DNA of 64,000 nt. Origin: an uncultured bacterium (GTDB lineage: Bacteria > Cyanobacteriota > Vampirovibrionia > Gastranaerophilales > Gastranaerophilaceae). Of the stretch, positions 1-64,000 are shown piece by piece (within the stretch, counting starts at the first letter, position 1; each line of letters starts with the position of its first letter). Below the pieces are notes generated by a model. The model saw nothing but the letters and a program-made list of their open reading frames with translations. It was not told the DNA's origin and searched no databases. The stretch covers positions 1-64,000 of the forward strand of contig CACWLL010000010.1 of the NCBI GenBank assembly GCA_902761735.1. Reading direction: 5' to 3'. The position numbers and the translations under genes were made by a program.

Positions 1-57
1 TCACGCTCGAACCTGACAAGGCTCTGCCTTGCGGTTCTCCTCCCACCTATAATAAAA

Positions 58-76
58 GACAGGCTTTCACCTGTCC
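58..76 (-). terminator. Terminator after tRNA-Lys
   Basis: A 6-bp perfect stem (GACAGG / CCTGTC) with a 7-base loop is followed on the minus strand by a T-rich tail (TTTTATTAT). It lies 7 bases beyond the 3' end of tRNA-Lys and reads as its intrinsic terminator. Confidence 0.6.
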
Positions 77-83
77 TTTAATT

Positions 84-156
<73 letters not shown>

Positions 157-173
157 ATATGCTTATATATGTC

Positions 174-202
174 TATATTAACACCTAAATTCCAAAATGC
201 AA
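174..202 (-). promoter_or_regulatory. Candidate promoter of tRNA-Lys
   Basis: On the minus strand TTGCAT (197-202) and AATATA (174-179) are 17 bases apart. The -10 box lies 17 bases upstream of the tRNA 5' end. The fit to the sigma70 consensus is moderate, and the call rests on spacing and position. Confidence 0.4.
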
Positions 203-229
203 GTAGTTATTACCCTTAATTGAATTTAC

Positions 230-1328
230 CTACTCTTTCACAGAAACCGTACTGTGTAAATAAGCCTCTATAAATCCGTCAATATCACCATCCATCACCG
301 CATCCACATTTCCAACCTCATAATTAGTCCTATGGTCTTTTACCATCTTATAAGGATGGAATACATAAGAACGAATTTGTGACCCAAAATTTATATCAAC
401 ATTTTCGCCTTTCAATTCCGCAAGTTTCTTTTCATGCTCGGATTGCTTGATGGCTAACAATTTTGATGCCAAAATTTGAAGTGCATTCTCTTTATTCTGT
501 AGCTGTGAACGCTCCTGCTGACACTTTACAACAATTCCCGTCGGTTTATGGACAATTCTGACCGCAGTTTCTACCTTATTTACATTCTGTCCGCCTGCAC
601 CGCCCGAGCGCATTGTATCCACTTCAATATCCTCCGGAGGAATCTGTATATTCTTTTCAAAATTTTCAATAATCGGGGAAACTTCTAACGATGCAAAACT
701 CGTCTGCCTTTTCCCGTTCGCATTAAAAGGAGAAATCCTTACTAACCTGTGAACCCCTCTTTCCGCCTTTGCATACCCAAACGCATACTTCCCAACAATT
801 TTTATGGTAGCGGATTTTATTCCGGCCTCATCACCGTCAAGTTTATCCAACAAATCCACTTTCCATTTATGACTTTCTGCCCAACGGGTGTACATCCTTA
901 ACAACAAACTTGCCCAATCTTGAGCATCAGTACCGCCGGCACCTGCATTTATTGTCAAAATCGCATCTGCCTCATCATACTCTCCGCTCAACATTAACCT
1001 AATTTCAAAACTGTCTAATTCCCTGACCAAAGGCGTAAGAGCATTATAACTTTCTTCAATCAACTCGCTATCTCCAATCTCTATTGAAGTTTTTGCATCA
1101 TCAATCAAGCCGTTCCAACGCTCAATTCGCTCTATATTTTCTTTCATTTCCCTGATTTCGGAACCTAATTTAGAAGCCTTATCTTTATCTGACCAAACTT
1201 CAGGCGCTTCCATTTCTTTTTGAGCTTTTTCCAAATTTGATTTTAATACGGAAAAGTCAAAGACACTCCTTTATACTGGCTATTCTTGGTTCTATATTTG
1301 ACATTAATTGCTTTAATTCCGTTTCCAT
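230..1328 (-). CDS. prfB: Peptide chain release factor 2 (programmed +1 frameshift)
   Basis: RF2 releases finished proteins at UGA and UAA codons. The gene is in two frames. Frame 0 starts at an ATG at 1328 and runs 23 codons to an in-frame TGA at 1257-1259. Reading then shifts +1 through CTT-TGA-C and continues to the TAG at 230. The joined product is 365 residues, the size of E. coli RF2. The catalytic GGQ (in [12 protein letters not shown]) and the RF2 anticodon-like SPF tripeptide ([10 protein letters not shown]) are both present. The start codon lies one base after the stop of the upstream sensor kinase gene, so the two are probably translationally coupled. An AAAGG in the end of the kinase gene can serve as ribosome-binding site. 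An annotation starting at 1234 would miss the N-terminus. Confidence 0.96.
1256..1272 (-). promoter_or_regulatory. prfB: RF2 programmed +1 frameshift site
   Basis: On the minus strand an internal Shine-Dalgarno-like AAAGGAG (1266-1272) is followed by TGT, then CTT TGA C. This is the same layout and spacing as the autoregulatory frameshift site of E. coli prfB. Low RF2 slows termination at UGA, and the ribosome slips from CUU onto UUU to restore RF2 synthesis. Confidence 0.95.
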
Positions 1329-1329
1329 A

Positions 1330-3123
1330 TTAACTTACCTTTTCAATATCCATTTCAATTTTAGCAGGCAAAATAAAACCGAAAGTAGCACCCTCACCAA
1401 GCGCAGATTTTACATAGATTTTGCCCTGATGATATTTTTCAATTGTTGTTTTTACGAGATGCAAGCCTAATCCGGTTCCTTTTACGGTATGAGTATTATT
1501 TTCAACTCTGTAAAATCTGTCAAAGATTTTCTTTTGATGCTCCGGAGCGATACCGCAGCCCTCATCCGTAACACTCACTTCCACTTCATCCGTATCACTA
1601 TGATATCTTACACAAATATATATCGGAGAATTATCAGGAGAATATTTTATTGCATTTGATAAAAAGTTTGTTAAGGCTCTTTCTATACCGTCGTAATTGA
1701 ACATAAATTCAGGGATTTCACCTTCTTTTTTTACAATCAGAGTTAAATTATGTTCTTTTGCCAATACGGAAATTCTATTAACACAATTTTCTACCAAATC
1801 AACTATATTATTCAAAGATTTTTCCATCGGCGCATTTGATTCCATTCTTGAAAAATCAAGAATATCGTTTACCATACTTTGCAATCTTATAATTTCCTGA
1901 TTTAACGTTCCGACAAATTCTTTTTTTGTTGCATCATCAAATTCTTCACCGTAATTGAATAATGTATCAATATAACTTCTCAATACCGTAACAGGAGTCC
2001 TGAGTTCATGAGAAACATTTGAAATGAAATTAGAACGCATCTTATCCATTTCTGCCTCTTTTGTCATATCGATTAATACGATAATATAACCCACATAATC
2101 TTTTCCACCGGTAAACATTGGTGACATTATTGACTTTATAACTCTGTTATCAACGGTTATATTAAATTCTATAGGTTTCTTTTCTATAACATCCAGCGGA
2201 GTATCCTTAAATTCTTCTATTTTATCTTTAAAACAATAATTATCTGCCGTATCTACATAATTTTGAATTTTAGTATTCAGAAATTGTTCTTCGGTAACTT
2301 CAAGCAGCATTTTTGCATGATTATTTATAAGTACAACATTATCGTTGTCATCACAAACGACAACACCGTTTGCAATACTCATTAACACTGACTCGAACTT
2401 ATTTCTTTCCAACATAATTCTGTCTATATTTTGTTCTTCATATAAATGAAGTCTTGCAGACATATCATTGAAAGATTTAAACAATTCTCTGACTTCCGAG
2501 CTAACTTCCTCTCCTTCAATTTTATATCCGAATTCTCCGGTAGAAATCCTTTTAACACCATTTTGCAGAATTTTTAATTCTCTTGTTATCAAAAACGTAT
2601 TTATTAATATAACAAAAGAAAAAACTAACCAAATTATAGAAAATACAGCAAGTAAAGAGGCTCTTGTGGTTGATGTTATTTTCGATACGATACTTCCGGA
2701 TAATCCGACAGTCACCGAACCGTATATTTTACTGTCATTTGGGATAATTAAAGGAGAACTTACCGTAACTGCAGGCTTTATTGCCCTATCTTTATCATCA
2801 AGTTGCTTTGTAGAAGATATAATATTCCCGTCAATATCTCTAAATTCAACAAATACAATATCCTTGTGACCTTTAATCAGCAAATTTGAATGAAAATCAA
2901 GAGTACCCTTAACTTCCTCCTGAGGTAAACCTTTAATTAATTCAACACTCTCAATAGCAAGAGTTCCTGAAATTCCCTGTCCAAAGCTTTGATATCCCTC
3001 TTTTAATATTTTTTGTATGTTAAGTATCGCAAACAACGCAACAATAACTATCACTATTGTACTTATTAATAACCCTGAAATTATAAGGCGGTTTTGCGCC
3101 GTTAAACTAACCTTTTTGCTCAT
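1330..3123 (-). CDS. Membrane sensor histidine kinase (HAMP-PAS-HisKA-HATPase)
   Basis: A 597-residue transmembrane sensor kinase of PhoR/WalK-like architecture. Membrane segments lie at about 11-34 and 155-178, with an extracytoplasmic sensing domain between them. A HAMP linker (about 178-230), a PAS domain (about 245-350), HisKA with phospho-accepting His372 in SHELRTP, and an ATPase domain (N box NFLSNAIKYSP, G1 DEGCGI, G2 GTGLGLHLV) follow. No response regulator gene is adjacent, so its partner is elsewhere. The gene is followed one base later by prfB. No Shine-Dalgarno precedes the ATG. A good promoter ends six bases before it, so the mRNA may be leaderless. The signal sensed is unknown. 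Confidence 0.93.
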   Translation of the reverse strand: MSKKVSLTAQNRLIISGLLISTIVIVIVALFAILNIQKILKEGYQSFGQGISGTLAIESVELIKGLPQEEVKGTLDFHSNLLIKGHKDIVFVEFRDIDGNIISSTKQLDDKDRAIKPAVTVSSPLIIPNDSKIYGSVTVGLSGSIVSKITSTTRASLLAVFSIIWLVFSFVILINTFLITRELKILQNGVKRISTGEFGYKIEGEEVSSEVRELFKSFNDMSARLHLYEEQNIDRIMLERNKFESVLMSIANGVVVCDDNDNVVLINNHAKMLLEVTEEQFLNTKIQNYVDTADNYCFKDKIEEFKDTPLDVIEKKPIEFNITVDNRVIKSIMSPMFTGGKDYVGYIIVLIDMTKEAEMDKMRSNFISNVSHELRTPVTVLRSYIDTLFNYGEEFDDATKKEFVGTLNQEIIRLQSMVNDILDFSRMESNAPMEKSLNNIVDLVENCVNRISVLAKEHNLTLIVKKEGEIPEFMFNYDGIERALTNFLSNAIKYSPDNSPIYICVRYHSDTDEVEVSVTDEGCGIAPEHQKKIFDRFYRVENNTHTVKGTGLGLHLVKTTIEKYHQGKIYVKSALGEGATFGFILPAKIEMDIEKVS

Positions 3124-3129
3124 AGCAAA

Positions 3130-3158
3130 ATTATTGCACTTCTATAAATGATAGTCAA
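3130..3158 (-). promoter_or_regulatory. Promoter of kinase-prfB, possibly leaderless
   Basis: On the minus strand TTGACT (3153-3158), a 17-base spacer and AATAAT (3130-3135) are followed by six bases and then the kinase ATG. Transcription would start at or next to the A of the start codon, and there is no ribosome-binding site. Confidence 0.6.
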
Positions 3159-3170
3159 GCAGTATACTCG

Positions 3171-3199
3171 TTGATTTTTTATACTGTTTTTGCTACAAT
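3171..3199 (+). promoter_or_regulatory. Promoter of the MCE gene
   Basis: TTGATT (3171-3176), a 17-base spacer and TACAAT (3194-3199) sit about 33 bases upstream of the ATG at 3232, with a GAGAGG ribosome-binding site between. It is divergent from the kinase promoter. Confidence 0.6.
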
Positions 3200-3231
3200 A
3201 TTTTCAGAATTGATAACATGAGAGGTATTTA

Positions 3232-4596
3232 ATGAAATTTTCGTCATCTTTTAAGGTTGGACTTTTAACACTTATATCATTACTCTTGCTGATTACAGTT
3301 GTACTTAAAGTTAAAGGACGAGCTTTATCATCAGCCCCTCGTATAGAGATTCAATTTAAAGATGTAAACGGTATGCGTCCCGGTGCCGGAGTTCAAATGA
3401 TGGGTTTGAAAGTAGGACAGGTGGAAGAAGTTATTCCTATAATCAAAGGAGATGACAACTATATTAATGTAAAATTTGTTATTACAAACCCTCATGTAAA
3501 AATTCCGAGAGCTTCGATGTTTTCTATTCAACAATCAGGTTTAATCGGGGAATTATTTTTAGAAATAACACCACCTAAGACAAGAACGCTATATATTCCA
3601 ATGGTTAATAAAGATGTCCTATATAAAGACGATGCCGTTGAAATGAAGTTAAACGACAGATACTACGATATCGGTATAATCCGTGATGTTCAGGTTGTTT
3701 ATCACGATGCATTGCCATACAATGTTAAAGATAAGGTTAAAACAAAATACGCATACAAAGTCGATTATATAATTAATTTACCTGGGTTAATTATGCCTAA
3801 GTTTATTAAAGGAGAAGCTGTTTCGGATAAGCATGGCACAAAAAAATTAAGGGTTGCATCATTAGATAATACCGTTCCGCCATATCCAAAACAAACATCC
3901 CCTTATACGGTTATAGAACCTATGAGAATTGCGGATTTCTTAGATTGGCAATATAGAGCAGCAGAAACCCTTACGGAAACCAATTTAAAAATTAATACTT
4001 TATTATCCGACGAAACAATCGGAGATTTGCATGACGCTATTAGTAACATTGATGCAATTACTCAAAAAACAAATCTCACAGTTGAAAAAGTTAACCAACT
4101 GATTGATGATTCCAGAGGCGATATAAAAGAACTTATTGCACTTGCTAATCATACGGCTGCGGATTTCAATGCTCTTGCAGGTAATATAAATAATATAATT
4201 GGCGACCCTGTATTCAAAAGAAATATAATTTCTGCTACAAACTCGGTTGATCAACTCGCTCGTAACCTTAATAAAATTATGGGTAACGAAGAAGAAGCCA
4301 AGAAAATGGCTGCCGATATCAGAACCATCACTGATAACTTAGCAGAAATATCAACTTCCGTTGCCGCAATGACAAAGGATGAACAGTTGAAGAAAGATTT
4401 AAAAAATACTCTTGCTAATACAAATAAAGCTTTGGATAACATTACTCTTACACTCTCAACAGTGAATAAAATGACACCGGAAAACAAAACAGAATTGGAA
4501 ACAATTCTTGAAGATACAAAAATTACAACTCAAAACCTCAAAAAATTCTCGGAAAAATTGAACAAGAGATTTTTAATTTTCAGGTTGTTGTTCTAA
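3232..4596 (+). CDS. MCE/MlaD-family lipid transport protein
   Basis: A 454-residue protein with a cytoplasmic start, one membrane anchor (about 11-27) and an MCE (MlaD) domain at about 35-120, recognised by KVGLLTL, VNGMRPGAGVQMMGLKVGQV and SGLIGELFLEI. MCE proteins form rings that carry phospholipids between inner and outer membranes. The long C-terminal part (about 225-450) is rich in Asn, Thr and heptad-like hydrophobics and looks like the helical tail of cyanobacterial and proteobacterial MCE proteins. No MlaE permease or MlaF ATPase gene lies nearby. The next gene is lpxK, which fits an outer-membrane building unit. GAGAGG supports the start. Confidence 0.87.
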   Translation: MKFSSSFKVGLLTLISLLLLITVVLKVKGRALSSAPRIEIQFKDVNGMRPGAGVQMMGLKVGQVEEVIPIIKGDDNYINVKFVITNPHVKIPRASMFSIQQSGLIGELFLEITPPKTRTLYIPMVNKDVLYKDDAVEMKLNDRYYDIGIIRDVQVVYHDALPYNVKDKVKTKYAYKVDYIINLPGLIMPKFIKGEAVSDKHGTKKLRVASLDNTVPPYPKQTSPYTVIEPMRIADFLDWQYRAAETLTETNLKINTLLSDETIGDLHDAISNIDAITQKTNLTVEKVNQLIDDSRGDIKELIALANHTAADFNALAGNINNIIGDPVFKRNIISATNSVDQLARNLNKIMGNEEEAKKMAADIRTITDNLAEISTSVAAMTKDEQLKKDLKNTLANTNKALDNITLTLSTVNKMTPENKTELETILEDTKITTQNLKKFSEKLNKRFLIFRLLF

Positions 4597-4612
4597 TACT
4601 GAGGATAACATC

Positions 4613-5635
4613 TTGAATATAAAAACAGAAATCACAAAGCTTCATTACAACAAACAGCCAAAGGGTATCATTTTCAACATCCTTAAATTTGCATCATTAT
4701 TCTATGGCGTCGGAAGCGGAATAAAAAATTTTTTATACGAAAAAAGGATTTTAAAACCTACACATGTAAATGCTTATGTTATATCCGTAGGGAATTTAAC
4801 TACGGGCGGAGTAGGCAAAACTCCAATTGTTGCGGAAATAGCAAAACATTTAAGTTCAAAAGGTAACAAAGTCGGAATAATATCACGCGGATACGGGGGA
4901 AAATTATCCAATAAACAAATTAATTTAATCTCCGATGGAGAAAAAATATATTATAATGCCACTCTTGCAGGAGATGAACCCTATTGGCTTGCAGAAAACA
5001 CCTCCGCAATTATTGTAACATCTAAAGATAGGATACGTGCTGCAAAATTCGCAATTAAAGAATTCGGTGTTAATAAAATTATTCTTGACGACGGCTTTCA
5101 ACACAGAAAGCTCCATCGAGATTTAGATATTGTTTTAATGGATAGCGAAAAAACATTTGGAAATAAGTATCAATTACCGGCCGGGCCCCTTAGAGAAAAT
5201 TTGGATTCGCTGCACAGGGTCGATAAACTGGTAATTGTGAGCAAAAACATTGACCATTCCAATGCCGAAAACTTAGCTTCCACTATTGAACAAAAATCCG
5301 GGATTCCGACTTTTGTGTGTCATACCGAACCTGATATTGTTTATAATATTAATAACGGCAAAATGCTACATTGGGATAAAGATATAATAGCGATGTCTGC
5401 AATAGGTCAGCCTGAACAATTTTTTAAATTCCTTACAAACTATAATATTATTCAAAAATTAGTTTTTGATGACCATCATTCATACTCAAAATCAGATATA
5501 CCATCCAAAGAAATACCTATTATTACAACGGAAAAAGATGCCGTAAAACTGAAAGATTTTGGATATACTAACATTTACGCATTAAAATTAAAAACCGTAA
5601 TTGATGTTGAGGATTTATTGAAAGATGAACGATAA
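4613..5635 (+). CDS. lpxK: Tetraacyldisaccharide 4'-kinase LpxK
   Basis: LpxK phosphorylates the 4' position of the lipid A disaccharide precursor on the inner membrane. The 340-residue length is typical. The N-terminal region holds a hydrophobic helix (about 25-45) followed by the LpxK P-loop SVGNLTTGGVGKTP at about 58-71. The family motifs GIISRGYGG, LAGDEPYWLA and ILDDGFQHRKLHRDLDIVL follow in order, and TTEKDAVKL lies near the C-terminus. The start is TTG with GAGG a few bases upstream. It is 16 bases after the MCE gene and overlaps nth by 11 bases. Its presence shows that the organism makes lipid A. Confidence 0.95.
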   Translation: MNIKTEITKLHYNKQPKGIIFNILKFASLFYGVGSGIKNFLYEKRILKPTHVNAYVISVGNLTTGGVGKTPIVAEIAKHLSSKGNKVGIISRGYGGKLSNKQINLISDGEKIYYNATLAGDEPYWLAENTSAIIVTSKDRIRAAKFAIKEFGVNKIILDDGFQHRKLHRDLDIVLMDSEKTFGNKYQLPAGPLRENLDSLHRVDKLVIVSKNIDHSNAENLASTIEQKSGIPTFVCHTEPDIVYNINNGKMLHWDKDIIAMSAIGQPEQFFKFLTNYNIIQKLVFDDHHSYSKSDIPSKEIPIITTEKDAVKLKDFGYTNIYALKLKTVIDVEDLLKDER

Positions 5636-6260
5636 AAATATTAATAAAATTGTTCAAATTCTTAAGGCTGCCAAACAACCCAAAAGCGATTTTGTAGGAT
5701 TAATGGACAGTTTTTGCGACCCGTATCTGGTACTTATTTCTTGCATATTAAGTTTACGTACAAATGATAAAACAACATATCCTGCAACATTAAGAATGCT
5801 AAAACTCGGGAAAACCCCTGCGGAATTTGCAAAATGTGATGAAAAGGTACTAGCTGAAGCTATATATCCTGTCGGGTTTTATGCAAACAAAGCAAAACAA
5901 ATAATTCAATTATCAAAAGAAATTTTAGAAAATCATCAGGGTAAAATACCCGATACAATAGAAGAACTTATCAAATTTAACGGAGTAGGTCGAAAAACGG
6001 CGAACCTTGTTGTTGCAAGAGGATTTAACAAACCTGCAATATGCGTTGATGTTCACGTTCACAGAATTTTTAATCGTTTGGGATATGTTAAAACCAAGAA
6101 TCCGGAAGAAACAGAATTTGCTCTTCGAGAAAAACTCCCTCTAAAGTATTGGATAGATATAAATACCTTAATTGTTACTCACGGTCAAAATGTATGCAAA
6201 CCTCAAAAACCGCAGTGCAATATTTGTCCAATTTCAAAATTCTGTGATAAACTAATTTAA
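5625..6260 (+). CDS. nth: Endonuclease III (DNA glycosylase/AP lyase)
   Basis: A base-excision repair enzyme that removes oxidised pyrimidines and nicks abasic sites. The 211-residue length is normal. The helix-hairpin-helix FNGVGRKTANLV contains the catalytic Lys, and ICVDVHVHR holds the catalytic Asp. The C-terminal [4Fe-4S] loop has the canonical spacing C-x6-C-x2-C-x5-C in CKPQKPQCNICPISKFC. The ATG overlaps the end of lpxK, so the two genes are co-translated. The functional link to lpxK is not obvious. Confidence 0.96.
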   Translation: MNDKNINKIVQILKAAKQPKSDFVGLMDSFCDPYLVLISCILSLRTNDKTTYPATLRMLKLGKTPAEFAKCDEKVLAEAIYPVGFYANKAKQIIQLSKEILENHQGKIPDTIEELIKFNGVGRKTANLVVARGFNKPAICVDVHVHRIFNRLGYVKTKNPEETEFALREKLPLKYWIDINTLIVTHGQNVCKPQKPQCNICPISKFCDKLI

Positions 6261-6327
6261 TATTTATTAACAAAATAGCAAATATATTTTTTATGGAGCT
6301 TATAAATTGTAACAGCAGGAGAAATAT

Positions 6328-6873
6328 ATGAAAGTAAAATATGAAACCAATAAAATATACAATTATGCAATGCAAATACCTTCAAAAATAAAACAATACT
6401 GCGGGAATTTGTCAAGAAACATTCACGAAAAACGTATTGAAAAGAATTTTCAAATACACGATTATACAACGGAAGGTAATCCTGCCGAAATAATATATCA
6501 AATGAGAGAACCTATAGCAAATTTTGCAAGAAAAAACAATGTAAAAATTGATGTTTATGACTCCAGAACACCTGTTTCAATTAACGGAATAACTTGTTAT
6601 CACTCAGAAAAGAATGCCCACAAAAATTTAGTTGTAGTAGTCACGGATAAAAAACAAAAACTTGCAAATCAAAACAAAGCGGTAATAAACGGAGACCCTG
6701 AAGCTATACATTTTATGGAACGAATCAGAAAGTATATAGTTAACGTTCCGGGTGAAGAGACACAAATAGCAAGACAAGTAAAAAGTACAACAGAAGATGT
6801 TATGTTGAAGCATTTCTTGAGGAAAATAGACCGCCTTGTCATAGAAACAGTTAACGCAAGGGGTAAAAACTAA
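6328..6873 (+). CDS. Conserved-looking protein of unknown function
   Basis: A 181-residue soluble protein that I do not recognise. The ATG has a clear ribosome-binding site (AGGAG, about 7 bases upstream). The N-terminal 50 residues are basic (many Lys/Arg), the centre alternates hydrophobic strands (VKIDVYD, LVVVVTDKK), and the C-terminus is helical and basic (MLKHFLRKIDRLVIETV). There is no signal peptide, membrane helix or familiar catalytic motif. It follows nth by 67 bases and may share its transcript. The hydrogenase operon starts just downstream from its own promoter. Confidence 0.7.
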   Translation: MKVKYETNKIYNYAMQIPSKIKQYCGNLSRNIHEKRIEKNFQIHDYTTEGNPAEIIYQMREPIANFARKNNVKIDVYDSRTPVSINGITCYHSEKNAHKNLVVVVTDKKQKLANQNKAVINGDPEAIHFMERIRKYIVNVPGEETQIARQVKSTTEDVMLKHFLRKIDRLVIETVNARGKN

Positions 6874-6877
6874 AAAC

Positions 6878-6906
6878 TTGATTTTTAAAATACCTTATGA
6901 GATAAT
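6878..6906 (+). promoter_or_regulatory. Promoter of the hydrogenase operon
   Basis: TTGATT (6878-6883), a 17-base spacer and GATAAT (6901-6906) lie about 70 bases upstream of hydC, immediately after the stop of the preceding gene. Confidence 0.55.
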
Positions 6907-6978
6907 TTCATCAAGAAGATTGCGAGTTTTAGCAATATTCAGGGTTTAATTAATGATAGAGATATAGGAGTGTGAGAG

Positions 6979-7473
6979 ATGACAGCAGATAATCTCCACA
7001 AAATCGACACAGCCAAGTTAGATGAAATTATCAATATGTATGATGGTAAAAAATCTAATCTGATTGCGATTTTGCAGAAGGTACAGGAAGTTTACCGATA
7101 CTTGCCTGAGGACGCTATGATTTACATCGGTACTAAAATGGATGGGTTATCCCCTGCCACAGTTTTTGGCGTAGCCACATTTTATGCACAATTTTCACTT
7201 GAGCCAAAAGGAAAATTCGAGGTCAAGGTATGTGACGGTACAGCTTGCCACGTAAGAGGTTCAATGCCGGTATTAAATGCCATAAAAGCTCGCCTTGATT
7301 TAAAAGACGGTCAAATGACAACAAACGACGGACTGTTTTCTCTTGAAACCGTAAGTTGTTTGGGTGCATGCGGCTTAGCACCGGTTGTCGTTATCAACGG
7401 AAAAGTTTATCCGCAGATGACTTCAGATGCCATAAAAATTGTGTTGGATACCTTATTAAAAGAGGAACAATAA
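6979..7473 (+). CDS. hydC: NAD-linked [FeFe]-hydrogenase, NuoE-like subunit
   Basis: This is the thioredoxin-fold [2Fe-2S] subunit of the trimeric hydrogenase, homologous to NuoE of complex I and HydC of Thermotoga. At 164 residues it has the family length. The helical N-terminus (LIAILQKVQEVYRYLPEDAM) is followed by the cluster ligands in CDGTACHVRGS and in TVSCLGACGLAPV. The ATG is preceded by GGAG and GAG. It is the first gene of the operon, with only one base before hydB. It passes electrons between the flavin subunit HydB and the hydrogen-forming subunit HydA. Confidence 0.95.
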   Translation: MTADNLHKIDTAKLDEIINMYDGKKSNLIAILQKVQEVYRYLPEDAMIYIGTKMDGLSPATVFGVATFYAQFSLEPKGKFEVKVCDGTACHVRGSMPVLNAIKARLDLKDGQMTTNDGLFSLETVSCLGACGLAPVVVINGKVYPQMTSDAIKIVLDTLLKEEQ

Positions 7474-7474
7474 G

Positions 7475-9337
7475 ATGGAAAAAACAGTATTAAATATAGA
7501 TATAGCGGAAGAGCAAAAAAATGCGCGAGCAGACATCAAACAACAAGGTTTGAGAGTTCTGGTTTGTGCAGGAACAGGCTGTGTTGCAAACGGTTCACTT
7601 AAAGTTATTGAAAAATTTAAAAATTTAGGTGCAAACGTTTCCGTATTAACAGATTACGATAAAATGACAATCGTACCTACAGGCTGCCACGGATTTTGTG
7701 AACAGGGAGTATTGGTTGTTATTCCTGACTTGCATGTTACATATGTAAAAGTAAAAGAACAAGATGTTGAAGAAATTTATGAAAGTCACATCAGAAACGG
7801 CAAACCTGTAGAGCGTTTATTATATGTTGACCCAAAAACCCATGAACACGTTATGGACGATGAACATATAAACTTCTATGCAAAACAAACAAGAACCGCT
7901 CTTGCAAATTGCGGAAACATTAATGCGGAAAGCATCGATGAAGCAATTGCTGTTAGAGGTTATGAGGCTTTATCAAATGTATTAAAAGAAAACAACCCTG
8001 AAGCTGTAATCGATGAAATCGTGAAATCCGGTCTACGCGGCAGAGGCGGCGGAGGATTTCCTACCGGCACAAAATGGAAATTTACTGCAGCAAACAGAGG
8101 CGGGAAATCATACGTAGTATGTAACGGAGATGAAGGCGACCCAGGAGCATTTATGGATAGATCCGTTATGGAAGGGGACCCTCACAAATTATTGGAAGGT
8201 ATCGCAATTGCAGCATTTGCCGTAGGTGCAGATGAAGCATACATATACGTTCGTGCCGAATACCCGCTTGCAATTAAACGTTTGAGAAAAGCTATTGCGG
8301 ATGCGGAAGCTCGTCATTACCTCGGTAATAATATTTTAGGCTCAAACTTTAATTTGACAATCCATATTAAAGAAGGTGCCGGAGCATTTGTTTGCGGTGA
8401 AGAAACAGCGTTGATTGCATCTATTGAGGGTGAAAGAGGCATGCCTCGTCCAAAACCGCCGTTCCCTGCGAACAAAGGTTTGTTTGGACGCCCTACATTA
8501 ATCAATAATGTTGAAACATTGGCAAACGTTCCCGTTATCATGTTGAACGGGGCAGATTGGTTCTCCTCTATGGGTACCGAAACATCTAAAGGTACAAAAA
8601 CTTTTGCACTTACAGGTGAAGTTAATAATACCGGTCTTATAGAAGTCCCAATGGGTACGACATTAAGACAAATTGTATTTGATATAGGCGGCGGTATTAG
8701 AGGCGGCAAAAAATTCAAAGCTGTTCAAATCGGTGGACCTTCGGGCGGTTGTTTAACCGAAGAACATTTGGATTTACCAATGGACTATGACAGCTTGATT
8801 AAAGCAGGAGCTATGGTCGGTTCAGGCGGTTTGGTAGTAATGGCAGAAAATACTTGTATCGTAGAAGTTGCAAGATTCTTTATGAACTTTACTCAGAACG
8901 AAAGCTGCGGAAAATGTGTACCTTGCCGTGAAGGTACAAAAAATATGCTAAAGATTTTGGAAAAAATTGTTGCAGGTAAAGGTGAAATGAAAGATCTCGA
9001 AACATTGGAAGAACTTGCCCAATCCGTTAAAGACGGTTCTTTATGCGGACTCGGTAAAACTGCACCAAATCCTGTATTATCAACTTTAAAATACTTTAGA
9101 GACGAATATATTGCTCACATTAAAGATAAAAAATGTCCTGCAGGTGTATGTACTGCAATGAAAAAGATTGTTATTCAACCTGACCTTTGTAAGGGTTGTA
9201 CAAAATGTGCAAGAAATTGCCCTGTGGGTGCAATTGACGGTACGATAAAACAACCTCACAAAATCAATCAGGAAAAATGTATTAAATGTGAAGCTTGTTT
9301 GACTAATTGCCCATTCAAGGCGATAGTATTGGAATAA
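7475..9337 (+). CDS. hydB: NAD-linked [FeFe]-hydrogenase, NuoF-like flavin subunit
   Basis: The 620-residue FMN- and NAD(H)-binding subunit. Domain order: an N-terminal thioredoxin-like [2Fe-2S] domain (CAGTGCVANGS and PTGCHGFCEQG), the Nuo51 FMN/NADH domain (GRGGGGFPTGTKWKF, CNGDEGDPGAFMDR), an SLBB region, a NuoF-type [4Fe-4S] site (ESCGKCVPCREGT with a later Cys), and a C-terminal ferredoxin domain with two [4Fe-4S] motifs (CKGCTKCARNCPVG and CIKCEACLTNCPF). The extra N- and C-terminal cluster domains are typical of electron-bifurcating HydB rather than respiratory NuoF. Bifurcation (NADH plus reduced ferredoxin to H2) is an inference from this architecture. Confidence 0.95.
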   Translation: MEKTVLNIDIAEEQKNARADIKQQGLRVLVCAGTGCVANGSLKVIEKFKNLGANVSVLTDYDKMTIVPTGCHGFCEQGVLVVIPDLHVTYVKVKEQDVEEIYESHIRNGKPVERLLYVDPKTHEHVMDDEHINFYAKQTRTALANCGNINAESIDEAIAVRGYEALSNVLKENNPEAVIDEIVKSGLRGRGGGGFPTGTKWKFTAANRGGKSYVVCNGDEGDPGAFMDRSVMEGDPHKLLEGIAIAAFAVGADEAYIYVRAEYPLAIKRLRKAIADAEARHYLGNNILGSNFNLTIHIKEGAGAFVCGEETALIASIEGERGMPRPKPPFPANKGLFGRPTLINNVETLANVPVIMLNGADWFSSMGTETSKGTKTFALTGEVNNTGLIEVPMGTTLRQIVFDIGGGIRGGKKFKAVQIGGPSGGCLTEEHLDLPMDYDSLIKAGAMVGSGGLVVMAENTCIVEVARFFMNFTQNESCGKCVPCREGTKNMLKILEKIVAGKGEMKDLETLEELAQSVKDGSLCGLGKTAPNPVLSTLKYFRDEYIAHIKDKKCPAGVCTAMKKIVIQPDLCKGCTKCARNCPVGAIDGTIKQPHKINQEKCIKCEACLTNCPFKAIVLE

Positions 9338-9349
9338 GAGGTAATAAAA

Positions 9350-11116
9350 ATGACAGAAGATAAAAAAACATTAATAATAGAAGGAAAAGAGGTAGAGTTT
9401 ACCGATGAACCTAACCTGCTTGAAGTCATTAGAAAAGCAGGAATGAATGTACCGACATTCTGCTATCGTCCGGATTTAACATCCTTTGGCGCATGCAGAA
9501 TGTGCGTTGTTGAGGTTGAATATCCAAACGGCAGAAGAATGATTAATTCATCTTGTACAATGCCGCCGGAAGCAGGAATTAAAGTATTCCTCAACACCGC
9601 AAAAACAAGAAGAATACGTAAAACCGTATTGGAATTGCTTTTAGCTAATCACGACAGAAAGTGTTTAACTTGTGAAAGAAGCGGCAATTGCGAATTACAA
9701 CAATACGCAGAGGAGTATGGTATTAAAGATATCAGATTCCCGGATAAGGAATTGAAAGATTATTTACCGGTAGATGAAAGCAGCTATGCTCTTGTCAGAG
9801 ATTCAAATAAATGTATCTTATGCGGAGCATGCGTCAGAGCTTGTTCTGAATTTCAAGGGCACTCGGTATTGGGATTTGCAAACAGGGGTTCAAAAACTCT
9901 TGTTCAACCTATGAACGGTCGTCCTCTTGCTGAAGTTGACTGTGTAAATTGCGGACAGTGCGCTGCTGTATGTCCAACAGGAGCCTTAACAATTAAGAAT
10001 GATACAGATTTTGTTTGGGATGAAATTACTAATCCGCAAAAAACCGTTGTAGTTCAAATGGCTCCTGCAACTCGTGTTGCATTAGGGGAAATGTTCGGAC
10101 TTGAACCGGGAGAAAACACTATCGGATTAATGAACGCTGCTTTGAGAAAAATCGGCTTTAATTATGTATTTGATACTAACTTCTCAGCAGACTTAACAAT
10201 TATGGAAGAAGCTACGGAATTTTTGGAAAGATTAAAATCCGGACAAAATTTACCGTTGTTCACTTCTTGTTGTCCTGCTTGGATTAGATATATGGAAACT
10301 CAACATCCTGATATGCTTCACCACTTATCAAGCTGTAAATCTCCAATGTCTATGTTATCTCCGCTACTGGTTGATTTAGTTCCCAAAAACTTCAATATAG
10401 ACAGAGATAATCTTGTAGTAGTTGCGGTAATGCCTTGTACAGCTAAGAAGTATGAGTGCAAACGTCCTGAATTATCAACAAACGGACGGCCTGATACCGA
10501 TTATGTAATTACGACTCAAGAATTAGGCAAAATGATTAAAACTGCGGGCATAGACTTTAAAGCTCTAACCCCTGAACCAAATGATTCTCCTTTTGGAGAA
10601 TATACGGGTGCCGGCACGATATTTGGAGCTTCAGGCGGTGTCGCGGAAGCTGCAGCCAGAACGGCTTATGCTCTTGTAACGGGAGAAGAACTGCCATCTG
10701 CAGATATCAAGGAAATGAGAGGAACTTCTGACAGATCAAAAACCGTAGAACTTGATATCAAAGGAACAAAGGTTGTAGTAAGAGTTGTATCAACTCTTAT
10801 CGAAGCAGAAAAAGCCATTCAAGAAATTAAACGCGGCGAAGCTAACTTCCAACTATTAGAAGTTATGGCATGTCCTGGCGGTTGTATAAACGGCGGCGGA
10901 CAACCCAGAAGCTGCGACGATTCTTCTATCAAGGGTAAACGTGCTGAAGGCTTGTATAAAGAGGATAGAGAATTACCGTTAAGAAAATCTCATGAAAATC
11001 CTTCTATCAAGAAGCTTTATGCAGAATACCTTGGGAAACCGGGCTCACATAAATCACACGAGTTACTTCACACCACATATTCCGATAAACAAACCGGTTC
11101 ATATAAAGATGTGTAG
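9350..11116 (+). CDS. hydA: [FeFe]-hydrogenase catalytic subunit
   Basis: Produces or oxidises H2 at the H-cluster. The 588 residues comprise a [2Fe-2S] domain (Cys38, 49, 52 and 69), the His-ligated [4Fe-4S] site (HDRKCLTCERSGNC), two ferredoxin-type [4Fe-4S] motifs (CILCGACVRACSE and CVNCGQCAAVCPTG), and the catalytic core. All three H-cluster signatures are intact: TSCCPAW, MPCTAKKYE and MACPGGCINGGGQ. The small-subunit-like C-terminus (HELLHTTY) is fused. It lies 12 bases after hydB and ends the operon, followed by a strong terminator. HydE, HydF and HydG maturases are needed but are not in this window. The enzyme is expected to be cytoplasmic and oxygen-sensitive. Confidence 0.97.
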   Translation: MTEDKKTLIIEGKEVEFTDEPNLLEVIRKAGMNVPTFCYRPDLTSFGACRMCVVEVEYPNGRRMINSSCTMPPEAGIKVFLNTAKTRRIRKTVLELLLANHDRKCLTCERSGNCELQQYAEEYGIKDIRFPDKELKDYLPVDESSYALVRDSNKCILCGACVRACSEFQGHSVLGFANRGSKTLVQPMNGRPLAEVDCVNCGQCAAVCPTGALTIKNDTDFVWDEITNPQKTVVVQMAPATRVALGEMFGLEPGENTIGLMNAALRKIGFNYVFDTNFSADLTIMEEATEFLERLKSGQNLPLFTSCCPAWIRYMETQHPDMLHHLSSCKSPMSMLSPLLVDLVPKNFNIDRDNLVVVAVMPCTAKKYECKRPELSTNGRPDTDYVITTQELGKMIKTAGIDFKALTPEPNDSPFGEYTGAGTIFGASGGVAEAAARTAYALVTGEELPSADIKEMRGTSDRSKTVELDIKGTKVVVRVVSTLIEAEKAIQEIKRGEANFQLLEVMACPGGCINGGGQPRSCDDSSIKGKRAEGLYKEDRELPLRKSHENPSIKKLYAEYLGKPGSHKSHELLHTTYSDKQTGSYKDV

Positions 11117-11139
11117 TTAAAAATACTCAATAATATATT

Positions 11140-11171
11140 AAAAGAGCAGAAAAATTATTTTCTGCTCTTTT
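11140..11171 (+). terminator. Terminator of the hydrogenase operon
   Basis: A perfect 14-bp stem AAAAGAGCAGAAAA / TTTTCTGCTCTTTT with a 4-base loop lies 24 bases after the hydA stop. The A-rich arm and T-rich arm make it usable on both strands, but only the plus strand has a gene ending here. Confidence 0.85.
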
Positions 11172-11261
11172 ATTTTACAATTGAAAAATTTATTTATTTA
11201 TAATATCTTAAAATCATATCGGGCAAATACTTATTATTTGAGAAACATGGAGAACGGAAGA

Positions 11262-12362
11262 ATGAAAATACTTGTCGGAATGTCAGGTGGAGTAGATTCC
11301 TCAGTTACAGCACTAATGCTTAAAGAACAAGGTCACGAAGTTATCGGGGCTACTATGGCTATATGGGGAAACACAGGGGTTCATAAAAGGATTCAGGAGA
11401 AGTTAAACAATTTACCGACAGACAAAAAGCCTACTCACGGAGCATGTTACGGTCCTGATGAAAAGGAAGATATTGAGGAAGCAAGAAAAATTGCAGAAAG
11501 TATCGGGATACCTTTTTATGTATTTGATTGTGCGGAACAGTATGAAAAAATCGTTCTCGAAAACTTTAAAAAAGAATATCTTGACGGAAGAACGCCAAAT
11601 CCATGTATTTGGTGCAATAGTCTTATAAAATTTGATGTTTTTCCGAAATTAGCACTTGCTAACGGAATAAATTTTGATAAATTTGCAACCGGACACTATG
11701 CTCGTATAGAAAAAGAAGGGGATAGATATCTGTTAAAAAGAGGATTAAATGAAGGAAAAGACCAATCTTATTTTTTATACAGATTAAAGCAAGAACAGCT
11801 TGAAAAAATTATGCTTCCGCTTGGAACTTATAAAAAGGAAGAAATCAGAGCAATTGCAGAAAGACATGGTCTAAAAGTTGCTGATAAGCCGGATAGTCAA
11901 GACTTCTATGAAGGTGATTATAACGAGTTGTTGGAAGTTCAACCCAAAAAAGGAAATATTGTAGATAAATCAGGAAAAATTCTCGGCTCCCATGACGGGA
12001 TATGGAATTATACCATCGGACAAAGAAAGGGTCTTGGAATCTCTGCATCAGAGCCGTTATATGTTCTTCAATTAAATAAAGATACAAATGAGGTTGTTGT
12101 AGGCGGCAAAGACGATACAATGAAAGATTCTCTTGTTGCAACAAAGCTTAATTGGATACCGTTTGATTATTTAAAAGAACCTGTTACTTGCCAGGCTAAA
12201 ATACGTTCAACACAAAAGCCTACGGAAGTTACAGTCACACCGCTTGAAAACGGAAATACACTCGTAAAATTTGAAGATATGCAAAAATCTATAGCGATAG
12301 GACAATCGGTCGTCTTTTATGATGGCGATATAGTTCTTGGAGGCGGAATTATTGATGCCTAA
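11262..12362 (+). CDS. mnmA: tRNA-specific 2-thiouridylase MnmA (CxxC subfamily)
   Basis: Adds sulfur to U34 of tRNA-Lys, -Glu and -Gln. The PP-loop motif SGGVDSS at the N-terminus, HGACYGPDEKED, GRTPNPCIWCNSLIKF and ATGHYARI identify the family. The reading frame is open back to 11181, but I chose the ATG at 11262 because GGAG lies 9 bases upstream and MKILVGMSGG is the normal N-terminus, giving 366 residues. The position of the second catalytic Cys of E. coli MnmA (within ICFIG) reads DSQDFYEGD here, so that Cys is missing, while the first Cys belongs to a CIWC pair. This matches my memory of an anaerobe subfamily, but the sulfur-transfer chemistry may differ. Confidence 0.9.
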   Translation: MKILVGMSGGVDSSVTALMLKEQGHEVIGATMAIWGNTGVHKRIQEKLNNLPTDKKPTHGACYGPDEKEDIEEARKIAESIGIPFYVFDCAEQYEKIVLENFKKEYLDGRTPNPCIWCNSLIKFDVFPKLALANGINFDKFATGHYARIEKEGDRYLLKRGLNEGKDQSYFLYRLKQEQLEKIMLPLGTYKKEEIRAIAERHGLKVADKPDSQDFYEGDYNELLEVQPKKGNIVDKSGKILGSHDGIWNYTIGQRKGLGISASEPLYVLQLNKDTNEVVVGGKDDTMKDSLVATKLNWIPFDYLKEPVTCQAKIRSTQKPTEVTVTPLENGNTLVKFEDMQKSIAIGQSVVFYDGDIVLGGGIIDA

Positions 12363-12434
12363 ATTTCACACTTTACTATTATAAAACAAATAAGCACACC
12401 TAAATTTTAATTACTTAAAGTTTGTAATATAATC

Positions 12435-12463
12435 TTGAAAATAATGCTTTTGTCATGATAGAT
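12435..12463 (+). promoter_or_regulatory. Candidate promoter of the efflux operon
   Basis: TTGAAA (12435-12440) and ATAGAT (12458-12463) are 17 bases apart, 25-37 bases upstream of the two possible starts of the membrane-fusion gene. The -10 match is modest. Confidence 0.4.
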
Positions 12464-12487
12464 TATTGATGTTCGGTACAAAATAAC

Positions 12488-13696
12488 ATGGGGTTAAGGA
12501 TGAAAATAGATTGGAAATCAAAACAAACAAAAACAGTTGCTATAATTTTGGCTATAATTATTATACCGATATTATACAATCAAGCAAAAGCTATAATAGC
12601 AGGATTATACACCTCTTTTTTAATGCAACAACCTAAGTCCGTAGAGGTCGCAAATCCAATATCAAAAGACATTTTTCCGGAATTTCAAACCACAGGGAGA
12701 GTCGAGGCAAACTTAGCTGTTGATATAATAGCAAGGGTTAGCGGCTGGCTTGAAAAACGCTATTTTGAAGAGGGCGACAAAGTAAAGAAAGGTCAAAAAC
12801 TGTTTTTAATTGAACCCGATGAATATATATTGGCAGCAAAAAATGCAAGAGCTACTGTTAACGAAAATTCTGCCGTATACAAGAATTCGGAAATAGATTT
12901 ACAAAGAGCAAAAGAACTGCTAAAAGAGGATTTAGTTAGCCGTGAATATTATGATAACGCTCTTACTAACAGGAACAAATACCGTGCTGCTTTGGATGGT
13001 TCCGTAGCAGAATTGTCAAAGGCAAATTTAAACCTTAGTTATACAAATATAACATCACCAATGGATGGCAGAATAGGTAAAGCTAATTATTCTGTTGGAA
13101 ATTACGTTACACCAAATTCAGGTACAATAGCACAAATATACAGTACAAATCCTATGAGAGTAATTTTCCCAATGAAAAGCGGAGATTTTATAGAATTAAA
13201 AAAATATTATAAGAAAAATCCGGATTCCGATAGTACGGCATCTGTTTTGTTAGGACTTGCTGATGGTTCAACGTATGAAATAGAAGGACAAATAGAGTTT
13301 GTAGATAACAAAATTGACGAAAATACAGGTACTGTCACGTTAAGAGCTATTTTTGAGAACCCTGACGAAATATTAGTACCGGGGGACTATGTCAATATAA
13401 CAATAAGAATAAATAAGCCTGAAAAAGTAATGCTTATACCTCAATCCGCAACCAAAACAGATATCGGCACAGGTTATTATGTTTGGGTTGTAAAAGATGG
13501 AAAAGCTATAAAAAGAGATCTGGTTGTCAACCAAAATGTAGACAATTACTGGATTGTTGAAAGCGGACTAGATTACAATGACGTAGTAATTATGAATGGT
13601 ATTCAAAACATTTACAAATCAGGTCAGGCCGTAAAAACAACACCTTATAAATTTAATACTTCATCATCAACAAATAAAGAAAGTAAAGGTAAATAA
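12488..13696 (+). CDS. RND efflux periplasmic adaptor (membrane fusion protein)
   Basis: A 402-residue HlyD/AcrA-type adaptor that links the inner-membrane RND pump to the TolC channel. It has an N-terminal membrane segment (about 17-40 from the first ATG), a split lipoyl domain ([26 protein letters not shown] and [15 protein letters not shown]), a helical hairpin rich in Ala, Lys and Asn between the halves, then beta-barrel and membrane-proximal domains. The first ATG (12488) lacks a ribosome-binding site. The in-frame ATG at 12500 has GGGG six bases upstream and gives MKIDWKSK, so the protein may be four residues shorter. The stop codon overlaps the ATG of the transporter by one base, showing coupling. 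Confidence 0.93.
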
Positions 13697-16600
13697 TGGC
13701 AATCAAAAAAGAAGATTTATACTTTTTTATTAAAAAACCACGTTTTGCAGTAGTTCTTTCATTATTTATTTTGATTTTAGGTTTACTTTCACTGTTTAGT
13801 TTACAACAAGAAAAATATCCTAATATCACACCTCCGCAGGTTACGATATCAGCGAGTTATCCGGGAGCAAGTGCTGAAGTTATAGAATCTTCTGTTGCAT
13901 CATTACTTGAAACACAATTAAATGGTGTAAAAGATATGATTTATATGAATTCTACCAGTTATGACGGAGCTTATTCATTAAATATATTCTTTAAAACAGG
14001 TACTAACAATGACTTAAATTTGATGAATGTTCAAAATAAACTTCAGCAGGTTCAGTCAATGCTTCCGCAAGAGGTTATACAACAGGGTATAACGGCAGAG
14101 AATCAAGTCAGCGGTATAGGTGCAATAATACTTAATTTGTCATCCGAAGATGATTCTTGGAGTCAATTGGATTTAACCAACTATGCGAATATATATTTAA
14201 AAGATGCCATAAAAAGAATAAATGGTGTTGGTGCGGTTAATGTATTTGGTGCTGATGATTACAGCATGAGGATTTGGCTTGATCCTGCAAAACTCGCAAG
14301 TTATAAGGTAACAATATCTGAAATTCAAAATGCAATAAGAATTCAAAATGCTCAATTTTCAACAGGCGCATTGGGCGATGAACCATCTTTATCAAAGCCA
14401 AGTTTAAAATTAACTTTGCTTACCAAAGGCAGATTACAAACAGTCGAAGAATTTGAAAATATTGTAATTCGTTCAAATTCGAACAGTTCAAAAATTAGGC
14501 TGAAAGATATAGCAAGAGTTGAATTGGGTGCAAAAACTTATTCAAAATTCGGTTTAATTGCAGGGAAACCAGGCGCTTTAATTCAGGTTATGCCTTTGCC
14601 TGGAGCAAATACTGTTGACATTGTAAAAAATGTACACAAAGAAATGGATAAATTATCAAAAACACTTCCTGACTCATTAAAAATTGATACAATGATGGAT
14701 AGTGCTATATTTATTACAGAATCAATGGACGAAGTTGAATTTACAATACTTTTGACTTCATTAATCGTAATTTTAATTATATTTGTATTTTTAGGCGATT
14801 TTAAAGCAACATTAATTCCTTGTGTCACAATACCCGTATCTTTGATAGGTACATTTATCGCATTGAAAATGCTCGGAATGTCTTTAAATCTGTTGACATT
14901 ATTTGCACTTGTTCTTGCTGTTGCTGTTGTTGTTGATGATGCGATAGTTGTTATAGAAAACGTTAAACGACACATGGAAGATGGAAAATCTGCCACTGAA
15001 GCAACACAAATCACAATGAAAGAAGTTGGCGGTTCTTTAATTGCTATGGCTTCTGTTTTAATGGCAGTATTTGTCCCGATGTGTTTTATGAGCGGTTTAT
15101 CGGGAACTATGTATAAGCAATTTGCAGTTTGTATTTCGGTATCAATCGCAATATCCGCGATTTGTGCATTGTCGTTATCACCTGCAATGTGCTCTATATT
15201 GCTTAAAAAAACTAAAAAAACAAAAGAAATTACAAACGAATATATAAAAATTATTTTGTCATATATTAAGATAGGTTTGGATTATTTCAATAAATACTTT
15301 GATATATTAACAAATTATTATATGGAAATGGTTAAAAAATTTGTTTTTAATAAAAAATTAACCATTATAACATATATTGCTATTATGTTTTTAATGCTCG
15401 GTCTATTTAAATTAATCCCTACAGGATTTATTCCCGATGAGGATCAAGGGTATCTGATAAGTGCTGTTACACTTCCTGACGGGGCTTCTTTAAATAGAAC
15501 AGAAGATGTAATGATTAAATTTACCAAAGCAATTGAAGATATTGAGGGAATAGAAAAAGAAAAGATAATTGCTTTTGGTGGTATGGGACCATCAAATCAA
15601 GGATTTGTAGTAATAAATCTAAAAGAATGGGGAGAAAGAAAAGTCAGCATATTTGGTAAAATTGTCAGACTTATACAGGGAAAACAAACCGATTTATCTC
15701 ATAACGGCATTTTAACGGAAATATACAAAAGAACTGCCGACATAAACGATGCATCAATTATTACTTTTTCTCCTCCGGCAATTGACGGTTTAAGTATGTC
15801 GGGAGGTTTTGAATATCAATTACTTTCGTTAAATAATGCTAAGGTTCAGGATTTATCGGCTTTTGCAAATGATTTTATACAAAGAGCTAATGCAGATTCA
15901 AATTTAGCAAATGTTTATACTCAATTTCAGGCAAATGTACCTCAATATATTTTAAATATTGACTACGAAAAAGCCCTCGCTCAGGATGTTGATATCGCAG
16001 AATTGCAGAATACTCTCAGTTCAACGCTTTCATATTCTTACGTAAACGACTTTAATAAAATCGGAAGGATTTTTAGGGTCTTTATGCAGGCAGAAGGTAA
16101 TTACAGAGATAAAATTGAAGATTTACAAAGAATTTATGTAATGAATACCCAAGGGAAGCCGGTTCCAATATCGACAATAATAACGGCAAAACAAATTACC
16201 GGTGCGGTATCAATCACAAGATTTAATCAATTCCGTTCCGTTCAAATTATGGGTACTCAAGCAAACGGCAGAACATCAGGTGATGCTATGCATGCTATGG
16301 AAAATTTGTCGAGCAAAATTTTACCAAATGATTATACTTTTGCTTGGTCAGGAACTTCACTGCAAGAGAAAGAATCCGCAGGACAAACAGGTATAGTTGT
16401 CGGCTTTGCATTGTTATTTGTATATTTATTCCTCGTTGCATTATATGAAAGCTATATGATACCTGTTGCGGTACTTTTAATATCGCCGGTTGCTATTGTT
16501 GGGGCACTAATTTTCCAATTAATGATTGGGCAATCATTAGATTTATATTCACAAGTAGGATTAATAACATTAATCGGATTAGCAGCAAAACAATCTATCT

Positions 16601-16920
16601 TGATTGTTGAATTTGCCAAAGATGAACATGAAAAAAATGGTTTGACAATATATGATGCTGCAATTAAGTCAGCTTTGCTTAGATTTAGAGCAATTATGAT
16701 GACAGAAGCCGCATTTATTTTGGGTATTTTACCTTTATTATTTGCATCAGGAGCCGGTGCAAACAGTAGAATTTCCGTTGGTTCAACGGTAATTGGAGGG
16801 ATGCTGGTTGCCGCTACATTAGGTACGGTTTTGACTCCTGCTTTTTATGTAATCATTCAGGAAGCTATTGATAAATATTTTAATAACAAAAGAGAGAATA
16901 ACGATGAAGAAATTCAATAA
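13696..16920 (+). CDS. RND multidrug efflux transporter (HAE1 family)
   Basis: A 1074-residue proton-driven inner-membrane pump related to AcrB/MexB. The N-terminal helix ([19 protein letters not shown]) is followed by a periplasmic porter domain ([21 protein letters not shown]), TM4 with the paired proton-relay acids in [13 protein letters not shown], a second periplasmic half starting after [18 protein letters not shown], and a matching C-terminal helix set. The length is normal for the family. Substrates cannot be told from sequence. It overlaps the preceding gene by one base and the following TolC gene by 17 bases, so the three form one translational unit encoding a complete tripartite pump. 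Confidence 0.96.
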
Positions 16921-18310
16921 AAAATTAATATCAGTATTGATTACTGCAATATGTATTTCAGGGCTTTGTATGCAGCCACAACCTGCATATGCAATCAAAA
17001 AAAATAAAGAAACAACGCAACAAGATGTCACGTATTCAAACGAAAGACATTCAATATTTTCCATTTCGGATTGCATAGCTATTGCAATAAGGTATAACCC
17101 TGCAATTCGCTCATCTTTTTATAATGAGGAAATCTATAAATCCCAAATAGGAAGGGCATGGGCAAATTACTTTCCTTCATTAAGCGCAGGACTTGATTTG
17201 TCTCGCAGCGGCTCAAAATATTCTAAAGAAATATACTATGGTATGGGACGTTCAACTTATAACACTCTGGGATATGTACCAAAGGTATCTGCAGATATGT
17301 TATTATTTGATTTTGGTAAAACCAAAGCAATTGCAGATATGGCAAAAAGGCAATATGAAGGAGCAAAGGAAGACACAAAAGAAAGCATTAACAACATAAT
17401 ATATATGATAAAAACTACATATTATAATATTTTATTTGCTGATGCTCAAGTCAAAGTATATGAAGATACCGTAAAAGATTATGAACTTCAATTAAGTCAG
17501 GCAGAAGGCTTCTATAAACTCGGGAAAAAGGCAAAAATAGATGTTGTTACCGCAGAATACAATTTAGGTAAAGCTCAATTAAACTTAGTCCAAGCAAGAA
17601 ATATACTTGAGATAGCAAAAGTTCAACTGTCGAAGATTATGGGAATCCCTGAGTACACAAACTATGAACTATCTGACAAATTACCAATAGGTAAATATAG
17701 TATCACTCAAGACGAAGCCTTAAATACAGCATTAAATGTCAGACCGGAATTAATTTCTGCTCAAAAGAATGTTGAAGCCGCAAAAATGAACTTGCGTGCA
17801 TTAAGAAGAGAATACGCTCCTGATTTAGGAGCATATGCCGGATACAGTTACGGTATCGGAAACAAATATAATTTAACTTCAACCCAAATAGGCGTCGGGT
17901 TAAGCTACAACGGACTTAATATATTAAAAGTTAAAAAATCAATTGATGGAGGGTCGGCAGAATATAAAAAAGCTCAAGCTGACTACGAAGATATAAAACA
18001 CAACGTATATTTGAAAGTAAAAGAAAGCTATATAGATTTACAGACCGCAAAAGAAGAAATTGTAATCGCAAAGCTTGCACTTGATCAAGCACAAGAACAA
18101 TACAGACAGGTTACAGGCAGATATAAAGCAGGTGTCGGCGATGCTATCGAGTTAAAAGATGGTGAAAACACATATTTAAATGCCCGATTAGATTTTTATA
18201 ATGCAATATTAAATTATAACACTGCAGCAGCAAGCCTTGAAAAAGAAATCGGGATGCCTATTGAAATTTCAAAAGACACAATTATAAAATTAAATCCGGA
18301 ACAACTGTAA
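16904..18310 (+). CDS. TolC-family outer membrane channel
   Basis: A 468-residue outer-membrane efflux protein, third component of the pump. The signal peptide is [20 protein letters not shown] with cleavage probably after AYA at about 30. Two TolC repeats are visible, each with long helices of the type [24 protein letters not shown] and [19 protein letters not shown]. The frame is open from 16868, but the ATG at 16904 follows an AGAGAG sequence and begins the signal peptide, so I start there. It overlaps the transporter gene by 17 bases. Confidence 0.94.
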
Positions 18311-18335
18311 ACAGTAAATATTTTGGAGAAAAATT

Positions 18336-19748
18336 ATGAAAAAAGGCTTAATCTTCTTATTTACTTGTATTATGTTTATGTATTCTGCCGTTCTTGTGTA
18401 CGGAAATACTACTGACACTGAGGATATTTCGGGACGTTGGGCAGAAAAAATTTCGGAAAAAGTTGTAATGGACGTATATCCCGATAAGAATGTCCACGGA
18501 TATTTGATTTTTATAACATGGAGAGAAGATGGGCTTGCTCAAAAGGATATTTACAGACTTCAAGCGACAAAAGATAAAAATGGAAAGCTTCAATATACAA
18601 ATGGGATTCATATTTACAGATTTTATGAAACAAAAAAGAAATTTGAGGACAAAATTGATTATAAAGACGGCTCCGGATATTTCAAAATCAATAATAACGA
18701 GTTGGTGTGGTTTGATAATAAAACAAAATCCGAAAGCACAACATTTATTAGAGCCAATAAAAATTTGACAAAAGATACAACAATTAAAAACAGCTTATTT
18801 TCAATAACTTTACCCGAAGAACTAAAAGGATTATATGAAACAAAAATAAAACAAGACAGAATTTCAATATTCCACAAAGACTCTAAAAAAGCAGGCTTTG
18901 GAGGTTTTGCATTTGGCATTAAAGCATATAAAAATCCGGCTGACCACGCAGTTCTTCCGGGAAGTAAAAAACTGGGAGAGCTGACAGACAAAAAAGGTAC
19001 TTTATATGATGTCGTCCTGAAACTTCCGACAGATGTTCAATACGATTACACTAAAAATTCAGAGCCGCCTGATGCTTTCAAAATTTTATACAATATTGGA
19101 GAATTTGTAAATATTAAAGGGATTAACGGTGCAACTTATCATAAAAATCAGGGAACCCGTGGGGAAGATTTATACAAAGATATTCTAAAAAAACATATAA
19201 CAGCCATAAAGGAAAAATGGGACTCAATAAAACTTGAAAACGAAAATATGAGTTATATGTACAATGTAATATCGCAAACCAATAAAAACCCTTTGTCAAA
19301 AATCGGATATGCATATTATGATACAAATGCCGACGGGGTTGAAGAGCTTTTAATAGGGGAAATTGCCGATGGTAATTGGAAGGGTGTAATTTATGATATG
19401 TATACAATGGTCAACCGAGAAACTAAACATGTTATAAGCGGAGGCAGCAGAAACAGATATTACGTATGCGACAATTCGTTTATTTGTAATGAGTATTCAT
19501 CCGGGGCAAACGAAAGCGGAGTCCGAGTATACATATTGGTAGAAAATTCAATAGAATTATTTCCTCAAGTAAGTTTCAAGTATGATGGATATACAAACAA
19601 TAAAAAACCTTGGTTCCTATCATACGGAAGCGATACCGATGAAAACAAATGGGAAAACGTGACAGAAGATGTTTTCAAAGAGAGGAAAGCAATATTTGAC
19701 AGGTATGAAAGATTTAATTTCATCCCGCTGAGCACTATTATATACTAA
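18336..19748 (+). CDS. Secreted protein of unknown function with DxNxDG motif
   Basis: A 470-residue protein with a signal peptide (first about 23 residues, ending VLVYG) and a GGAG ribosome-binding site. Residues about 28-150 look like a small beta-rich domain beginning ISGRWAEK, resembling the start of lipocalin-like or stress-response secreted domains. The middle (about 150-310) is unassigned. The C-terminal third contains GYAYYDTNADGVEELLIGE, a calcium-loop-like DxNxDGxxE sequence seen in secreted proteins of gut bacteria. It follows the tolC gene by 25 bases and could be part of the efflux transcript. It ends only five bases before a convergent gene. No catalytic motif was recognised. 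Confidence 0.8.
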   Translation: MKKGLIFLFTCIMFMYSAVLVYGNTTDTEDISGRWAEKISEKVVMDVYPDKNVHGYLIFITWREDGLAQKDIYRLQATKDKNGKLQYTNGIHIYRFYETKKKFEDKIDYKDGSGYFKINNNELVWFDNKTKSESTTFIRANKNLTKDTTIKNSLFSITLPEELKGLYETKIKQDRISIFHKDSKKAGFGGFAFGIKAYKNPADHAVLPGSKKLGELTDKKGTLYDVVLKLPTDVQYDYTKNSEPPDAFKILYNIGEFVNIKGINGATYHKNQGTRGEDLYKDILKKHITAIKEKWDSIKLENENMSYMYNVISQTNKNPLSKIGYAYYDTNADGVEELLIGEIADGNWKGVIYDMYTMVNRETKHVISGGSRNRYYVCDNSFICNEYSSGANESGVRVYILVENSIELFPQVSFKYDGYTNNKKPWFLSYGSDTDENKWENVTEDVFKERKAIFDRYERFNFIPLSTIIY

Positions 19749-19753
19749 TTAAT

Positions 19754-21595
19754 TTATTTTTTCTTTCCATATGGTATAGTATATGTCAACTGAGCAGATA
19801 CCTGATATTCGGAATCATTCAGGTCTAATCCCTTAATATTTGTTGCACCGACATTTAATCGTACGTTAAAGTTTTTGAAATCCTTGTTTATATTTGCATT
19901 TACATATGAAAACGCCATATCTGTCTTTATATATCCGGCATCAACACCTGCATAAAAATTCTTCTTAGGATTATCATAACTTCCGGTAAAGGTTAAATAT
20001 CCTATATTCGAAGGCTTTGAACCTTGTTCCATTATTCTTTTGTATACTAAATTTGTTCTGCATGATAACTCACTGCCATCACAATACACTTTTGAAAAAT
20101 CAACGATAGTTCCTACCGTGACCTGTAAGGCCTCTTTATTTTCTTCTTCTTCACCCGGAGTATTATAATCATACACACCCAATACAGGTCCGATTTGGAG
20201 TTTAGTTCCTTTATCCTGCTTATCTACAACATTAAAACCATACGTTGAAATAAATCCGCATTTACTGTCATCATATTCAAAATCCAAATCAAAGCCTTTT
20301 CCTGCCCTTGAGTCATAAAAGGCGGACAAATCTTTGTTTATAGAATCTGCTTTTTCTTTATTTGCAAGACCTTTCTCACCGACTTTCAATTCTTTTAAAT
20401 CTTGATTATAAGCTACATTTGAGTCATCACCGGAATCAGAAACTTCATCAGATAAAGTTTCTCCTGTTACATCATCGGCTTGGTCTTTGGGGTCATCTTC
20501 AGCCTTGTGTCTTTTATTACTAATTAAATCTAATTTTAATTTCATTTCACTTGATGAATTCATCTGTCCATCCGACGTACGAACAAAATTAGTTCGCCTG
20601 ATTAAATCTGCTCCAATACCTAAATAAATTACGGTAGCGTTTATATCCAACATTTTATGATCAGGGGAATGGAAATTTGCAGCAACACCTGCACCAACCA
20701 AAATGTCCTCATTGCTATATCTTGCTTTTAATGAAAAATCTCCCGTCATGTTTTTTGTGTACGATGGAGCAGCCTCCGAAGGTTTCGGTTGATTTTCTGT
20801 ATCTTTCTCCGAAGGTTCCTGCGGGTTTTCTGTTTTCTTTTGCAAATTTCCACTTATTGAGTCGGTTGCCTGTTCCACAGATTTTTCACCATTAGTATCA
20901 TCATCATTATCAAAATATTTTGAATAATCATCCTCTCCTATATCTTCTTGAGCTGCTTTATACCCGATATTACCGTTAAAAATAATACCGAAATTTTTTG
21001 ATTTATTTTGCCATGTATTATTTACAACTGCACGATAATTTGAATTATATTGACCTTGACCGCCCTCGGTTTCATAGTAAAAACCACCTTTTAAGACTCC
21101 TCCGTCAGGCAATTCTGTGTCATTTAACTCACTTATATGTTGCTTTCCAAGGTCATCTATGTCATCCATGGTATTAACCAACTCACCAAGTTGAGCTTCA
21201 GCCTTTCTATCGGACATTTTACTGCTGGACTTAGCATGTATTCTTTGCTCTTTCGATATGAGTTTTGAATAAGAAGCGTTTTTTACACTTTTTGTATCGG
21301 AAAACCCTTCATTAGAATCATTTTTATATTGATTTGTATTTGACTCTGATTTATTAGAATTATTTTCAGCCGAAACGTCATCGCCTTCTGCCGTTTCCTC
21401 TTGATTTTCATTATGTTCAACAGTCAAGCCTTTTATCGGTTCTTGAAAAGTCGGAACCTGAAGTTTTCTTTGCGGAAATATTCGGATTTTAGCCAAATTA
21501 TTTGCAGTTTCCTGCAATATATTCTCACCAAATCGTTTATAATCCTCTGCATAATTTTGTCCTAATTTTGAAATTTTTAAATTTTCTTCGCCCAT
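19754..21595 (-). CDS. Beta-barrel-like protein without a signal peptide
   Basis: A 613-residue protein that I do not recognise as a named family. The ATG has a strong GGGGAAA ribosome-binding site, so the start is firm, yet the N-terminus (MGEENLKISKLGQ) is charged and lacks a Sec signal. Residues about 60-170 are disordered and rich in Asn, Ser, Glu and Lys. A second acidic low-complexity stretch with Pro-Ser repeats lies at about 225-275 and a third at about 365-400. In between are glycine/aromatic-rich alternating strands such as GIIFNGNIGYKA and VNANINKDFKNFNVRLNVGATNIKG, ending QVSAQLTYTIPYGKKK, as in outer-membrane barrels. It could be a barrel exported by an unusual route or a cytoplasmic beta protein. 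Confidence 0.7.
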   Translation of the reverse strand: MGEENLKISKLGQNYAEDYKRFGENILQETANNLAKIRIFPQRKLQVPTFQEPIKGLTVEHNENQEETAEGDDVSAENNSNKSESNTNQYKNDSNEGFSDTKSVKNASYSKLISKEQRIHAKSSSKMSDRKAEAQLGELVNTMDDIDDLGKQHISELNDTELPDGGVLKGGFYYETEGGQGQYNSNYRAVVNNTWQNKSKNFGIIFNGNIGYKAAQEDIGEDDYSKYFDNDDDTNGEKSVEQATDSISGNLQKKTENPQEPSEKDTENQPKPSEAAPSYTKNMTGDFSLKARYSNEDILVGAGVAANFHSPDHKMLDINATVIYLGIGADLIRRTNFVRTSDGQMNSSSEMKLKLDLISNKRHKAEDDPKDQADDVTGETLSDEVSDSGDDSNVAYNQDLKELKVGEKGLANKEKADSINKDLSAFYDSRAGKGFDLDFEYDDSKCGFISTYGFNVVDKQDKGTKLQIGPVLGVYDYNTPGEEEENKEALQVTVGTIVDFSKVYCDGSELSCRTNLVYKRIMEQGSKPSNIGYLTFTGSYDNPKKNFYAGVDAGYIKTDMAFSYVNANINKDFKNFNVRLNVGATNIKGLDLNDSEYQVSAQLTYTIPYGKKK

Positions 21596-21754
21596 TTTTT
21601 CCCCGCTATTAATTTTATAAATATCCCCTATATTCTTATTAAAAAATTTTTATAAAAAAATTTGCTTTATATATTAAGAATTGTAAAATTAAAGCAGTTT
21701 TTTATTTTAGAAACACTTTATAAGTTCATAGGGATTATTATAAGGAGAAAAATT

Positions 21755-22213
21755 ATGACAGACGGGATTAAGGTTGGAATGGCATTTGGCCGCTACGATG
21801 AAATGGTTCAGGAATTAAGTAAAACTTGCAACACGGAGAAAAAGGCTTATTCCGAAAAAACTGATTATGAAAGCGAATATGTATTTAAAGACAAAAAAAC
21901 CGGAAATTTTAAAAACGGGTTTAGAGAAAATATTAGAAAAAGTGCACAGAGTACACCGCTTTTCTCAAATTCCGTAATATTTAACGGGGAATACCAACAT
22001 GGAACAACGGCAAACAACGCCGAAGAACTGAATGTATTTGATTATATTCAAACAAAAGACTCTTCTCAATTTGCACTTGATATTAATGGGGATGGAATAG
22101 TTAACGAAAATGAAATTTTCAAAGGAAAACTTGATTATTTTGTTTATAAAAGAGCCAAAGAAAGCGGCAATTTAGCAAACTATAATAACTTTTTGAATAT
22201 ATATAAGTATTAA
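21755..22213 (+). CDS. Small EF-hand-containing protein
   Basis: A 152-residue soluble protein. The open frame extends upstream to 21662, but the ATG at 21755 has a perfect AAGGAG seven bases before it. Residues 109-120 form a canonical 12-position EF-hand loop, D-I-N-G-D-G-I-V-N-E-N-E, followed by a helix (FKGKLDYFVYKRAKES), so it probably binds calcium. The rest is polar and gives no family. No signal peptide is present. It is divergent from the signal-less barrel-like gene. The two may be functionally linked, but nothing in the sequence proves this. Confidence 0.75.
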   Translation: MTDGIKVGMAFGRYDEMVQELSKTCNTEKKAYSEKTDYESEYVFKDKKTGNFKNGFRENIRKSAQSTPLFSNSVIFNGEYQHGTTANNAEELNVFDYIQTKDSSQFALDINGDGIVNENEIFKGKLDYFVYKRAKESGNLANYNNFLNIYKY

Positions 22214-22263
22214 ACTAAACATATTTATATTTGAAAATATATAGCTGATTTTTTATCTTCGGC

Positions 22264-22269
22264 TATAAT
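22264..22269 (+). promoter_or_regulatory. -10 box positioned for a leaderless transcript
   Basis: A perfect TATAAT ends seven bases before the ATG at 22277. No Shine-Dalgarno lies in between or just upstream, and no convincing -35 box was found. A 9-bp hairpin (TATAGCTGA / TCGGCTATA, 22239-22267) overlaps it. Confidence 0.35.
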
Positions 22270-22276
22270 TATATTT

Positions 22277-22921
22277 ATGGAAAAATATTTCATTGATAAT
22301 AATTCCGATAAGCTAATCTTATTTTTTACCGGATGGGGTTGTGATGAGCATGAATTTGCCCATCTTAAAACAGCAACAGATGTTTTGCTGCTCTATAATT
22401 ATGTTGATTTGAATTTTTATTTTGATTTTTCAAAATATAAAGAAATAAATCTTATAGCATTTTCTGCAGGAGTTTTTGTAGCATCCGTTTTGGATTATAA
22501 TTTTAGTATTAATAAAAAAATTGCAATAAGCGGAAATCCCTATCTGTTCGACGAAGAACTCGGATTATCAAAATCCTTGCAAGACATATTGTACAATATA
22601 ACAGAAGATAATGCAGATGAATTTACAAGAAAATACCTGATTAAAACAGAAGATGAATACAAGAATTTTCACATTTCAAACAGAACGCCAGACAGTTGTC
22701 AAATTGAATTTGATGCACTAAAAAAGCTTTATAACGCAAACAAACACAAGATTAAAAATATATTTGATATAGCATTCATAGGAGCGGATGACCCACTATT
22801 CAAGCCTTCAATGCAAAAAAATTTTTATGGGGATAAATTAAAACTGATAGAAAACGCTCGGCATAATATGTTTTTCAGAATACAAAGTTATGAGGATATT
22901 CTTAACTGTAATATTAAATAA
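22277..22921 (+). CDS. bioG: BioG-like pimeloyl-ACP methyl ester esterase (DUF452)
   Basis: A 214-residue alpha/beta hydrolase. BioG removes the methyl group from pimeloyl-ACP methyl ester in biotin synthesis. The family signature ILFFTGWGCDEHEF is at the N-terminus. The nucleophile elbow reads AFSAGV with Ser63, the acid is in GADDPLF (Asp171 or 172), and His196 is in ARHNMFF, completing the triad. The length is typical for BioG. No bioC or other biotin genes are nearby, so the assignment rests on the protein alone. The start lacks a ribosome-binding site. The gene converges with the unknown gene ending at 22936. Confidence 0.75.
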   Translation: MEKYFIDNNSDKLILFFTGWGCDEHEFAHLKTATDVLLLYNYVDLNFYFDFSKYKEINLIAFSAGVFVASVLDYNFSINKKIAISGNPYLFDEELGLSKSLQDILYNITEDNADEFTRKYLIKTEDEYKNFHISNRTPDSCQIEFDALKKLYNANKHKIKNIFDIAFIGADDPLFKPSMQKNFYGDKLKLIENARHNMFFRIQSYEDILNCNIK

Positions 22922-22935
22922 CAGAAACGAATTAA

Positions 22936-24564
22936 TTAAAAGAGCCGTTTTTTCTTTCTCATATTATCGGCAGCCAATCCTATTTGATTTAGGAGAACAC
23001 CTGAAACAACGCCTAAAGCCAAAGATTTTCCCCCTGATACAAGCTTTGTTGTACTTATTAATGATGTTAAAATTGCACCGGCAATCGGAATCCCGGATTT
23101 TAATGCGATAGAAATTCTCTCATCTTCATTTTTTGCAAAACCCAAACCTTTAGTTATCATTAAACCTGAAAAAGCAATTGTTAATATATCGGTAGGGGCA
23201 GAGCCCAGTTCTAAATCTCGTATTTTATCAAAAAGCTCGACTGTTTCAAGATTTACTGATTTATCAAACGATTTAATTGCCTCATTCATTGAAAATATTG
23301 CATCGGATTTTGAGAGTTCAAAAGGTGCAATTTTATAATAAATATCAAGCATATCTTGAATTTCACCGGATGCATCCTCATTCAGCATCTCTCTGATAAT
23401 TTTTAGACACGTATTCTTGCTGTTTTGCTGAGCCTTACCTAAATTGTCCAAATTAGGAGAATCCAAAAAAGTATGTTCTAATTTTGCGAGTTCCCTAAAA
23501 AACATTTCTTTATTACTTCGCATTAATTCCGGATTCTTACCAAACCACTCAAGCTTTTCAAGGACATCAAAACTTGCTTCGTCTTTTGGCGGAATTAAAG
23601 ATTTAATTTGTTTCAAACAATCCGTAATAACATCTGTTCTGTCTTTATCGGTATATGACAAGGCATTCCTTGCATACGAAACATTGTCGTGCAATATAGT
23701 TTTATCCCCTTTGATGTTTTCTGCGGCGATAAAGGTCTGCCACATTTCTTTCCTTTTAAACTTATTATCCTTTGTCCAAAAATCTTTAAAGGACAAATCC
23801 CAAAAATCAGAATACAAATTGGCGGTAACCCTTTTCATATATTTATACCTTTGTTCTTGAGAGTCTTTCGAAATAAATCCTCCGACAAGAAGCTTGACGG
23901 TATCTCTGTGATCTTTTGCTTTATTTACAAGTTCTCGTTTTGTATAAGGTTTTCCTTTAAAATGTATAATTTCATCCGGTGAATCTTTTAAAAGGTATTC
24001 ATCCAATTCATCAAAAGCCTTATACATTTTGTTAAACCTCTCTTCAGTCTTTTTGTATGATTTTGTTACTGTTTTTCTGGATAAATTTTCAAATTTTCTT
24101 GATATAAATTCATGTATTTTTTTAGTTGGCTTTGTCTTATACATGGCACGCATAAATAACACGTCTTTTAACGAAGTTATATTATTTATACTTTCTGATT
24201 TTTTTATAATATAGTTTATATTTCTGATAGCATATTCATAAACTTTTGCTCTCTTATTCGCATGTGAAATTGAAGCTGTATTTCTCTTTGCCTCCAAATG
24301 ATCTTTGAATTTTCCCAAATATTTGCTTGTATTTTTTTGAACTCCTCTTGTAAAAGAAAGAATAACAAGTCCTGCAAATAAAGTAAGTATTCCCGCAGTA
24401 TATTTGCGTTTTTCTGTTTTATTAGTTTTTTCGGATTGAGGCATGAAATAAGCTTCCCCTGATTTTTCTTTTGAGTATAACTTATTATAAAATCTGGAGA
24501 AGATATTATATTTGTTATGGGTATTTAATTGCTGACTGTAATACAGGTGATAATTATTATCCAC
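22936..24564 (-). CDS. Unknown membrane-anchored helical protein
   Basis: A protein of up to 542 residues with no family that I recognise. From the GTG at 24564 (AAGG nine bases upstream) it starts with a polar Tyr/Asn-rich tail. An in-frame ATG at 24444 (MPQSEK, with AGGGGAAG upstream) would give 502 residues, so the start is undecided. A membrane helix follows (YTAGILTLFAGLVILSF), then about 330 residues of charged alpha-helical sequence, then a Gly/Ala/Ser-rich hydrophobic end (IPIAGAILTSLISTTKLVSGG and LALGVVSGVLLNQIGLAA) that looks like one or two further helices. Both ends are thus membrane-associated around a soluble helical core. It ends 15 bases from the convergent esterase gene. Confidence 0.65.
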   Translation of the reverse strand: MDNNYHLYYSQQLNTHNKYNIFSRFYNKLYSKEKSGEAYFMPQSEKTNKTEKRKYTAGILTLFAGLVILSFTRGVQKNTSKYLGKFKDHLEAKRNTASISHANKRAKVYEYAIRNINYIIKKSESINNITSLKDVLFMRAMYKTKPTKKIHEFISRKFENLSRKTVTKSYKKTEERFNKMYKAFDELDEYLLKDSPDEIIHFKGKPYTKRELVNKAKDHRDTVKLLVGGFISKDSQEQRYKYMKRVTANLYSDFWDLSFKDFWTKDNKFKRKEMWQTFIAAENIKGDKTILHDNVSYARNALSYTDKDRTDVITDCLKQIKSLIPPKDEASFDVLEKLEWFGKNPELMRSNKEMFFRELAKLEHTFLDSPNLDNLGKAQQNSKNTCLKIIREMLNEDASGEIQDMLDIYYKIAPFELSKSDAIFSMNEAIKSFDKSVNLETVELFDKIRDLELGSAPTDILTIAFSGLMITKGLGFAKNEDERISIALKSGIPIAGAILTSLISTTKLVSGGKSLALGVVSGVLLNQIGLAADNMRKKKRLF

Positions 24565-24668
24565 AGGGAATAACCTTATTTTAAAAATAATTTGATATTG
24601 TAATACCGTAAAATAAAAACTGAAAAATCTATTTTTTGCTATTTAATAAAATATTTTATAAAAAATTT

Positions 24669-24684
24669 TTGTAAAAATTTACAA
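24669..24684. promoter_or_regulatory. Inverted repeat in a divergent promoter region
   Basis: TTGTAAA and TTTACAA are separated by two bases in the 184-base AT-rich space between the divergent unknown membrane protein and asmA genes. It may be an operator, although such AT-rich symmetry can arise by chance. Confidence 0.25.
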
Positions 24685-24748
24685 CACAATTATTCATGAA
24701 AAAAATTTTTTGATTTACAATTTACACTGTCAAATAGGAAGGGATATT

Positions 24749-27700
24749 ATGAAGAAGTTTTTTAAGATATTAGGGATTATATTTTGTATCATATTAGCAG
24801 GATTATATGTATGTTTTTTATTTGTACTTCCACGAGTTGTTGATATTAGTCAATTCAAGCCTGAAATACAAAAACTCGTAAAAGAACAGGCAAATATTGA
24901 TTTAAGTTACAACAACGAAAAGCTAATAACTACCCCCCTTCTTGGTATAGGATTCTCCGCTGACGACATTAAGGTTACAATGCCGGATAAATCAGATATA
25001 TTGACAGCAGACAAAATAAAAGCTGTTGTATCCATCCCTCACGCTCTTCTTCTAACCGTAAAAGTTTCTTCCGTTGATATTGAAAATCCGATTGTTAATG
25101 CGGAAATTATGCCCAACGGAGAAGATTACAAAATCGTAAAACATATAGAAAATATTCTTAATGCAAAAAAAGAATCTACTTTTGGAGAAAAACAAGTTGA
25201 AGTAAAAGAAGGTTTTCAATTTAATCCTGATTGGATAAAAATTGTTATCCCAAATGTGCAACTTCATAATTATAAAGTTTTAGTCAGAGATTTAGGTTCG
25301 GGGCATTATCTTGATTTGCACGGAGAAAAATTAATATTCGGATATTTCAATAATAAAAATATTCGAGTCAGAACAAATGCAGAACTTTATAGTGACAAAA
25401 ACAAAAATATTACTGCAAACATTGATTTTGATACTTTTCTTCCGCCTCCGTCACCAAAATTAGATGAAGAAGACGACCCCGCAGAAAAAATTGATATTCC
25501 TTTTATTAATCCTGTAAGTATTTATCAAAAATATGATTTGAAAGCTAATCTTGAATCTAAAATAAAAATCAGACACTCTGATAAAAAAGGAATTTATTCT
25601 TTTGGGCATCTAAATATTGAAAATATTACACTGAAAATATCTGAGATAAAATTGCCCGAAAGCTACATAAAAATTAAAACATTTAACCAAAATGCAACAA
25701 TTGACAGCGACATATACGCAACAAAAAATGAAAATATTAAATTAGCAGGAAAAATAAATTACTCTAAACATCCAAATGCAGATATGTATATTAAAACCGG
25801 AGCAATTAAATTCCAAGATATGTTGACTTTAGCAGAGGCTTTTCTAAAATCTTTAAGTGTTCCTAATGAACTAAACCAATATAAAGCCGGTGGAGAATTA
25901 ATAGCTGATTGCTACATAAAAACGAACTTCAAAAAATTAAAATCAAACGGTTATATTAAAATACAAAACGGGGCACTACAAGTAAGAAATCTTGGAGAAG
26001 TCCTTTCTAAAATTAACATAAACGTACTTCTTGATAATAATATCCTTAAACTTGATAATTCTCATTTGTTTGTCGGTAATTCGGAAGTAAAAATTAAAGG
26101 CTCAATAGACGAAAAATCTTATACCGATGTAAATATCACTTCTGATAGAATACCTTTACCAAAACTTTATAATGCTTTTGCACCGAAAGATTTAAGAAAT
26201 AACTTTAAACTGAAAGCGGGGGATTTATCGGCAACCTTTACTATACAAGGAAAAATGAAAGAAGCCGTTTCAAATTTAAAAGCTAAATTAAATAATCTGG
26301 ATTTTTCGGATAATAACAATTCTTTTGCTATCAAAAATTATAACTTTGATACAAACTTTAACTTTGATGCAAAAACAAAAAATATGAACGGAGAAATTCA
26401 AAATAAAGGTCTTAATATTATTTTCCCGAAGACTTCATCTAAAATTACTATCCCTAAAATAGAAATAAACATCGCTGATAAGAATATTGATATCACTCCT
26501 AATATATTATACTTTAACAATAATTCCGCTATCGGATATTTAGGAAGTATCACAAATTATGAAAAATTGGAGAATATTGATTTTTCCGCAAACGGAGAAA
26601 TAAAAACTCCTGACCTTATAAAATTTTTAGGTAATGATATAAAACCATACCTGCATTATAACGGTAAAATTCCTGTCAGATTGGATTTTAACGGGAATAA
26701 GCATAAACAAACATTATATACATACGCATTAGGGGATACTAATAATTTTATCACTCCGATAGATTTCAAAAACCTACAAGGACAAAAAACTTCGCTTCAA
26801 GCAAATATCGACTTTAAACCTAAACGAATAAAAATTAAAAATACGGGATTATTCACAAGAACAATCAAACAAAATGAAGATGGCACCGAAAATATCAAAT
26901 TAAATAAAGTAATAGATATTGACGGAACGCTTGAACATAACAGAATAAACCTGTTAAAACTTGATATCAAAAACAATTTAGAAGGTAAGATTTTTGTATT
27001 TCCTAAATCAAATTTCATACTTGATAAAACAAAAATATTCGCATTTGGAAGAACTTCCGCTCCAATAATTAGAGGGGATATAAACCTTCATGATTTGATA
27101 ATACCGGAAATTCACTCTGTATTAAAAAACTTGAGTATTAAAATTAACGGAAGAAGCTTGACCTTTAATATAAAAGATTTTCTTATGAGGGATTCTGATA
27201 TCACTATTGGGGGAAAATATTCTCTTGAACCAAATGAAAATATTGTATTGGAAGACCTGAAGATAACTTCAAAATTAATAAATCTTGATGATATTACCGA
27301 TGTCACACAAGCTTTAGACAAGGCTCTTCCAAAGCCTTCCGCATCATCCGGCAATAAATCGGGAAATCAAAATATCCCTGTTGTAATACCAAACGGAACT
27401 GTTAATTTAAGGAAAATTAAAACAGGAAATATTGAGCTTACCAATACTCTTACCAGATTAATACTCAGAAATAACATTCTACATCTTAGAAATTTATCAA
27501 CTGACATCTTTAAAGGAAACGTCACGGGAAGTATAGATGTTAATCTGATTAAACTTCTTGTTGCGACAGATTTAAAAGGTAAAAATATAGATATAGAAAA
27601 AGCTCTGTATGACGCCGCAGGGATGAAAGATGCTTTAAGCGGAACAACAGAATTTAGTGCAAAATTAAATATTGATGCTAACGCAACAAATCCTGAGGCT

Positions 27701-28477
27701 CAGATGAAGGGTATAAACGGAGATATCACGTTTCTGGCAAAAGACGGCCAATTCGGACCTTTCGGAAAACTTGAAAATATGATTCTTGCAGAAAACATAC
27801 GAGAATCACAATTTTTCCAAACGGCACTAGGCGGAGTTATAAATTCATTGTCTACTATCGATACAACCCACTTTATAGAATTAGACGGCAAAATCACCTT
27901 AAATAACGGGGTTTGTGAAATTGAACATATCTCATCTAAAGGCAACGTTATGAATTTACATATCTTAGGTAATTTTGATATTCTTAAAAATTACGCAGAT
28001 ATGAAAGTCCGTGTAAAATTGACTTCAATTATATCTAACTTACTGGGGCCAATCAACGCAATAAATCCGGTAAACTTAATGAATAGTGCAGCCAGTATGA
28101 ATGTTGTAACAGCTAAGGCATTTTCCTTATTCTGTGAAACTGTACCCGAAAACGAATTTGCTATGCTGCCGGTATTTGATAATACATATGTAGATAAATC
28201 AGCAACAAAATTCCAACTTGGAGTAAGAGGGGATGCCGCAAAACCGCTAACATTGATAAAATCCTTTAAATGGCTTGCTACAAAAGCACAATTTGAGGCT
28301 GCAGAAGAATATGCAAACTCTCTTCCTGACCCTGTTGAAGGAAGTACCGCAACAACAATTGAAGAAGCAATAAAAGAAGCGGAAGCTCTTAAAGCAGCTC
28401 AAGAAGCAGAAAAGAAAACTTTAAAATATAAAATTAAGCATTTAATTAAAAAAGATGTCGACGTTCAGGGAGAATAA
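24749..28477 (+). CDS. AsmA-family envelope protein
   Basis: A 1242-residue AsmA-like protein. The family (AsmA, TamB, YhdP) forms long periplasmic beta-groove bridges implicated in lipid transport to the outer membrane. A single N-terminal membrane helix (KILGIIFCIILAGLYVCFLFVLPRVV) is followed by a very long repetitive beta-rich region and a conserved AsmA C-terminal part (SLSTIDTTHFIELDGKITLNNGVCEIEHI). The last 80 residues are a charged Ala/Glu/Lys helix. The frame is open from 24710, but the ATG at 24749 has AGGAAGGGA upstream and begins the membrane anchor. The next gene starts two bases after its stop. Confidence 0.9.
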   Translation: MKKFFKILGIIFCIILAGLYVCFLFVLPRVVDISQFKPEIQKLVKEQANIDLSYNNEKLITTPLLGIGFSADDIKVTMPDKSDILTADKIKAVVSIPHALLLTVKVSSVDIENPIVNAEIMPNGEDYKIVKHIENILNAKKESTFGEKQVEVKEGFQFNPDWIKIVIPNVQLHNYKVLVRDLGSGHYLDLHGEKLIFGYFNNKNIRVRTNAELYSDKNKNITANIDFDTFLPPPSPKLDEEDDPAEKIDIPFINPVSIYQKYDLKANLESKIKIRHSDKKGIYSFGHLNIENITLKISEIKLPESYIKIKTFNQNATIDSDIYATKNENIKLAGKINYSKHPNADMYIKTGAIKFQDMLTLAEAFLKSLSVPNELNQYKAGGELIADCYIKTNFKKLKSNGYIKIQNGALQVRNLGEVLSKININVLLDNNILKLDNSHLFVGNSEVKIKGSIDEKSYTDVNITSDRIPLPKLYNAFAPKDLRNNFKLKAGDLSATFTIQGKMKEAVSNLKAKLNNLDFSDNNNSFAIKNYNFDTNFNFDAKTKNMNGEIQNKGLNIIFPKTSSKITIPKIEINIADKNIDITPNILYFNNNSAIGYLGSITNYEKLENIDFSANGEIKTPDLIKFLGNDIKPYLHYNGKIPVRLDFNGNKHKQTLYTYALGDTNNFITPIDFKNLQGQKTSLQANIDFKPKRIKIKNTGLFTRTIKQNEDGTENIKLNKVIDIDGTLEHNRINLLKLDIKNNLEGKIFVFPKSNFILDKTKIFAFGRTSAPIIRGDINLHDLIIPEIHSVLKNLSIKINGRSLTFNIKDFLMRDSDITIGGKYSLEPNENIVLEDLKITSKLINLDDITDVTQALDKALPKPSASSGNKSGNQNIPVVIPNGTVNLRKIKTGNIELTNTLTRLILRNNILHLRNLSTDIFKGNVTGSIDVNLIKLLVATDLKGKNIDIEKALYDAAGMKDALSGTTEFSAKLNIDANATNPEAQMKGINGDITFLAKDGQFGPFGKLENMILAENIRESQFFQTALGGVINSLSTIDTTHFIELDGKITLNNGVCEIEHISSKGNVMNLHILGNFDILKNYADMKVRVKLTSIISNLLGPINAINPVNLMNSAASMNVVTAKAFSLFCETVPENEFAMLPVFDNTYVDKSATKFQLGVRGDAAKPLTLIKSFKWLATKAQFEAAEEYANSLPDPVEGSTATTIEEAIKEAEALKAAQEAEKKTLKYKIKHLIKKDVDVQGE

Positions 28478-28479
28478 TT

Positions 28480-29976
28480 GTGGAAAAAATTAAGAAAAAC
28501 GCATTTGCAATATTTCTGATAATAAATTTTATAGCTTGGACTTGCATACAATGCTTGCGTAATGTAATTAGTATAGATGCTATGGAGGCAATTTCATGGG
28601 GAGAAGTTGTTGACTTTGGCACCAATAAACATCCCCCGTTTTCAGGATGGATTATCGGAGGACTATATAACATATGCGGGCAACACGATATTGTAGCTTA
28701 TATTTTGGGACAAGTTTTTATTTTAATAGGATATATTTTTATTTATAAGCTTGCCAAATTTTTCCTCTCTGAAGAAAAAGCCGTTTGCGCTTCAATAATA
28801 TTATCTTCATGTTACTACTACACATATATTTTATTTATTGATAATTTTAACTGTAACTTTGTGTCTATGGCATTATGGCCAATGATTTGCTACTATTTCT
28901 ACAAAGCAACAAGAGAAGAAAAAACTCTTGATTGGATAATTTTTGGTATTGCCAGTGCTATTGCGGTTCTCACAAAATATCAAGTCGCATTTTTGTTTTT
29001 GGCACTATTTATATATCTGATAGCATTTGAGAGAAAACAATTCACAAAGAAGGGAATGTATATATCCGTATTATGCGGTTTTTTAGTTATATTACCCCAT
29101 ATAATATGGTTATTTAATAACGATTTCTTTTCTTTGATATATATATCTGAAAGAACTGAAATCGGCACACATAACACACCCGAATTGTTAGTAAAATTCG
29201 GCAGATTATTCTTCCCGCTCAAATTCACCTTAGACCAACTACTGTCAATAACTCCGGGGATTATATTGTATGGCTTTTTAGCCTTTCAAGCAAAAAATAT
29301 CTCCTATGTAAAAGACGGACTATCAAAGGCAGAAAAGTGGTTTATATTATTGATAACTTTTGCCCCTATGCTGGCTCAGGGGAGTATGGCTTTCTTTACA
29401 GACAACAGAGTTCAAGGGATATGGGGTTCTATTATGGTAAGCTTTACCGGAATACTTATGTTTTCACTTTTCCCTATTAAGTTTAAAGAAGATACTTTTA
29501 AATATTTTATGAAATGGGCATATTCTCTTGTTGCATTGTGGTTAATTGGAATGGTAATATTTTCACAACTGCAAACAAAGCGTACTCTATCGTATCCATA
29601 TCAAACAATTATGCCGTATTTCAATGATTTATGGGATAAAGAAACAAACAACGCACCTTTTAAATATGTTGGCGGGCATATCGATTATGTGTTCCAATTC
29701 CATGTATACAATAAAAGACACCCTAAGGCAATTTTGGAAACCTTCGGGCACAAAAATCCTTGGATTAATCCAAAAGACGTATTAAATTCAGGGATACTTG
29801 TTGTCGGAGGCAATGAAGATGAGCTTCCATCAAGAGTTCATGAAATGTCCCCATTATTACCGGAAGATTACAAAATTGAACCTCAAAAATATAGTTTTAA
29901 AATAAAAAACAAACTTAACAAAACAAAAGAATATTCTTTTGTCTACACAATTATCCCTCCTCAAAGGAATGATTAG
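28480..29976 (+). CDS. GT39/ArnT-type membrane glycosyltransferase
   Basis: A 498-residue integral membrane glycosyltransferase of the dolichyl-phosphate-mannose/ArnT fold. The first extracytoplasmic loop has the conserved acidic site region (SIDAMEAISWGEVVDFGTNKHPPFSGW; ExxxW and KHPP are family hallmarks). About ten membrane helices follow, then a periplasmic C-terminal domain. Such enzymes transfer a sugar from a polyprenyl phosphate carrier onto lipid A, protein or glycan. The start is GTG with AGGGAG upstream, two bases after asmA. Its 3' end overlaps the convergent HpnK-like gene by 26 bases. The acceptor and sugar are unknown. Confidence 0.87.
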   Translation: MEKIKKNAFAIFLIINFIAWTCIQCLRNVISIDAMEAISWGEVVDFGTNKHPPFSGWIIGGLYNICGQHDIVAYILGQVFILIGYIFIYKLAKFFLSEEKAVCASIILSSCYYYTYILFIDNFNCNFVSMALWPMICYYFYKATREEKTLDWIIFGIASAIAVLTKYQVAFLFLALFIYLIAFERKQFTKKGMYISVLCGFLVILPHIIWLFNNDFFSLIYISERTEIGTHNTPELLVKFGRLFFPLKFTLDQLLSITPGIILYGFLAFQAKNISYVKDGLSKAEKWFILLITFAPMLAQGSMAFFTDNRVQGIWGSIMVSFTGILMFSLFPIKFKEDTFKYFMKWAYSLVALWLIGMVIFSQLQTKRTLSYPYQTIMPYFNDLWDKETNNAPFKYVGGHIDYVFQFHVYNKRHPKAILETFGHKNPWINPKDVLNSGILVVGGNEDELPSRVHEMSPLLPEDYKIEPQKYSFKIKNKLNKTKEYSFVYTIIPPQRND

Positions 29977-30796
29977 TAATATCAAAACCTAAATTGTTCG
30001 TGATATCGGATTTTAATTTATCATTCTGAGTTAGAAGATATTCATAATGATGGCTGTCGTTTATTATTTCTTGATATTTACAAGGATGGATAAGGGCCTC
30101 GGTTACAGAAACTTTTTGTATTGCTTTTAACCCGCCGTATAATGTTATATCATCCATCATGCCGGTATAACCGACACCAATCAGATAATCATTTGTGCGT
30201 AATCCATATTCCTTTACAACCGGTCTGTTTAGCATTGTAAACGTATTTAGCAATATTATTTTTAGAATATTTGGCGGATATTTCATATTCAAATGCTTGT
30301 GTAAATAAGGCACAATATAGAATTTTTCATATTGTGTTCTTATATAAGGAATATTATATTCTTTTGCTAATTTTGCGGTTATTCTGAAAATATTCGGGAT
30401 AGCATGAGTATGAACATGCGAATCTATATGGTCAATCCTGATATTATCTTTAGCTCTTTCGATTTGCGCTCTAAACTCGTTTTCAACCTGAACTAAAAAG
30501 TCCTTGTTATAAGATTTCAAAATCATGGATATATAGCCGTTACTAAAAGTGCCGCCTTTATCAGTTAATAAAGGGCAATTAGTCAAAGATTTTCCCTCAA
30601 TTATATTCAAATGCACTCCGACAGAAAGATTTTCAGCGTTCGGGATTACCCTTTTTACTGCATCGTCAAAATATTCACCGTTAGCACAAATACTTGCGGA
30701 TTTTAAAATTCCCTTTGCATACCCTTCTAATACGGCATCATTGTATGCCACACTCATTCCAAAATCATCCGCATTTAAAATAAATCTTTTACTCAT
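29951..30796 (-). CDS. ChbG/HpnK (YdjC)-family carbohydrate deacetylase
   Basis: A 281-residue metal-dependent deacetylase of the YdjC/ChbG/HpnK fold. The N-terminal LNADDFGMSVAYNDAVLEG carries the metal-binding Asp pair, SVGVHLNIIEGKSL a conserved His, and HIDSHVHTHAIPNIF the metal-binding His cluster. In this position, between a GT39 enzyme and a polyprenyl-type GT2, it may deacetylate a carrier-linked amino sugar, by analogy to ArnD (a different fold). It overlaps the GT39 gene by 26 bases tail to tail and is divergent from the GT2 gene. A weak TAGG precedes its ATG. Confidence 0.88.
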   Translation of the reverse strand: MSKRFILNADDFGMSVAYNDAVLEGYAKGILKSASICANGEYFDDAVKRVIPNAENLSVGVHLNIIEGKSLTNCPLLTDKGGTFSNGYISMILKSYNKDFLVQVENEFRAQIERAKDNIRIDHIDSHVHTHAIPNIFRITAKLAKEYNIPYIRTQYEKFYIVPYLHKHLNMKYPPNILKIILLNTFTMLNRPVVKEYGLRTNDYLIGVGYTGMMDDITLYGGLKAIQKVSVTEALIHPCKYQEIINDSHHYEYLLTQNDKLKSDITNNLGFDITNHSFEEG

Positions 30797-30803
30797 ATAC
30801 CTA

Positions 30804-30830
30804 TTGCCTTATGTACAATTGTATTATAAT
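30804..30830 (+). promoter_or_regulatory. Candidate promoter of the polyprenyl GT2 gene
   Basis: A perfect TATAAT (30825-30830) lies 27 bases upstream of the ATG at 30858, with AAGGAG between. TTGCCT (30804-30809) is 15 bases upstream of the -10, a short spacing. Confidence 0.4.
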
Positions 30831-30857
30831 ATAAAAAAATAAGGAGTTGAGCATTTT

Positions 30858-31823
30858 ATGACTGTCACAAAAGATATTCCGCAATTAGCTATAATTATCC
30901 CTTGCTATAATGAAGAAGCCTGTGTAAAACAAACCACGGAAAGGTTGTTAGAAGTGCTGGATACCTTCATTAATAAAGGTATAATCAAAAATAGCAGTTA
31001 TTTATTCTTTATTGATGACGGTTCAAAAGATTTAACTTGGCCGATTATTGAAGAAATGCATTCAAAAGACACAAGAGTAAAAGGAACCAAATTCATAAGA
31101 AATTTTGGCAATCAAAAAGCCCTTATGGCAGGACTGGAAAGTGTCAGAGAAATCGGATGCGACTGTGTGGTATCTATTGATGCTGATTTACAACAAGATG
31201 AGTGGGCAATAGAAAAATTCATTGAACAATACAGAAACGGTTACGATATTGTACTGGGTATCAGAAACGACAGAAAAACAGATTCGTTTTTCAAAAAAAC
31301 TACTGCACTAATGTTTTATAAAACGATGAATTTACTTGGAGCAAATATCCCTCAAAACCATTCTGATTTCAGACTTATCAGCAAACGAACTCTCGATATT
31401 ATGGAATTATACCCTGAAAAATTATTCTTTTTAAGAGGATTTTTCCATGAAGTAGGACTTCCTACAACTTATGTTATGTTTGATGTAAAACAAAGAATGG
31501 CCGGAACTTCAAAATTTAATTTCTCATCATTAATGGGACTTGCCCTAAACGGAATAACTTCATACAGCATAATACCTTTACGTTTCGTTGCCGTTTTAGG
31601 CTTTTTCATGGCTCTGTTTGGTTTTGCTGTCGGAGTTGAAACAATTATAGAAAAATTATTTTGGCACAATTCACCTAACGGATGGGCGACAACTATAGTA
31701 TTGCTTGCAGCGTTCGGAGGTATCCAACTATTTTGTTTGGGTATTATCGGAGAATACGTAGGGCAGCTTTACAGAGAAGTAAAATCCCGCCCTCGATATA
31801 TTAAAGATAAAGAATTACGATAA
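30858..31823 (+). CDS. Polyprenyl-phosphate glycosyltransferase (GT2, GtrB/ArnC-like)
   Basis: A 321-residue GT2 enzyme. The GT-A domain shows LAIIIPCYNEE, FIDDGSKDLTW, SIDADLQQD (the metal-binding DxD) and HSDFRLISKR. Two C-terminal membrane helices (PLRFVAVLGFFMALFGFAVGV and TTIVLLAAFGGIQLFCLGIIGEYVG) and the end YREVKSRPRYI are typical of GtrB/ArnC/DpmA-type enzymes that load a sugar onto undecaprenyl phosphate. This would supply the donor for the GT39 transferase encoded about 1 kb away. AAGGAG precedes the ATG by 11 bases. Confidence 0.92.
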   Translation: MTVTKDIPQLAIIIPCYNEEACVKQTTERLLEVLDTFINKGIIKNSSYLFFIDDGSKDLTWPIIEEMHSKDTRVKGTKFIRNFGNQKALMAGLESVREIGCDCVVSIDADLQQDEWAIEKFIEQYRNGYDIVLGIRNDRKTDSFFKKTTALMFYKTMNLLGANIPQNHSDFRLISKRTLDIMELYPEKLFFLRGFFHEVGLPTTYVMFDVKQRMAGTSKFNFSSLMGLALNGITSYSIIPLRFVAVLGFFMALFGFAVGVETIIEKLFWHNSPNGWATTIVLLAAFGGIQLFCLGIIGEYVGQLYREVKSRPRYIKDKELR

Positions 31824-31921
31824 TTTATTAAATATATTAATTTGTAAATATTTTGAAATAAAATAAAAAATTTAAGCAACAATTAACATATTTTGTTTTA
31901 ATTTATGAGTGAAGGTTAAAT

Positions 31922-32491
31922 ATGAAAAAACTTGTAGTAGTATTTTTAATTTATATTGTTGCAATATTGTCCGCTAATGCTGACACTCGTTATTATACAA
32001 GTCGTTCAGGAGTTAGGACGATGTACGGATATCTCAGAACAAACCAGTACAATGCGGTAACCAGTTGCGACCCTTTTAGCATAGAAATTAGCGGACAAAA
32101 ATATTTTATCGTCGTAGACCGAGGGAATAAAAATTACACATATCAATCCCTTTTAGGTTGCAATGGTGCAAGAAAAACGACTATTACGCAACCGTTAGAA
32201 GCATTAGAAAGTGATGGTGACGGAGAAAAATTGACTCAAGAAGAAATTCGCCGAGCAGGTATAAGATTTGTTAAGCTGAAACCAAGCGGAAAACTTGCTG
32301 TATATGATAAAAAATCCGATTACAATACCGATAACATCGGTTATATAGATTTAAGACGCGTAAGATTTTCCTTATCCGGAAACGCTCATGGAAGCTATGA
32401 TGTATATATAAAACGCAGCAGCGGTAGCCACAGAAAAATCATCGGACACGTTAATGCTTATTCTTTATATTCTGCTAAAAAAATGTTCTAA
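31922..32491 (+). CDS. Secreted protein with EF-hand-like segment
   Basis: A 189-residue exported protein. A signal peptide (MKKLVVVFLIYIVAILSANA, cleavage near residue 20) follows an AAGG ribosome-binding site. The mature part has two Cys (49 and 80) that could form a disulfide. Around 96-108 a DGDG-x5-QEE sequence resembles a calcium-binding loop with one extra residue, followed by the phrase IRRAGIRFVKL. The remainder is beta-rich and basic, ending with a long polar strand region. I recognise no family. It precedes the Omp85 gene by about 93 bases. Confidence 0.75.
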   Translation: MKKLVVVFLIYIVAILSANADTRYYTSRSGVRTMYGYLRTNQYNAVTSCDPFSIEISGQKYFIVVDRGNKNYTYQSLLGCNGARKTTITQPLEALESDGDGEKLTQEEIRRAGIRFVKLKPSGKLAVYDKKSDYNTDNIGYIDLRRVRFSLSGNAHGSYDVYIKRSSGSHRKIIGHVNAYSLYSAKKMF

Positions 32492-32584
32492 ACGTTTTTA
32501 TCTTTACCAAACTTTACATGTGTTTTTTTTTATCTATTTATGATATATTATTTATTGGGTAGGACAATTGTTAAGGATCGGATT

Positions 32585-34546
32585 TTGAAACTTCCGAAAA
32601 AAATATATAAATTAATAGTTATATCAGCGCTGGCCGCTATGTTTCCACTTTCAGGATTGTGTGAAGAAGATTATTTCCCGAGCATTCCGGATAGTGCTAG
32701 TGCTGCAGAAACGACTGTGGAAGAATCTGCTCAATCAGAAGAAACCACTCAAGCTGAAGAAACTGATAAAAACATTAAATACATTAAAGATATTGAAATT
32801 CATGGTGTCAGTGCTATTTCGGAAAATGAAGTTCTTTCAAAATTAAACCTTCATAACGGGGATAAATATAATAATGAAACGATTCGCGAAGGTTTAAAAA
32901 ATGTTTATGAAATGGGTTATTTTACCGAAAAAATGAGAGCTATTCCGGTAACAAATCCTGATGGAACTATTACATTAAAAGTAATCTTAGAAGAAAATGC
33001 TCCTATTACAGACTTTACAATAGAAGGGAATACAGTTGTTTCTACCGAAGAATTATTGGAACCTCTTTTACCATTAAAGGGCAAACCTCAGAACATCGAG
33101 CAATTACAGGAAGCCATTTCCAAAATTAAGTCTATTTATGCATCTAAAGGGTATATCTTAGCCAGAGTTGATTCTATTACGGATGACCCTGACGGAACTG
33201 TTAATATTAGTATTAAAGAAGGTATCGTAAATTCTATTGCAATCTCAGGTAACAACAAAACTAAAGATTACGTTGTTGCAAGAAATATTCTCGTAGAGCC
33301 GGGTTCCGTATATAACGAAAACTTGGTTAAACAGGATTTGGTAAGATTATACGCAACACAATCATATAAAAACGTTACCCGTGAAATTGAACCTTGCGAA
33401 GACGATCCTGATATGTATGATATAACAATTAACATTGAAGAACAAAAATCTCCTACAACATTGTCAATCGGAGCCGGACTTGACTCTGTAACCGGTATTT
33501 TTGGTAATGCAGGTATTGCAAACAATAACTTTAGAGGATTAAATCAAAGAATTTCATTAAACGGTATCGTTGGTTCCGGTACAATTTTAAATGATTCTTC
33601 CATAATGAGAAGAATAAATATGCAGTTTGAATTAAGCTTTTTTGAACCTCATTTCTTAAATGCAGATACATCATTAATGTCAAAGATTTATTATCGTGAC
33701 TTTGGTTCATATCAAGTACCGTTGGCAATAGAAAGAAGATTTGGCGGTGAAATTACCGTTGCACATAAGATGAAACACAACAAACACCTGACATCAACTT
33801 TCTCTTTAGGAGTAGAAAATGTTGACGTTAAAGAAGGTGATTTCAATAAAATTAAAGGTATGTACGACAAATACAATATTCCTATAAGTCGTCGTGCAGA
33901 AGAACTGGAAGGCGGATTGTTCTTATCCTTAAGCCCTGCAATGGTATATGACACAAGAGATTCAAATATTGTAACAAGAAAAGGTACTTTAGCTAATATC
34001 AGGTTTGATGAAGCGTTTTGCGTAAACGGATTCAGCAAAACACACGGAAAACTTACAGGTTCCATCAAACAGTACATACCTATTGCTAAAAAATCATCTT
34101 TATCTTTCATGGCACGAGCAGGCGGAAGAATTCACGGCGACATGCCTGAAGTTATGGCATTCCGTTTAGGCGGGCCTTATTCTGTCAGAGGTTATAAGAT
34201 GAGCGGTGTTGGTACCGGTAATGCCTTTGTAATGGGTTCTGCGGAATTTGCAACACCTATACCGTTTATTGACAGAACTAAATTGTCCAGAGGCAAAATG
34301 GGTAATTTCTTGAACAATATAAGACTAACCGCATTTGTTGATGCCGGTAAAGTTTTCGACGGTACAATAGCTTCAAAATTGTATGACAGACCTATGTATG
34401 GTGTGTCCGCTGGTGTTGGGGTAAAACTTTATGTTCCTGGCATGGGTCCTATTTCTATTGACTATGGTATTCCGTTCACAAATGTTGGTTCAAACGGCGC
34501 AAAACATGGTTACTTCACTTTTGGTGCCGGCGACATGATATATTAA
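32585..34546 (+). CDS. Omp85-family outer membrane assembly protein (BamA/TamA-like)
   Basis: A 653-residue Omp85 protein that inserts or secretes outer-membrane proteins. A signal peptide (KLPKKIYKLIVISALAAMFPLSGLC) and an acidic linker precede three POTRA domains (from about 60 to 285), then a 16-strand barrel containing the conserved GGPYSVRGYKM (VRGF/Y motif) and ending in YFTFGAGDMIY. The frame is open from an ATG at 32540, but that ATG has no ribosome-binding site. The TTG at 32585 has AAGG eight bases upstream and a clean signal peptide, so I chose it. Three rather than five POTRAs fit the cyanobacterial type. It is followed by ompH, as in many Gram-negatives. Confidence 0.93.
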   Translation: MKLPKKIYKLIVISALAAMFPLSGLCEEDYFPSIPDSASAAETTVEESAQSEETTQAEETDKNIKYIKDIEIHGVSAISENEVLSKLNLHNGDKYNNETIREGLKNVYEMGYFTEKMRAIPVTNPDGTITLKVILEENAPITDFTIEGNTVVSTEELLEPLLPLKGKPQNIEQLQEAISKIKSIYASKGYILARVDSITDDPDGTVNISIKEGIVNSIAISGNNKTKDYVVARNILVEPGSVYNENLVKQDLVRLYATQSYKNVTREIEPCEDDPDMYDITINIEEQKSPTTLSIGAGLDSVTGIFGNAGIANNNFRGLNQRISLNGIVGSGTILNDSSIMRRINMQFELSFFEPHFLNADTSLMSKIYYRDFGSYQVPLAIERRFGGEITVAHKMKHNKHLTSTFSLGVENVDVKEGDFNKIKGMYDKYNIPISRRAEELEGGLFLSLSPAMVYDTRDSNIVTRKGTLANIRFDEAFCVNGFSKTHGKLTGSIKQYIPIAKKSSLSFMARAGGRIHGDMPEVMAFRLGGPYSVRGYKMSGVGTGNAFVMGSAEFATPIPFIDRTKLSRGKMGNFLNNIRLTAFVDAGKVFDGTIASKLYDRPMYGVSAGVGVKLYVPGMGPISIDYGIPFTNVGSNGAKHGYFTFGAGDMIY

Positions 34547-34590
34547 TGATTAGGATAAATATAATTAAAAATACAGATATTGGAGGTATT

Positions 34591-35046
34591 ATGAAAAAGT
34601 TTAAATTAGCAATTACGTTACTCGGCTGTGGTCTTATGTTTGGTTTTGCAGGACAAGCTTTTGCAGGCGGTATTGGATATATTGATTATGCAAAAGTTCA
34701 AGAAGGATATCCTCTTGCTCAACAAGCAATAAAAGAAGTTGATGCCAAAGCGCTGGAATTACAACAGTTTATGGTTGATAAAGAAAAACAATATAAATCC
34801 TTGGATACTCCTGTAAAAAAACAAAATTTTGAGGAAGCTACAAGCAGAGAACTCGACGCAAAACAAAATGAATATGCAAGACTGAGAAACATCAAAGAAG
34901 AACAGGTATTTAACAACATTCAAGCTGCTGCAAAAAAAGTTCTCGTTGAACAAAATCTTGATGCTATAGTTGACTACAGAGTTATTTTTGTAGGCGGTGT
35001 AGATGTTACCGATCAGGTTCTTCAAAAACTGAAAAGCGGAATTTAA
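34591..35046 (+). CDS. OmpH/Skp-like periplasmic chaperone
   Basis: A 151-residue exported protein with signal peptide MKKFKLAITLLGCGLMFGFA and cleavage after QAFA. The mature form starts GGIGYIDYAKVQEGYP, the OmpH opening strand, followed by a long coiled-coil (about 45-115) and a short C-terminal beta segment (LDAIVDYRVIFVGGVDVTDQVL). Skp holds unfolded outer-membrane proteins on their way to Omp85, matching the gene just upstream. The frame is open from 34546, but GGAGG lies six bases before the ATG at 34591, so I use that start. Confidence 0.9.
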   Translation: MKKFKLAITLLGCGLMFGFAGQAFAGGIGYIDYAKVQEGYPLAQQAIKEVDAKALELQQFMVDKEKQYKSLDTPVKKQNFEEATSRELDAKQNEYARLRNIKEEQVFNNIQAAAKKVLVEQNLDAIVDYRVIFVGGVDVTDQVLQKLKSGI

Positions 35047-35051
35047 TTGGA

Positions 35052-36362
35052 ATGAGAATCGTCGATATAATCGATAAAAAGAAAAAAGGTCTTGAACTAA
35101 CTGAGGAAGAAATAAATTATTTTATTTCTTCTTTGGTTGATAAGACCATGCCTGATTATCAAGCAAGTGCCTGGCTTATGGCAGTGTGGTTCAGGGGGAT
35201 GAGTGAAAATGAAACTGCCCTGCTCACTAAAGCAATAATAAACTCCGGAGAGGTTATAAATTTTGAATCTTTAACGGATAAAATAGTTGATAAACATTCC
35301 ACGGGCGGGGTCGGAGATAAAGTTACAATAACATTAATACCGTTATTGGCTGCTGCAGGTATCCCGATTGCAAAATTGTCAGGGAAAGGGCTGGGACACA
35401 CCGGCGGTACTATAGATAAATTGGAATCCATTCCGGGATTTTCTTGTGCCTTAACTGTTGAAGAAATGAAATCGCAGGTTAATAACATAGGGCTTGCAAT
35501 AGGTCAACAGACGGGAAATCTTACTCCGGCAGACGGAATTTTATATGCACTTAGAGATGTTACTGCCACTATTGACTCTATGCCATTGATTGCATCCTCT
35601 GTTGTTTCAAAAAAAATAGCTGCAGGTGCAGGCAATATAATTCTTGATGTAAAATACGGCTCGGGTGCATTTATGAAAAAACCTGAGGACGCTGTTAAAT
35701 TAGCTGAATTAATGGTAAAAATCGGAAAGCGCCTAAATAAATCGATTACGGCAGTAGTAACATCAATGGAAGAACCTTTAGGCAGAGCGATAGGTAACAG
35801 TATAGAAATAATAGAATCCATGGAGTTTTTGAAAGGAAATATTAAAACAGGAGATATCGCTCAATTGACTTATGATTTCGCCAAAATAGCACTTTTGCAA
35901 ACCGACAAATTTAAGGATGAAGAAACCGCCTTAAATTATGTAAAAGAGCTTATACACAGCGGTAAAGCCATGGAAAAATTTAAAGAATTGATAAAAGCAC
36001 AAGGCGGGAATCCTGATATCACGGATAATTATTCTTTATTTAAACAACCGTCTTATAAAGTTGAAATCAAATCTGATAAATCCGGATATATCAAAAAAAT
36101 TGATGCCTACAAAATTGCCTACGGATGTAAACTTTTGGGTGCAGGCAGAGAGAAAAAGACTGATGATATTGATTACAGTGTTGGAGTATATTTAAACAAA
36201 AAATCAGGAGAATTTGTAAATTCCGGTGATGTAATTTGCACAATATTTTCAAACAATGAAGATAAAACCGAATTATGCAAAAAATATTGTATTGAAGCTT
36301 TTGAATATGATATTGAAAAGCCTTCGCCGCAAAAAGAGATTTATGATATTATAAAACCATAG
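35052..36362 (+). CDS. deoA: Pyrimidine-nucleoside (thymidine) phosphorylase
   Basis: A 436-residue enzyme that splits thymidine or uridine with phosphate to give the base and (deoxy)ribose-1-phosphate, in nucleoside salvage. Family signatures are clear: KHSTGGVGDKVTI (phosphate-binding glycine loop), SGKGLGHTGGTIDKLESIPGF (the thymidine phosphorylase signature), DVTATIDSMPLIASSVVSKK and the C-terminal domain. Length and domain order match Gram-positive Pdp and proteobacterial DeoA, and specificity cannot be decided. It starts five bases after ompH and is 13 bases before the FlhA-like gene, so it may be in one transcript with both. Confidence 0.95.
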   Translation: MRIVDIIDKKKKGLELTEEEINYFISSLVDKTMPDYQASAWLMAVWFRGMSENETALLTKAIINSGEVINFESLTDKIVDKHSTGGVGDKVTITLIPLLAAAGIPIAKLSGKGLGHTGGTIDKLESIPGFSCALTVEEMKSQVNNIGLAIGQQTGNLTPADGILYALRDVTATIDSMPLIASSVVSKKIAAGAGNIILDVKYGSGAFMKKPEDAVKLAELMVKIGKRLNKSITAVVTSMEEPLGRAIGNSIEIIESMEFLKGNIKTGDIAQLTYDFAKIALLQTDKFKDEETALNYVKELIHSGKAMEKFKELIKAQGGNPDITDNYSLFKQPSYKVEIKSDKSGYIKKIDAYKIAYGCKLLGAGREKKTDDIDYSVGVYLNKKSGEFVNSGDVICTIFSNNEDKTELCKKYCIEAFEYDIEKPSPQKEIYDIIKP

Positions 36363-36375
36363 TAAAGGGATAAAT

Positions 36376-37854
36376 ATGTATAAAAACAACAAAATGCAAT
36401 ACGTTATCAAAACATGTTCAAGTGAAAATTCTCAAGAACTTCAAGATATGCTAAACGAAATGTCTATGAACGGATGGGAATTATATAGCATGACAGAAAT
36501 AGAAACAGACGAAGGATTTAAGTATAATTGCATATTTATGTCTGAACAAACTTCAGAGGATGACAAAAATTCAGGAGATGTTATCAATATAGCATCATTT
36601 AAGAGTCAGATGGAAAAAATGCTTTCCCCTGAACTTAACCCGTATGAGAATTGTATTGATATTCAATCAAAAATAGCGAATCAACAGCAAAAAATCTCAA
36701 AAATCAAATCCGAGTTGGAAAGAGAAGCTCCGGCATCAGTTAACAGAAAAAGATTAAATGATAAAATTTCTGCCGGATTAAGAGATTTGGATGAATTAAG
36801 ACATCGTCTCACTAAAGCCACCTCGCCTGATATAATGTTCTCCCGCTTAAAAGAGGATAAATTATCAATTAATTTGAGTGAAGAATTATTGGATTATGTT
36901 GATTCTGAAAAAGATTTTTCGGAAGATGATTTGGTAGCATCAACCGTTAAAGCTCGTTTAAAATTAACGGATGAATACGGATATGTATTACCAAAAGTTG
37001 TATTTAAGGATGATGAAACCTTAAATCCTTATGAATTTTCAATCAAGATAAGAGGGGTTGAGGTTCATAAATCGTGTGTTTATCCCGCATATTCCATGTT
37101 TTTTGCAGAAGATTTACATTTAGAGAAAAAACCTAAAGATGCAATTTATGATATTGATGCAATTACCGGCAAAAAAATTATATGGCTTGAAAAATCCCAA
37201 ACTAAAGATTTTTGGGAAAGAGGTATCTCCGGTTCTGATTATATTACAAGAATGTTGGAATTCTACGCCGTAAAATACGTTGATGATTTGCTTGACTATA
37301 CGGAAGTTAGAAAATATATAGAAGTTGTAGATAGAGTAAATCCGTTTCTTGTTGAAAATTTAATTCCGGATTATGTTACAGAAGCTGATTTGAAATTCAT
37401 ATTATCGAGTTTGATAAAAGAAAAAATTTCGGTTAAAGATATAGTTTATTTATTTGAAAAACTAAACGATTTTGCAGATGATTGTCCGAAATCGGAACTG
37501 CTAAAAAAACTCAGACTTTCCATTGCAAAACAAATATGCTCAAAATATGCAAACGAAGAAGGCATTATCTCCGCCTTTGAAATGAGTGACAAAACCATAG
37601 AAGAATTTGTTCCGAGTTTTGATGAAAACGACGCATATGTGGTAACTGTTGATGGAGAATTTGCGGAAAAGTTGGCAAAGAAAGTTCAACGTAAAGCAAA
37701 ACAATTAAATATAGATAATCCGATAATCATTGTTCCTATGGAATTTCAGCATTTAGTTTCCGCTTTATTATCTAATTATTTGAATAATATATCGGTAATT
37801 ACACACGAAGAAATAGGTTGTAATTATAGAATTGAAACTCTTGCAGAAATTTAG
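36376..37854 (+). CDS. Soluble orphan FlhA-type (FHIPEP) cytosolic domain protein
   Basis: A 492-residue protein without any membrane segment. Residues 1-60 resemble a DUF4177-like small domain (NGWELYSMTEIETDEGFKYNCIFM), residues 70-150 are helical linker, and residues about 170-490 match the cytoplasmic part of the flagellar/type III export gate FlhA/SctV. Landmarks in order are KLTDEYGYVLPKVVFKDD, PYEFSIKIRGVEV, GKKIIWL, an FHIPEP-like stretch with FLVENLIPDYVTEADLKFIL and EKISVKDIVYLFEKLNDFA, then LRLSIAKQICSKYANEEG. Normal FlhA has eight N-terminal membrane helices, entirely absent here. AGGGA precedes the ATG. The neighbours are deoA and a glucanotransferase, not flagellar genes. The homology is strong; the role is unknown. 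Confidence 0.85.
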   Translation: MYKNNKMQYVIKTCSSENSQELQDMLNEMSMNGWELYSMTEIETDEGFKYNCIFMSEQTSEDDKNSGDVINIASFKSQMEKMLSPELNPYENCIDIQSKIANQQQKISKIKSELEREAPASVNRKRLNDKISAGLRDLDELRHRLTKATSPDIMFSRLKEDKLSINLSEELLDYVDSEKDFSEDDLVASTVKARLKLTDEYGYVLPKVVFKDDETLNPYEFSIKIRGVEVHKSCVYPAYSMFFAEDLHLEKKPKDAIYDIDAITGKKIIWLEKSQTKDFWERGISGSDYITRMLEFYAVKYVDDLLDYTEVRKYIEVVDRVNPFLVENLIPDYVTEADLKFILSSLIKEKISVKDIVYLFEKLNDFADDCPKSELLKKLRLSIAKQICSKYANEEGIISAFEMSDKTIEEFVPSFDENDAYVVTVDGEFAEKLAKKVQRKAKQLNIDNPIIIVPMEFQHLVSALLSNYLNNISVITHEEIGCNYRIETLAEI

Positions 37855-37909
37855 TTAAAAATTTGTCATACTCTAGCAAAAAAAAATTTGTTTGAGTTTT
37901 GGGATAACT

Positions 37910-39931
37910 ATGCAAGTACATAAAATAAATTCATTTCCAAATATCAATTCTTCTTCATTTCCGGCAGTTCCAACATTTACCCGAAAATTAAGAGAAGATG
38001 AAAAAGAAGATTATAACAAGAATGCAATTCAAGCAGCATTAGATTATCTTGGAGTACAGTCTGTCGCAATGATTTTACACGGTTCATGCAATCCCGTTAT
38101 CGGAAATGATTTGGGCATAGGTTCACCATGCAATGAAAAAACAAAAGATGTAATTAAACTCGAAAAATTACATGGTTTTAACGCTAATCAATTAGGTCCT
38201 ATGGGAGAAGTTACCAGAGGAGATATCTCACCTTATTCGGCATCCGTATTTGCCTTAAATAAAATGTTTATTGATGCCGAAGCCCTCACCAAGGATGAAT
38301 ACGCAAATATATTGTCGGAAGAGGAATTAAAAACTTTTAGAGTTAACTATCACGACTCAAGAACGCCTTATACTTACTCAAAATTCTTTGACTCTTTCGA
38401 AAATTATGACAGAATTATAAAAGATGCATATTTTAATTTCGTAGATAAAGTAAGAGAAAAAGACCCTGCAGCACTAAAATTAAAAAAAGAATACGAAGCT
38501 TTCAGAGATAAAAAAGGTGAAAAATTGACTCTTGCTGCCGTTTTTGAGGTATTGAGCAAAACATACGGTACCCGTGACACAGATGTTTGGGAAAGCGAAA
38601 TTGACAGAAATCTTCCGGCACTAATTAAAGATAATAATCAAGAAGCTCTAAACCGTTTTAGACAAATAATGCAGCGTTCCGGAGATGATATTCACAGTTT
38701 CGTATTCGGACAATTCCTTGTAAATAAACAATTAAAAGAAAATCAAGATTTTCGTAAAAGCATGGGGTTTGAATACATAAATGACAACTTGGTAGGTAAC
38801 GATAGAAGTGAAGAATGGATTTTTTCCGATGTATTTCTTAAAAATTACAGACTTGGATGTCCTGAAGGCGGAAAAAATAACGGGCCGCAATTATGGGATA
38901 TTCCGGTCGTTAATCCTAAAAAACTTTTCAATAGGGACGGAAGCCTCGGGCCAGCAGGGAAATTCTTAAAAGAAAAATTGGAAGCAGGTTTAGAATACTG
39001 CGAAAATATAAGAATAGACCACGCACTCGGTCTTGTAGATCCATATGTGTACGATAAGCGTTCCGTTGCAATTATAGACGGGAATTTGGATTGGGGAAGA
39101 TTTAGAGGTGCCAATATATCAAATTTCTCTGAACTCGACCCTGAAGGAAACTATAAAAAGATACTTGAACGAATAGTTCTTCCTACATTAAAAGAACACA
39201 AAATTACACCGGAAAAAGCAGTTTGGGAAGATTTAGGAAACCAAACCTGGACTTTTCATAATATATATAAAGAACAACTTCATCTGCCGGGTATGACGCA
39301 ATTACATTGGGAAAGAGGGGAAGGTAAACCTCGTGAAAATTGGGCATTAATGGGCTCGCATGATGAAGCTTCAGCTATGGATTTACTAAAAAATACCAAC
39401 CTTAAGTATGGCTGGGATAATGATAACAGTGCTTGGCATATAGATTATCTATCAGGTTTTCTAAATCAGGATCCGGCAAGAGCCGCAGAAAAAGAAACTT
39501 TTAAACGCAACCTATGGAATGACCCTACAAGAAGAATAAAGTCTAAATTTGCAGAATTATTCCTCATCGCAGATAGGGTGCAAATACCGTTTACGGATTT
39601 CTTCGGAATTGAACAACGATACAACGAAAAAGGAACGAAATCTGCCAATAATTGGAAACTACGCTTGAATAAAAATTTTGAAAATGATTATTACAAAAAT
39701 TTAAGCAGCGAAAATCCAACAGCTTTAAATATGGCAGAAATATTGAAAATTGCCGTTCAAGCCCGTATGGATATGGATGTTGTAAAATATTCACACGAGC
39801 AAGCCAGAATGTCTGACGGTAGTTTTGATGAAAGAAAAATTTCAGAATTTAGACATGATTTATATAAAGAAAAGAAACCTTTATTGAAAAAACTTGACCA
39901 ATACGAAAAGATTTTAAAAGAAAAAGAATAA
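37910..39931 (+). CDS. Divergent GH77 4-alpha-glucanotransferase
   Basis: A 673-residue protein with the GH77 (MalQ/amylomaltase) catalytic pattern, which transfers alpha-1,4-glucan segments in glycogen or maltodextrin metabolism. Landmarks: QLGPMGEVTRGDISPYSA (the LPLGP...G.SPYQS element), IRIDHALGL (nucleophile Asp), VWEDLGNQ (acid/base Glu) and LMGSHDEASA (stabilising Asp). The spacing and surroundings differ much from E. coli MalQ, so it is a divergent branch and the exact specificity is uncertain. The frame is open from a TTG at 37892, but the ATG at 37910 is preferred (GGGA just upstream). The N-terminal 20 residues are polar and unconserved. Confidence 0.8.
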   Translation: MQVHKINSFPNINSSSFPAVPTFTRKLREDEKEDYNKNAIQAALDYLGVQSVAMILHGSCNPVIGNDLGIGSPCNEKTKDVIKLEKLHGFNANQLGPMGEVTRGDISPYSASVFALNKMFIDAEALTKDEYANILSEEELKTFRVNYHDSRTPYTYSKFFDSFENYDRIIKDAYFNFVDKVREKDPAALKLKKEYEAFRDKKGEKLTLAAVFEVLSKTYGTRDTDVWESEIDRNLPALIKDNNQEALNRFRQIMQRSGDDIHSFVFGQFLVNKQLKENQDFRKSMGFEYINDNLVGNDRSEEWIFSDVFLKNYRLGCPEGGKNNGPQLWDIPVVNPKKLFNRDGSLGPAGKFLKEKLEAGLEYCENIRIDHALGLVDPYVYDKRSVAIIDGNLDWGRFRGANISNFSELDPEGNYKKILERIVLPTLKEHKITPEKAVWEDLGNQTWTFHNIYKEQLHLPGMTQLHWERGEGKPRENWALMGSHDEASAMDLLKNTNLKYGWDNDNSAWHIDYLSGFLNQDPARAAEKETFKRNLWNDPTRRIKSKFAELFLIADRVQIPFTDFFGIEQRYNEKGTKSANNWKLRLNKNFENDYYKNLSSENPTALNMAEILKIAVQARMDMDVVKYSHEQARMSDGSFDERKISEFRHDLYKEKKPLLKKLDQYEKILKEKE

Positions 39932-39938
39932 ATTTTAT

Positions 39939-39967
39939 TTGACCAACTTGCCCTAATAACATAAAAT
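39939..39967 (+). promoter_or_regulatory. Strong promoter, probably leaderless
   Basis: TTGACC (39939-39944), a 17-base spacer and TAAAAT (39962-39967) are followed by just six bases (AGAATT) and the ATG at 39974. There is no ribosome-binding site, so the message should begin at or next to the start codon. Confidence 0.65.
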
Positions 39968-39973
39968 AGAATT

Positions 39974-40897
39974 ATGAAAAAGAGAGTCTTTATTATAATT
40001 ATAGCGATTACAATACTTACATTTATCAATATTGGGACAATTTTTGCTGCGGAAAATAACCTCGAAAGTATATTATTAACTCCTGCAGGGGAGATTTTGA
40101 CAGAAGAAAATAATACTCCGCCTGAGACTTCGCCGGTATTGCAAAATATATTCATTTGGCAATTACCCGAAGAACAACTCATCCCTCAAACTCAATCAAA
40201 TTATGACGAAGAATATGAAGATTTTGGAAATAATGAAATAAATGTTGCAGATATAGATACGACAACAGATACTGCACAAGAAAGCTCTATAAAAGGGTAT
40301 TTAGAATACCTTGATGATACAAATTCAATTACACTTAAAAAACCGGATAATGAGTTTGTATTAAATTTAAGTGTTCCTCAAAAATTCCAAAAATCCGGAC
40401 TGTTATCTTCCGAGAAAATTTTACCCGCAACAAGTTTAGAAAGAACATTATATTCCCGTTCGGACAAAATTCAATATAATATAGCTCCTCTGGATACCTC
40501 CAGCATATATAAAGACGGCGGGTTTTCCATAGGAACTACATACAACGAAAGTATTGATACTTCTGATTTAGGTTTTACTACATCATTTTTTACTAAATAT
40601 GAAACAAATTATTTTTCCCTAAAATCTTCTTATGACAAAGATTCAGGAGTCGCATACTCGGATAATATAGATAAATTAGTATTCTCACCTGAGCTGAAAC
40701 TGACAAAACATCTCTCAATAAAAGATATTTTCACGTCAGACATAACAAGAAACAGAAAAAAGAATGAGATTGTATTATCAATCAAACCCCGAAAAGATGA
40801 TAGAGTAAGGTTTGAATTCGGTGCAGGCCAAACTTTTGATGAAAAAAATGAACTTATACGCTCCCAAGTAAAATTTTCAACGCAATTCAGATGGTAA
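39974..40897 (+). CDS. Exported barrel-like outer membrane protein
   Basis: A 307-residue exported protein. The signal peptide (RVFIIIIAITILTFINIGTIFAA) is long and hydrophobic. The mature N-terminal 90 residues are acidic and probably disordered. From about 150 on, alternating beta-strands appear (FSIGTTYNESI, FTSFFTKYETNYFSLKSSYD, DRVRFEFGAGQTF), and the protein ends SQVKFSTQFRW with the terminal aromatic residue typical of outer-membrane barrels recognised by Omp85. The barrel would be small, about eight strands. No family name can be given. Promoter and start indicate a leaderless mRNA. Confidence 0.75.
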   Translation: MKKRVFIIIIAITILTFINIGTIFAAENNLESILLTPAGEILTEENNTPPETSPVLQNIFIWQLPEEQLIPQTQSNYDEEYEDFGNNEINVADIDTTTDTAQESSIKGYLEYLDDTNSITLKKPDNEFVLNLSVPQKFQKSGLLSSEKILPATSLERTLYSRSDKIQYNIAPLDTSSIYKDGGFSIGTTYNESIDTSDLGFTTSFFTKYETNYFSLKSSYDKDSGVAYSDNIDKLVFSPELKLTKHLSIKDIFTSDITRNRKKNEIVLSIKPRKDDRVRFEFGAGQTFDEKNELIRSQVKFSTQFRW

Positions 40898-40943
40898 CTG
40901 GACACCGGCACAAATTTTTTATATAATAAAATTAGGAGCCGGT

Positions 40944-41381
40944 ATGGAAGAAAATCAAGGAAACGAAACTGAACAGGGCATAGAAAAAATTCAGGCAAAC
41001 CCGCAGTTGGCAGAAAAAGCAAAGAAAAAGTCAAAAAAACATAAACGTAAAATTTCGTTTTACTATTCTTTTTTGACATTTGTATTAATATTCTGCATAT
41101 TACAAGTTGGGGGGAGCGTTGTTTTAAATATTTCTAAAACCGTAGCATACCGCAGCAAAATACATACAATGAATAAAGTTCGGAATGAAGCAGAACAACG
41201 CAACAAGGATTTAAAAACAGATATTAAACTATTCTCAAAAGCTTCCAGTCTTGAAGAAATTGCAAGAAACAATCTAAAAATGGCAGGGAATAAAGAAGTT
41301 TTAGTAATTATAAACAATCCTCCTGCCACAAGCGATTCTCAAAACAAAAAGAAGCATAACAAAAAAAAGAAAAAAAAGTAA
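40944..41381 (+). CDS. DivIC/FtsB-like septum formation protein
   Basis: A 145-residue single-pass protein. A lysine-rich cytoplasmic tail, one membrane helix (about 38-57, FYYSFLTFVLIFCILQVGGSVV), a short periplasmic coiled-coil (KVRNEAEQRNKDLKTDIKLF) and the ending SSLEEIARNNLKMAGNKEVLVII match the FtsB/DivIC/FtsL family, which links early and late divisome proteins. The C-terminal 15 residues are almost all Lys, Asn and His, an unusual basic tail. TAGGAG precedes the ATG. It lies directly upstream of the TPR gene (3-base gap to that open frame, 15 to its chosen ATG). Confidence 0.82.
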   Translation: MEENQGNETEQGIEKIQANPQLAEKAKKKSKKHKRKISFYYSFLTFVLIFCILQVGGSVVLNISKTVAYRSKIHTMNKVRNEAEQRNKDLKTDIKLFSKASSLEEIARNNLKMAGNKEVLVIINNPPATSDSQNKKKHNKKKKKK

Positions 41382-41396
41382 AAATTGGAGAATTTT

Positions 41397-42977
41397 ATGC
41401 CAACCGAACACGATGAAATTTTACAATATATAAAAAGAGCTTTTGAATTAAAGAATCAGGAATGTTATAAACAAGCAATCGAAATGTTATATAAAGCAAT
41501 TGCGATTGAACCTGATAATATAGAAATTCTTTTCCAAATCGGGGAATTATACTACCTGTTACACAACTATACGAGAGCTGTTCAATATCCTGAACAAATT
41601 TTATCTGTTGACGAAAATCATATTCCGGCACTGAAGCTAATAAAAAATATATATTTAAAACAAGATATGTTTTATCAGGCAAAAGATATCGCAGAAAAAT
41701 TATATAACCTTGAACCAATAGAAGTAAACATGGTATCCCTTGTAAAAATATACGGGCAGCTTGATATGTTTGATGAAATAATAAAGCTCTACGATAAAAT
41801 AAAGGATAGCGAAAAAGCTTTGTATGCTTATGCCTCAAGCAAATATCACGCAGGAGATTTCTCCAGTGCAAGCGAAATTATAGAAAGAGCACTTGAAAAA
41901 TTCCCAAACAGTGAAGACTTCCTCATACTAAAAGGTAAAATATTATTTGACAGTGGGGATTTCTCCGGTGCAAACGAGATTTTTTCCAAATTTGACAAAA
42001 ATTCACTTAATCCTGAAATTTTAAATTATCACGGATTATTTGCTATGGAAAATAATGATTTCATAACTGCAATAAAAATGTTCTCCAAGGCTTTTAATGC
42101 TGATACAAAAAATTCTAAATATGTATACAATTTAGCTAACGCATATTTTTTAAACGGATGGCATCAAGAAGCCTCGGAAGCCTACAAAAAAGCAATCCAA
42201 TTAGAGCCTGACAATTTGGATTTCCGGTATTCATATGCGTATTTGTGTTGCGAAGATAAGGAATATGCTAAGGCAAAAAACGATATTGAATATATTTTAA
42301 ATTATGAACCAACTCATGCCGGTGGAAATGTCTTAAAAGCTATTATTCTTAAAGAAAATAAAAATTTTATAGAAGCCGAAAACCTTCTTTTAAAAAATAT
42401 TTCAAACGGTTTTGATGATGAGTTTACCCTCTCAACATTAGCCGAAATAGAATGTGATTTGGGTAAATACGACAAAGCCGAAAACCACATAAGTACTGTT
42501 GTAGGAAGGGATATTAATAATTTAAGTTATAAAAGTATACTTGCAGAAATCTTTATAAAACAAAAAAAATATATTGAAGCCATAGACCTTGCTAACATAA
42601 TAATTTCTATAAATGAAAATTACGTTGACGGATACATAATAGGTGCAAAAGCATCATTTGCACTAAATAAATTTGAAGAAACCAAAAAATTTGCACAAAA
42701 TGCACTTTCAATAGATATGAACTGTTCGGAAGCTTATTATTATTTAGCTCTATACAGAAAAAATGAAAACGATTTTGAAGAAGCAATTGAATGTATGAAA
42801 CGAGCAATTTTATACAAGCCCGATGACTCTAAATATTATGCTCAAATGGCTGAAATATACAAAAAAATAGGCGATACGAAAACTGCTTTTGAATACATAA
42901 AAGAAGCAGAAGACATTAATCCTTCGGAAGAATACAAAATATTATATAGAGAATATGCCGCATTAAACAGAAAATAA
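41397..42977 (+). CDS. TPR-repeat protein
   Basis: A 526-residue soluble protein made almost entirely of tetratricopeptide repeats, with units such as YKQAIEMLYKAIAIEPDNIEIL, YKKAIQLEPDNLDFRYSYAY and AIECMKRAILYKPDDSKYYAQMA. The last units at about 445-515 are the most regular. TPRs are protein-binding scaffolds, and no enzymatic domain is attached. The start is set at ATG 41397 with GGAG six bases upstream; the TTG at 41385 is less likely. It follows the DivIC-like gene closely, suggesting a role in envelope or division assemblies, which is only inferred. Confidence 0.88.
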   Translation: MPTEHDEILQYIKRAFELKNQECYKQAIEMLYKAIAIEPDNIEILFQIGELYYLLHNYTRAVQYPEQILSVDENHIPALKLIKNIYLKQDMFYQAKDIAEKLYNLEPIEVNMVSLVKIYGQLDMFDEIIKLYDKIKDSEKALYAYASSKYHAGDFSSASEIIERALEKFPNSEDFLILKGKILFDSGDFSGANEIFSKFDKNSLNPEILNYHGLFAMENNDFITAIKMFSKAFNADTKNSKYVYNLANAYFLNGWHQEASEAYKKAIQLEPDNLDFRYSYAYLCCEDKEYAKAKNDIEYILNYEPTHAGGNVLKAIILKENKNFIEAENLLLKNISNGFDDEFTLSTLAEIECDLGKYDKAENHISTVVGRDINNLSYKSILAEIFIKQKKYIEAIDLANIIISINENYVDGYIIGAKASFALNKFEETKKFAQNALSIDMNCSEAYYYLALYRKNENDFEEAIECMKRAILYKPDDSKYYAQMAEIYKKIGDTKTAFEYIKEAEDINPSEEYKILYREYAALNRK

Positions 42978-42988
42978 AATCAACCTAT

Positions 42989-43016
42989 TTGACGAAAAAA
43001 TAAATATAAGTATAAT
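42989..43016 (+). promoter_or_regulatory. Promoter of the HExxH protein gene
   Basis: TTGACG (42989-42994), a 16-base spacer and a perfect TATAAT (43011-43016), 39 bases upstream of the ATG with a GAGGAGG ribosome-binding site between. Confidence 0.7.
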
Positions 43017-43055
43017 ATTAATATTGCTTTTGGATTAAGATGAGGAGGTTATTTT

Positions 43056-43727
43056 ATGAATTTAAAAAAAATATTAATTACGATACTTACATCGTACTTT
43101 ATACTTCCTCTGAGTGCTCTGGCAAAAACAGATTACTATATTCCCGAAAATTTTCCGAAAAAATATGACAAGGAATACGTAACCCTAATTGCACCTGTCT
43201 ATAAATCCGTAAGTAAAGAGCCAGTCATATTTGCCGCAATGGATATGCTAATCGGTACCAACGGGGAGTTTTCTCGTAATGCAATATTAGGGAACAATCT
43301 GAGTCAAAGACCGATGAAAGTTGAATTTAAGAATTTAAGTGAAATAAATGAACAATACGCAAATTTCGATGCTCTTGGCTGGAAAAAAGGAAAACATTTA
43401 TACATATATATTAATGCAAAACATAAAGATGCGCCTCCGGGGGCTATTGCAGCATTACTTTCACACGAGGCACTTCATCAGGATGAATATAATTCCATTG
43501 CCGAAGAAACATATGCCTGGACTATGGAAGCTGCAGTTTGGAGCGAAATTTTAAAAATGTACCCGGAAAGCAACGAGAATCTTCACCCTCTTGTAACAAG
43601 AGAAAACAGATTAAAACAACTTTTTGAAAAAGGAAATTATTCTGATAAATATATCAGAAAAACCGTTCAATCCAATAAAGGGTACGTAAATTTACCACAA
43701 ACCTCACCGGGATTTGAAAATCTATAA
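43056..43727 (+). CDS. Secreted zincin-like protein with HExxH motif
   Basis: A 223-residue exported protein with signal peptide (KKILITILTSYFILPLSALA) and a very strong GAGGAGG ribosome-binding site. Residues 137-141 read HEALH, the zinc-binding HExxH of metallopeptidases, within a hydrophobic helix (AIAALLSHEALHQDE), and Glu150/151 in AEETYAW is positioned as a gluzincin-type third ligand. The family is not one I can name. It may be a small secreted or periplasmic peptidase acting on envelope or host proteins. It has its own promoter and terminator, so it is a single-gene unit. Confidence 0.75.
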   Translation: MNLKKILITILTSYFILPLSALAKTDYYIPENFPKKYDKEYVTLIAPVYKSVSKEPVIFAAMDMLIGTNGEFSRNAILGNNLSQRPMKVEFKNLSEINEQYANFDALGWKKGKHLYIYINAKHKDAPPGAIAALLSHEALHQDEYNSIAEETYAWTMEAAVWSEILKMYPESNENLHPLVTRENRLKQLFEKGNYSDKYIRKTVQSNKGYVNLPQTSPGFENL

Positions 43728-43731
43728 AAAA

Positions 43732-43755
43732 TGCTCTGAAGAAATCTTCAGAGCA
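43732..43755. terminator. Bidirectional terminator
   Basis: A perfect 10-bp stem TGCTCTGAAG / CTTCAGAGCA with loop AAAT sits between two convergent genes. The minus strand continues with TTTTTTATAG and the plus strand with a T-rich tail, so it serves both the HExxH gene and the GT2 gene. Confidence 0.85.
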
Positions 43756-43774
43756 CATCTTTATTTATATAACG

Positions 43775-44860
43775 CTATTTTATTTTAAATTTGAATTGCA
43801 AGCCTAAAACAGTCCAAACCTTGTGCCCGTTTATATTGCGAACAGAAAATATTTGCTGCAATACAGTAGGAGTATTTGACATCATAATAATTTTTGAATT
43901 TAATTGCGTTATTTTATTTTTTAAATTTGCAATTTCTCTGTCTTGAAGTTCTATTCTCGAAGCTATTCTATTGCACTGAACAGACATCGAATTAATTTTA
44001 TCATTGTAATTGAAATCTTTCTGCATTAATTCACATTTGCCCCAAATCTGAACAAGTAAATTTAATGCTTCAATAGTAAAATACTTAGCGACAGACTTCA
44101 TATATTCTTGCAATCTGATATATGCAAGTTCCATCAAGCGATTATAACCGTTATCAAGTGCAATATCCATAATCTCCAAAATACTGCGCAGCAAATCGGT
44201 AATTTTCTTTCTGTCCCATTCGATGTCGTTATATGTTACTCTTTTCGCATAAGTAACTTTGTGAATAGCATAAAATTTGCCTGCTTTTAGCATTGCATTG
44301 ACCAAAAAGGGTTGAGATTCAAAATATGAATAATCAGGGAAAAATAATTGGTTATTTAACAAAAATTCTCTGTTATATATAAATCTCGTATATCCGTAAT
44401 CATATTGGTAATCATCATAATATACAATCTCATCACGAATAAATTTGTACCCGTCCTCAATGCCTAATTGAGATAGTTCCGGATTATCGGTTTTGAACAT
44501 AGCAAGTTCACCGCCGCATATAGAAACATCATATTCATAAGCCTTTGAATACAATTTTTCCATAACATCACGGTCAGGTAATTTATCTTCAGCTTTTATA
44601 AAGAAAACAAATTCACCGGTTGCAACTTTTATACCACGATTTTTACTAAACGCTCTGCCAAGATGTTCTTGATTAATCACTTTAAAACGATAGTCCGTTT
44701 CTGCATACTTCTGATAAACCTGAGCTGTTTCATCTGTTGAACCATCGTTTATACATATAATTTCCAATTCTTCCAAAGTTTGAGATATTACACTATCCAA
44801 ACACTCCGGAAGGACTTTATCCGCATTGTGTGCATAAATAATTACAGATACTTTTGCCAT
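43775..44860 (-). CDS. Family 2 glycosyltransferase
   Basis: A 361-residue GT2 enzyme. The N-terminal GT-A domain has KVSVIIYAHN, IICINDGSTDET and a modified acceptor-metal site (FVFFIKAEDKL, where classic enzymes have DxD). The C-terminal half is helical with a coiled-coil (IASRIELQDREIANLKNKITQLNSKI). It is probably a surface-polysaccharide transferase. The open frame continues upstream to 44974, but that part is the tRNA-Ser gene read as protein. The correct ATG is at 44860, preceded by AAAGAG. The gene starts 30 bases after tRNA-Ser on the same strand and may be read through from its promoter. Confidence 0.88.
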   Translation of the reverse strand: MAKVSVIIYAHNADKVLPECLDSVISQTLEELEIICINDGSTDETAQVYQKYAETDYRFKVINQEHLGRAFSKNRGIKVATGEFVFFIKAEDKLPDRDVMEKLYSKAYEYDVSICGGELAMFKTDNPELSQLGIEDGYKFIRDEIVYYDDYQYDYGYTRFIYNREFLLNNQLFFPDYSYFESQPFLVNAMLKAGKFYAIHKVTYAKRVTYNDIEWDRKKITDLLRSILEIMDIALDNGYNRLMELAYIRLQEYMKSVAKYFTIEALNLLVQIWGKCELMQKDFNYNDKINSMSVQCNRIASRIELQDREIANLKNKITQLNSKIIMMSNTPTVLQQIFSVRNINGHKVWTVLGLQFKFKIK

Positions 44861-44890
44861 AAAACTCTTTCTCTTTCTTAATTCGTAAAG

Positions 44891-44980
44891 TGGCGGAGAG
44901 AGTGGGATTCGAACCCACGGTGGGTATGACCCCACACAGACTTTCGAGATCCGCACCTTAAACCACTCGGACATCTCTCC
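44891..44980 (-). tRNA. tRNA-Ser (anticodon CGA), CCA encoded
   Basis: A 90-nt class II tRNA on the minus strand: acceptor GGAGAGA/TCTCTCC, D-arm with TCCGAGTGGTTTAAGG, anticodon stem CGGAT/GTCTG around loop CTCGAAA (anticodon CGA), a long variable arm (TGTGGGG...CCCACC), and T-arm GTGGG-TTCGAAT-CCCAC. The discriminator is G and CCA is encoded, unlike the tRNA-Lys in this window. Confidence 0.95.
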
Positions 44981-44990
44981 ATCAAGTTGA

Positions 44991-45019
44991 ATTATAACAT
45001 ATTTTTTATTTTATGGGAA
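44991..45019 (-). promoter_or_regulatory. Promoter of tRNA-Ser
   Basis: On the minus strand a perfect TATAAT (44991-44996) ends 10 bases upstream of the tRNA 5' end. TTCCCA (45014-45019) is 17 bases further upstream and is a weak -35. Confidence 0.55.
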
Positions 45020-45139
45020 GAGTAAAAGATATTATCTTAATTATATGATTGACTTTCACACAAAAATCATTAATTTATATGATACATAGATAGGTAGATA
45101 GTTTTATAATAAAACTAATCAGACAAGGGTAGAGTAGAT

Positions 45140-45901
45140 ATGTTTTCAGAAATGATACAAAGTTTGTTGAATAGCGGCGGTCAAACCGAAGCGATGAAGC
45201 GATATAGTTCTATGACTAATCAAGTCAATAGTATAAAACATAAGCTTCAATCTCCGGTTAATCAGCAGGTATCTGCAAATCCCATGGATACAATCTATCC
45301 TGCCGGCAAACCCGTAAACGGGTTTGAAAGTATTCTTCAGTCTTCTCAACCGGCTAACTTTGGGAATATGCTTTTAAACAAAGCCTCAATGAATGTAAAT
45401 GCTCAAATAGTAAATAAGGAATCCGTAACCCCTACAATAGAAAATTCAATTCGTTCATATTCTGCCGATAACTCGGTTGCACAGGCTATGGCTATTATGC
45501 AAAATAGCCAGAATACAACTGCGAATAAATCTCAAATTTTGGATATGGTAGATCAAATTTCGGAAAAACACGGGGTGGACAGCCGTCTTGTTAAGGCACT
45601 TATAAAACAAGAATCGGGTTTTAACCCGAATGCAAAATCAAAAGCAGGAGCCATGGGGTTAATGCAATTAATGCCGTCAACTGCAAAAAGTCTTGGCGTC
45701 AACAATCCGTATAGTCCTGTTCAAAATGTTGAAGGCGGAGTAAAATATTTAAAATCAATGCTCAACAAATACAATGGTAATATTATTTTGGCATTGGCAG
45801 CATATAATGCAGGCCCTGGAGCCGTTGATAAATATTCCGGCGTTCCGCCTTACAAAGAAACCCAAAATTACGTAAAGAATATTTTGGCTAATTATCTGTA
45901 A
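45140..45901 (+). CDS. Lytic transglycosylase (SLT domain), no signal peptide
   Basis: A 253-residue protein with a C-terminal SLT lytic transglycosylase domain (about 133-253) that would cleave peptidoglycan. Hallmarks: [14 protein letters not shown] with catalytic Glu158, [29 protein letters not shown], and [13 protein letters not shown]. The N-terminal 130 residues are polar, Ser/Asn/Gln-rich and start [14 protein letters not shown] without a Sec signal peptide. AGGGTAGAG upstream supports this start. The missing signal recalls transglycosylases delivered by specialised secretion or phage systems. Its end overlaps the convergent umuC gene by 14 bases. Confidence 0.88.
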
Positions 45902-47081
45902 TCTCAGGACGCCTTGTAAATCCAGTTTTCACTATGTCTTTGCCAAATTTATTTTCTAATTTATCTATACATTTTGCTAATTTATCATTTTTATTGTCAA
46001 CTATTTCATTTGAGAACAGGAATAATTGTTCTCCGCAGTCATAGGTTATTCCTTCCAAAAACACCCCCGAACTTCTGTATAAAATTTCCGGAGAATATAT
46101 GGTATCCAATAAATCAAATATTATATCAGATACTTCCCACTCATAACACGTAGGACGTTCAATAGTTTTTTTATTAGCATAAACTTTAAAATCCTTTGTC
46201 CTCAGCATAACACCTAAAACATTGCTCTTTGCTCCGATTTCCCGAAGCTTTGCACAACTTCTGTGTATATGCCGATTAAGCTCATTTTTTATATAATTTA
46301 TATCAGATGTAAAAATTCCAAGAGCCTTGGTATTTTGAATGGATTTTGGCAGTTTAATCTCGTTCGTGACGGAAGAAACGTACTCTCCTAATAACTCATG
46401 CTTCATCTCTCGCCCACGAATACCAACTTTTTTATCGAGCCAAGCATCACTTTTTTGGGTAAGCTCATACGCATTGATTATACCTGATTGATGAAAAAGT
46501 CTTGTTAAATTTCTCCCAATCCCCCAAATTTCTTCAATCTTTGTCTTATGCAACTCTTCATTTGAATGTTCGGGATTAATAATATATACGCCGTTAGGGG
46601 TATTTTTCGCCTTATCGGAAGCGAGTTTTGCTAACGTTTTGCTTGTACTTAAGCCTATTGATACAGTTATATCAGTTTCTTGCTTGATTTTATCTCTTAA
46701 AAATGAGGCTAATTGCGGATAATCCATTTTATATAATTTTGACAAACCTGTAAAATCGACAAACGCTTCATCAACCGAATACACATCAACAACAGGAGAA
46801 AAATCCCTTAATACTGTCATTACCTCTGATGATACCTTTGAATATAAATCATGATTTGCAACAATATAGATACTTTTAGGATGCTCTTTTTTCGCCATAA
46901 ACAGAGGTTCACCCATCCTGACCCCCATCTTTTTTGCTTCTCTTGAGCGTGAAATAACGCACCCCTCTCGATTAGAAATAACACTGACAGGTTTTCCTTT
47001 GAGTTCAGGATTCATCTTCTGCTCACAACTTACAAAAAACGAATCGCAATCTACTAATGCTACAATTTTCTTCTTCCCCAT
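45888..47081 (-). CDS. umuC: UmuC-type Y-family DNA polymerase
   Basis: A 397-residue translesion DNA polymerase. The palm motifs [14 protein letters not shown] and [13 protein letters not shown] carry the metal-binding acids. [31 protein letters not shown] is characteristic of UmuC rather than DinB. The fingers/thumb ([17 protein letters not shown]), helix-hairpin-helix ([14 protein letters not shown]) and a C-terminal UmuC tail are present. No umuD lies next to it, which is unusual for pol V. It has its own promoter and a nearby inverted repeat. The gene converges with and overlaps the transglycosylase gene by 14 bases. Confidence 0.9.
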
Positions 47082-47094
47082 AATGATAGTATAT

Positions 47095-47123
47095 ATCTAA
47101 ACAAAGAAAATATACAATATCAA
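47095..47123 (-). promoter_or_regulatory. Promoter of umuC
   Basis: On the minus strand TTGATA (47118-47123), a 17-base spacer and TTAGAT (47095-47100), 13 bases upstream of the ATG. Confidence 0.45.
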
Positions 47124-47139
47124 CTTAAATATAATGGCA

Positions 47140-47153
47140 ATTGTGAGCACAAT
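47140..47153. promoter_or_regulatory. Inverted repeat upstream of umuC
   Basis: ATTGTG-AG-CACAAT forms a 14-base near-perfect palindrome 17 bases upstream of the umuC -35 box, in the gap between umuC and the aspS terminator. It could be an operator. It does not match the Gram-positive or cyanobacterial LexA boxes I know. Confidence 0.35.
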
Positions 47154-47199
47154 AATATTTAACACCGAAAGACTTTTTACGAAAACAAAAACTTTATAA

Positions 47200-47229
47200 A
47201 AAAGACCTCTCTTTCTTGAGAGGTCTTTT
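47200..47229 (-). terminator. aspS: Terminator of aspS
   Basis: A perfect 12-bp stem AAAAGACCTCTC / GAGAGGTCTTTT with a 6-base loop starts 10 bases after the aspS stop and is followed on the minus strand by TTTATAAAG. Confidence 0.87.
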
Positions 47230-47238
47230 GATGTTGAA

Positions 47239-49020
47239 TTATTTATTAATATTCGCTGTACTTTTAATATGTAATTCTCTGAGTTGTTTTAAAGATGCAA
47301 TACCCGGAGCATCACTCATTAAATCTTTAGCCGCAGCATTCTTAGGGAAGGCTATTACATCACGTATTGACTCAGTTCTACACAATAACGCAACTAATCT
47401 GTCTAAACCGATTGCTAAACCTGCGTGAGGAGGAGTACCATACTGAAGAGCGTTCACCATAAAGCCGAACTTTTCTTCCGCTTCTTCTTGAGTCAAACCT
47501 AAAGCCTTGAATATTTCAGATTGAACTTCTGAAGAGTGGATTCTTACAGAACCTCCGCCCAACTCTGTTCCGTTATATACGATATCATACGCAATAGATT
47601 TTACGTTTCCTAAATCTCCGGCTTTTAGTTTATCTAAATCTTCTATACACGGTGATGTAAACGGATGGTGCATCGCCATAAATCTACCTTCTTCATCACT
47701 CCATTCAAACATAGGGAAGTCAACAACCCATAAAAGATTATGTTTATTCTCATCAATTAAATTCAAAGATTTACCGAAGTGAAGTCTTAATCTGCCCATA
47801 ATATCATAAACAAGTTTCGGTTTATCGGCAACAAAGAAAATTATATCTCCTGCTTGAGCCTGAGCTCTTTCTTGAATAGCTTTTGCCTGTTCTTCCGTAA
47901 CAAATTTGAGAACAGGAGATTTTGCAGTACCGTCTTCGTTATAAATAATATTAGCCAAAGCTTTTGCACCGAATGAGACGGCAAGTTTTGTTATATCATC
48001 AATATCTTTTCTTGAATATTTAGCTCCGCCCGGAATTCTTATACCACGGACAATACCACCATTTTCAAGAGTTTTCTTAACTATATCAAAATTAGATTGA
48101 AGAATAATATCTCCGATATCGAACAACTCTAAGCCAAAACGGGTATCCGGTTTATCGGAACCAAATCTGTCCATAGCTTCTTGCCACGGCATCTGAATAA
48201 ACGGCGGTTTAACCTCAACGCCTGCAGCTTTAAATGTTTCTACAATCAAACCTTCTACGGTTTTGATAACATCCTGTTGTTCCACAAATGACATCTCGAT
48301 ATCAATTTGAGTAAATTCGGGTTGTCTGTCTGCACGCAAATCCTCATCTCTGAAGCATTTTGCAATTTGGTAATATCTTTCAATGCCCCCAACCATCAAC
48401 AATTGTTTGAAAATCTGCGGAGATTGAGGCAACGCATAGAATTTACCTTCTTGCACACGAGACGGAACAAGATAATCTCTAGCACCTTCAGGGGTAGTTT
48501 TAATAAGTATCGGAGTTTCAACTTCCAAAAACTCTTCACCGTTCAAGTATCTTCTTGCTGCTTGACAAATTTCATGACGTAATTTCAAATTTTTGAGCAT
48601 ACTTTCTCGTCTTATATCTAAATATCTGTATTTAAGTCTTACATCTTCAGATACATTTTCGTCATCAAGAACAAATGGTAAAACTTTTGAAGTAGAAAGT
48701 ATTTCGATAGTTTCCGGGTACATTTCAACTTGACCTGTCGGATATTTTTCATTATAGGTTTCTTCCGGTCTTCTTGTAATTTTACCTTTTACCGTTATTA
48801 CATATTCTGAACGAACTTTTTCCATTACTTTATGTACTTCAGGATTAATCTGAGGGTTTGTTACTATTTGAAAAAACCCGCTTCTATCTCTTAACTCTAC
48901 GAATAAAATTCCGCCCAAGTCGCGTATTGTGGATGCCCATCCGGAAAGAACAACTTCTTCACCTACGTTATTCAGATTAAGCTCTCCACAGTTATGTGAT
49001 TTCATTTTAGTTCTTATCAT
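47239..49020 (-). CDS. aspS: Aspartyl-tRNA synthetase (bacterial type)
   Basis: A 593-residue class IIb synthetase that charges tRNA-Asp (or both Asp and Asn tRNAs). It has the N-terminal OB-fold anticodon domain (VVLSGWASTIRDLGGILFVELRD), motif 2 (CFRDEDLRADRQPEFTQIDIEMSF), the GAD insertion domain of bacterial AspRS (about 290-410), and motif 3 (GLAIGLDRLVALL). The length is typical. AGGAAGAGG precedes the ATG. The gene is alone on the minus strand with its own terminator. Whether it discriminates between Asp and Asn tRNAs was not determined. Confidence 0.97.
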   Translation of the reverse strand: MIRTKMKSHNCGELNLNNVGEEVVLSGWASTIRDLGGILFVELRDRSGFFQIVTNPQINPEVHKVMEKVRSEYVITVKGKITRRPEETYNEKYPTGQVEMYPETIEILSTSKVLPFVLDDENVSEDVRLKYRYLDIRRESMLKNLKLRHEICQAARRYLNGEEFLEVETPILIKTTPEGARDYLVPSRVQEGKFYALPQSPQIFKQLLMVGGIERYYQIAKCFRDEDLRADRQPEFTQIDIEMSFVEQQDVIKTVEGLIVETFKAAGVEVKPPFIQMPWQEAMDRFGSDKPDTRFGLELFDIGDIILQSNFDIVKKTLENGGIVRGIRIPGGAKYSRKDIDDITKLAVSFGAKALANIIYNEDGTAKSPVLKFVTEEQAKAIQERAQAQAGDIIFFVADKPKLVYDIMGRLRLHFGKSLNLIDENKHNLLWVVDFPMFEWSDEEGRFMAMHHPFTSPCIEDLDKLKAGDLGNVKSIAYDIVYNGTELGGGSVRIHSSEVQSEIFKALGLTQEEAEEKFGFMVNALQYGTPPHAGLAIGLDRLVALLCRTESIRDVIAFPKNAAAKDLMSDAPGIASLKQLRELHIKSTANINK

Positions 49021-49087
49021 TTTCCTCTTCCTTAATTTTGCCTAAATGTCTGTATTTATTTTACCAAAAACATGGAAAAATCAACAG

Positions 49088-50347
49088 TTATCCGTTACCT
49101 AATATTACATAATTATGAATAGCGCATAGAGTAAAAACAAGAAGTAAAACTGAATAAACCGTCATTACTACCTTCCATACAACAGAACACTTGCTGCATT
49201 CTTCCGACTTTGATTGACATGAAAACAAAATAAAGCTTAACGGTAAAATTTGTACAAAATATCTTCCTTGCATTCCAAGAATCTGCTCGGCGCCGATAGG
49301 AGTCCACGTACAAAATATTAAAGCATGTATTGCAATAATAAAAATTGCCAATATAAGAGCCGCATAACCTCTAAAAACTTTTGTAATTTTTGGTGTCGGC
49401 AAAGCAATAAATGAAGCCATAAAAATAATAACGCCTACAATATAAGCAATCAAAGGCAGTTCAATATTACCCCAGCCGAATACTCCTATCGTACCTCGAA
49501 TATATCCGCTTGCATTTACTAAAAGAGTTTTTATAAATATTCCCCAAAATGTAATCGGACTATGTAAAAGTATATGTTTATGAGCTTCATATGCTGAAGT
49601 ATCAGCAATTGCGACAAAATTCAAAGACTGCCAAATATAATACAAAATAAACGAAAAAATCAGTGTGGTAAAAGTAATAAATATACGATTTTTTATATTT
49701 TTAAATTTTGCAAATACAAACAGAAATATCGGATAAATAACGCCTTTACAAAATGCTCCGACAGCAGAGAGTATGTATAGCAATCCGATTTTTTGCTTTT
49801 TGCAATCCGAACCTGCAAATATTAAACTAAACATATATGCAAAAAATAAAAATGAAAAAGCATTGCTTAATGAATCTGCGGAATAAGACATCCCTTCATA
49901 AATATTCATTGGCAGCAAAGAACAAAGTAAAAACTGCCACTTGAAAACCGGAGTAATATGAATGGCAAGAAAAATTAACCCTAACCACAAGAGAAAATTA
50001 AAAAATCTGCCGGCATAATACATAACTTGCGGATTTTTTACAACGCTAAAAATTTTAAGTCCTAATCCTGACGCTATATAGTTGACCGGAGAATACCCGC
50101 TTGCTCCTTGAAATTGTTCAATGTTGACTTTTGGTAAAATATGAGCATCACGCAATTTTTTATAACAATTATTGTCAGAATACGGTACATTATTATAAAA
50201 GTGCCCTTCTGAAATTTCACATGCTCTTATGGTATGGGCAACCTCATCCGGAACTAAATTTGCCGGTGTAACAAACATAATTGCTGTCCCGAATATAAAA
50301 CCTATAATTAGAAATAATATTTCAGGCAAAACTATTTTTTTTAACAT
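49088..50347 (-). CDS. DUF2142-like polytopic membrane protein
   Basis: A 419-residue integral membrane protein with about ten helices. The first extracytoplasmic loop reads NLVPDEVAHTIRACEISEGHFY, matching the PDExxH signature of DUF2142 membrane proteins, which have a GT-C-like fold and occur in surface polysaccharide clusters. GMQGRYFVQILPL near the end is a second family landmark. It overlaps the preceding GT2 gene by seven bases, so the two are coupled. A role as a membrane glycosyltransferase using a carrier-linked sugar is inferred, not shown. Confidence 0.8.
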   Translation of the reverse strand: MLKKIVLPEILFLIIGFIFGTAIMFVTPANLVPDEVAHTIRACEISEGHFYNNVPYSDNNCYKKLRDAHILPKVNIEQFQGASGYSPVNYIASGLGLKIFSVVKNPQVMYYAGRFFNFLLWLGLIFLAIHITPVFKWQFLLCSLLPMNIYEGMSYSADSLSNAFSFLFFAYMFSLIFAGSDCKKQKIGLLYILSAVGAFCKGVIYPIFLFVFAKFKNIKNRIFITFTTLIFSFILYYIWQSLNFVAIADTSAYEAHKHILLHSPITFWGIFIKTLLVNASGYIRGTIGVFGWGNIELPLIAYIVGVIIFMASFIALPTPKITKVFRGYAALILAIFIIAIHALIFCTWTPIGAEQILGMQGRYFVQILPLSFILFSCQSKSEECSKCSVVWKVVMTVYSVLLLVFTLCAIHNYVILGNG

Positions 50348-51000
50348 AATTTTCTCCGTATTATCTCAAAAAATATTTTAGCAGAATCTTTTATCGGATT
50401 AAAGTGACTGCAACGATTATTGTCGCAATAAATTGCACTTACAGGCTGCTCGATAACAGATAAATTTGATTTTTTGAGATTTAGTAAAACGGCAGTTTCG
50501 TATTCATATCCGGAGCCTTCTATATTAATTAATTCTTCTAAAAAATTTGTGGAGAACCCTCTCAAACCGGTTTGTGAATCTGAAATATTGATATTATAAA
50601 AAAACTTCAAAAATACTGATGTTATTTTATTACCTATCAGGCTGCGAATCGGAGTATTTGTATCAAAATTCCTGCAACCCAAAACAAAACTACCCTCACA
50701 TAAGCAGGCAGCTACAGCTTTAATGTCCCCGATAGAATGTTGTCCGTCTGCATCTGCAGTTATTACATATTTATATGAAGCTTGTTCGCTGATATATTTG
50801 AATGCCGTTTTTAATGCAGCTCCTTTTCCTTCATTTTTCTTATGTTCTAACAGAGTTATCCCTTCCATATTGAAATCAAATGTATTTGTGCTGCCGTCAT
50901 TAACCACAATAATATCATAACCTTGTAAATCATTAATCAATTTTGTCAGGTTACCATCAGGGTTATATGCAGGTATTACTATGCAAAAATCTTTTTTCAA
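50341..51000 (-). CDS. Family 2 glycosyltransferase (DPM1-like, soluble)
   Basis: A 219-residue GT2 enzyme consisting of one GT-A domain: FCIVIPAYNPDG, IIVVNDGST, EGKGAALKTAFKY, VITADADGQH (the metal-binding DxD) and SDSQTGLRGFS. This pattern is that of dolichyl/undecaprenyl-phosphate mannose or glucose synthases without membrane helices. The start is TTG with GAGGG upstream. It overlaps the DUF2142 gene by seven bases, so a carrier-sugar synthase coupled to a membrane transferase is likely. Confidence 0.9.
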   Translation of the reverse strand: MKKDFCIVIPAYNPDGNLTKLINDLQGYDIIVVNDGSTNTFDFNMEGITLLEHKKNEGKGAALKTAFKYISEQASYKYVITADADGQHSIGDIKAVAACLCEGSFVLGCRNFDTNTPIRSLIGNKITSVFLKFFYNINISDSQTGLRGFSTNFLEELINIEGSGYEYETAVLLNLKKSNLSVIEQPVSAIYCDNNRCSHFNPIKDSAKIFFEIIRRKLC

Positions 51001-51041
51001 TTAATCCCTCGCAACTTTTATGATATTATATCACAAAAATA

Positions 51042-51064
51042 AACCCGAGAGGCATTCTCGGGTT
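51042..51064 (-). terminator. Terminator after the 51073 gene
   Basis: A 9-bp perfect stem AACCCGAGA / TCTCGGGTT with a 5-base loop, followed on the minus strand by TATTTTTG. It lies nine bases beyond the stop of the upstream minus-strand gene. Confidence 0.8.
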
Positions 51065-51072
51065 ATTATCTA

Positions 51073-52080
51073 CTAATATTTTATTCTTCTATACCATCTT
51101 GAAAATTTATTTCCTTCATCTATCTTGGAATTTATATCTTTTAATTTTCTTGAACCGTCTGAGCCGGTAGTATACAAATATTCGTGAATAGCTTTTTTGC
51201 CTTCTTTATCAACTACAACAACTCTGTCAGGCTTGCCATCAAAACCGAGTTCGGTTATTTTTATCGTTGCGTCAGGAGATTTTGTTTTGACGGTCTTTAC
51301 TTTGCCCGATTTGTTATAATTAACTTTTGTAGAAGTTAAAGACGGTTCATTTGTATCAGGATTATCGTACTTTTTAGAATTTATGGTTTTACTCTTTTTC
51401 CCGAAGAAACTGTTTTCCGTTGTTTTGCTTTTTTGATATAAAGTATCGGTAGCTTCCTGAAAGTCCTTATCAATAACGCATCCGCCCTTATATTTTTCAT
51501 AACCGATAATATTTCCGGAAGCATCTTTTTCAATTATAGTTTTCATCACCGGCATACCATCATTTTTGCCGAACAAAATAACTTCCTGCTTTCCGTCAGC
51601 TCTGACACCTGACAGGCTTATATACTTTTTACCTTTTCTAACTATATATTCTCGGACTTCACCGTCTTCATATTCTGTTTTAAATATAATATTTTTGCCA
51701 TCTTTTGGATTTGTAAATTCACAAGATTTAATCTTACCGTCTTTACCTAAATAATCAGTCATTTTTCCTTGCATAGATTTTTGAAGGTTTTTGAATGAAG
51801 GGGTTCCGCCTACCCATTTTTGAACATGCTTACCGAAGGCTCCTTGTCTTCCAGCAAGTAAGACTCCTGCCGCGCCGATTAAGGATACTGCAAATATGAC
51901 AAAGGCTGAACTTCCCGGCTTTTGCGGAGGCATATTTTGATATGTAAAATTATCCGCTTTTTGGTCCGGTATTTGTTCTGCCGATGGAGTATTTTTTAGT
52001 ATTTCCTCGACACTTGGAGCTGTTTGCCCCTGAGTATGATTTGCTAACAAACTCTGACCGAATGCAGGAATTCTTGTCAT
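51073..52080 (-). CDS. Membrane-anchored protein of unknown function
   Basis: A 335-residue protein with no recognised family. The ATG at 52080 has AAAGG eight bases upstream; an earlier in-frame start at 52104 is less likely. Residues 1-55 are polar and Gln/Pro-rich, a single membrane helix lies at about 58-78 (AFVIFAVSLIGAAGVLLAG), and the rest is beta-rich with short repeats of polar-turn type such as GKDGKIKSCEF, YEDGEVREY, DASGNIIGYEKY and NKSGKVKTVK, similar to the turn-rich repeats of secreted bacterial proteins. It ends in a basic WYRRIKY. The late position of the helix suggests a type II-like anchor rather than a cleaved signal. Confidence 0.7.
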   Translation of the reverse strand: MTRIPAFGQSLLANHTQGQTAPSVEEILKNTPSAEQIPDQKADNFTYQNMPPQKPGSSAFVIFAVSLIGAAGVLLAGRQGAFGKHVQKWVGGTPSFKNLQKSMQGKMTDYLGKDGKIKSCEFTNPKDGKNIIFKTEYEDGEVREYIVRKGKKYISLSGVRADGKQEVILFGKNDGMPVMKTIIEKDASGNIIGYEKYKGGCVIDKDFQEATDTLYQKSKTTENSFFGKKSKTINSKKYDNPDTNEPSLTSTKVNYNKSGKVKTVKTKSPDATIKITELGFDGKPDRVVVVDKEGKKAIHEYLYTTGSDGSRKLKDINSKIDEGNKFSRWYRRIKY

Positions 52081-52195
52081 ATTTATAACCTTTCTTTTAA
52101 ACACACATCATACACATGTAAAAACAATGCATCATAAGAATTGCCTTTCCCAAAAAGGTTTGTTTAAAATTTTTACAAAACTTAAAATACAAAGA

Positions 52196-52612
52196 CTAAT
52201 AACCAACCATTGGCATAAATTGTTGTTGTGACAAATCGTTAGGATCATAAAACTTAGGAAACGTATCATAACTCATCGGAGCGTTATCAATTTTTACGTT
52301 TGAGTTGTCATAATTAGCCTCAGGATTAATTTTTTTTATGACTTTCTTACTTGTATTAACATTTGACGTATCTAACCAAATTTCATCATCATCAGCATCT
52401 TTGGCGGTTTCCGTCGGCGCCATCTTAGCAGCTTTTCTTTGCTCTCTGCGCTGCTTAATCTGTTTTCTGTCGGGTAAACTATATTGAAATCTTGCATCAT
52501 TAGGCCTTGCAAAACTTTTTACAGATTCGACGGCCGGCACTTCTGTTTCCGCAACAGCAGCCATCGGCAGAACTAACATTGATAACATCGCTACAACTAA
52601 GCCTTTTTTCAT
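52196..52612 (-). CDS. Small exported protein of unknown function
   Basis: A 138-residue protein with signal peptide MKKGLVVAMLSMLVLPMAAV and cleavage after VAE at about 21. The mature part is hydrophilic, with a basic cluster (KQIKQRREQRKAAKMA) followed by an acidic one (AKDADDDEIWLD) and a Pro/Asn/Gln-rich, probably disordered end. No family was recognised. It has one of the best promoters in the window and an adjacent palindrome shared with the divergent lemA gene, so it is probably well expressed and regulated. Confidence 0.75.
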   Translation of the reverse strand: MKKGLVVAMLSMLVLPMAAVAETEVPAVESVKSFARPNDARFQYSLPDRKQIKQRREQRKAAKMAPTETAKDADDDEIWLDTSNVNTSKKVIKKINPEANYDNSNVKIDNAPMSYDTFPKFYDPNDLSQQQFMPMVGY

Positions 52613-52649
52613 GTTTTATACCCCTTTAAAACCTTAATACCCTACGAAA

Positions 52650-52678
52650 ATGTTATCACAGATTTTTTTTAGTGTCAA
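52650..52678 (-). promoter_or_regulatory. Consensus sigma70 promoter of the 52196 gene
   Basis: On the minus strand a perfect TTGACA (52673-52678), a 17-base spacer and TAACAT (52650-52655), 37 bases upstream of the ATG. Confidence 0.75.
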
Positions 52679-52688
52679 AGATTTTATA

Positions 52689-52704
52689 CACCATATATAT
52701 GGTG
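52689..52704. promoter_or_regulatory. Perfect 16-bp palindrome, candidate operator
   Basis: CACCATATATATGGTG is identical to its reverse complement. It lies 10 bases upstream of the -35 box of the exported-protein gene and 70 bases upstream of the divergent lemA ATG, where a repressor or activator dimer could control both. Confidence 0.5.
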
Positions 52705-52774
52705 AAGAAATCACAAAAATATTATAGCATTATCATATTAACGTAATTACAATATTTACAAAGAAAGGATTTAT

Positions 52775-53380
52775 ATGGAAAAACAATTTATTTCTGTAAT
52801 ACCGGTAAGCATGTGGATTCCAATAATTATTATTGCACTCATTTTAATCGGATTATACATGATATACGTCGGCTTAATTAACAAAAAAAATACGGCTAAA
52901 GAAGCCTTTTCCGGAATTGATGTTCAGCTGAAAAAACGTTATGACTTAATACCGAATATTCTTTTTATTGCAAATAAATTTATGGAGCACGAAAGAGAAT
53001 TATTAACCGGAATTACAGAATTGAGAGCACAAGCGGCAAAACTTCCTGCAGACTTGAATAAGGTTCAGGAAAAAATTGATTTAGATAACAAAATCAGCGG
53101 TATGATGGGGCAATTAATGGTTTCCGTAGAAAATTATCCGCAATTAAAATCCGACCAAACAATGTTGCAAGCTATGCAAACATATAATGAGCAAGAAGAA
53201 CATATTGCTGCTGCCAGAAGATTTTACAATTCTGCAGTTAAAGAATTAAATAATGCGGTTGAAATTTTCCCAAGTTCTCTAGTTGCGGTTCTGGTTAATG
53301 TCAAAGGATTACCTTTCTTTGAAGCAACCGAAACAGAACGTCAGGGAATAAATGCCGCAGATTATTTTACAAAACACTAA
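52775..53380 (+). CDS. lemA: LemA-family protein
   Basis: A 201-residue LemA protein: one N-terminal membrane helix (about 14-32, MWIPIIIIALILIGLYMIYV) and a cytoplasm- or periplasm-facing four-helix bundle with the family phrases VQLKKRYDLIPNI, LMVSVENYPQLKSDQTML and ARRFYNSAVKELNNAVE, ending FEATETERQ. The length is typical. The cellular role of LemA is not settled; it is often found with TPM-domain or HtpX-type membrane genes, none of which is adjacent here. AAAGGA precedes the ATG. Confidence 0.94.
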   Translation: MEKQFISVIPVSMWIPIIIIALILIGLYMIYVGLINKKNTAKEAFSGIDVQLKKRYDLIPNILFIANKFMEHERELLTGITELRAQAAKLPADLNKVQEKIDLDNKISGMMGQLMVSVENYPQLKSDQTMLQAMQTYNEQEEHIAAARRFYNSAVKELNNAVEIFPSSLVAVLVNVKGLPFFEATETERQGINAADYFTKH

Positions 53381-53398
53381 CCAGTATTTTTATAAAAG

Positions 53399-53434
53399 GA
53401 GATGCCTTGTTTTTACAAAGCATCTCTTTTTTTA
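53399..53434. terminator. Bidirectional terminator between lemA and the WYL gene
   Basis: A 12-bp stem (GAGATGCCTTGT / ACAAAGCATCTC, one mismatch) with a TTTT loop is followed by eight T on the plus strand. It separates lemA from the convergent WYL gene, whose stop is inside the T-run. Confidence 0.8.
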
Positions 53435-54409
53435 TTTTTCATAATTCTTTAAATTGTTTTTTAGTCTTTTTATATATTCATTTTGCAAACTTTTTGGACT
53501 TAAAATTTTACAACCCTCACCCCACTTGAACACATGCCATAAAATTTCCCAGCTGCCGCTTGCTTTAAATGTAACAGTAACCGTTCCGTCCTTTTCTTCT
53601 TTTGTTTTTTGCGTAGGGTGAAAGTTATAATTTTTGGCTTCTTCTGCCAGTTCCTTTGAAAATGATAATTTTACATTCAAAATTTCACCCTGATATATAC
53701 CAAATGAACGGTTTGTATAATCCTGCAAACTGAAATCACCTTTATCAAAATCCTGATTCGTTAATTCTAAATTTTCAAATTTATGGAGAAAATAGTTATA
53801 AATTCCATCACCCTTTTCTTTTTCACGAGCCGCCAAATATAATTTTTCACCATAAATAATACCTAAAGGCTCAATAACACGTTTTTTGTTATGATAAATC
53901 CCTCTAACGCATTTTGATTCTCTAAGAGCCCTTCTGATTATATCAATATGATTAAGATTTACCTTATACTGCGGCATTTGCCGTATTGCATATCCTTCTG
54001 TCTGCATAATAAGTTCTATATTATTTTCAATGGAATTAAGATTTTTGGAATGAAAACTTTTTAATTTTCTGACAGTTTCGCCAAGTTCTTTTTTTAATTC
54101 TTTATTGGATGTTCTCCTTATAAGTTGCTCAATATTTGCAATTTCTTTTGGAGAGAACTGTAAAAGATGGCGAATTGAATAATCTGACGTAAACCCCCAA
54201 TGTTTATAATCATCTTCCGGTACATATATTTCATCGACGTTAGAAAAAATATTCAATACACTGTCACGCATTCTCTCCGCAGTTCTGCGAGATACGTTAT
54301 ATTCTTTCATAATATCATTAATCGTAATTCCGTTAGGCTTGGAATTCATAAGCGTAACCAACTCAATAATATCCGACACTCTTGAATATCTCGGTTTATC
54401 TTCTTTCAT
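53432..54409 (-). CDS. WYL-domain transcriptional regulator
   Basis: A 325-residue regulator. Residues about 8-65 form an HTH_11-type winged helix (ITINDIMKEYNVSRRTAERMRDSVL). A WYL domain follows (about 145-225) with RGIYHNKKRVIEPLGIIYGEKLYLAAREK (KLYLAA in place of the WYL tripeptide), then a WCX-type C-terminal domain. WYL regulators sense ligands, often nucleic-acid or nucleotide signals, and frequently control defence or DNA-damage genes. AGGGAG precedes the ATG. The gene lies 64 bases downstream of the giant 1346-codon gene on the same strand, so it may be its co-transcribed regulator. Confidence 0.88.
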   Translation of the reverse strand: MKEDKPRYSRVSDIIELVTLMNSKPNGITINDIMKEYNVSRRTAERMRDSVLNIFSNVDEIYVPEDDYKHWGFTSDYSIRHLLQFSPKEIANIEQLIRRTSNKELKKELGETVRKLKSFHSKNLNSIENNIELIMQTEGYAIRQMPQYKVNLNHIDIIRRALRESKCVRGIYHNKKRVIEPLGIIYGEKLYLAAREKEKGDGIYNYFLHKFENLELTNQDFDKGDFSLQDYTNRSFGIYQGEILNVKLSFSKELAEEAKNYNFHPTQKTKEEKDGTVTVTFKASGSWEILWHVFKWGEGCKILSPKSLQNEYIKRLKNNLKNYEK

Positions 54410-54473
54410 ATAAGTACTCCCTCTTAATCTTTTTTAAATTCTAACATTTTATTATTGATATGTCCATATTTGA

Positions 54474-57400
54474 CTAATTGGGAGCAGAAGTTGCTTTTCT
54501 GATTTTAAACAATGAAACTTCTTCACCATTATAAGGATAACATATTACATGTCCATCGGCGTCAAAATCAAGATATACGTCATCATTACCGGAATCTCCA
54601 AGAATTTTCATTTCGGCTTCCGCAACAACAGGATAAATTGACATATCAACTTTATGTCGGTTGGGACCTGCATATATACCCATATCCGGTCTGCCAATTT
54701 CTTCACAAATTTTTGCAGCATAACTTATTATTGCATCACGTATTTTGCTATTATTTTGGTAATCGGTTTTAAGTTCTATATTATCCAAGACCAAAGCTAA
54801 CTCACCGTTCACCTCGGCAATGTACATCATTGTATTCCCTATAAACTTATCGCCGTCCAATACTTCTATTGCCCCTATACATTTATTTTTAATATAATTC
54901 GGGGCTGTCCACTCATTAAAATTACTGCCTAATGCCGTACAACATTGTGCATCATTGCCTAAGCCAATTGCTTTTTTAATATCATACATATTTGTTTTTT
55001 GAACTTTTATGTATGCAGATTGAGTTCCTTTGATATTTTTGGCAATTTCTACTTCCGCAGGCCTCCTTCTTACCAAATGATCATATAAGGTTTCTTTTGC
55101 ACAGTTAACAGAATTATCTTCATCTGCGGTTGTCCAATATTCACTTGAATTAATCTCATCTTTTACAGCCTTAACTATTTTAGGCATATCATCAAATGCG
55201 ATGGGAGATTCTCCATTGTAGAGTTTTAAATATTTCTTATTACCTACATTAAATCCGTCTTGATCATATTCAGGTATTTGAACTTTTTTCAAAGATATCC
55301 CTACGGATGCCAGAGCTTTTAATATTCTTTTTTTTGCCGAAACAGATATGCTGTTAAATAATTTATCGTTCAAATCTTCTTCTATATTTTTAATCGCAGC
55401 CACTTTAGCTTCTTCTGCACTCAAAAGAAGAGGGACAGAAATATATGATTCAGGATTGAATTTTGTCCATTTTTCATAGTCAATTCCTTTTTCAGCATAA
55501 ATTCTTTTTGTTTCAACATTTTGTGGAATACGAGTATCAATTATTGTTTCAATATTTTCATCCTGATATTTTGCAATTATATTAACTAAATTACTAAAAT
55601 TATCAAAGAAATCCTCATCGGAGGATAATACCTGAGATAAATACTTGCAATTAATCAAGTCCAGTTTATCCGTCAAATCTTTACTATACGGAGTATCTAT
55701 ATCAAGTTGTTTGTATATTTCCTTGTTAACAGCTTCTTTCCACTTTTCTTCGTTTTCAGAGGTGTCGTCTTGAATCAAATCAATAAATGATGCTAATTTT
55801 TTATTTTCTATTTCAGGCGCTGCACATTCTTCGTCCCAAAGAGCTATAAGAACTCGTATCTTAGTAATTACATCTTGCGGTTCCATTTTAATTTTATTAT
55901 CTTCAACAAATTTTTTCATAGCACGGTTTTTTGAACTGACCTGTTTCATTAGGTGCATAATCCTTGATGAATTTGCAGAATTATAGTAAATTTTTTGTGC
56001 ATCATATTTTAGTGTTTTTATCCTGCTTTGAATTTCTTTTTGGGCTTTTAAATCAGATGTTTTTAACTTTTCTTTTAATTCAGATATTTCCTTATCAATT
56101 TCATATTTTTTTAGTTTATCTTCCTCGCTTATAAGACTATTAATCTTATTTTTGAGCATATAAACATCTTTTTGCATTTCAATATATTCTTCACTGCTTT
56201 CAGGATTGAGTTTTTTCTTTAAATTTTCGAGATTCTCTTTTGATAACAGTTGAAATAGTGAATACGAGTACGAACAAAAATCCTCAAAAGAATATATGGA
56301 AGGAGAAAATGCAGCTTCAAGATTACCTTTTCCTATCACATTTAAGGTTTCAATAGTTTCAGGTTTTAAAAATACTGACATAATATCATTATCGGTAATT
56401 TCTCCATCTCCTACCCTTAAAATATTTCTGTTTGCAAAAGCATCTTTAATTAATTGAGAATATTGATTATAAATCTTGGGATTACCGGTTGCCACATAGT
56501 TGTACAACAGGCATTCATCATTAATATTTTTCGGATTATTTCCGCTTAACAAAATCCAATCCCACATTGCAGGATGGTATGATTTCAATTCCGGGTGTTT
56601 TTTATACACACCCAGTTTTATTAAACTTATTATATGGTCATAATCCACGTCTTTTTTTGAAATTTTAAACTTTGCATAATCAATCAAAAATTCTTTCAGC
56701 TTGTGACGGCTGTTTTCATCATCCGAGTCCGCATATTCACGATAATCGTCCAAATTAAAATCATTATACTCTGACAATGCGCCCTCTATCTTTTCAAATT
56801 CGATATCGCATATTGTTTTTTGAATATCAATAATGTCTTGCACATTTATGTTTGCATTGTATAATTTTTGGACAACATTTAAGTTTTGTGCCGTGATAAG
56901 GCTTACTATGCTTTGAACATCTCCGGCAGGAATTTTGTTTTCAGAAATTAATTTTCCGGTAAATTTTAAAATATCATAGTTATAACCGGTATTTTTTAAA
57001 ATATCAATAATTAAATCCTCAGGAAATTTTTTATTATTCAAAATTTCTTTAATTGTTTTTATTTTTTCTCCGGTTAATACGCTGTTTGTAAGACCACCTT
57101 CTTTAGTATAGCGATACATATCATTTACTAAATCACAAATTTGCAAAGGATTATAACGCTTGGTTTCATACATAGCCTTTACGAGTTGAGTATAATTGTT
57201 ATCATGGCAAACTTTTGCAACATCAATAATATTTTGAGTGTTAAATCGTTTATCATAATACATTCTGCTAATAAACTTTGCGTTATAGTTGTCTAAATCA
57301 ACATAAGTCATATCTATGAGCGGGATATTATATGTGTTACACAATTTAAGCGTATTTGGAGATTTTTGTACAAAACTGTTTATTGTTTTAAGAATGGTTT

Positions 57401-58514
57401 TTTCTGATTTTGCCTGATTATATACGGCTTTTATCATCTCTATATTATTCGTGGTGATACCTTGAATTGCAGAATTGATACGCTGTGGAGTATCGTTTTT
57501 ACAAATTTTTCTAAAAAATTTGTTTTCAAATAATTCACAGATAAAATCTTCTGTCCCCGGATTGATACTTGATAGAAGCTTTATGGTTTCTTTTGTCGAA
57601 ATATCATCCTGAGCGACAAGAATTTTCGCAATCTTAAGGGTATTCGCATTAGTTTCTGTCATAATATTAGTTATATTATCCTCATTTTTTAAATGCTTGC
57701 TATACCGTTCTAATCTTTTATTTTCTTTAAGGAAATTTAGAATTTCTATTTTTGCTTTAAAATCTTCGGGTTTAATTGAGCTGGCAAGCAGTTCTGCAGG
57801 AATCCTCTCATATCCTTCTTCTCCTAAATATTGCATATTATCAAGAAGATATTTTGCAAATTTTTCATCATTATCCGAATAATCTTCTTCAAAAGCAGGA
57901 TAATCTAAATAGTCTAAAATTATAGTCTTTAATTTTTCTTGAGTCGGATTATTAGTATTGTACTCAGATATATTCTTATATACTTGTTTATGATTTTTTA
58001 ATGTAAGTTTTATGTTATCTATTGATTCTTCTATATTATCAATTTTAATATGCTCTACAATAGATTGAATATATTTATTCGGCAATTCTTTATCGTAAAA
58101 TATTCTCTCAATTAAGCTGAATTTATCATATCCTGATTTCCCCGGTACTCTGCTATAGAGAATATCTAAATTATCATGTTTTGATAGAAACTTGAAAAGT
58201 TCAATATTATCTTTCCTCATATATTTACGTTTTAAATCATAAAATTCATAACTCGGAGATTCCAGTGATTCTTTAATTTTTATAAATTCCCTGTCTGAAA
58301 TTTCAGATTTTTTTTTAGGGAAAAAATATGACAATATGGCTTTTGCACTAAATCCTGATTTTTTAAAAGTTTTATCATTTTCCACATCACAATCAGAAGC
58401 TTCTTCACCAAAAGGTATTCTTTGGGGGTAAGATTGATAACTTTTTCGGGTATCTATATTCCTAAGCGTATAATACGCTAAACTATGCGTTCTCATATCG
58501 GATATAAAAGCCAA
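54474..58514 (-). CDS. Giant alpha-helical protein of unknown function
   Basis: A 1346-residue protein (from TTG at 58514; an ATG at 58496 would remove six residues). No signal peptide or membrane helix. Residues about 90-640 are short alpha-helical repeats of roughly 35-40 residues (NNIEMIKAVYNQ, NAKFISRMYYDKRFNTQNIIDVAKV, YTQLVKAMYETKRYNPLQICDLV), as in a solenoid scaffold. Residues about 760-870 are coiled-coil. A distinct C-terminal domain (about 1115-1330) contains NDAQCCTALGSNFNEW, IGAIEVLDGDKFIGNTMMYI and LVLDNIELK, a mixed alpha/beta sequence with a Cys-Cys pair that could be catalytic. I do not recognise the domain. A large binding scaffold plus enzyme tail would fit an effector, toxin or defence protein. 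This is speculation. Confidence 0.75.
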   Translation of the reverse strand: MAFISDMRTHSLAYYTLRNIDTRKSYQSYPQRIPFGEEASDCDVENDKTFKKSGFSAKAILSYFFPKKKSEISDREFIKIKESLESPSYEFYDLKRKYMRKDNIELFKFLSKHDNLDILYSRVPGKSGYDKFSLIERIFYDKELPNKYIQSIVEHIKIDNIEESIDNIKLTLKNHKQVYKNISEYNTNNPTQEKLKTIILDYLDYPAFEEDYSDNDEKFAKYLLDNMQYLGEEGYERIPAELLASSIKPEDFKAKIEILNFLKENKRLERYSKHLKNEDNITNIMTETNANTLKIAKILVAQDDISTKETIKLLSSINPGTEDFICELFENKFFRKICKNDTPQRINSAIQGITTNNIEMIKAVYNQAKSEKTILKTINSFVQKSPNTLKLCNTYNIPLIDMTYVDLDNYNAKFISRMYYDKRFNTQNIIDVAKVCHDNNYTQLVKAMYETKRYNPLQICDLVNDMYRYTKEGGLTNSVLTGEKIKTIKEILNNKKFPEDLIIDILKNTGYNYDILKFTGKLISENKIPAGDVQSIVSLITAQNLNVVQKLYNANINVQDIIDIQKTICDIEFEKIEGALSEYNDFNLDDYREYADSDDENSRHKLKEFLIDYAKFKISKKDVDYDHIISLIKLGVYKKHPELKSYHPAMWDWILLSGNNPKNINDECLLYNYVATGNPKIYNQYSQLIKDAFANRNILRVGDGEITDNDIMSVFLKPETIETLNVIGKGNLEAAFSPSIYSFEDFCSYSYSLFQLLSKENLENLKKKLNPESSEEYIEMQKDVYMLKNKINSLISEEDKLKKYEIDKEISELKEKLKTSDLKAQKEIQSRIKTLKYDAQKIYYNSANSSRIMHLMKQVSSKNRAMKKFVEDNKIKMEPQDVITKIRVLIALWDEECAAPEIENKKLASFIDLIQDDTSENEEKWKEAVNKEIYKQLDIDTPYSKDLTDKLDLINCKYLSQVLSSDEDFFDNFSNLVNIIAKYQDENIETIIDTRIPQNVETKRIYAEKGIDYEKWTKFNPESYISVPLLLSAEEAKVAAIKNIEEDLNDKLFNSISVSAKKRILKALASVGISLKKVQIPEYDQDGFNVGNKKYLKLYNGESPIAFDDMPKIVKAVKDEINSSEYWTTADEDNSVNCAKETLYDHLVRRRPAEVEIAKNIKGTQSAYIKVQKTNMYDIKKAIGLGNDAQCCTALGSNFNEWTAPNYIKNKCIGAIEVLDGDKFIGNTMMYIAEVNGELALVLDNIELKTDYQNNSKIRDAIISYAAKICEEIGRPDMGIYAGPNRHKVDMSIYPVVAEAEMKILGDSGNDDVYLDFDADGHVICYPYNGEEVSLFKIRKATSAPN

Positions 58515-58556
58515 ACAAAAACTTTTTTGCTATCTTAAATCAAAAAACAAACGAAA

Positions 58557-58576
58557 CCCCAAGAAAAATCTTGGGG
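58557..58576 (-). terminator. Terminator after ferritin
   Basis: An 8-bp perfect stem CCCCAAGA / TCTTGGGG with a 4-base loop, eight bases beyond the ferritin stop. The minus-strand tail is TTTCGTTTGTTTTTT, interrupted but T-rich. Confidence 0.7.
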
Positions 58577-58583
58577 CTAAAAT

Positions 58584-59099
58584 TTATTTATTTGGATAAT
58601 TTGAAGATTTATATTCCCTTTCTTCAAGTTCTTTATCTAAGTGGTAAAGAATTGTGCAATCCGTACCAAAAAATTTGATTTTCTTTATTACATCAAGGAC
58701 TTGAGCTTCTTCCTCCACTTGTTCGCTTATATACCAATTTATAAAATGTCTTGTTGCCCTATCACATTCATCTTCACTTAAATTTGCAACTCTTTCTATA
58801 TTTGAAGTCACTTCTTTTTCGTGTTCTAATATTTTTTCAAAAACTTGAAGAGGATTTTGAAAATCGTTATCAGGTTTTTCAATTTCCTGAAGTTCAATAT
58901 CACCATCTCTTTCCTGAACATAATTGAATATTATCATTCCATGTTCCATTTCTTCCTGAGCTTGCACTTTTGTCCAATTAGAAAAGCCCTTAAGACCAAG
59001 CTGCTCAAAATAAGCAGACATTCCAAGGTATAAATAAGCGGAATAAAATTCTTTGTTAATTTGTGCATTTAAAATTCCCTCTACGTTTTTATTAAGCAT
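58584..59099 (-). CDS. ftnA: Ferritin (non-haem, FtnA-type)
   Basis: A 171-residue iron-storage ferritin forming 24-subunit cages. The ferroxidase residues are visible: Glu17 in NKEFYSAYLY, Glu and His in AQEEMEHG, Glu in the third helix (HEKEVTSNIE), and EQVEEEAQ in the fourth. ISEQVEEEAQ and HFINWYISEQ are typical of prokaryotic FtnA. The length is normal. It has its own terminator. Together with the hydrogenase it reflects high iron-sulfur demand. Confidence 0.95.
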   Translation of the reverse strand: MLNKNVEGILNAQINKEFYSAYLYLGMSAYFEQLGLKGFSNWTKVQAQEEMEHGMIIFNYVQERDGDIELQEIEKPDNDFQNPLQVFEKILEHEKEVTSNIERVANLSEDECDRATRHFINWYISEQVEEEAQVLDVIKKIKFFGTDCTILYHLDKELEEREYKSSNYPNK

Positions 59100-59180
59100 A
59101 AAAAATTCCTCTAATCTTTACTAACATCATATATAGTTATAATTGGATACAACAAATTATAAATCGCCAAATCGGGCAAT

Positions 59181-59720
59181 TTATCTTGATACTGTATAAT
59201 CAAAAATCACGAAATCTATTCGGTTATCAGGAAAGTTTACGGAAGGGGACACGTTGTCTTTAAAGGGTGCTATTGAACCAAATCCTATGGGAAATAATCG
59301 TTCACTGCTTACATTCAAGTTTGTATGCAAATAATCTGCAATTACATTTGCGAGCATTATACTTTCTTCCCAATCGCTGCCGGCTTGCCCCGCTTCCGTA
59401 ACATGAACCTCGATAGTGCACTTATTATCAAACTCGTTTAGTAATCCTGCAATTAGAGATAGCAACCTTATACCGTTTTTAGACAAATATTTCTGTTCAT
59501 TTTCAAACAACTCCTGCTGAGCAACACTCAAAATTATTCCGCGTGGCACAGCAGTATAAATCACATTTTTATTCATTGGTATCCGTTCGAGAATATCTTT
59601 TATGATAGCCGGCTTTTTTGCATTATAATCAGGGTTTGTATACCCAAAAGCATTTTGAAATACAAGTCCTGAAAATAAAATTGTCATAAATATTCTTGAA
59701 AGCAAAATACAACCCCTCAC
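59181..59720 (-). CDS. OmpA-like domain exported protein
   Basis: Up to 179 residues. From GTG at 59720 or, more likely, TTG at 59705 (GAGGGG seven bases upstream) it starts with a signal peptide (MLSRIFMTILFSGLVFQNAFG). The rest resembles the OmpA/MotB C-terminal domain: GIILSVAQQELFENEQKYLSKNG, IEVHVTEAG (normally GHTD), ESIMLANVIADYLHTNLNVSSERL, FGSIAPFKDN and NRIDFVIF. OmpA domains bind peptidoglycan; the usual binding Asp after His is replaced, so binding may be altered. It lies downstream of the M16-like gene, separated by 46 bases, and may share its transcript. Confidence 0.78.
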   Translation of the reverse strand: MRGCILLSRIFMTILFSGLVFQNAFGYTNPDYNAKKPAIIKDILERIPMNKNVIYTAVPRGIILSVAQQELFENEQKYLSKNGIRLLSLIAGLLNEFDNKCTIEVHVTEAGQAGSDWEESIMLANVIADYLHTNLNVSSERLFPIGFGSIAPFKDNVSPSVNFPDNRIDFVIFDYTVSR

Positions 59721-59766
59721 ATTGTATTATGTGAAAGATTTTTGTCACAAAATATTGCCCGATTGA

Positions 59767-60981
59767 TTAAGGTTTTAAAATAGAAAGAACGGATTGTTTT
59801 TTAAAATACTTATTTGCACAACGCATTATATCTTCAACTTTTACTTTTGCTATTGCTGCTTTAGCCCTTTCATTAAAATCAAAACCTAAATCAGAGATAC
59901 CGTAATTTGCATAAAGTATGGCTTGGTTTTCATTCGTTTCTCTTGTAAATGCCCACTTCCCAAGCATATTGTTTTTAGCATTCTCAAGTTCTTCTTCGCC
60001 AACATAATCCTTGCATATTTTGTCTATTTCTTCAGCAAAACCTTCAAGAGAAACTTCTATATTTTTAGGTTCAGTTGCTATATATATGTAAAAATCTGCA
60101 CATTGAGCATAAGTTTCATAACAACTTCTTACGACATAAGCCAGCCCTTTTTTATCTCTCAGCTCCAAAAATAATCTTGAAGATAATCCCGAGGAGCCTA
60201 ATATCACATTCAAAAGCAGCAACACAGGATAATCCGGACTGTCAGTTGATTCCGTAATCCAGCCTTTTATAATATGAGCCTGGTTTGCATCAGGTTTTAT
60301 GATTTCTGTGTACTCGGATTTTTCTAACGCATTAATTTCGGATACAGGGTCAAAATTTATAGAACCCGGCAAATTCCCCAAGTATTTATTTAATAGATTT
60401 TCTACATCATCAAAATTTACATCTCCGACAACAGATATGACCTTTTTACTGCTTGAAATTAAATTGCGATAAGCATCTTTAACATCTTCTTTTTTAACAT
60501 TAGGGAGATTACTTAATATTTTTGAGTGTGTATTCCCATATCTGTGATATTTAAATATTGTTGAATAAAATCCGTCTGCAACTTTTGTGCGAGGAGAATC
60601 CAATTCCGCAATTATCTCCCCTTTCATTTTTTTTATTTCTTTATCAAAATCATCAAAAGTAGAATTTGAAACAATGTCGGACAACAGTTCTAAAGATTTT
60701 TCAAAATCTTCATTCAGACAAACAAACTTAAACCTTATATAATCAGGTCTCGAATCCACTGATAATTCAATTGCATAGGTATCTAATTCGTTAGCTAATT
60801 CTTCGGCCGTACGAGTTTTAGTACCCTGCATAAACAATCTTGTCATTAAAGACTCCACGCCTGCATTATTTATTATATTTTTAGCCTTTATATTAAAACA
60901 CAACGCAATACGCGGAGTGTTAGGGTTCTTTTTACAAAAAACTTCAATATTGTTTTTTAATTTGACTGTTGTTGTATTCAT
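59767..60981 (-). CDS. M16 peptidase family protein lacking the zinc motif
   Basis: A 404-residue M16B-type protein. The two M16 domains are clear (SLELLSDIVSNSTF, EIIAELDSPRTKVADGF, VISVVGDVNFDDVENLL and RLFLELRDKKGLAYVVRS). The active-site HxxEH, normally in GxxHFLEHxxFKGT, reads GVESLMTRLFMQGT here (about residues 41-54), so zinc cannot bind and the protein is non-catalytic. Such inactive subunits pair with an active M16 partner, and the RxxxGLAY part needed for heterodimers is intact. The partner is not adjacent. AGGAGAG precedes the ATG at 60981; the open frame to 61011 is an artefact. Confidence 0.88.
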   Translation of the reverse strand: MNTTTVKLKNNIEVFCKKNPNTPRIALCFNIKAKNIINNAGVESLMTRLFMQGTKTRTAEELANELDTYAIELSVDSRPDYIRFKFVCLNEDFEKSLELLSDIVSNSTFDDFDKEIKKMKGEIIAELDSPRTKVADGFYSTIFKYHRYGNTHSKILSNLPNVKKEDVKDAYRNLISSSKKVISVVGDVNFDDVENLLNKYLGNLPGSINFDPVSEINALEKSEYTEIIKPDANQAHIIKGWITESTDSPDYPVLLLLNVILGSSGLSSRLFLELRDKKGLAYVVRSCYETYAQCADFYIYIATEPKNIEVSLEGFAEEIDKICKDYVGEEELENAKNNMLGKWAFTRETNENQAILYANYGISDLGFDFNERAKAAIAKVKVEDIMRCANKYFKKQSVLSILKP

Positions 60982-61118
60982 TATTCTCTCCTGTCCAACA
61001 TATTGTACCATACAAATAAAATATTAACAAATGTAACAAAATACGCGACACTTGAAATTGGAATGTTTTAAAAGTTTTTATATATATAAGAAGAGTAAAA
61101 TAAGAGGCTTAGAGAGTT

Positions 61119-61523
61119 ATGGCGATTTCAAATTTACAAGAGACTTTGTTGATGTATGCAAAGCAAAAATCTATGTTAACAAACAAAATTAGTGATGTGC
61201 AATTTAATATTCTTGCAGCATCCAGAAAAGTTTTACAAAAACAGGCAGAAGTAAATGCTCAACAGATGGAGTATTACTACTATTATACCCAAGAAGGTAT
61301 GGAAGATTTTGAAGATGAGTACAATGAATTGTGCGAACAACTTCAAAAAGAATATGAGTTTGATTTAGCAAATATCAAATCTTATGAAGTTCAACTTGAA
61401 ATAGATAAAGAAAACTATGAAACAAGAGCACAAGCAATTACTCAAGCAGAAAACTCCTTCAAAGCACTTATTAAAACAAATATGAAACAAGACTTTACTT
61501 ACGGTGGAGCACAAGGTCAATAA
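61119..61523 (+). CDS. Small coiled-coil protein of unknown function
   Basis: A 134-residue soluble protein, almost wholly alpha-helical and Gln/Glu/Lys-rich, with two long coiled-coil segments flanking a run of Tyr (MEYYYYYTQE) at about 51-59. It has AAGAGG and GAGAG upstream of the ATG, no signal peptide, and ends QDFTYGGAQGQ. I cannot name it. The shape resembles small structural or chaperone-like helical proteins. A terminator follows, so it is a single gene. Confidence 0.72.
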   Translation: MAISNLQETLLMYAKQKSMLTNKISDVQFNILAASRKVLQKQAEVNAQQMEYYYYYTQEGMEDFEDEYNELCEQLQKEYEFDLANIKSYEVQLEIDKENYETRAQAITQAENSFKALIKTNMKQDFTYGGAQGQ

Positions 61524-61550
61524 TCGCCATAAATCACATAACAAAAACAA

Positions 61551-61574
61551 AAAGGCAGCGAGAGCTGCTTTTTT
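61551..61574 (+). terminator. Terminator after the small coiled-coil gene
   Basis: A hairpin GCAGC-GAGA-GCTGC with flanking A and T tracts (AAAGG... and TTTTTTG) starts 28 bases after the stop at 61523. Confidence 0.8.
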
Positions 61575-61578
61575 GTTG

Positions 61579-61584
61579 TATTAT
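61579..61584 (+). promoter_or_regulatory. -10 box positioned for a leaderless transcript
   Basis: TATTAT ends exactly six bases before the ATG at 61591, just after a terminator, and no ribosome-binding site is present. No good -35 was found because the terminator stem occupies that position. Confidence 0.35.
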
Positions 61585-61590
61585 AAATTT

Positions 61591-62565
61591 ATGCTCGATA
61601 ATAAAGAAAAACTGGGAATATTTATTGTACCAACAGGTATTGGTGCCTCAGTAGGCGGATATGCAGGAGATGCCGCATCCGTTGCAAGGAAATTTTCTAA
61701 ATATGCAAAACTCATTGTAAATCCTAACGTTGTAAATGCCGGAGGTTTTTCGGGGATAAACGACAATATGCTCTATGTTGAGGGTTTTTCCTTAGATGAA
61801 TTTGTAAAAGGGGCTGTAAACCTGCAACCGACAGAAGATAATATCATTGGCATAATTTTTGATAAAGCTATCCCGCAAGATGTCTTAAATATTCATATTA
61901 ATACTCTTAATGCGGTTAGAGTCGTTTATGGAATAAATATTCAAGAATACATTATTACCGAAGATGAAATAGGAATTGAATTTTCTCTAAACTCAGACGG
62001 AGTATCAGACGGAATTGTAAAAAATAAAGAAACAATGTTATCTGCGGCAAAAAAGCTTCTTGCAAAAGGCTGTAATGCAGTTGCAATAGTCGGAATGTTT
62101 GAAAATCCTGAAGATATAAATACTGATTATGCAAACGGAGAAGGCACGGACCCTGTTGGCGGGATTGAAGCCATTTTATCACATTACATTTCAAAAGAAT
62201 TAAAAGTACCGTGTGCACATTCCCCTGCCTTCACCGATTATCAAATATATCCGGATATAGTAAATCCAAAATCAGCATCCGAATATATAACTCCTACATT
62301 TTTGCCATGTATTTTATTAGGCTTGGCAAAAGCGCCCGAAATTATTTCTAATGGCGGTATTTCAATTAGTAATGTTGATTTTATTGTAATGCCGTACAAC
62401 GCCGTGGGCAGTCCCGCGATTCTTGCGGCAATTGAAAAAGGAATAAAAATATATGCAATAAAAGAAAACAAAACTGCATTAAATATAACCCCTAATATAC
62501 TTGGAATAGAGGATAAAATTGAAATCATTGATACCTATGAAGAATGTCTTTCTCTCATAAAATAA
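61591..62565 (+). CDS. DUF3326-family protein
   Basis: A 324-residue protein of the DUF3326 family, best known from cyanobacteria. The open frame begins at 61504 but overlaps a gene and a terminator, so I start at ATG 61591 (MLDNKEKLGIF). Family features: IVPTGIGASVGGYAGDAASVARKF at the N-terminus, LIVNPNVVNAGGFS, and a C-terminal part with CAHSPAFTDYQIYPDIVNPKSASEYI and VMPYNAVGSPAILAAIEKG. It looks like a soluble Rossmann-like alpha/beta protein, and its function has not been established to my knowledge. The upstream -10 box suggests a leaderless mRNA. It supports a cyanobacterial relative. Confidence 0.87.
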   Translation: MLDNKEKLGIFIVPTGIGASVGGYAGDAASVARKFSKYAKLIVNPNVVNAGGFSGINDNMLYVEGFSLDEFVKGAVNLQPTEDNIIGIIFDKAIPQDVLNIHINTLNAVRVVYGINIQEYIITEDEIGIEFSLNSDGVSDGIVKNKETMLSAAKKLLAKGCNAVAIVGMFENPEDINTDYANGEGTDPVGGIEAILSHYISKELKVPCAHSPAFTDYQIYPDIVNPKSASEYITPTFLPCILLGLAKAPEIISNGGISISNVDFIVMPYNAVGSPAILAAIEKGIKIYAIKENKTALNITPNILGIEDKIEIIDTYEECLSLIK

Positions 62566-62577
62566 TTTTATAAATAA

Positions 62578-62602
62578 CAAAGACCGCAAAATGCGGTCTT
62601 TG
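62578..62602. terminator. Bidirectional terminator between the DUF3326 gene and clpB
   Basis: An 11-bp perfect stem CAAAGACCGCA / TGCGGTCTTTG with an AAA loop lies 13 bases after the DUF3326 stop and 29 bases beyond the clpB stop. A second short inverted repeat (GTATTG / CAATAC, 62608-62622) lies between it and clpB. Confidence 0.82.
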
Positions 62603-62630
62603 TTATCGTATTGCGGCAATACATTACTTG

Positions 62631-64000
62631 TTATTCTGCCTTCTTAAATATGATTTCGTCGTTTTCATTATCAATTACAACGGTATCACCTCTGCCAAAT
62701 TTTTGAGCCAATATATTTTTTGAAAGAGGATTTTCAACGAGCTGACGTATAACTCTTTTTAATGGTCTTGCACCGTATACGGGATTAAATCCGCGTGTTG
62801 CAAGGAGTTCTTTCGCATCTTCGGTTATCTCAAGTTCAATTTCCTGCTCCTTCAATAATTTTCTCAAATAATTCATCTGGATATCAACAATTGAAGATAA
62901 CTGTCCTAACGTTAATCCTTTGAAGAATATTGTTTCATCAATTCTGTTCAGAAATTCCGGTTTGAAATTAGCTCTTAAAACTTCCATTACTTTCTCTTTT
63001 GTTTCTTCAAAGCCATTTCCACCTTCCATTGATTTTAATGAGTCCTCAAGAATAAGGTCACTGCCTATATTTGATGTCATAATTATTAAAGTATTTTTAA
63101 AATCAACAGTTCTGCCCTTAGAATCCGTTAACCTTCCGTCATCAAAAATTTGAAGCATAATATTGAACACGTCAGGATGAGCTTTTTCTATTTCGTCGAA
63201 TAACACGACTGAATAAGGTTTTCTCCTTACCGCTTCCGTCAGTTGACCGCCTTCATCGTATCCGACGTATCCCGGAGGCGCACCAACCAAGCGGGAAACC
63301 GTATGTTTTTCCATATATTCTGACATATCAATCCTAATAAGAGCATCTTCATCATTAAACATAAATTCTGCAAGAGATTTTGCTAACTCGGTTTTACCAA
63401 CACCCGTAGGCCCTAAGAAAAGGAATGTCCCAATAGGGCGTTTCGGATCTTTTAAGCCTGAACGAGCACGACGAATTGCATCAGAAACTATTTCTACTGC
63501 TTCATCCTGACCTATTAAACGTTTATGTAAAATTTCTTCCATATTAAGGAGTTTTTGCTTTTCGCTTTCTACTAATTTTGAAACAGGAATACCTGTCCAT
63601 TTGCTTACCACATTTGCAATATCATCTTCGTCAATTTCTTCTTTTAACAATCTGTTTTCACTTTTATCCTGACTCTGTGCAGCTTTTAATTGTTTTTGCA
63701 AATCAAGAAGTTTACCATATTTGAGCTCGGCAGCAGTCTGCAAATCCGTATTTCTCTCAGCCTCTTCAATTTGTCTTTGAACCTCTTGTATTTGCTCTTT
63801 TATACCGGCTTCTCCTGTAATTGAAGCTTTCTCTGCTTCCCACTGGATTTTTAATTCGGAAATTTGATTTTCAAATTTATCAATTTGCTCGGTTAAATGC
63901 GCAATTTTTTCTTGTGCTTCTTCCGAAGATTCCTTTTTAAGAGCCTCTCTCTCAATTTCAAGTTGAATTTTCTGCCTGAATAAAGTATCAATTTCTTCAG
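62631..64000 (-). CDS. clpB: ATP-dependent disaggregase ClpB (C-terminal half, cut by window end)
   Basis: The visible part encodes 455 residues; a full ClpB has about 860, so the N-terminal half is outside the window. The first 85 codons (63744-64000) encode the Glu/Lys/Gln-rich coiled-coil M-domain, which distinguishes ClpB from other Clp ATPases. NBD2 follows with Walker A (GPTGVGKTE), Walker B (VVLFDEIEKAHPD), sensor 1 (IIMTSNIGSD) and sensor 2 (GARPLKRVI). The pore loop GAPPGYVGYDEGG is intact. With DnaK it dissolves aggregates after stress. A bidirectional terminator follows. A start at 63743 is an internal artefact. Confidence 0.95.
   Translation of the reverse strand, partial: EEIDTLFRQKIQLEIEREALKKESSEEAQEKIAHLTEQIDKFENQISELKIQWEAEKASITGEAGIKEQIQEVQRQIEEAERNTDLQTAAELKYGKLLDLQKQLKAAQSQDKSENRLLKEEIDEDDIANVVSKWTGIPVSKLVESEKQKLLNMEEILHKRLIGQDEAVEIVSDAIRRARSGLKDPKRPIGTFLFLGPTGVGKTELAKSLAEFMFNDEDALIRIDMSEYMEKHTVSRLVGAPPGYVGYDEGGQLTEAVRRKPYSVVLFDEIEKAHPDVFNIMLQIFDDGRLTDSKGRTVDFKNTLIIMTSNIGSDLILEDSLKSMEGGNGFEETKEKVMEVLRANFKPEFLNRIDETIFFKGLTLGQLSSIVDIQMNYLRKLLKEQEIELEITEDAKELLATRGFNPVYGARPLKRVIRQLVENPLSKNILAQKFGRGDTVVIDNENDEIIFKKAE

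Follow-up and report, generated by a model that had tools for sequence, protein, structure and literature searches.

A membrane-free FlhA cytosolic domain (FlhA-C) with an N-terminus of its own is encoded in a window of 64,000 nucleotides (contig CACWLL010000010.1 of assembly GCA_902761735.1) from an uncultured member of the Gastranaerophilales. This FlhA-C paralogue is conserved across the order. I propose, with a probability of roughly one half, that it is fixed in conformation and serves as an accessory subunit on the cytosolic side of System 1, the flagellar-family export set whose full-length FlhA is called FlhA1 here; System 2 denotes a separate flagellum with FlhA2. FlhA/SctV is one of the membrane parts that define type III export, and the opening and closing of its cytosolic ring are debated. 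The paralogue is referred to as the orphan, a name from the earlier note that is apt only locally: a full-length FlhA (FlhA1) lies on another contig (C2), and the genome has a full export apparatus. The coordinates are collected in Table 1. The names of the two adjoining genes, deoA and a glucanotransferase gene, are as given in the earlier note.

Table 1. Features of the window and related loci (L, locus; C, contig; f3, a family of the order).
Feature	Position	Strand	Description and basis
Soluble FlhA-C paralogue (orphan)	36376..37854	+	492 aa, ATG start; Pfam, NCBIfam, AlphaFold2, Foldseek
Beta-alpha-beta-beta domain, residues 6-58	36391..36549	+	AlphaFold2 model, orthologue alignment
Predicted helical hairpin, helices 89-115 and 122-148	36640..36819	+	Replaces membrane domain; AlphaFold2, pLDDT about 81-88
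FlhA linker equivalent, residues 149-160	36820..36855	+	Residue alignment
FlhA-C domains D1-D4, residues 161-492	36856..37851	+	Pfam, Foldseek, fold Z, alignment
Ser168 codon	36877..36879	+	Site of E. coli/Salmonella FlhA Gly368 (GYXLI); alignment
Lytic transglycosylase (SLT)	45140..45901	+	Homologue of the copy that System 1 operons of relatives carry between flgC and fliE
System 1 fliE-fliF-X-fliH-flhA	G000:C2:106774-113014		
System 1 sctQ-fliO-fliP-fliQ-fliR	C4 (L071:8996-12725)		
System 1 flgG2-flgG1-flgB-flgC	C14 (L093:10196-12452)		
System 1 flhB	C1:106510-107535		
f3 gene downstream of the orphan	L075:5047-5877, L080:6635-7546, L082:11234-12157, L083:7737-8609		

The earlier note had claimed that the protein carries the whole FlhA/SctV cytosolic region, and this was borne out. 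In Pfam, residues 144-481 correspond to positions 321-653 of the 657 positions of the FHIPEP profile (E 1.1e-44; 153.5 bits, far above the cut-off of 29.1). The match covers the cytosolic half only; the membrane domain, with about eight helices and the FHIPEP segment, is absent. The best full-length family in NCBIfam is FlhA, which matches residues 148-492 at 143.7 bits, against a full-length cut-off of 772. Solved FlhA-C structures, among them 3mix, were matched by the sequence (phmmer, E 5.5e-24 for 3mix). An AlphaFold2 model made from 39 orthologues (pLDDT 82.6) has FlhA-C as its top Foldseek match (E 1.6e-21), and its comparison with the FlhA nonamer chain 7amy gave a Z of 29.7 over 339 residues (rmsd 3.0). 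Both the profile search and the monomer prediction, which had been proposed as checks, thus point to FlhA-C. The hydropathy is everywhere too low for a membrane helix (maximum over 19 residues of 1.14 versus 2.85 for FlhA1), as had been expected. It was also correctly noticed that a small N-terminal domain and a helical linker stand in place of the membrane part; in the model these are the domain of residues 6-58 and, after a low-confidence stretch (residues 60-85), the hairpin of residues 89-148.

In the orthologue alignment, few parts of the orphan are as well conserved as the N-terminal domain, in which L26, N27, M29, W34, Y37, E41, C52, I53, and F54 are invariant. Its likeness to DUF4177, suggested in the earlier note, is weak: the E values are from 3e-4 to 3.5e-3, the scores of 18-21 bits are under the Pfam cut-off of 25, and matches at E <= 0.01 were obtained for only 7 of the 39 orthologues. 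No further copy of the domain was found elsewhere in 18 genomes. I also considered the hairpin as a mimic of FliJ. At E <= 0.01, the 39 members gave no match to FliJ (PF02050) in a search that separates coiled coils poorly, and nothing beyond general coiled-coil matches favoured such a mimic.

The residues of the gate were compared in E. coli numbering. Of 16 orphans, 15 have Ser at the site of Gly368 and one has Thr, while all FlhA1 and FlhA2 sequences sampled have Gly there. In Salmonella, a Gly368-to-Cys change in the GYXLI switch blocks the opening at 42 degrees (PMC9431611). At the chaperone dimple, the position of F459 is occupied by T, S, N, K, or L in the orphans and T490 is variable, with D456 retained in 14 of 16; the dimple is eroded. 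Since F459, T490, and Gly368 are not retained, the idea of a chaperone-docking platform, one of the readings in the earlier note, is weakened. FlhA1 of the order retains G368, D456, an aromatic residue at 459, and T490, and thus can act as a conventional gate. In the orphan linker, P151 is present in all 16 sequences and M154 in 13 of them, the same residues as in FlhA1. D1 and D3 are the best retained domains and D2 and D4 the least, with domain borders that I take to be those of the FlhA-C literature. It is known that the FlhA/SctV ring linker (W354 region) docks on the adjoining subunit (PMC8213127).

Is the orphan common in the Gastranaerophilales? Orthologues were found in 52 of 56 genomes of the order (absent from G007, G013, G014, and G053). 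In a larger sample, the orphan is present in 143 of 144 genomes, counted manually from the match table with the order genomes giving any FHIPEP-type match as the denominator; G013 alone lacks it. It is absent from 18 genomes of sister orders and families of the class, in which the N-terminal half is left uncovered by every match; FlhA frames of about 700 aa account for nearly all of these matches, and shorter frames or fragments for the others. An unchanged architecture of 480-500 aa is shared by well over 100 genomes, the orphans group in a single clade (support 100/100), and the dN/dS values of close pairs, 0.02-0.08, indicate purifying selection. In the tree, the orphan evolves faster than FlhA1. 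A phage origin was considered and dropped; no relatives of the orphan were found in phage records or viral contigs. Among open-licence papers, I found no account of a soluble FlhA-C gene or of a second export system in Gastranaerophilales, so that the protein, conserved across the order, is undescribed within that literature. Two flhA genes are among the 13 flagellar genes common to four Melainabacteria in Di Rienzi et al. 2013 (PMC3787301), and one of them may be the orphan.

These results bear on the possibility that the gene is a decaying remnant or an assembly artefact of a normal flhA, which is hardly credible. A few genomes (G016 and G029) do contain short FlhA-C fragments, and nothing of the kind was found for the orphan gene. 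The constant architecture stands against a remnant, and an intact full-length FlhA is encoded separately in the same genome. Together with the presence in 143 of 144 genomes, the single clade and the low dN/dS therefore rule out decay, and a frameshifted or relic flhA, the refutation foreseen in the earlier note, is likewise ruled out.

System 1 of the window's genome is spread over four contigs (Table 1). No flagellin was found in this genome, nor any FliM/FliN besides the SctQ-like protein, nor a match of FlgE length among rod and hook proteins. System 1 is thus a second flagellar-family export apparatus with no detected hook or filament. It has FlgB, FlgC, and two FlgG-like rod proteins, unlike an injectisome, which has a secretin and needle but no flagellar rod. 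System 1 occurs in both flagellated and non-flagellated Gastranaerophilales, and a related FlhA is also present in the sister families f9, f14, and f15. In flagellated relatives, for example G039, System 1 is accompanied by a distinct flagellar set that includes FlgB, FlgC, FliE, FliF, FliH, FliI, FliP/Q/R, FlhB, and FlhA2 of its own; in the genomes tested, FlgE-length matches occur only in flagellated members. System 1 FlhA falls below the NCBIfam FlhA cut-off of 772.1 (695.5), while FlhA2 lies above it (851.5). Soo et al. 2014 (PMC4040986) described the partial flagellar sets of non-motile Gastranaerophilales as incomplete, non-functional flagella, and the flagellar genes have also been read as undergoing reduction (PMC3787301).

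The fliG position of System 1 is occupied by a 356-aa all-helical protein, X (L044:1707-2777 in G000, with homologues elsewhere), for which there was neither a family match nor a confident structural match. The name FliG was withheld, because FliG_C matches only at E 0.09 and the best Foldseek E is 0.23. The N-domain of X is also found by itself (187 aa, G039) and, in G016 (L060:3621-4604), attached to membrane-like segments. Extra FlhA-C copies were seen at L061:8216-10123 (G002), L062:9042-10823 (G024), and L098:9972-10979 (G046). Those of G002 and G024 start with the X N-domain and group with System 1 FlhA in the tree. All three were rejected as further soluble copies, as their hydropathy indicates membrane-like segments.

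Which system does the orphan serve? It is kept in genomes that have no flagellin, FliM/FliN, FlgE, FlhA2, or second FliF, where System 1 remains. Because it is retained where the flagellum is gone, the orphan most likely serves System 1. The sequences point the same way: identity is about 30% to System 1 FlhA versus about 22% to FlhA2, with 28% versus 12% in the linker block and 36% versus 26% in D3. In a tree with E. coli FlhA, a branch supported at 88/83 sets the orphans and System 1 FlhA apart from the rest; as the orphan branch is long, this placement is moderate evidence. Several observations weigh against the link. No conserved neighbourhood joins the orphan to System 1, and its sole flagellar linkage is to hook genes, part of the flagellated state. 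G235 and G009 have the orphan while neither FlhA1 nor FliF was found, which may be due to assembly gaps. Statistically, the co-occurrence means little, since the orphan and System 1 are each found in nearly every genome of the order. In sister orders and in G013, System 1 FlhA is present but the orphan is not; thus, the orphan is an add-on.

As for the gene neighbourhood, the co-directional order bamA-skp-deoA-orphan-malQ is found in close genera. In other genera the orphan is located elsewhere, away from export genes in most genomes, and the search for conserved neighbours, which the earlier note had proposed, gave no operon partner across the order. In the genus g28 (G039 and G044), the orphan lies directly upstream of fliJ-fliK-flgD-flgE, a linkage seen in no other genus examined. 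In family f3, a gene of about 280-310 aa follows the orphan on its 3' side at four loci examined (Table 1); one copy was scanned and had no Pfam match. According to the earlier note, flagellar and secretion genes are absent from the 64 kb. This is contradicted by the transglycosylase of the window, which is of the System 1 type (phmmer E from 1e-59 to 4e-53 against the operonic copies) and lies apart from the System 1 operon in this genome. It was rejected as a conserved neighbour of the orphan, because it is not near the orphan in other loci of the same genus, where 10 kb downstream was covered.

A conformationally fixed accessory to the FlhA1 cytosolic ring is favoured over a classical chaperone platform. 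A paralogue of the FlhA cytosolic ring would have lost the membrane domain and gained the N-terminal domain and the helical hairpin. The orphan may then form a homo-ring beneath the FlhA1 cytosolic ring or be a partner of that ring, with its linker anchor PxxM docking, possibly, on the D1/D2 groove of an FlhA1 subunit. It would be held in one conformation, and the N-terminal module could recruit, or attach the orphan to, another factor. A bolder version, which I put forward tentatively and regard as possible rather than probable, is a two-component gate ring in which a switchable membrane FlhA is combined with a soluble, switch-less FlhA-C bearing a docking module, in a hookless and filamentless machine.

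The orphan might instead be a regulatory decoy that draws chaperone-substrate complexes away from membrane FlhA, or competes for its ring interface, and so throttles System 1 or flagellar export. The missing membrane domain, the retained features of the ring body and linker, the faster evolution relative to FlhA1, and the location away from export genes in most genomes would all suit a decoy. Titration of chaperones is hard to reconcile with the degraded dimple (F459 and T490), however, and a near-universal gene with dN/dS < 0.1 is more constrained than a dispensable regulator needs to be; I regard a decoy as unlikely, if worth keeping in mind. It is rather improbable that the FlhA-C fold has been exapted outside secretion, for example as a scaffold or sensor defined by the N-terminal domain. 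Such a role would fit with the unconserved linkage to export genes, with the loss of Gly368 and of the dimple, with the well-kept N-terminal domain, and with the shared direction of the gene and bamA-skp-deoA-malQ in close relatives. On the other hand, the linker anchor and D1/D3 have stayed more similar to System 1 FlhA than would be required of a scaffold released from secretion, and the species range is limited to an order with near-universal System 1.

The linkage in g28 raises the further question of whether the orphan is a hook or rod-hook export part of the System 2 flagellum, such as a substrate-specificity factor or a partner of FliJ/FliK. Most carriers in its own family are without flagellin, FliM/FliN, and FlhA2, those tested are without FlgE, the linkage is missing in every other genus examined, and the orphan is more like System 1 FlhA; a System 2 role is thus quite improbable. 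Among the readings left from the earlier note, part of an unrecognised assembly looks closest, because the probable host is an export apparatus with no detected hook or filament; the decoy also stands.

Compared with FlhA-C of the flagellar gate, the orphan shares the fold, D1-D4, about 20% identity to solved structures, and the mostly retained D456. It differs from FlhA in having no membrane domain or FHIPEP segment, in its new N-terminal domain and hairpin, and in the substitutions at Gly368, F459, and T490. The SctV/YscV cytosolic domain also shares the fold (Z about 22-28), but its sequence match is weaker (NCBIfam hrcV 86.9 bits versus 143.7 for FlhA), and the orphan is again set apart by its missing membrane domain. 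The short membrane FlhA variants of G002 and G024 resemble the orphan as extra FlhA-C proteins with a different N-terminus; unlike the orphan, they have the X N-domain and strongly hydrophobic segments and belong to the System 1 FlhA group. For the apparatus as a whole, the nearest likeness is with the Myxococcales "Myxo" NF-T3SS of Abby and Rocha 2012 (PMC3459982). As in System 1, its export genes are conserved, derive from the flagellum, and lack the parts for motility, and the set was formerly taken for a relic; no soluble FlhA-C is mentioned in the available part of that account. System 1, compared with the "Myxo" set as described there, retains the rod proteins FlgB, FlgC, and two FlgG-like proteins.

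An order-wide, membrane-free FlhA-C without the switch glycine provides a separation-of-function case that has arisen in nature, and it directs interest to the export set that the orphan probably serves. The partial flagellar genes of the non-motile members constitute a strongly conserved second export system, which coexists with the flagellum in flagellated members.
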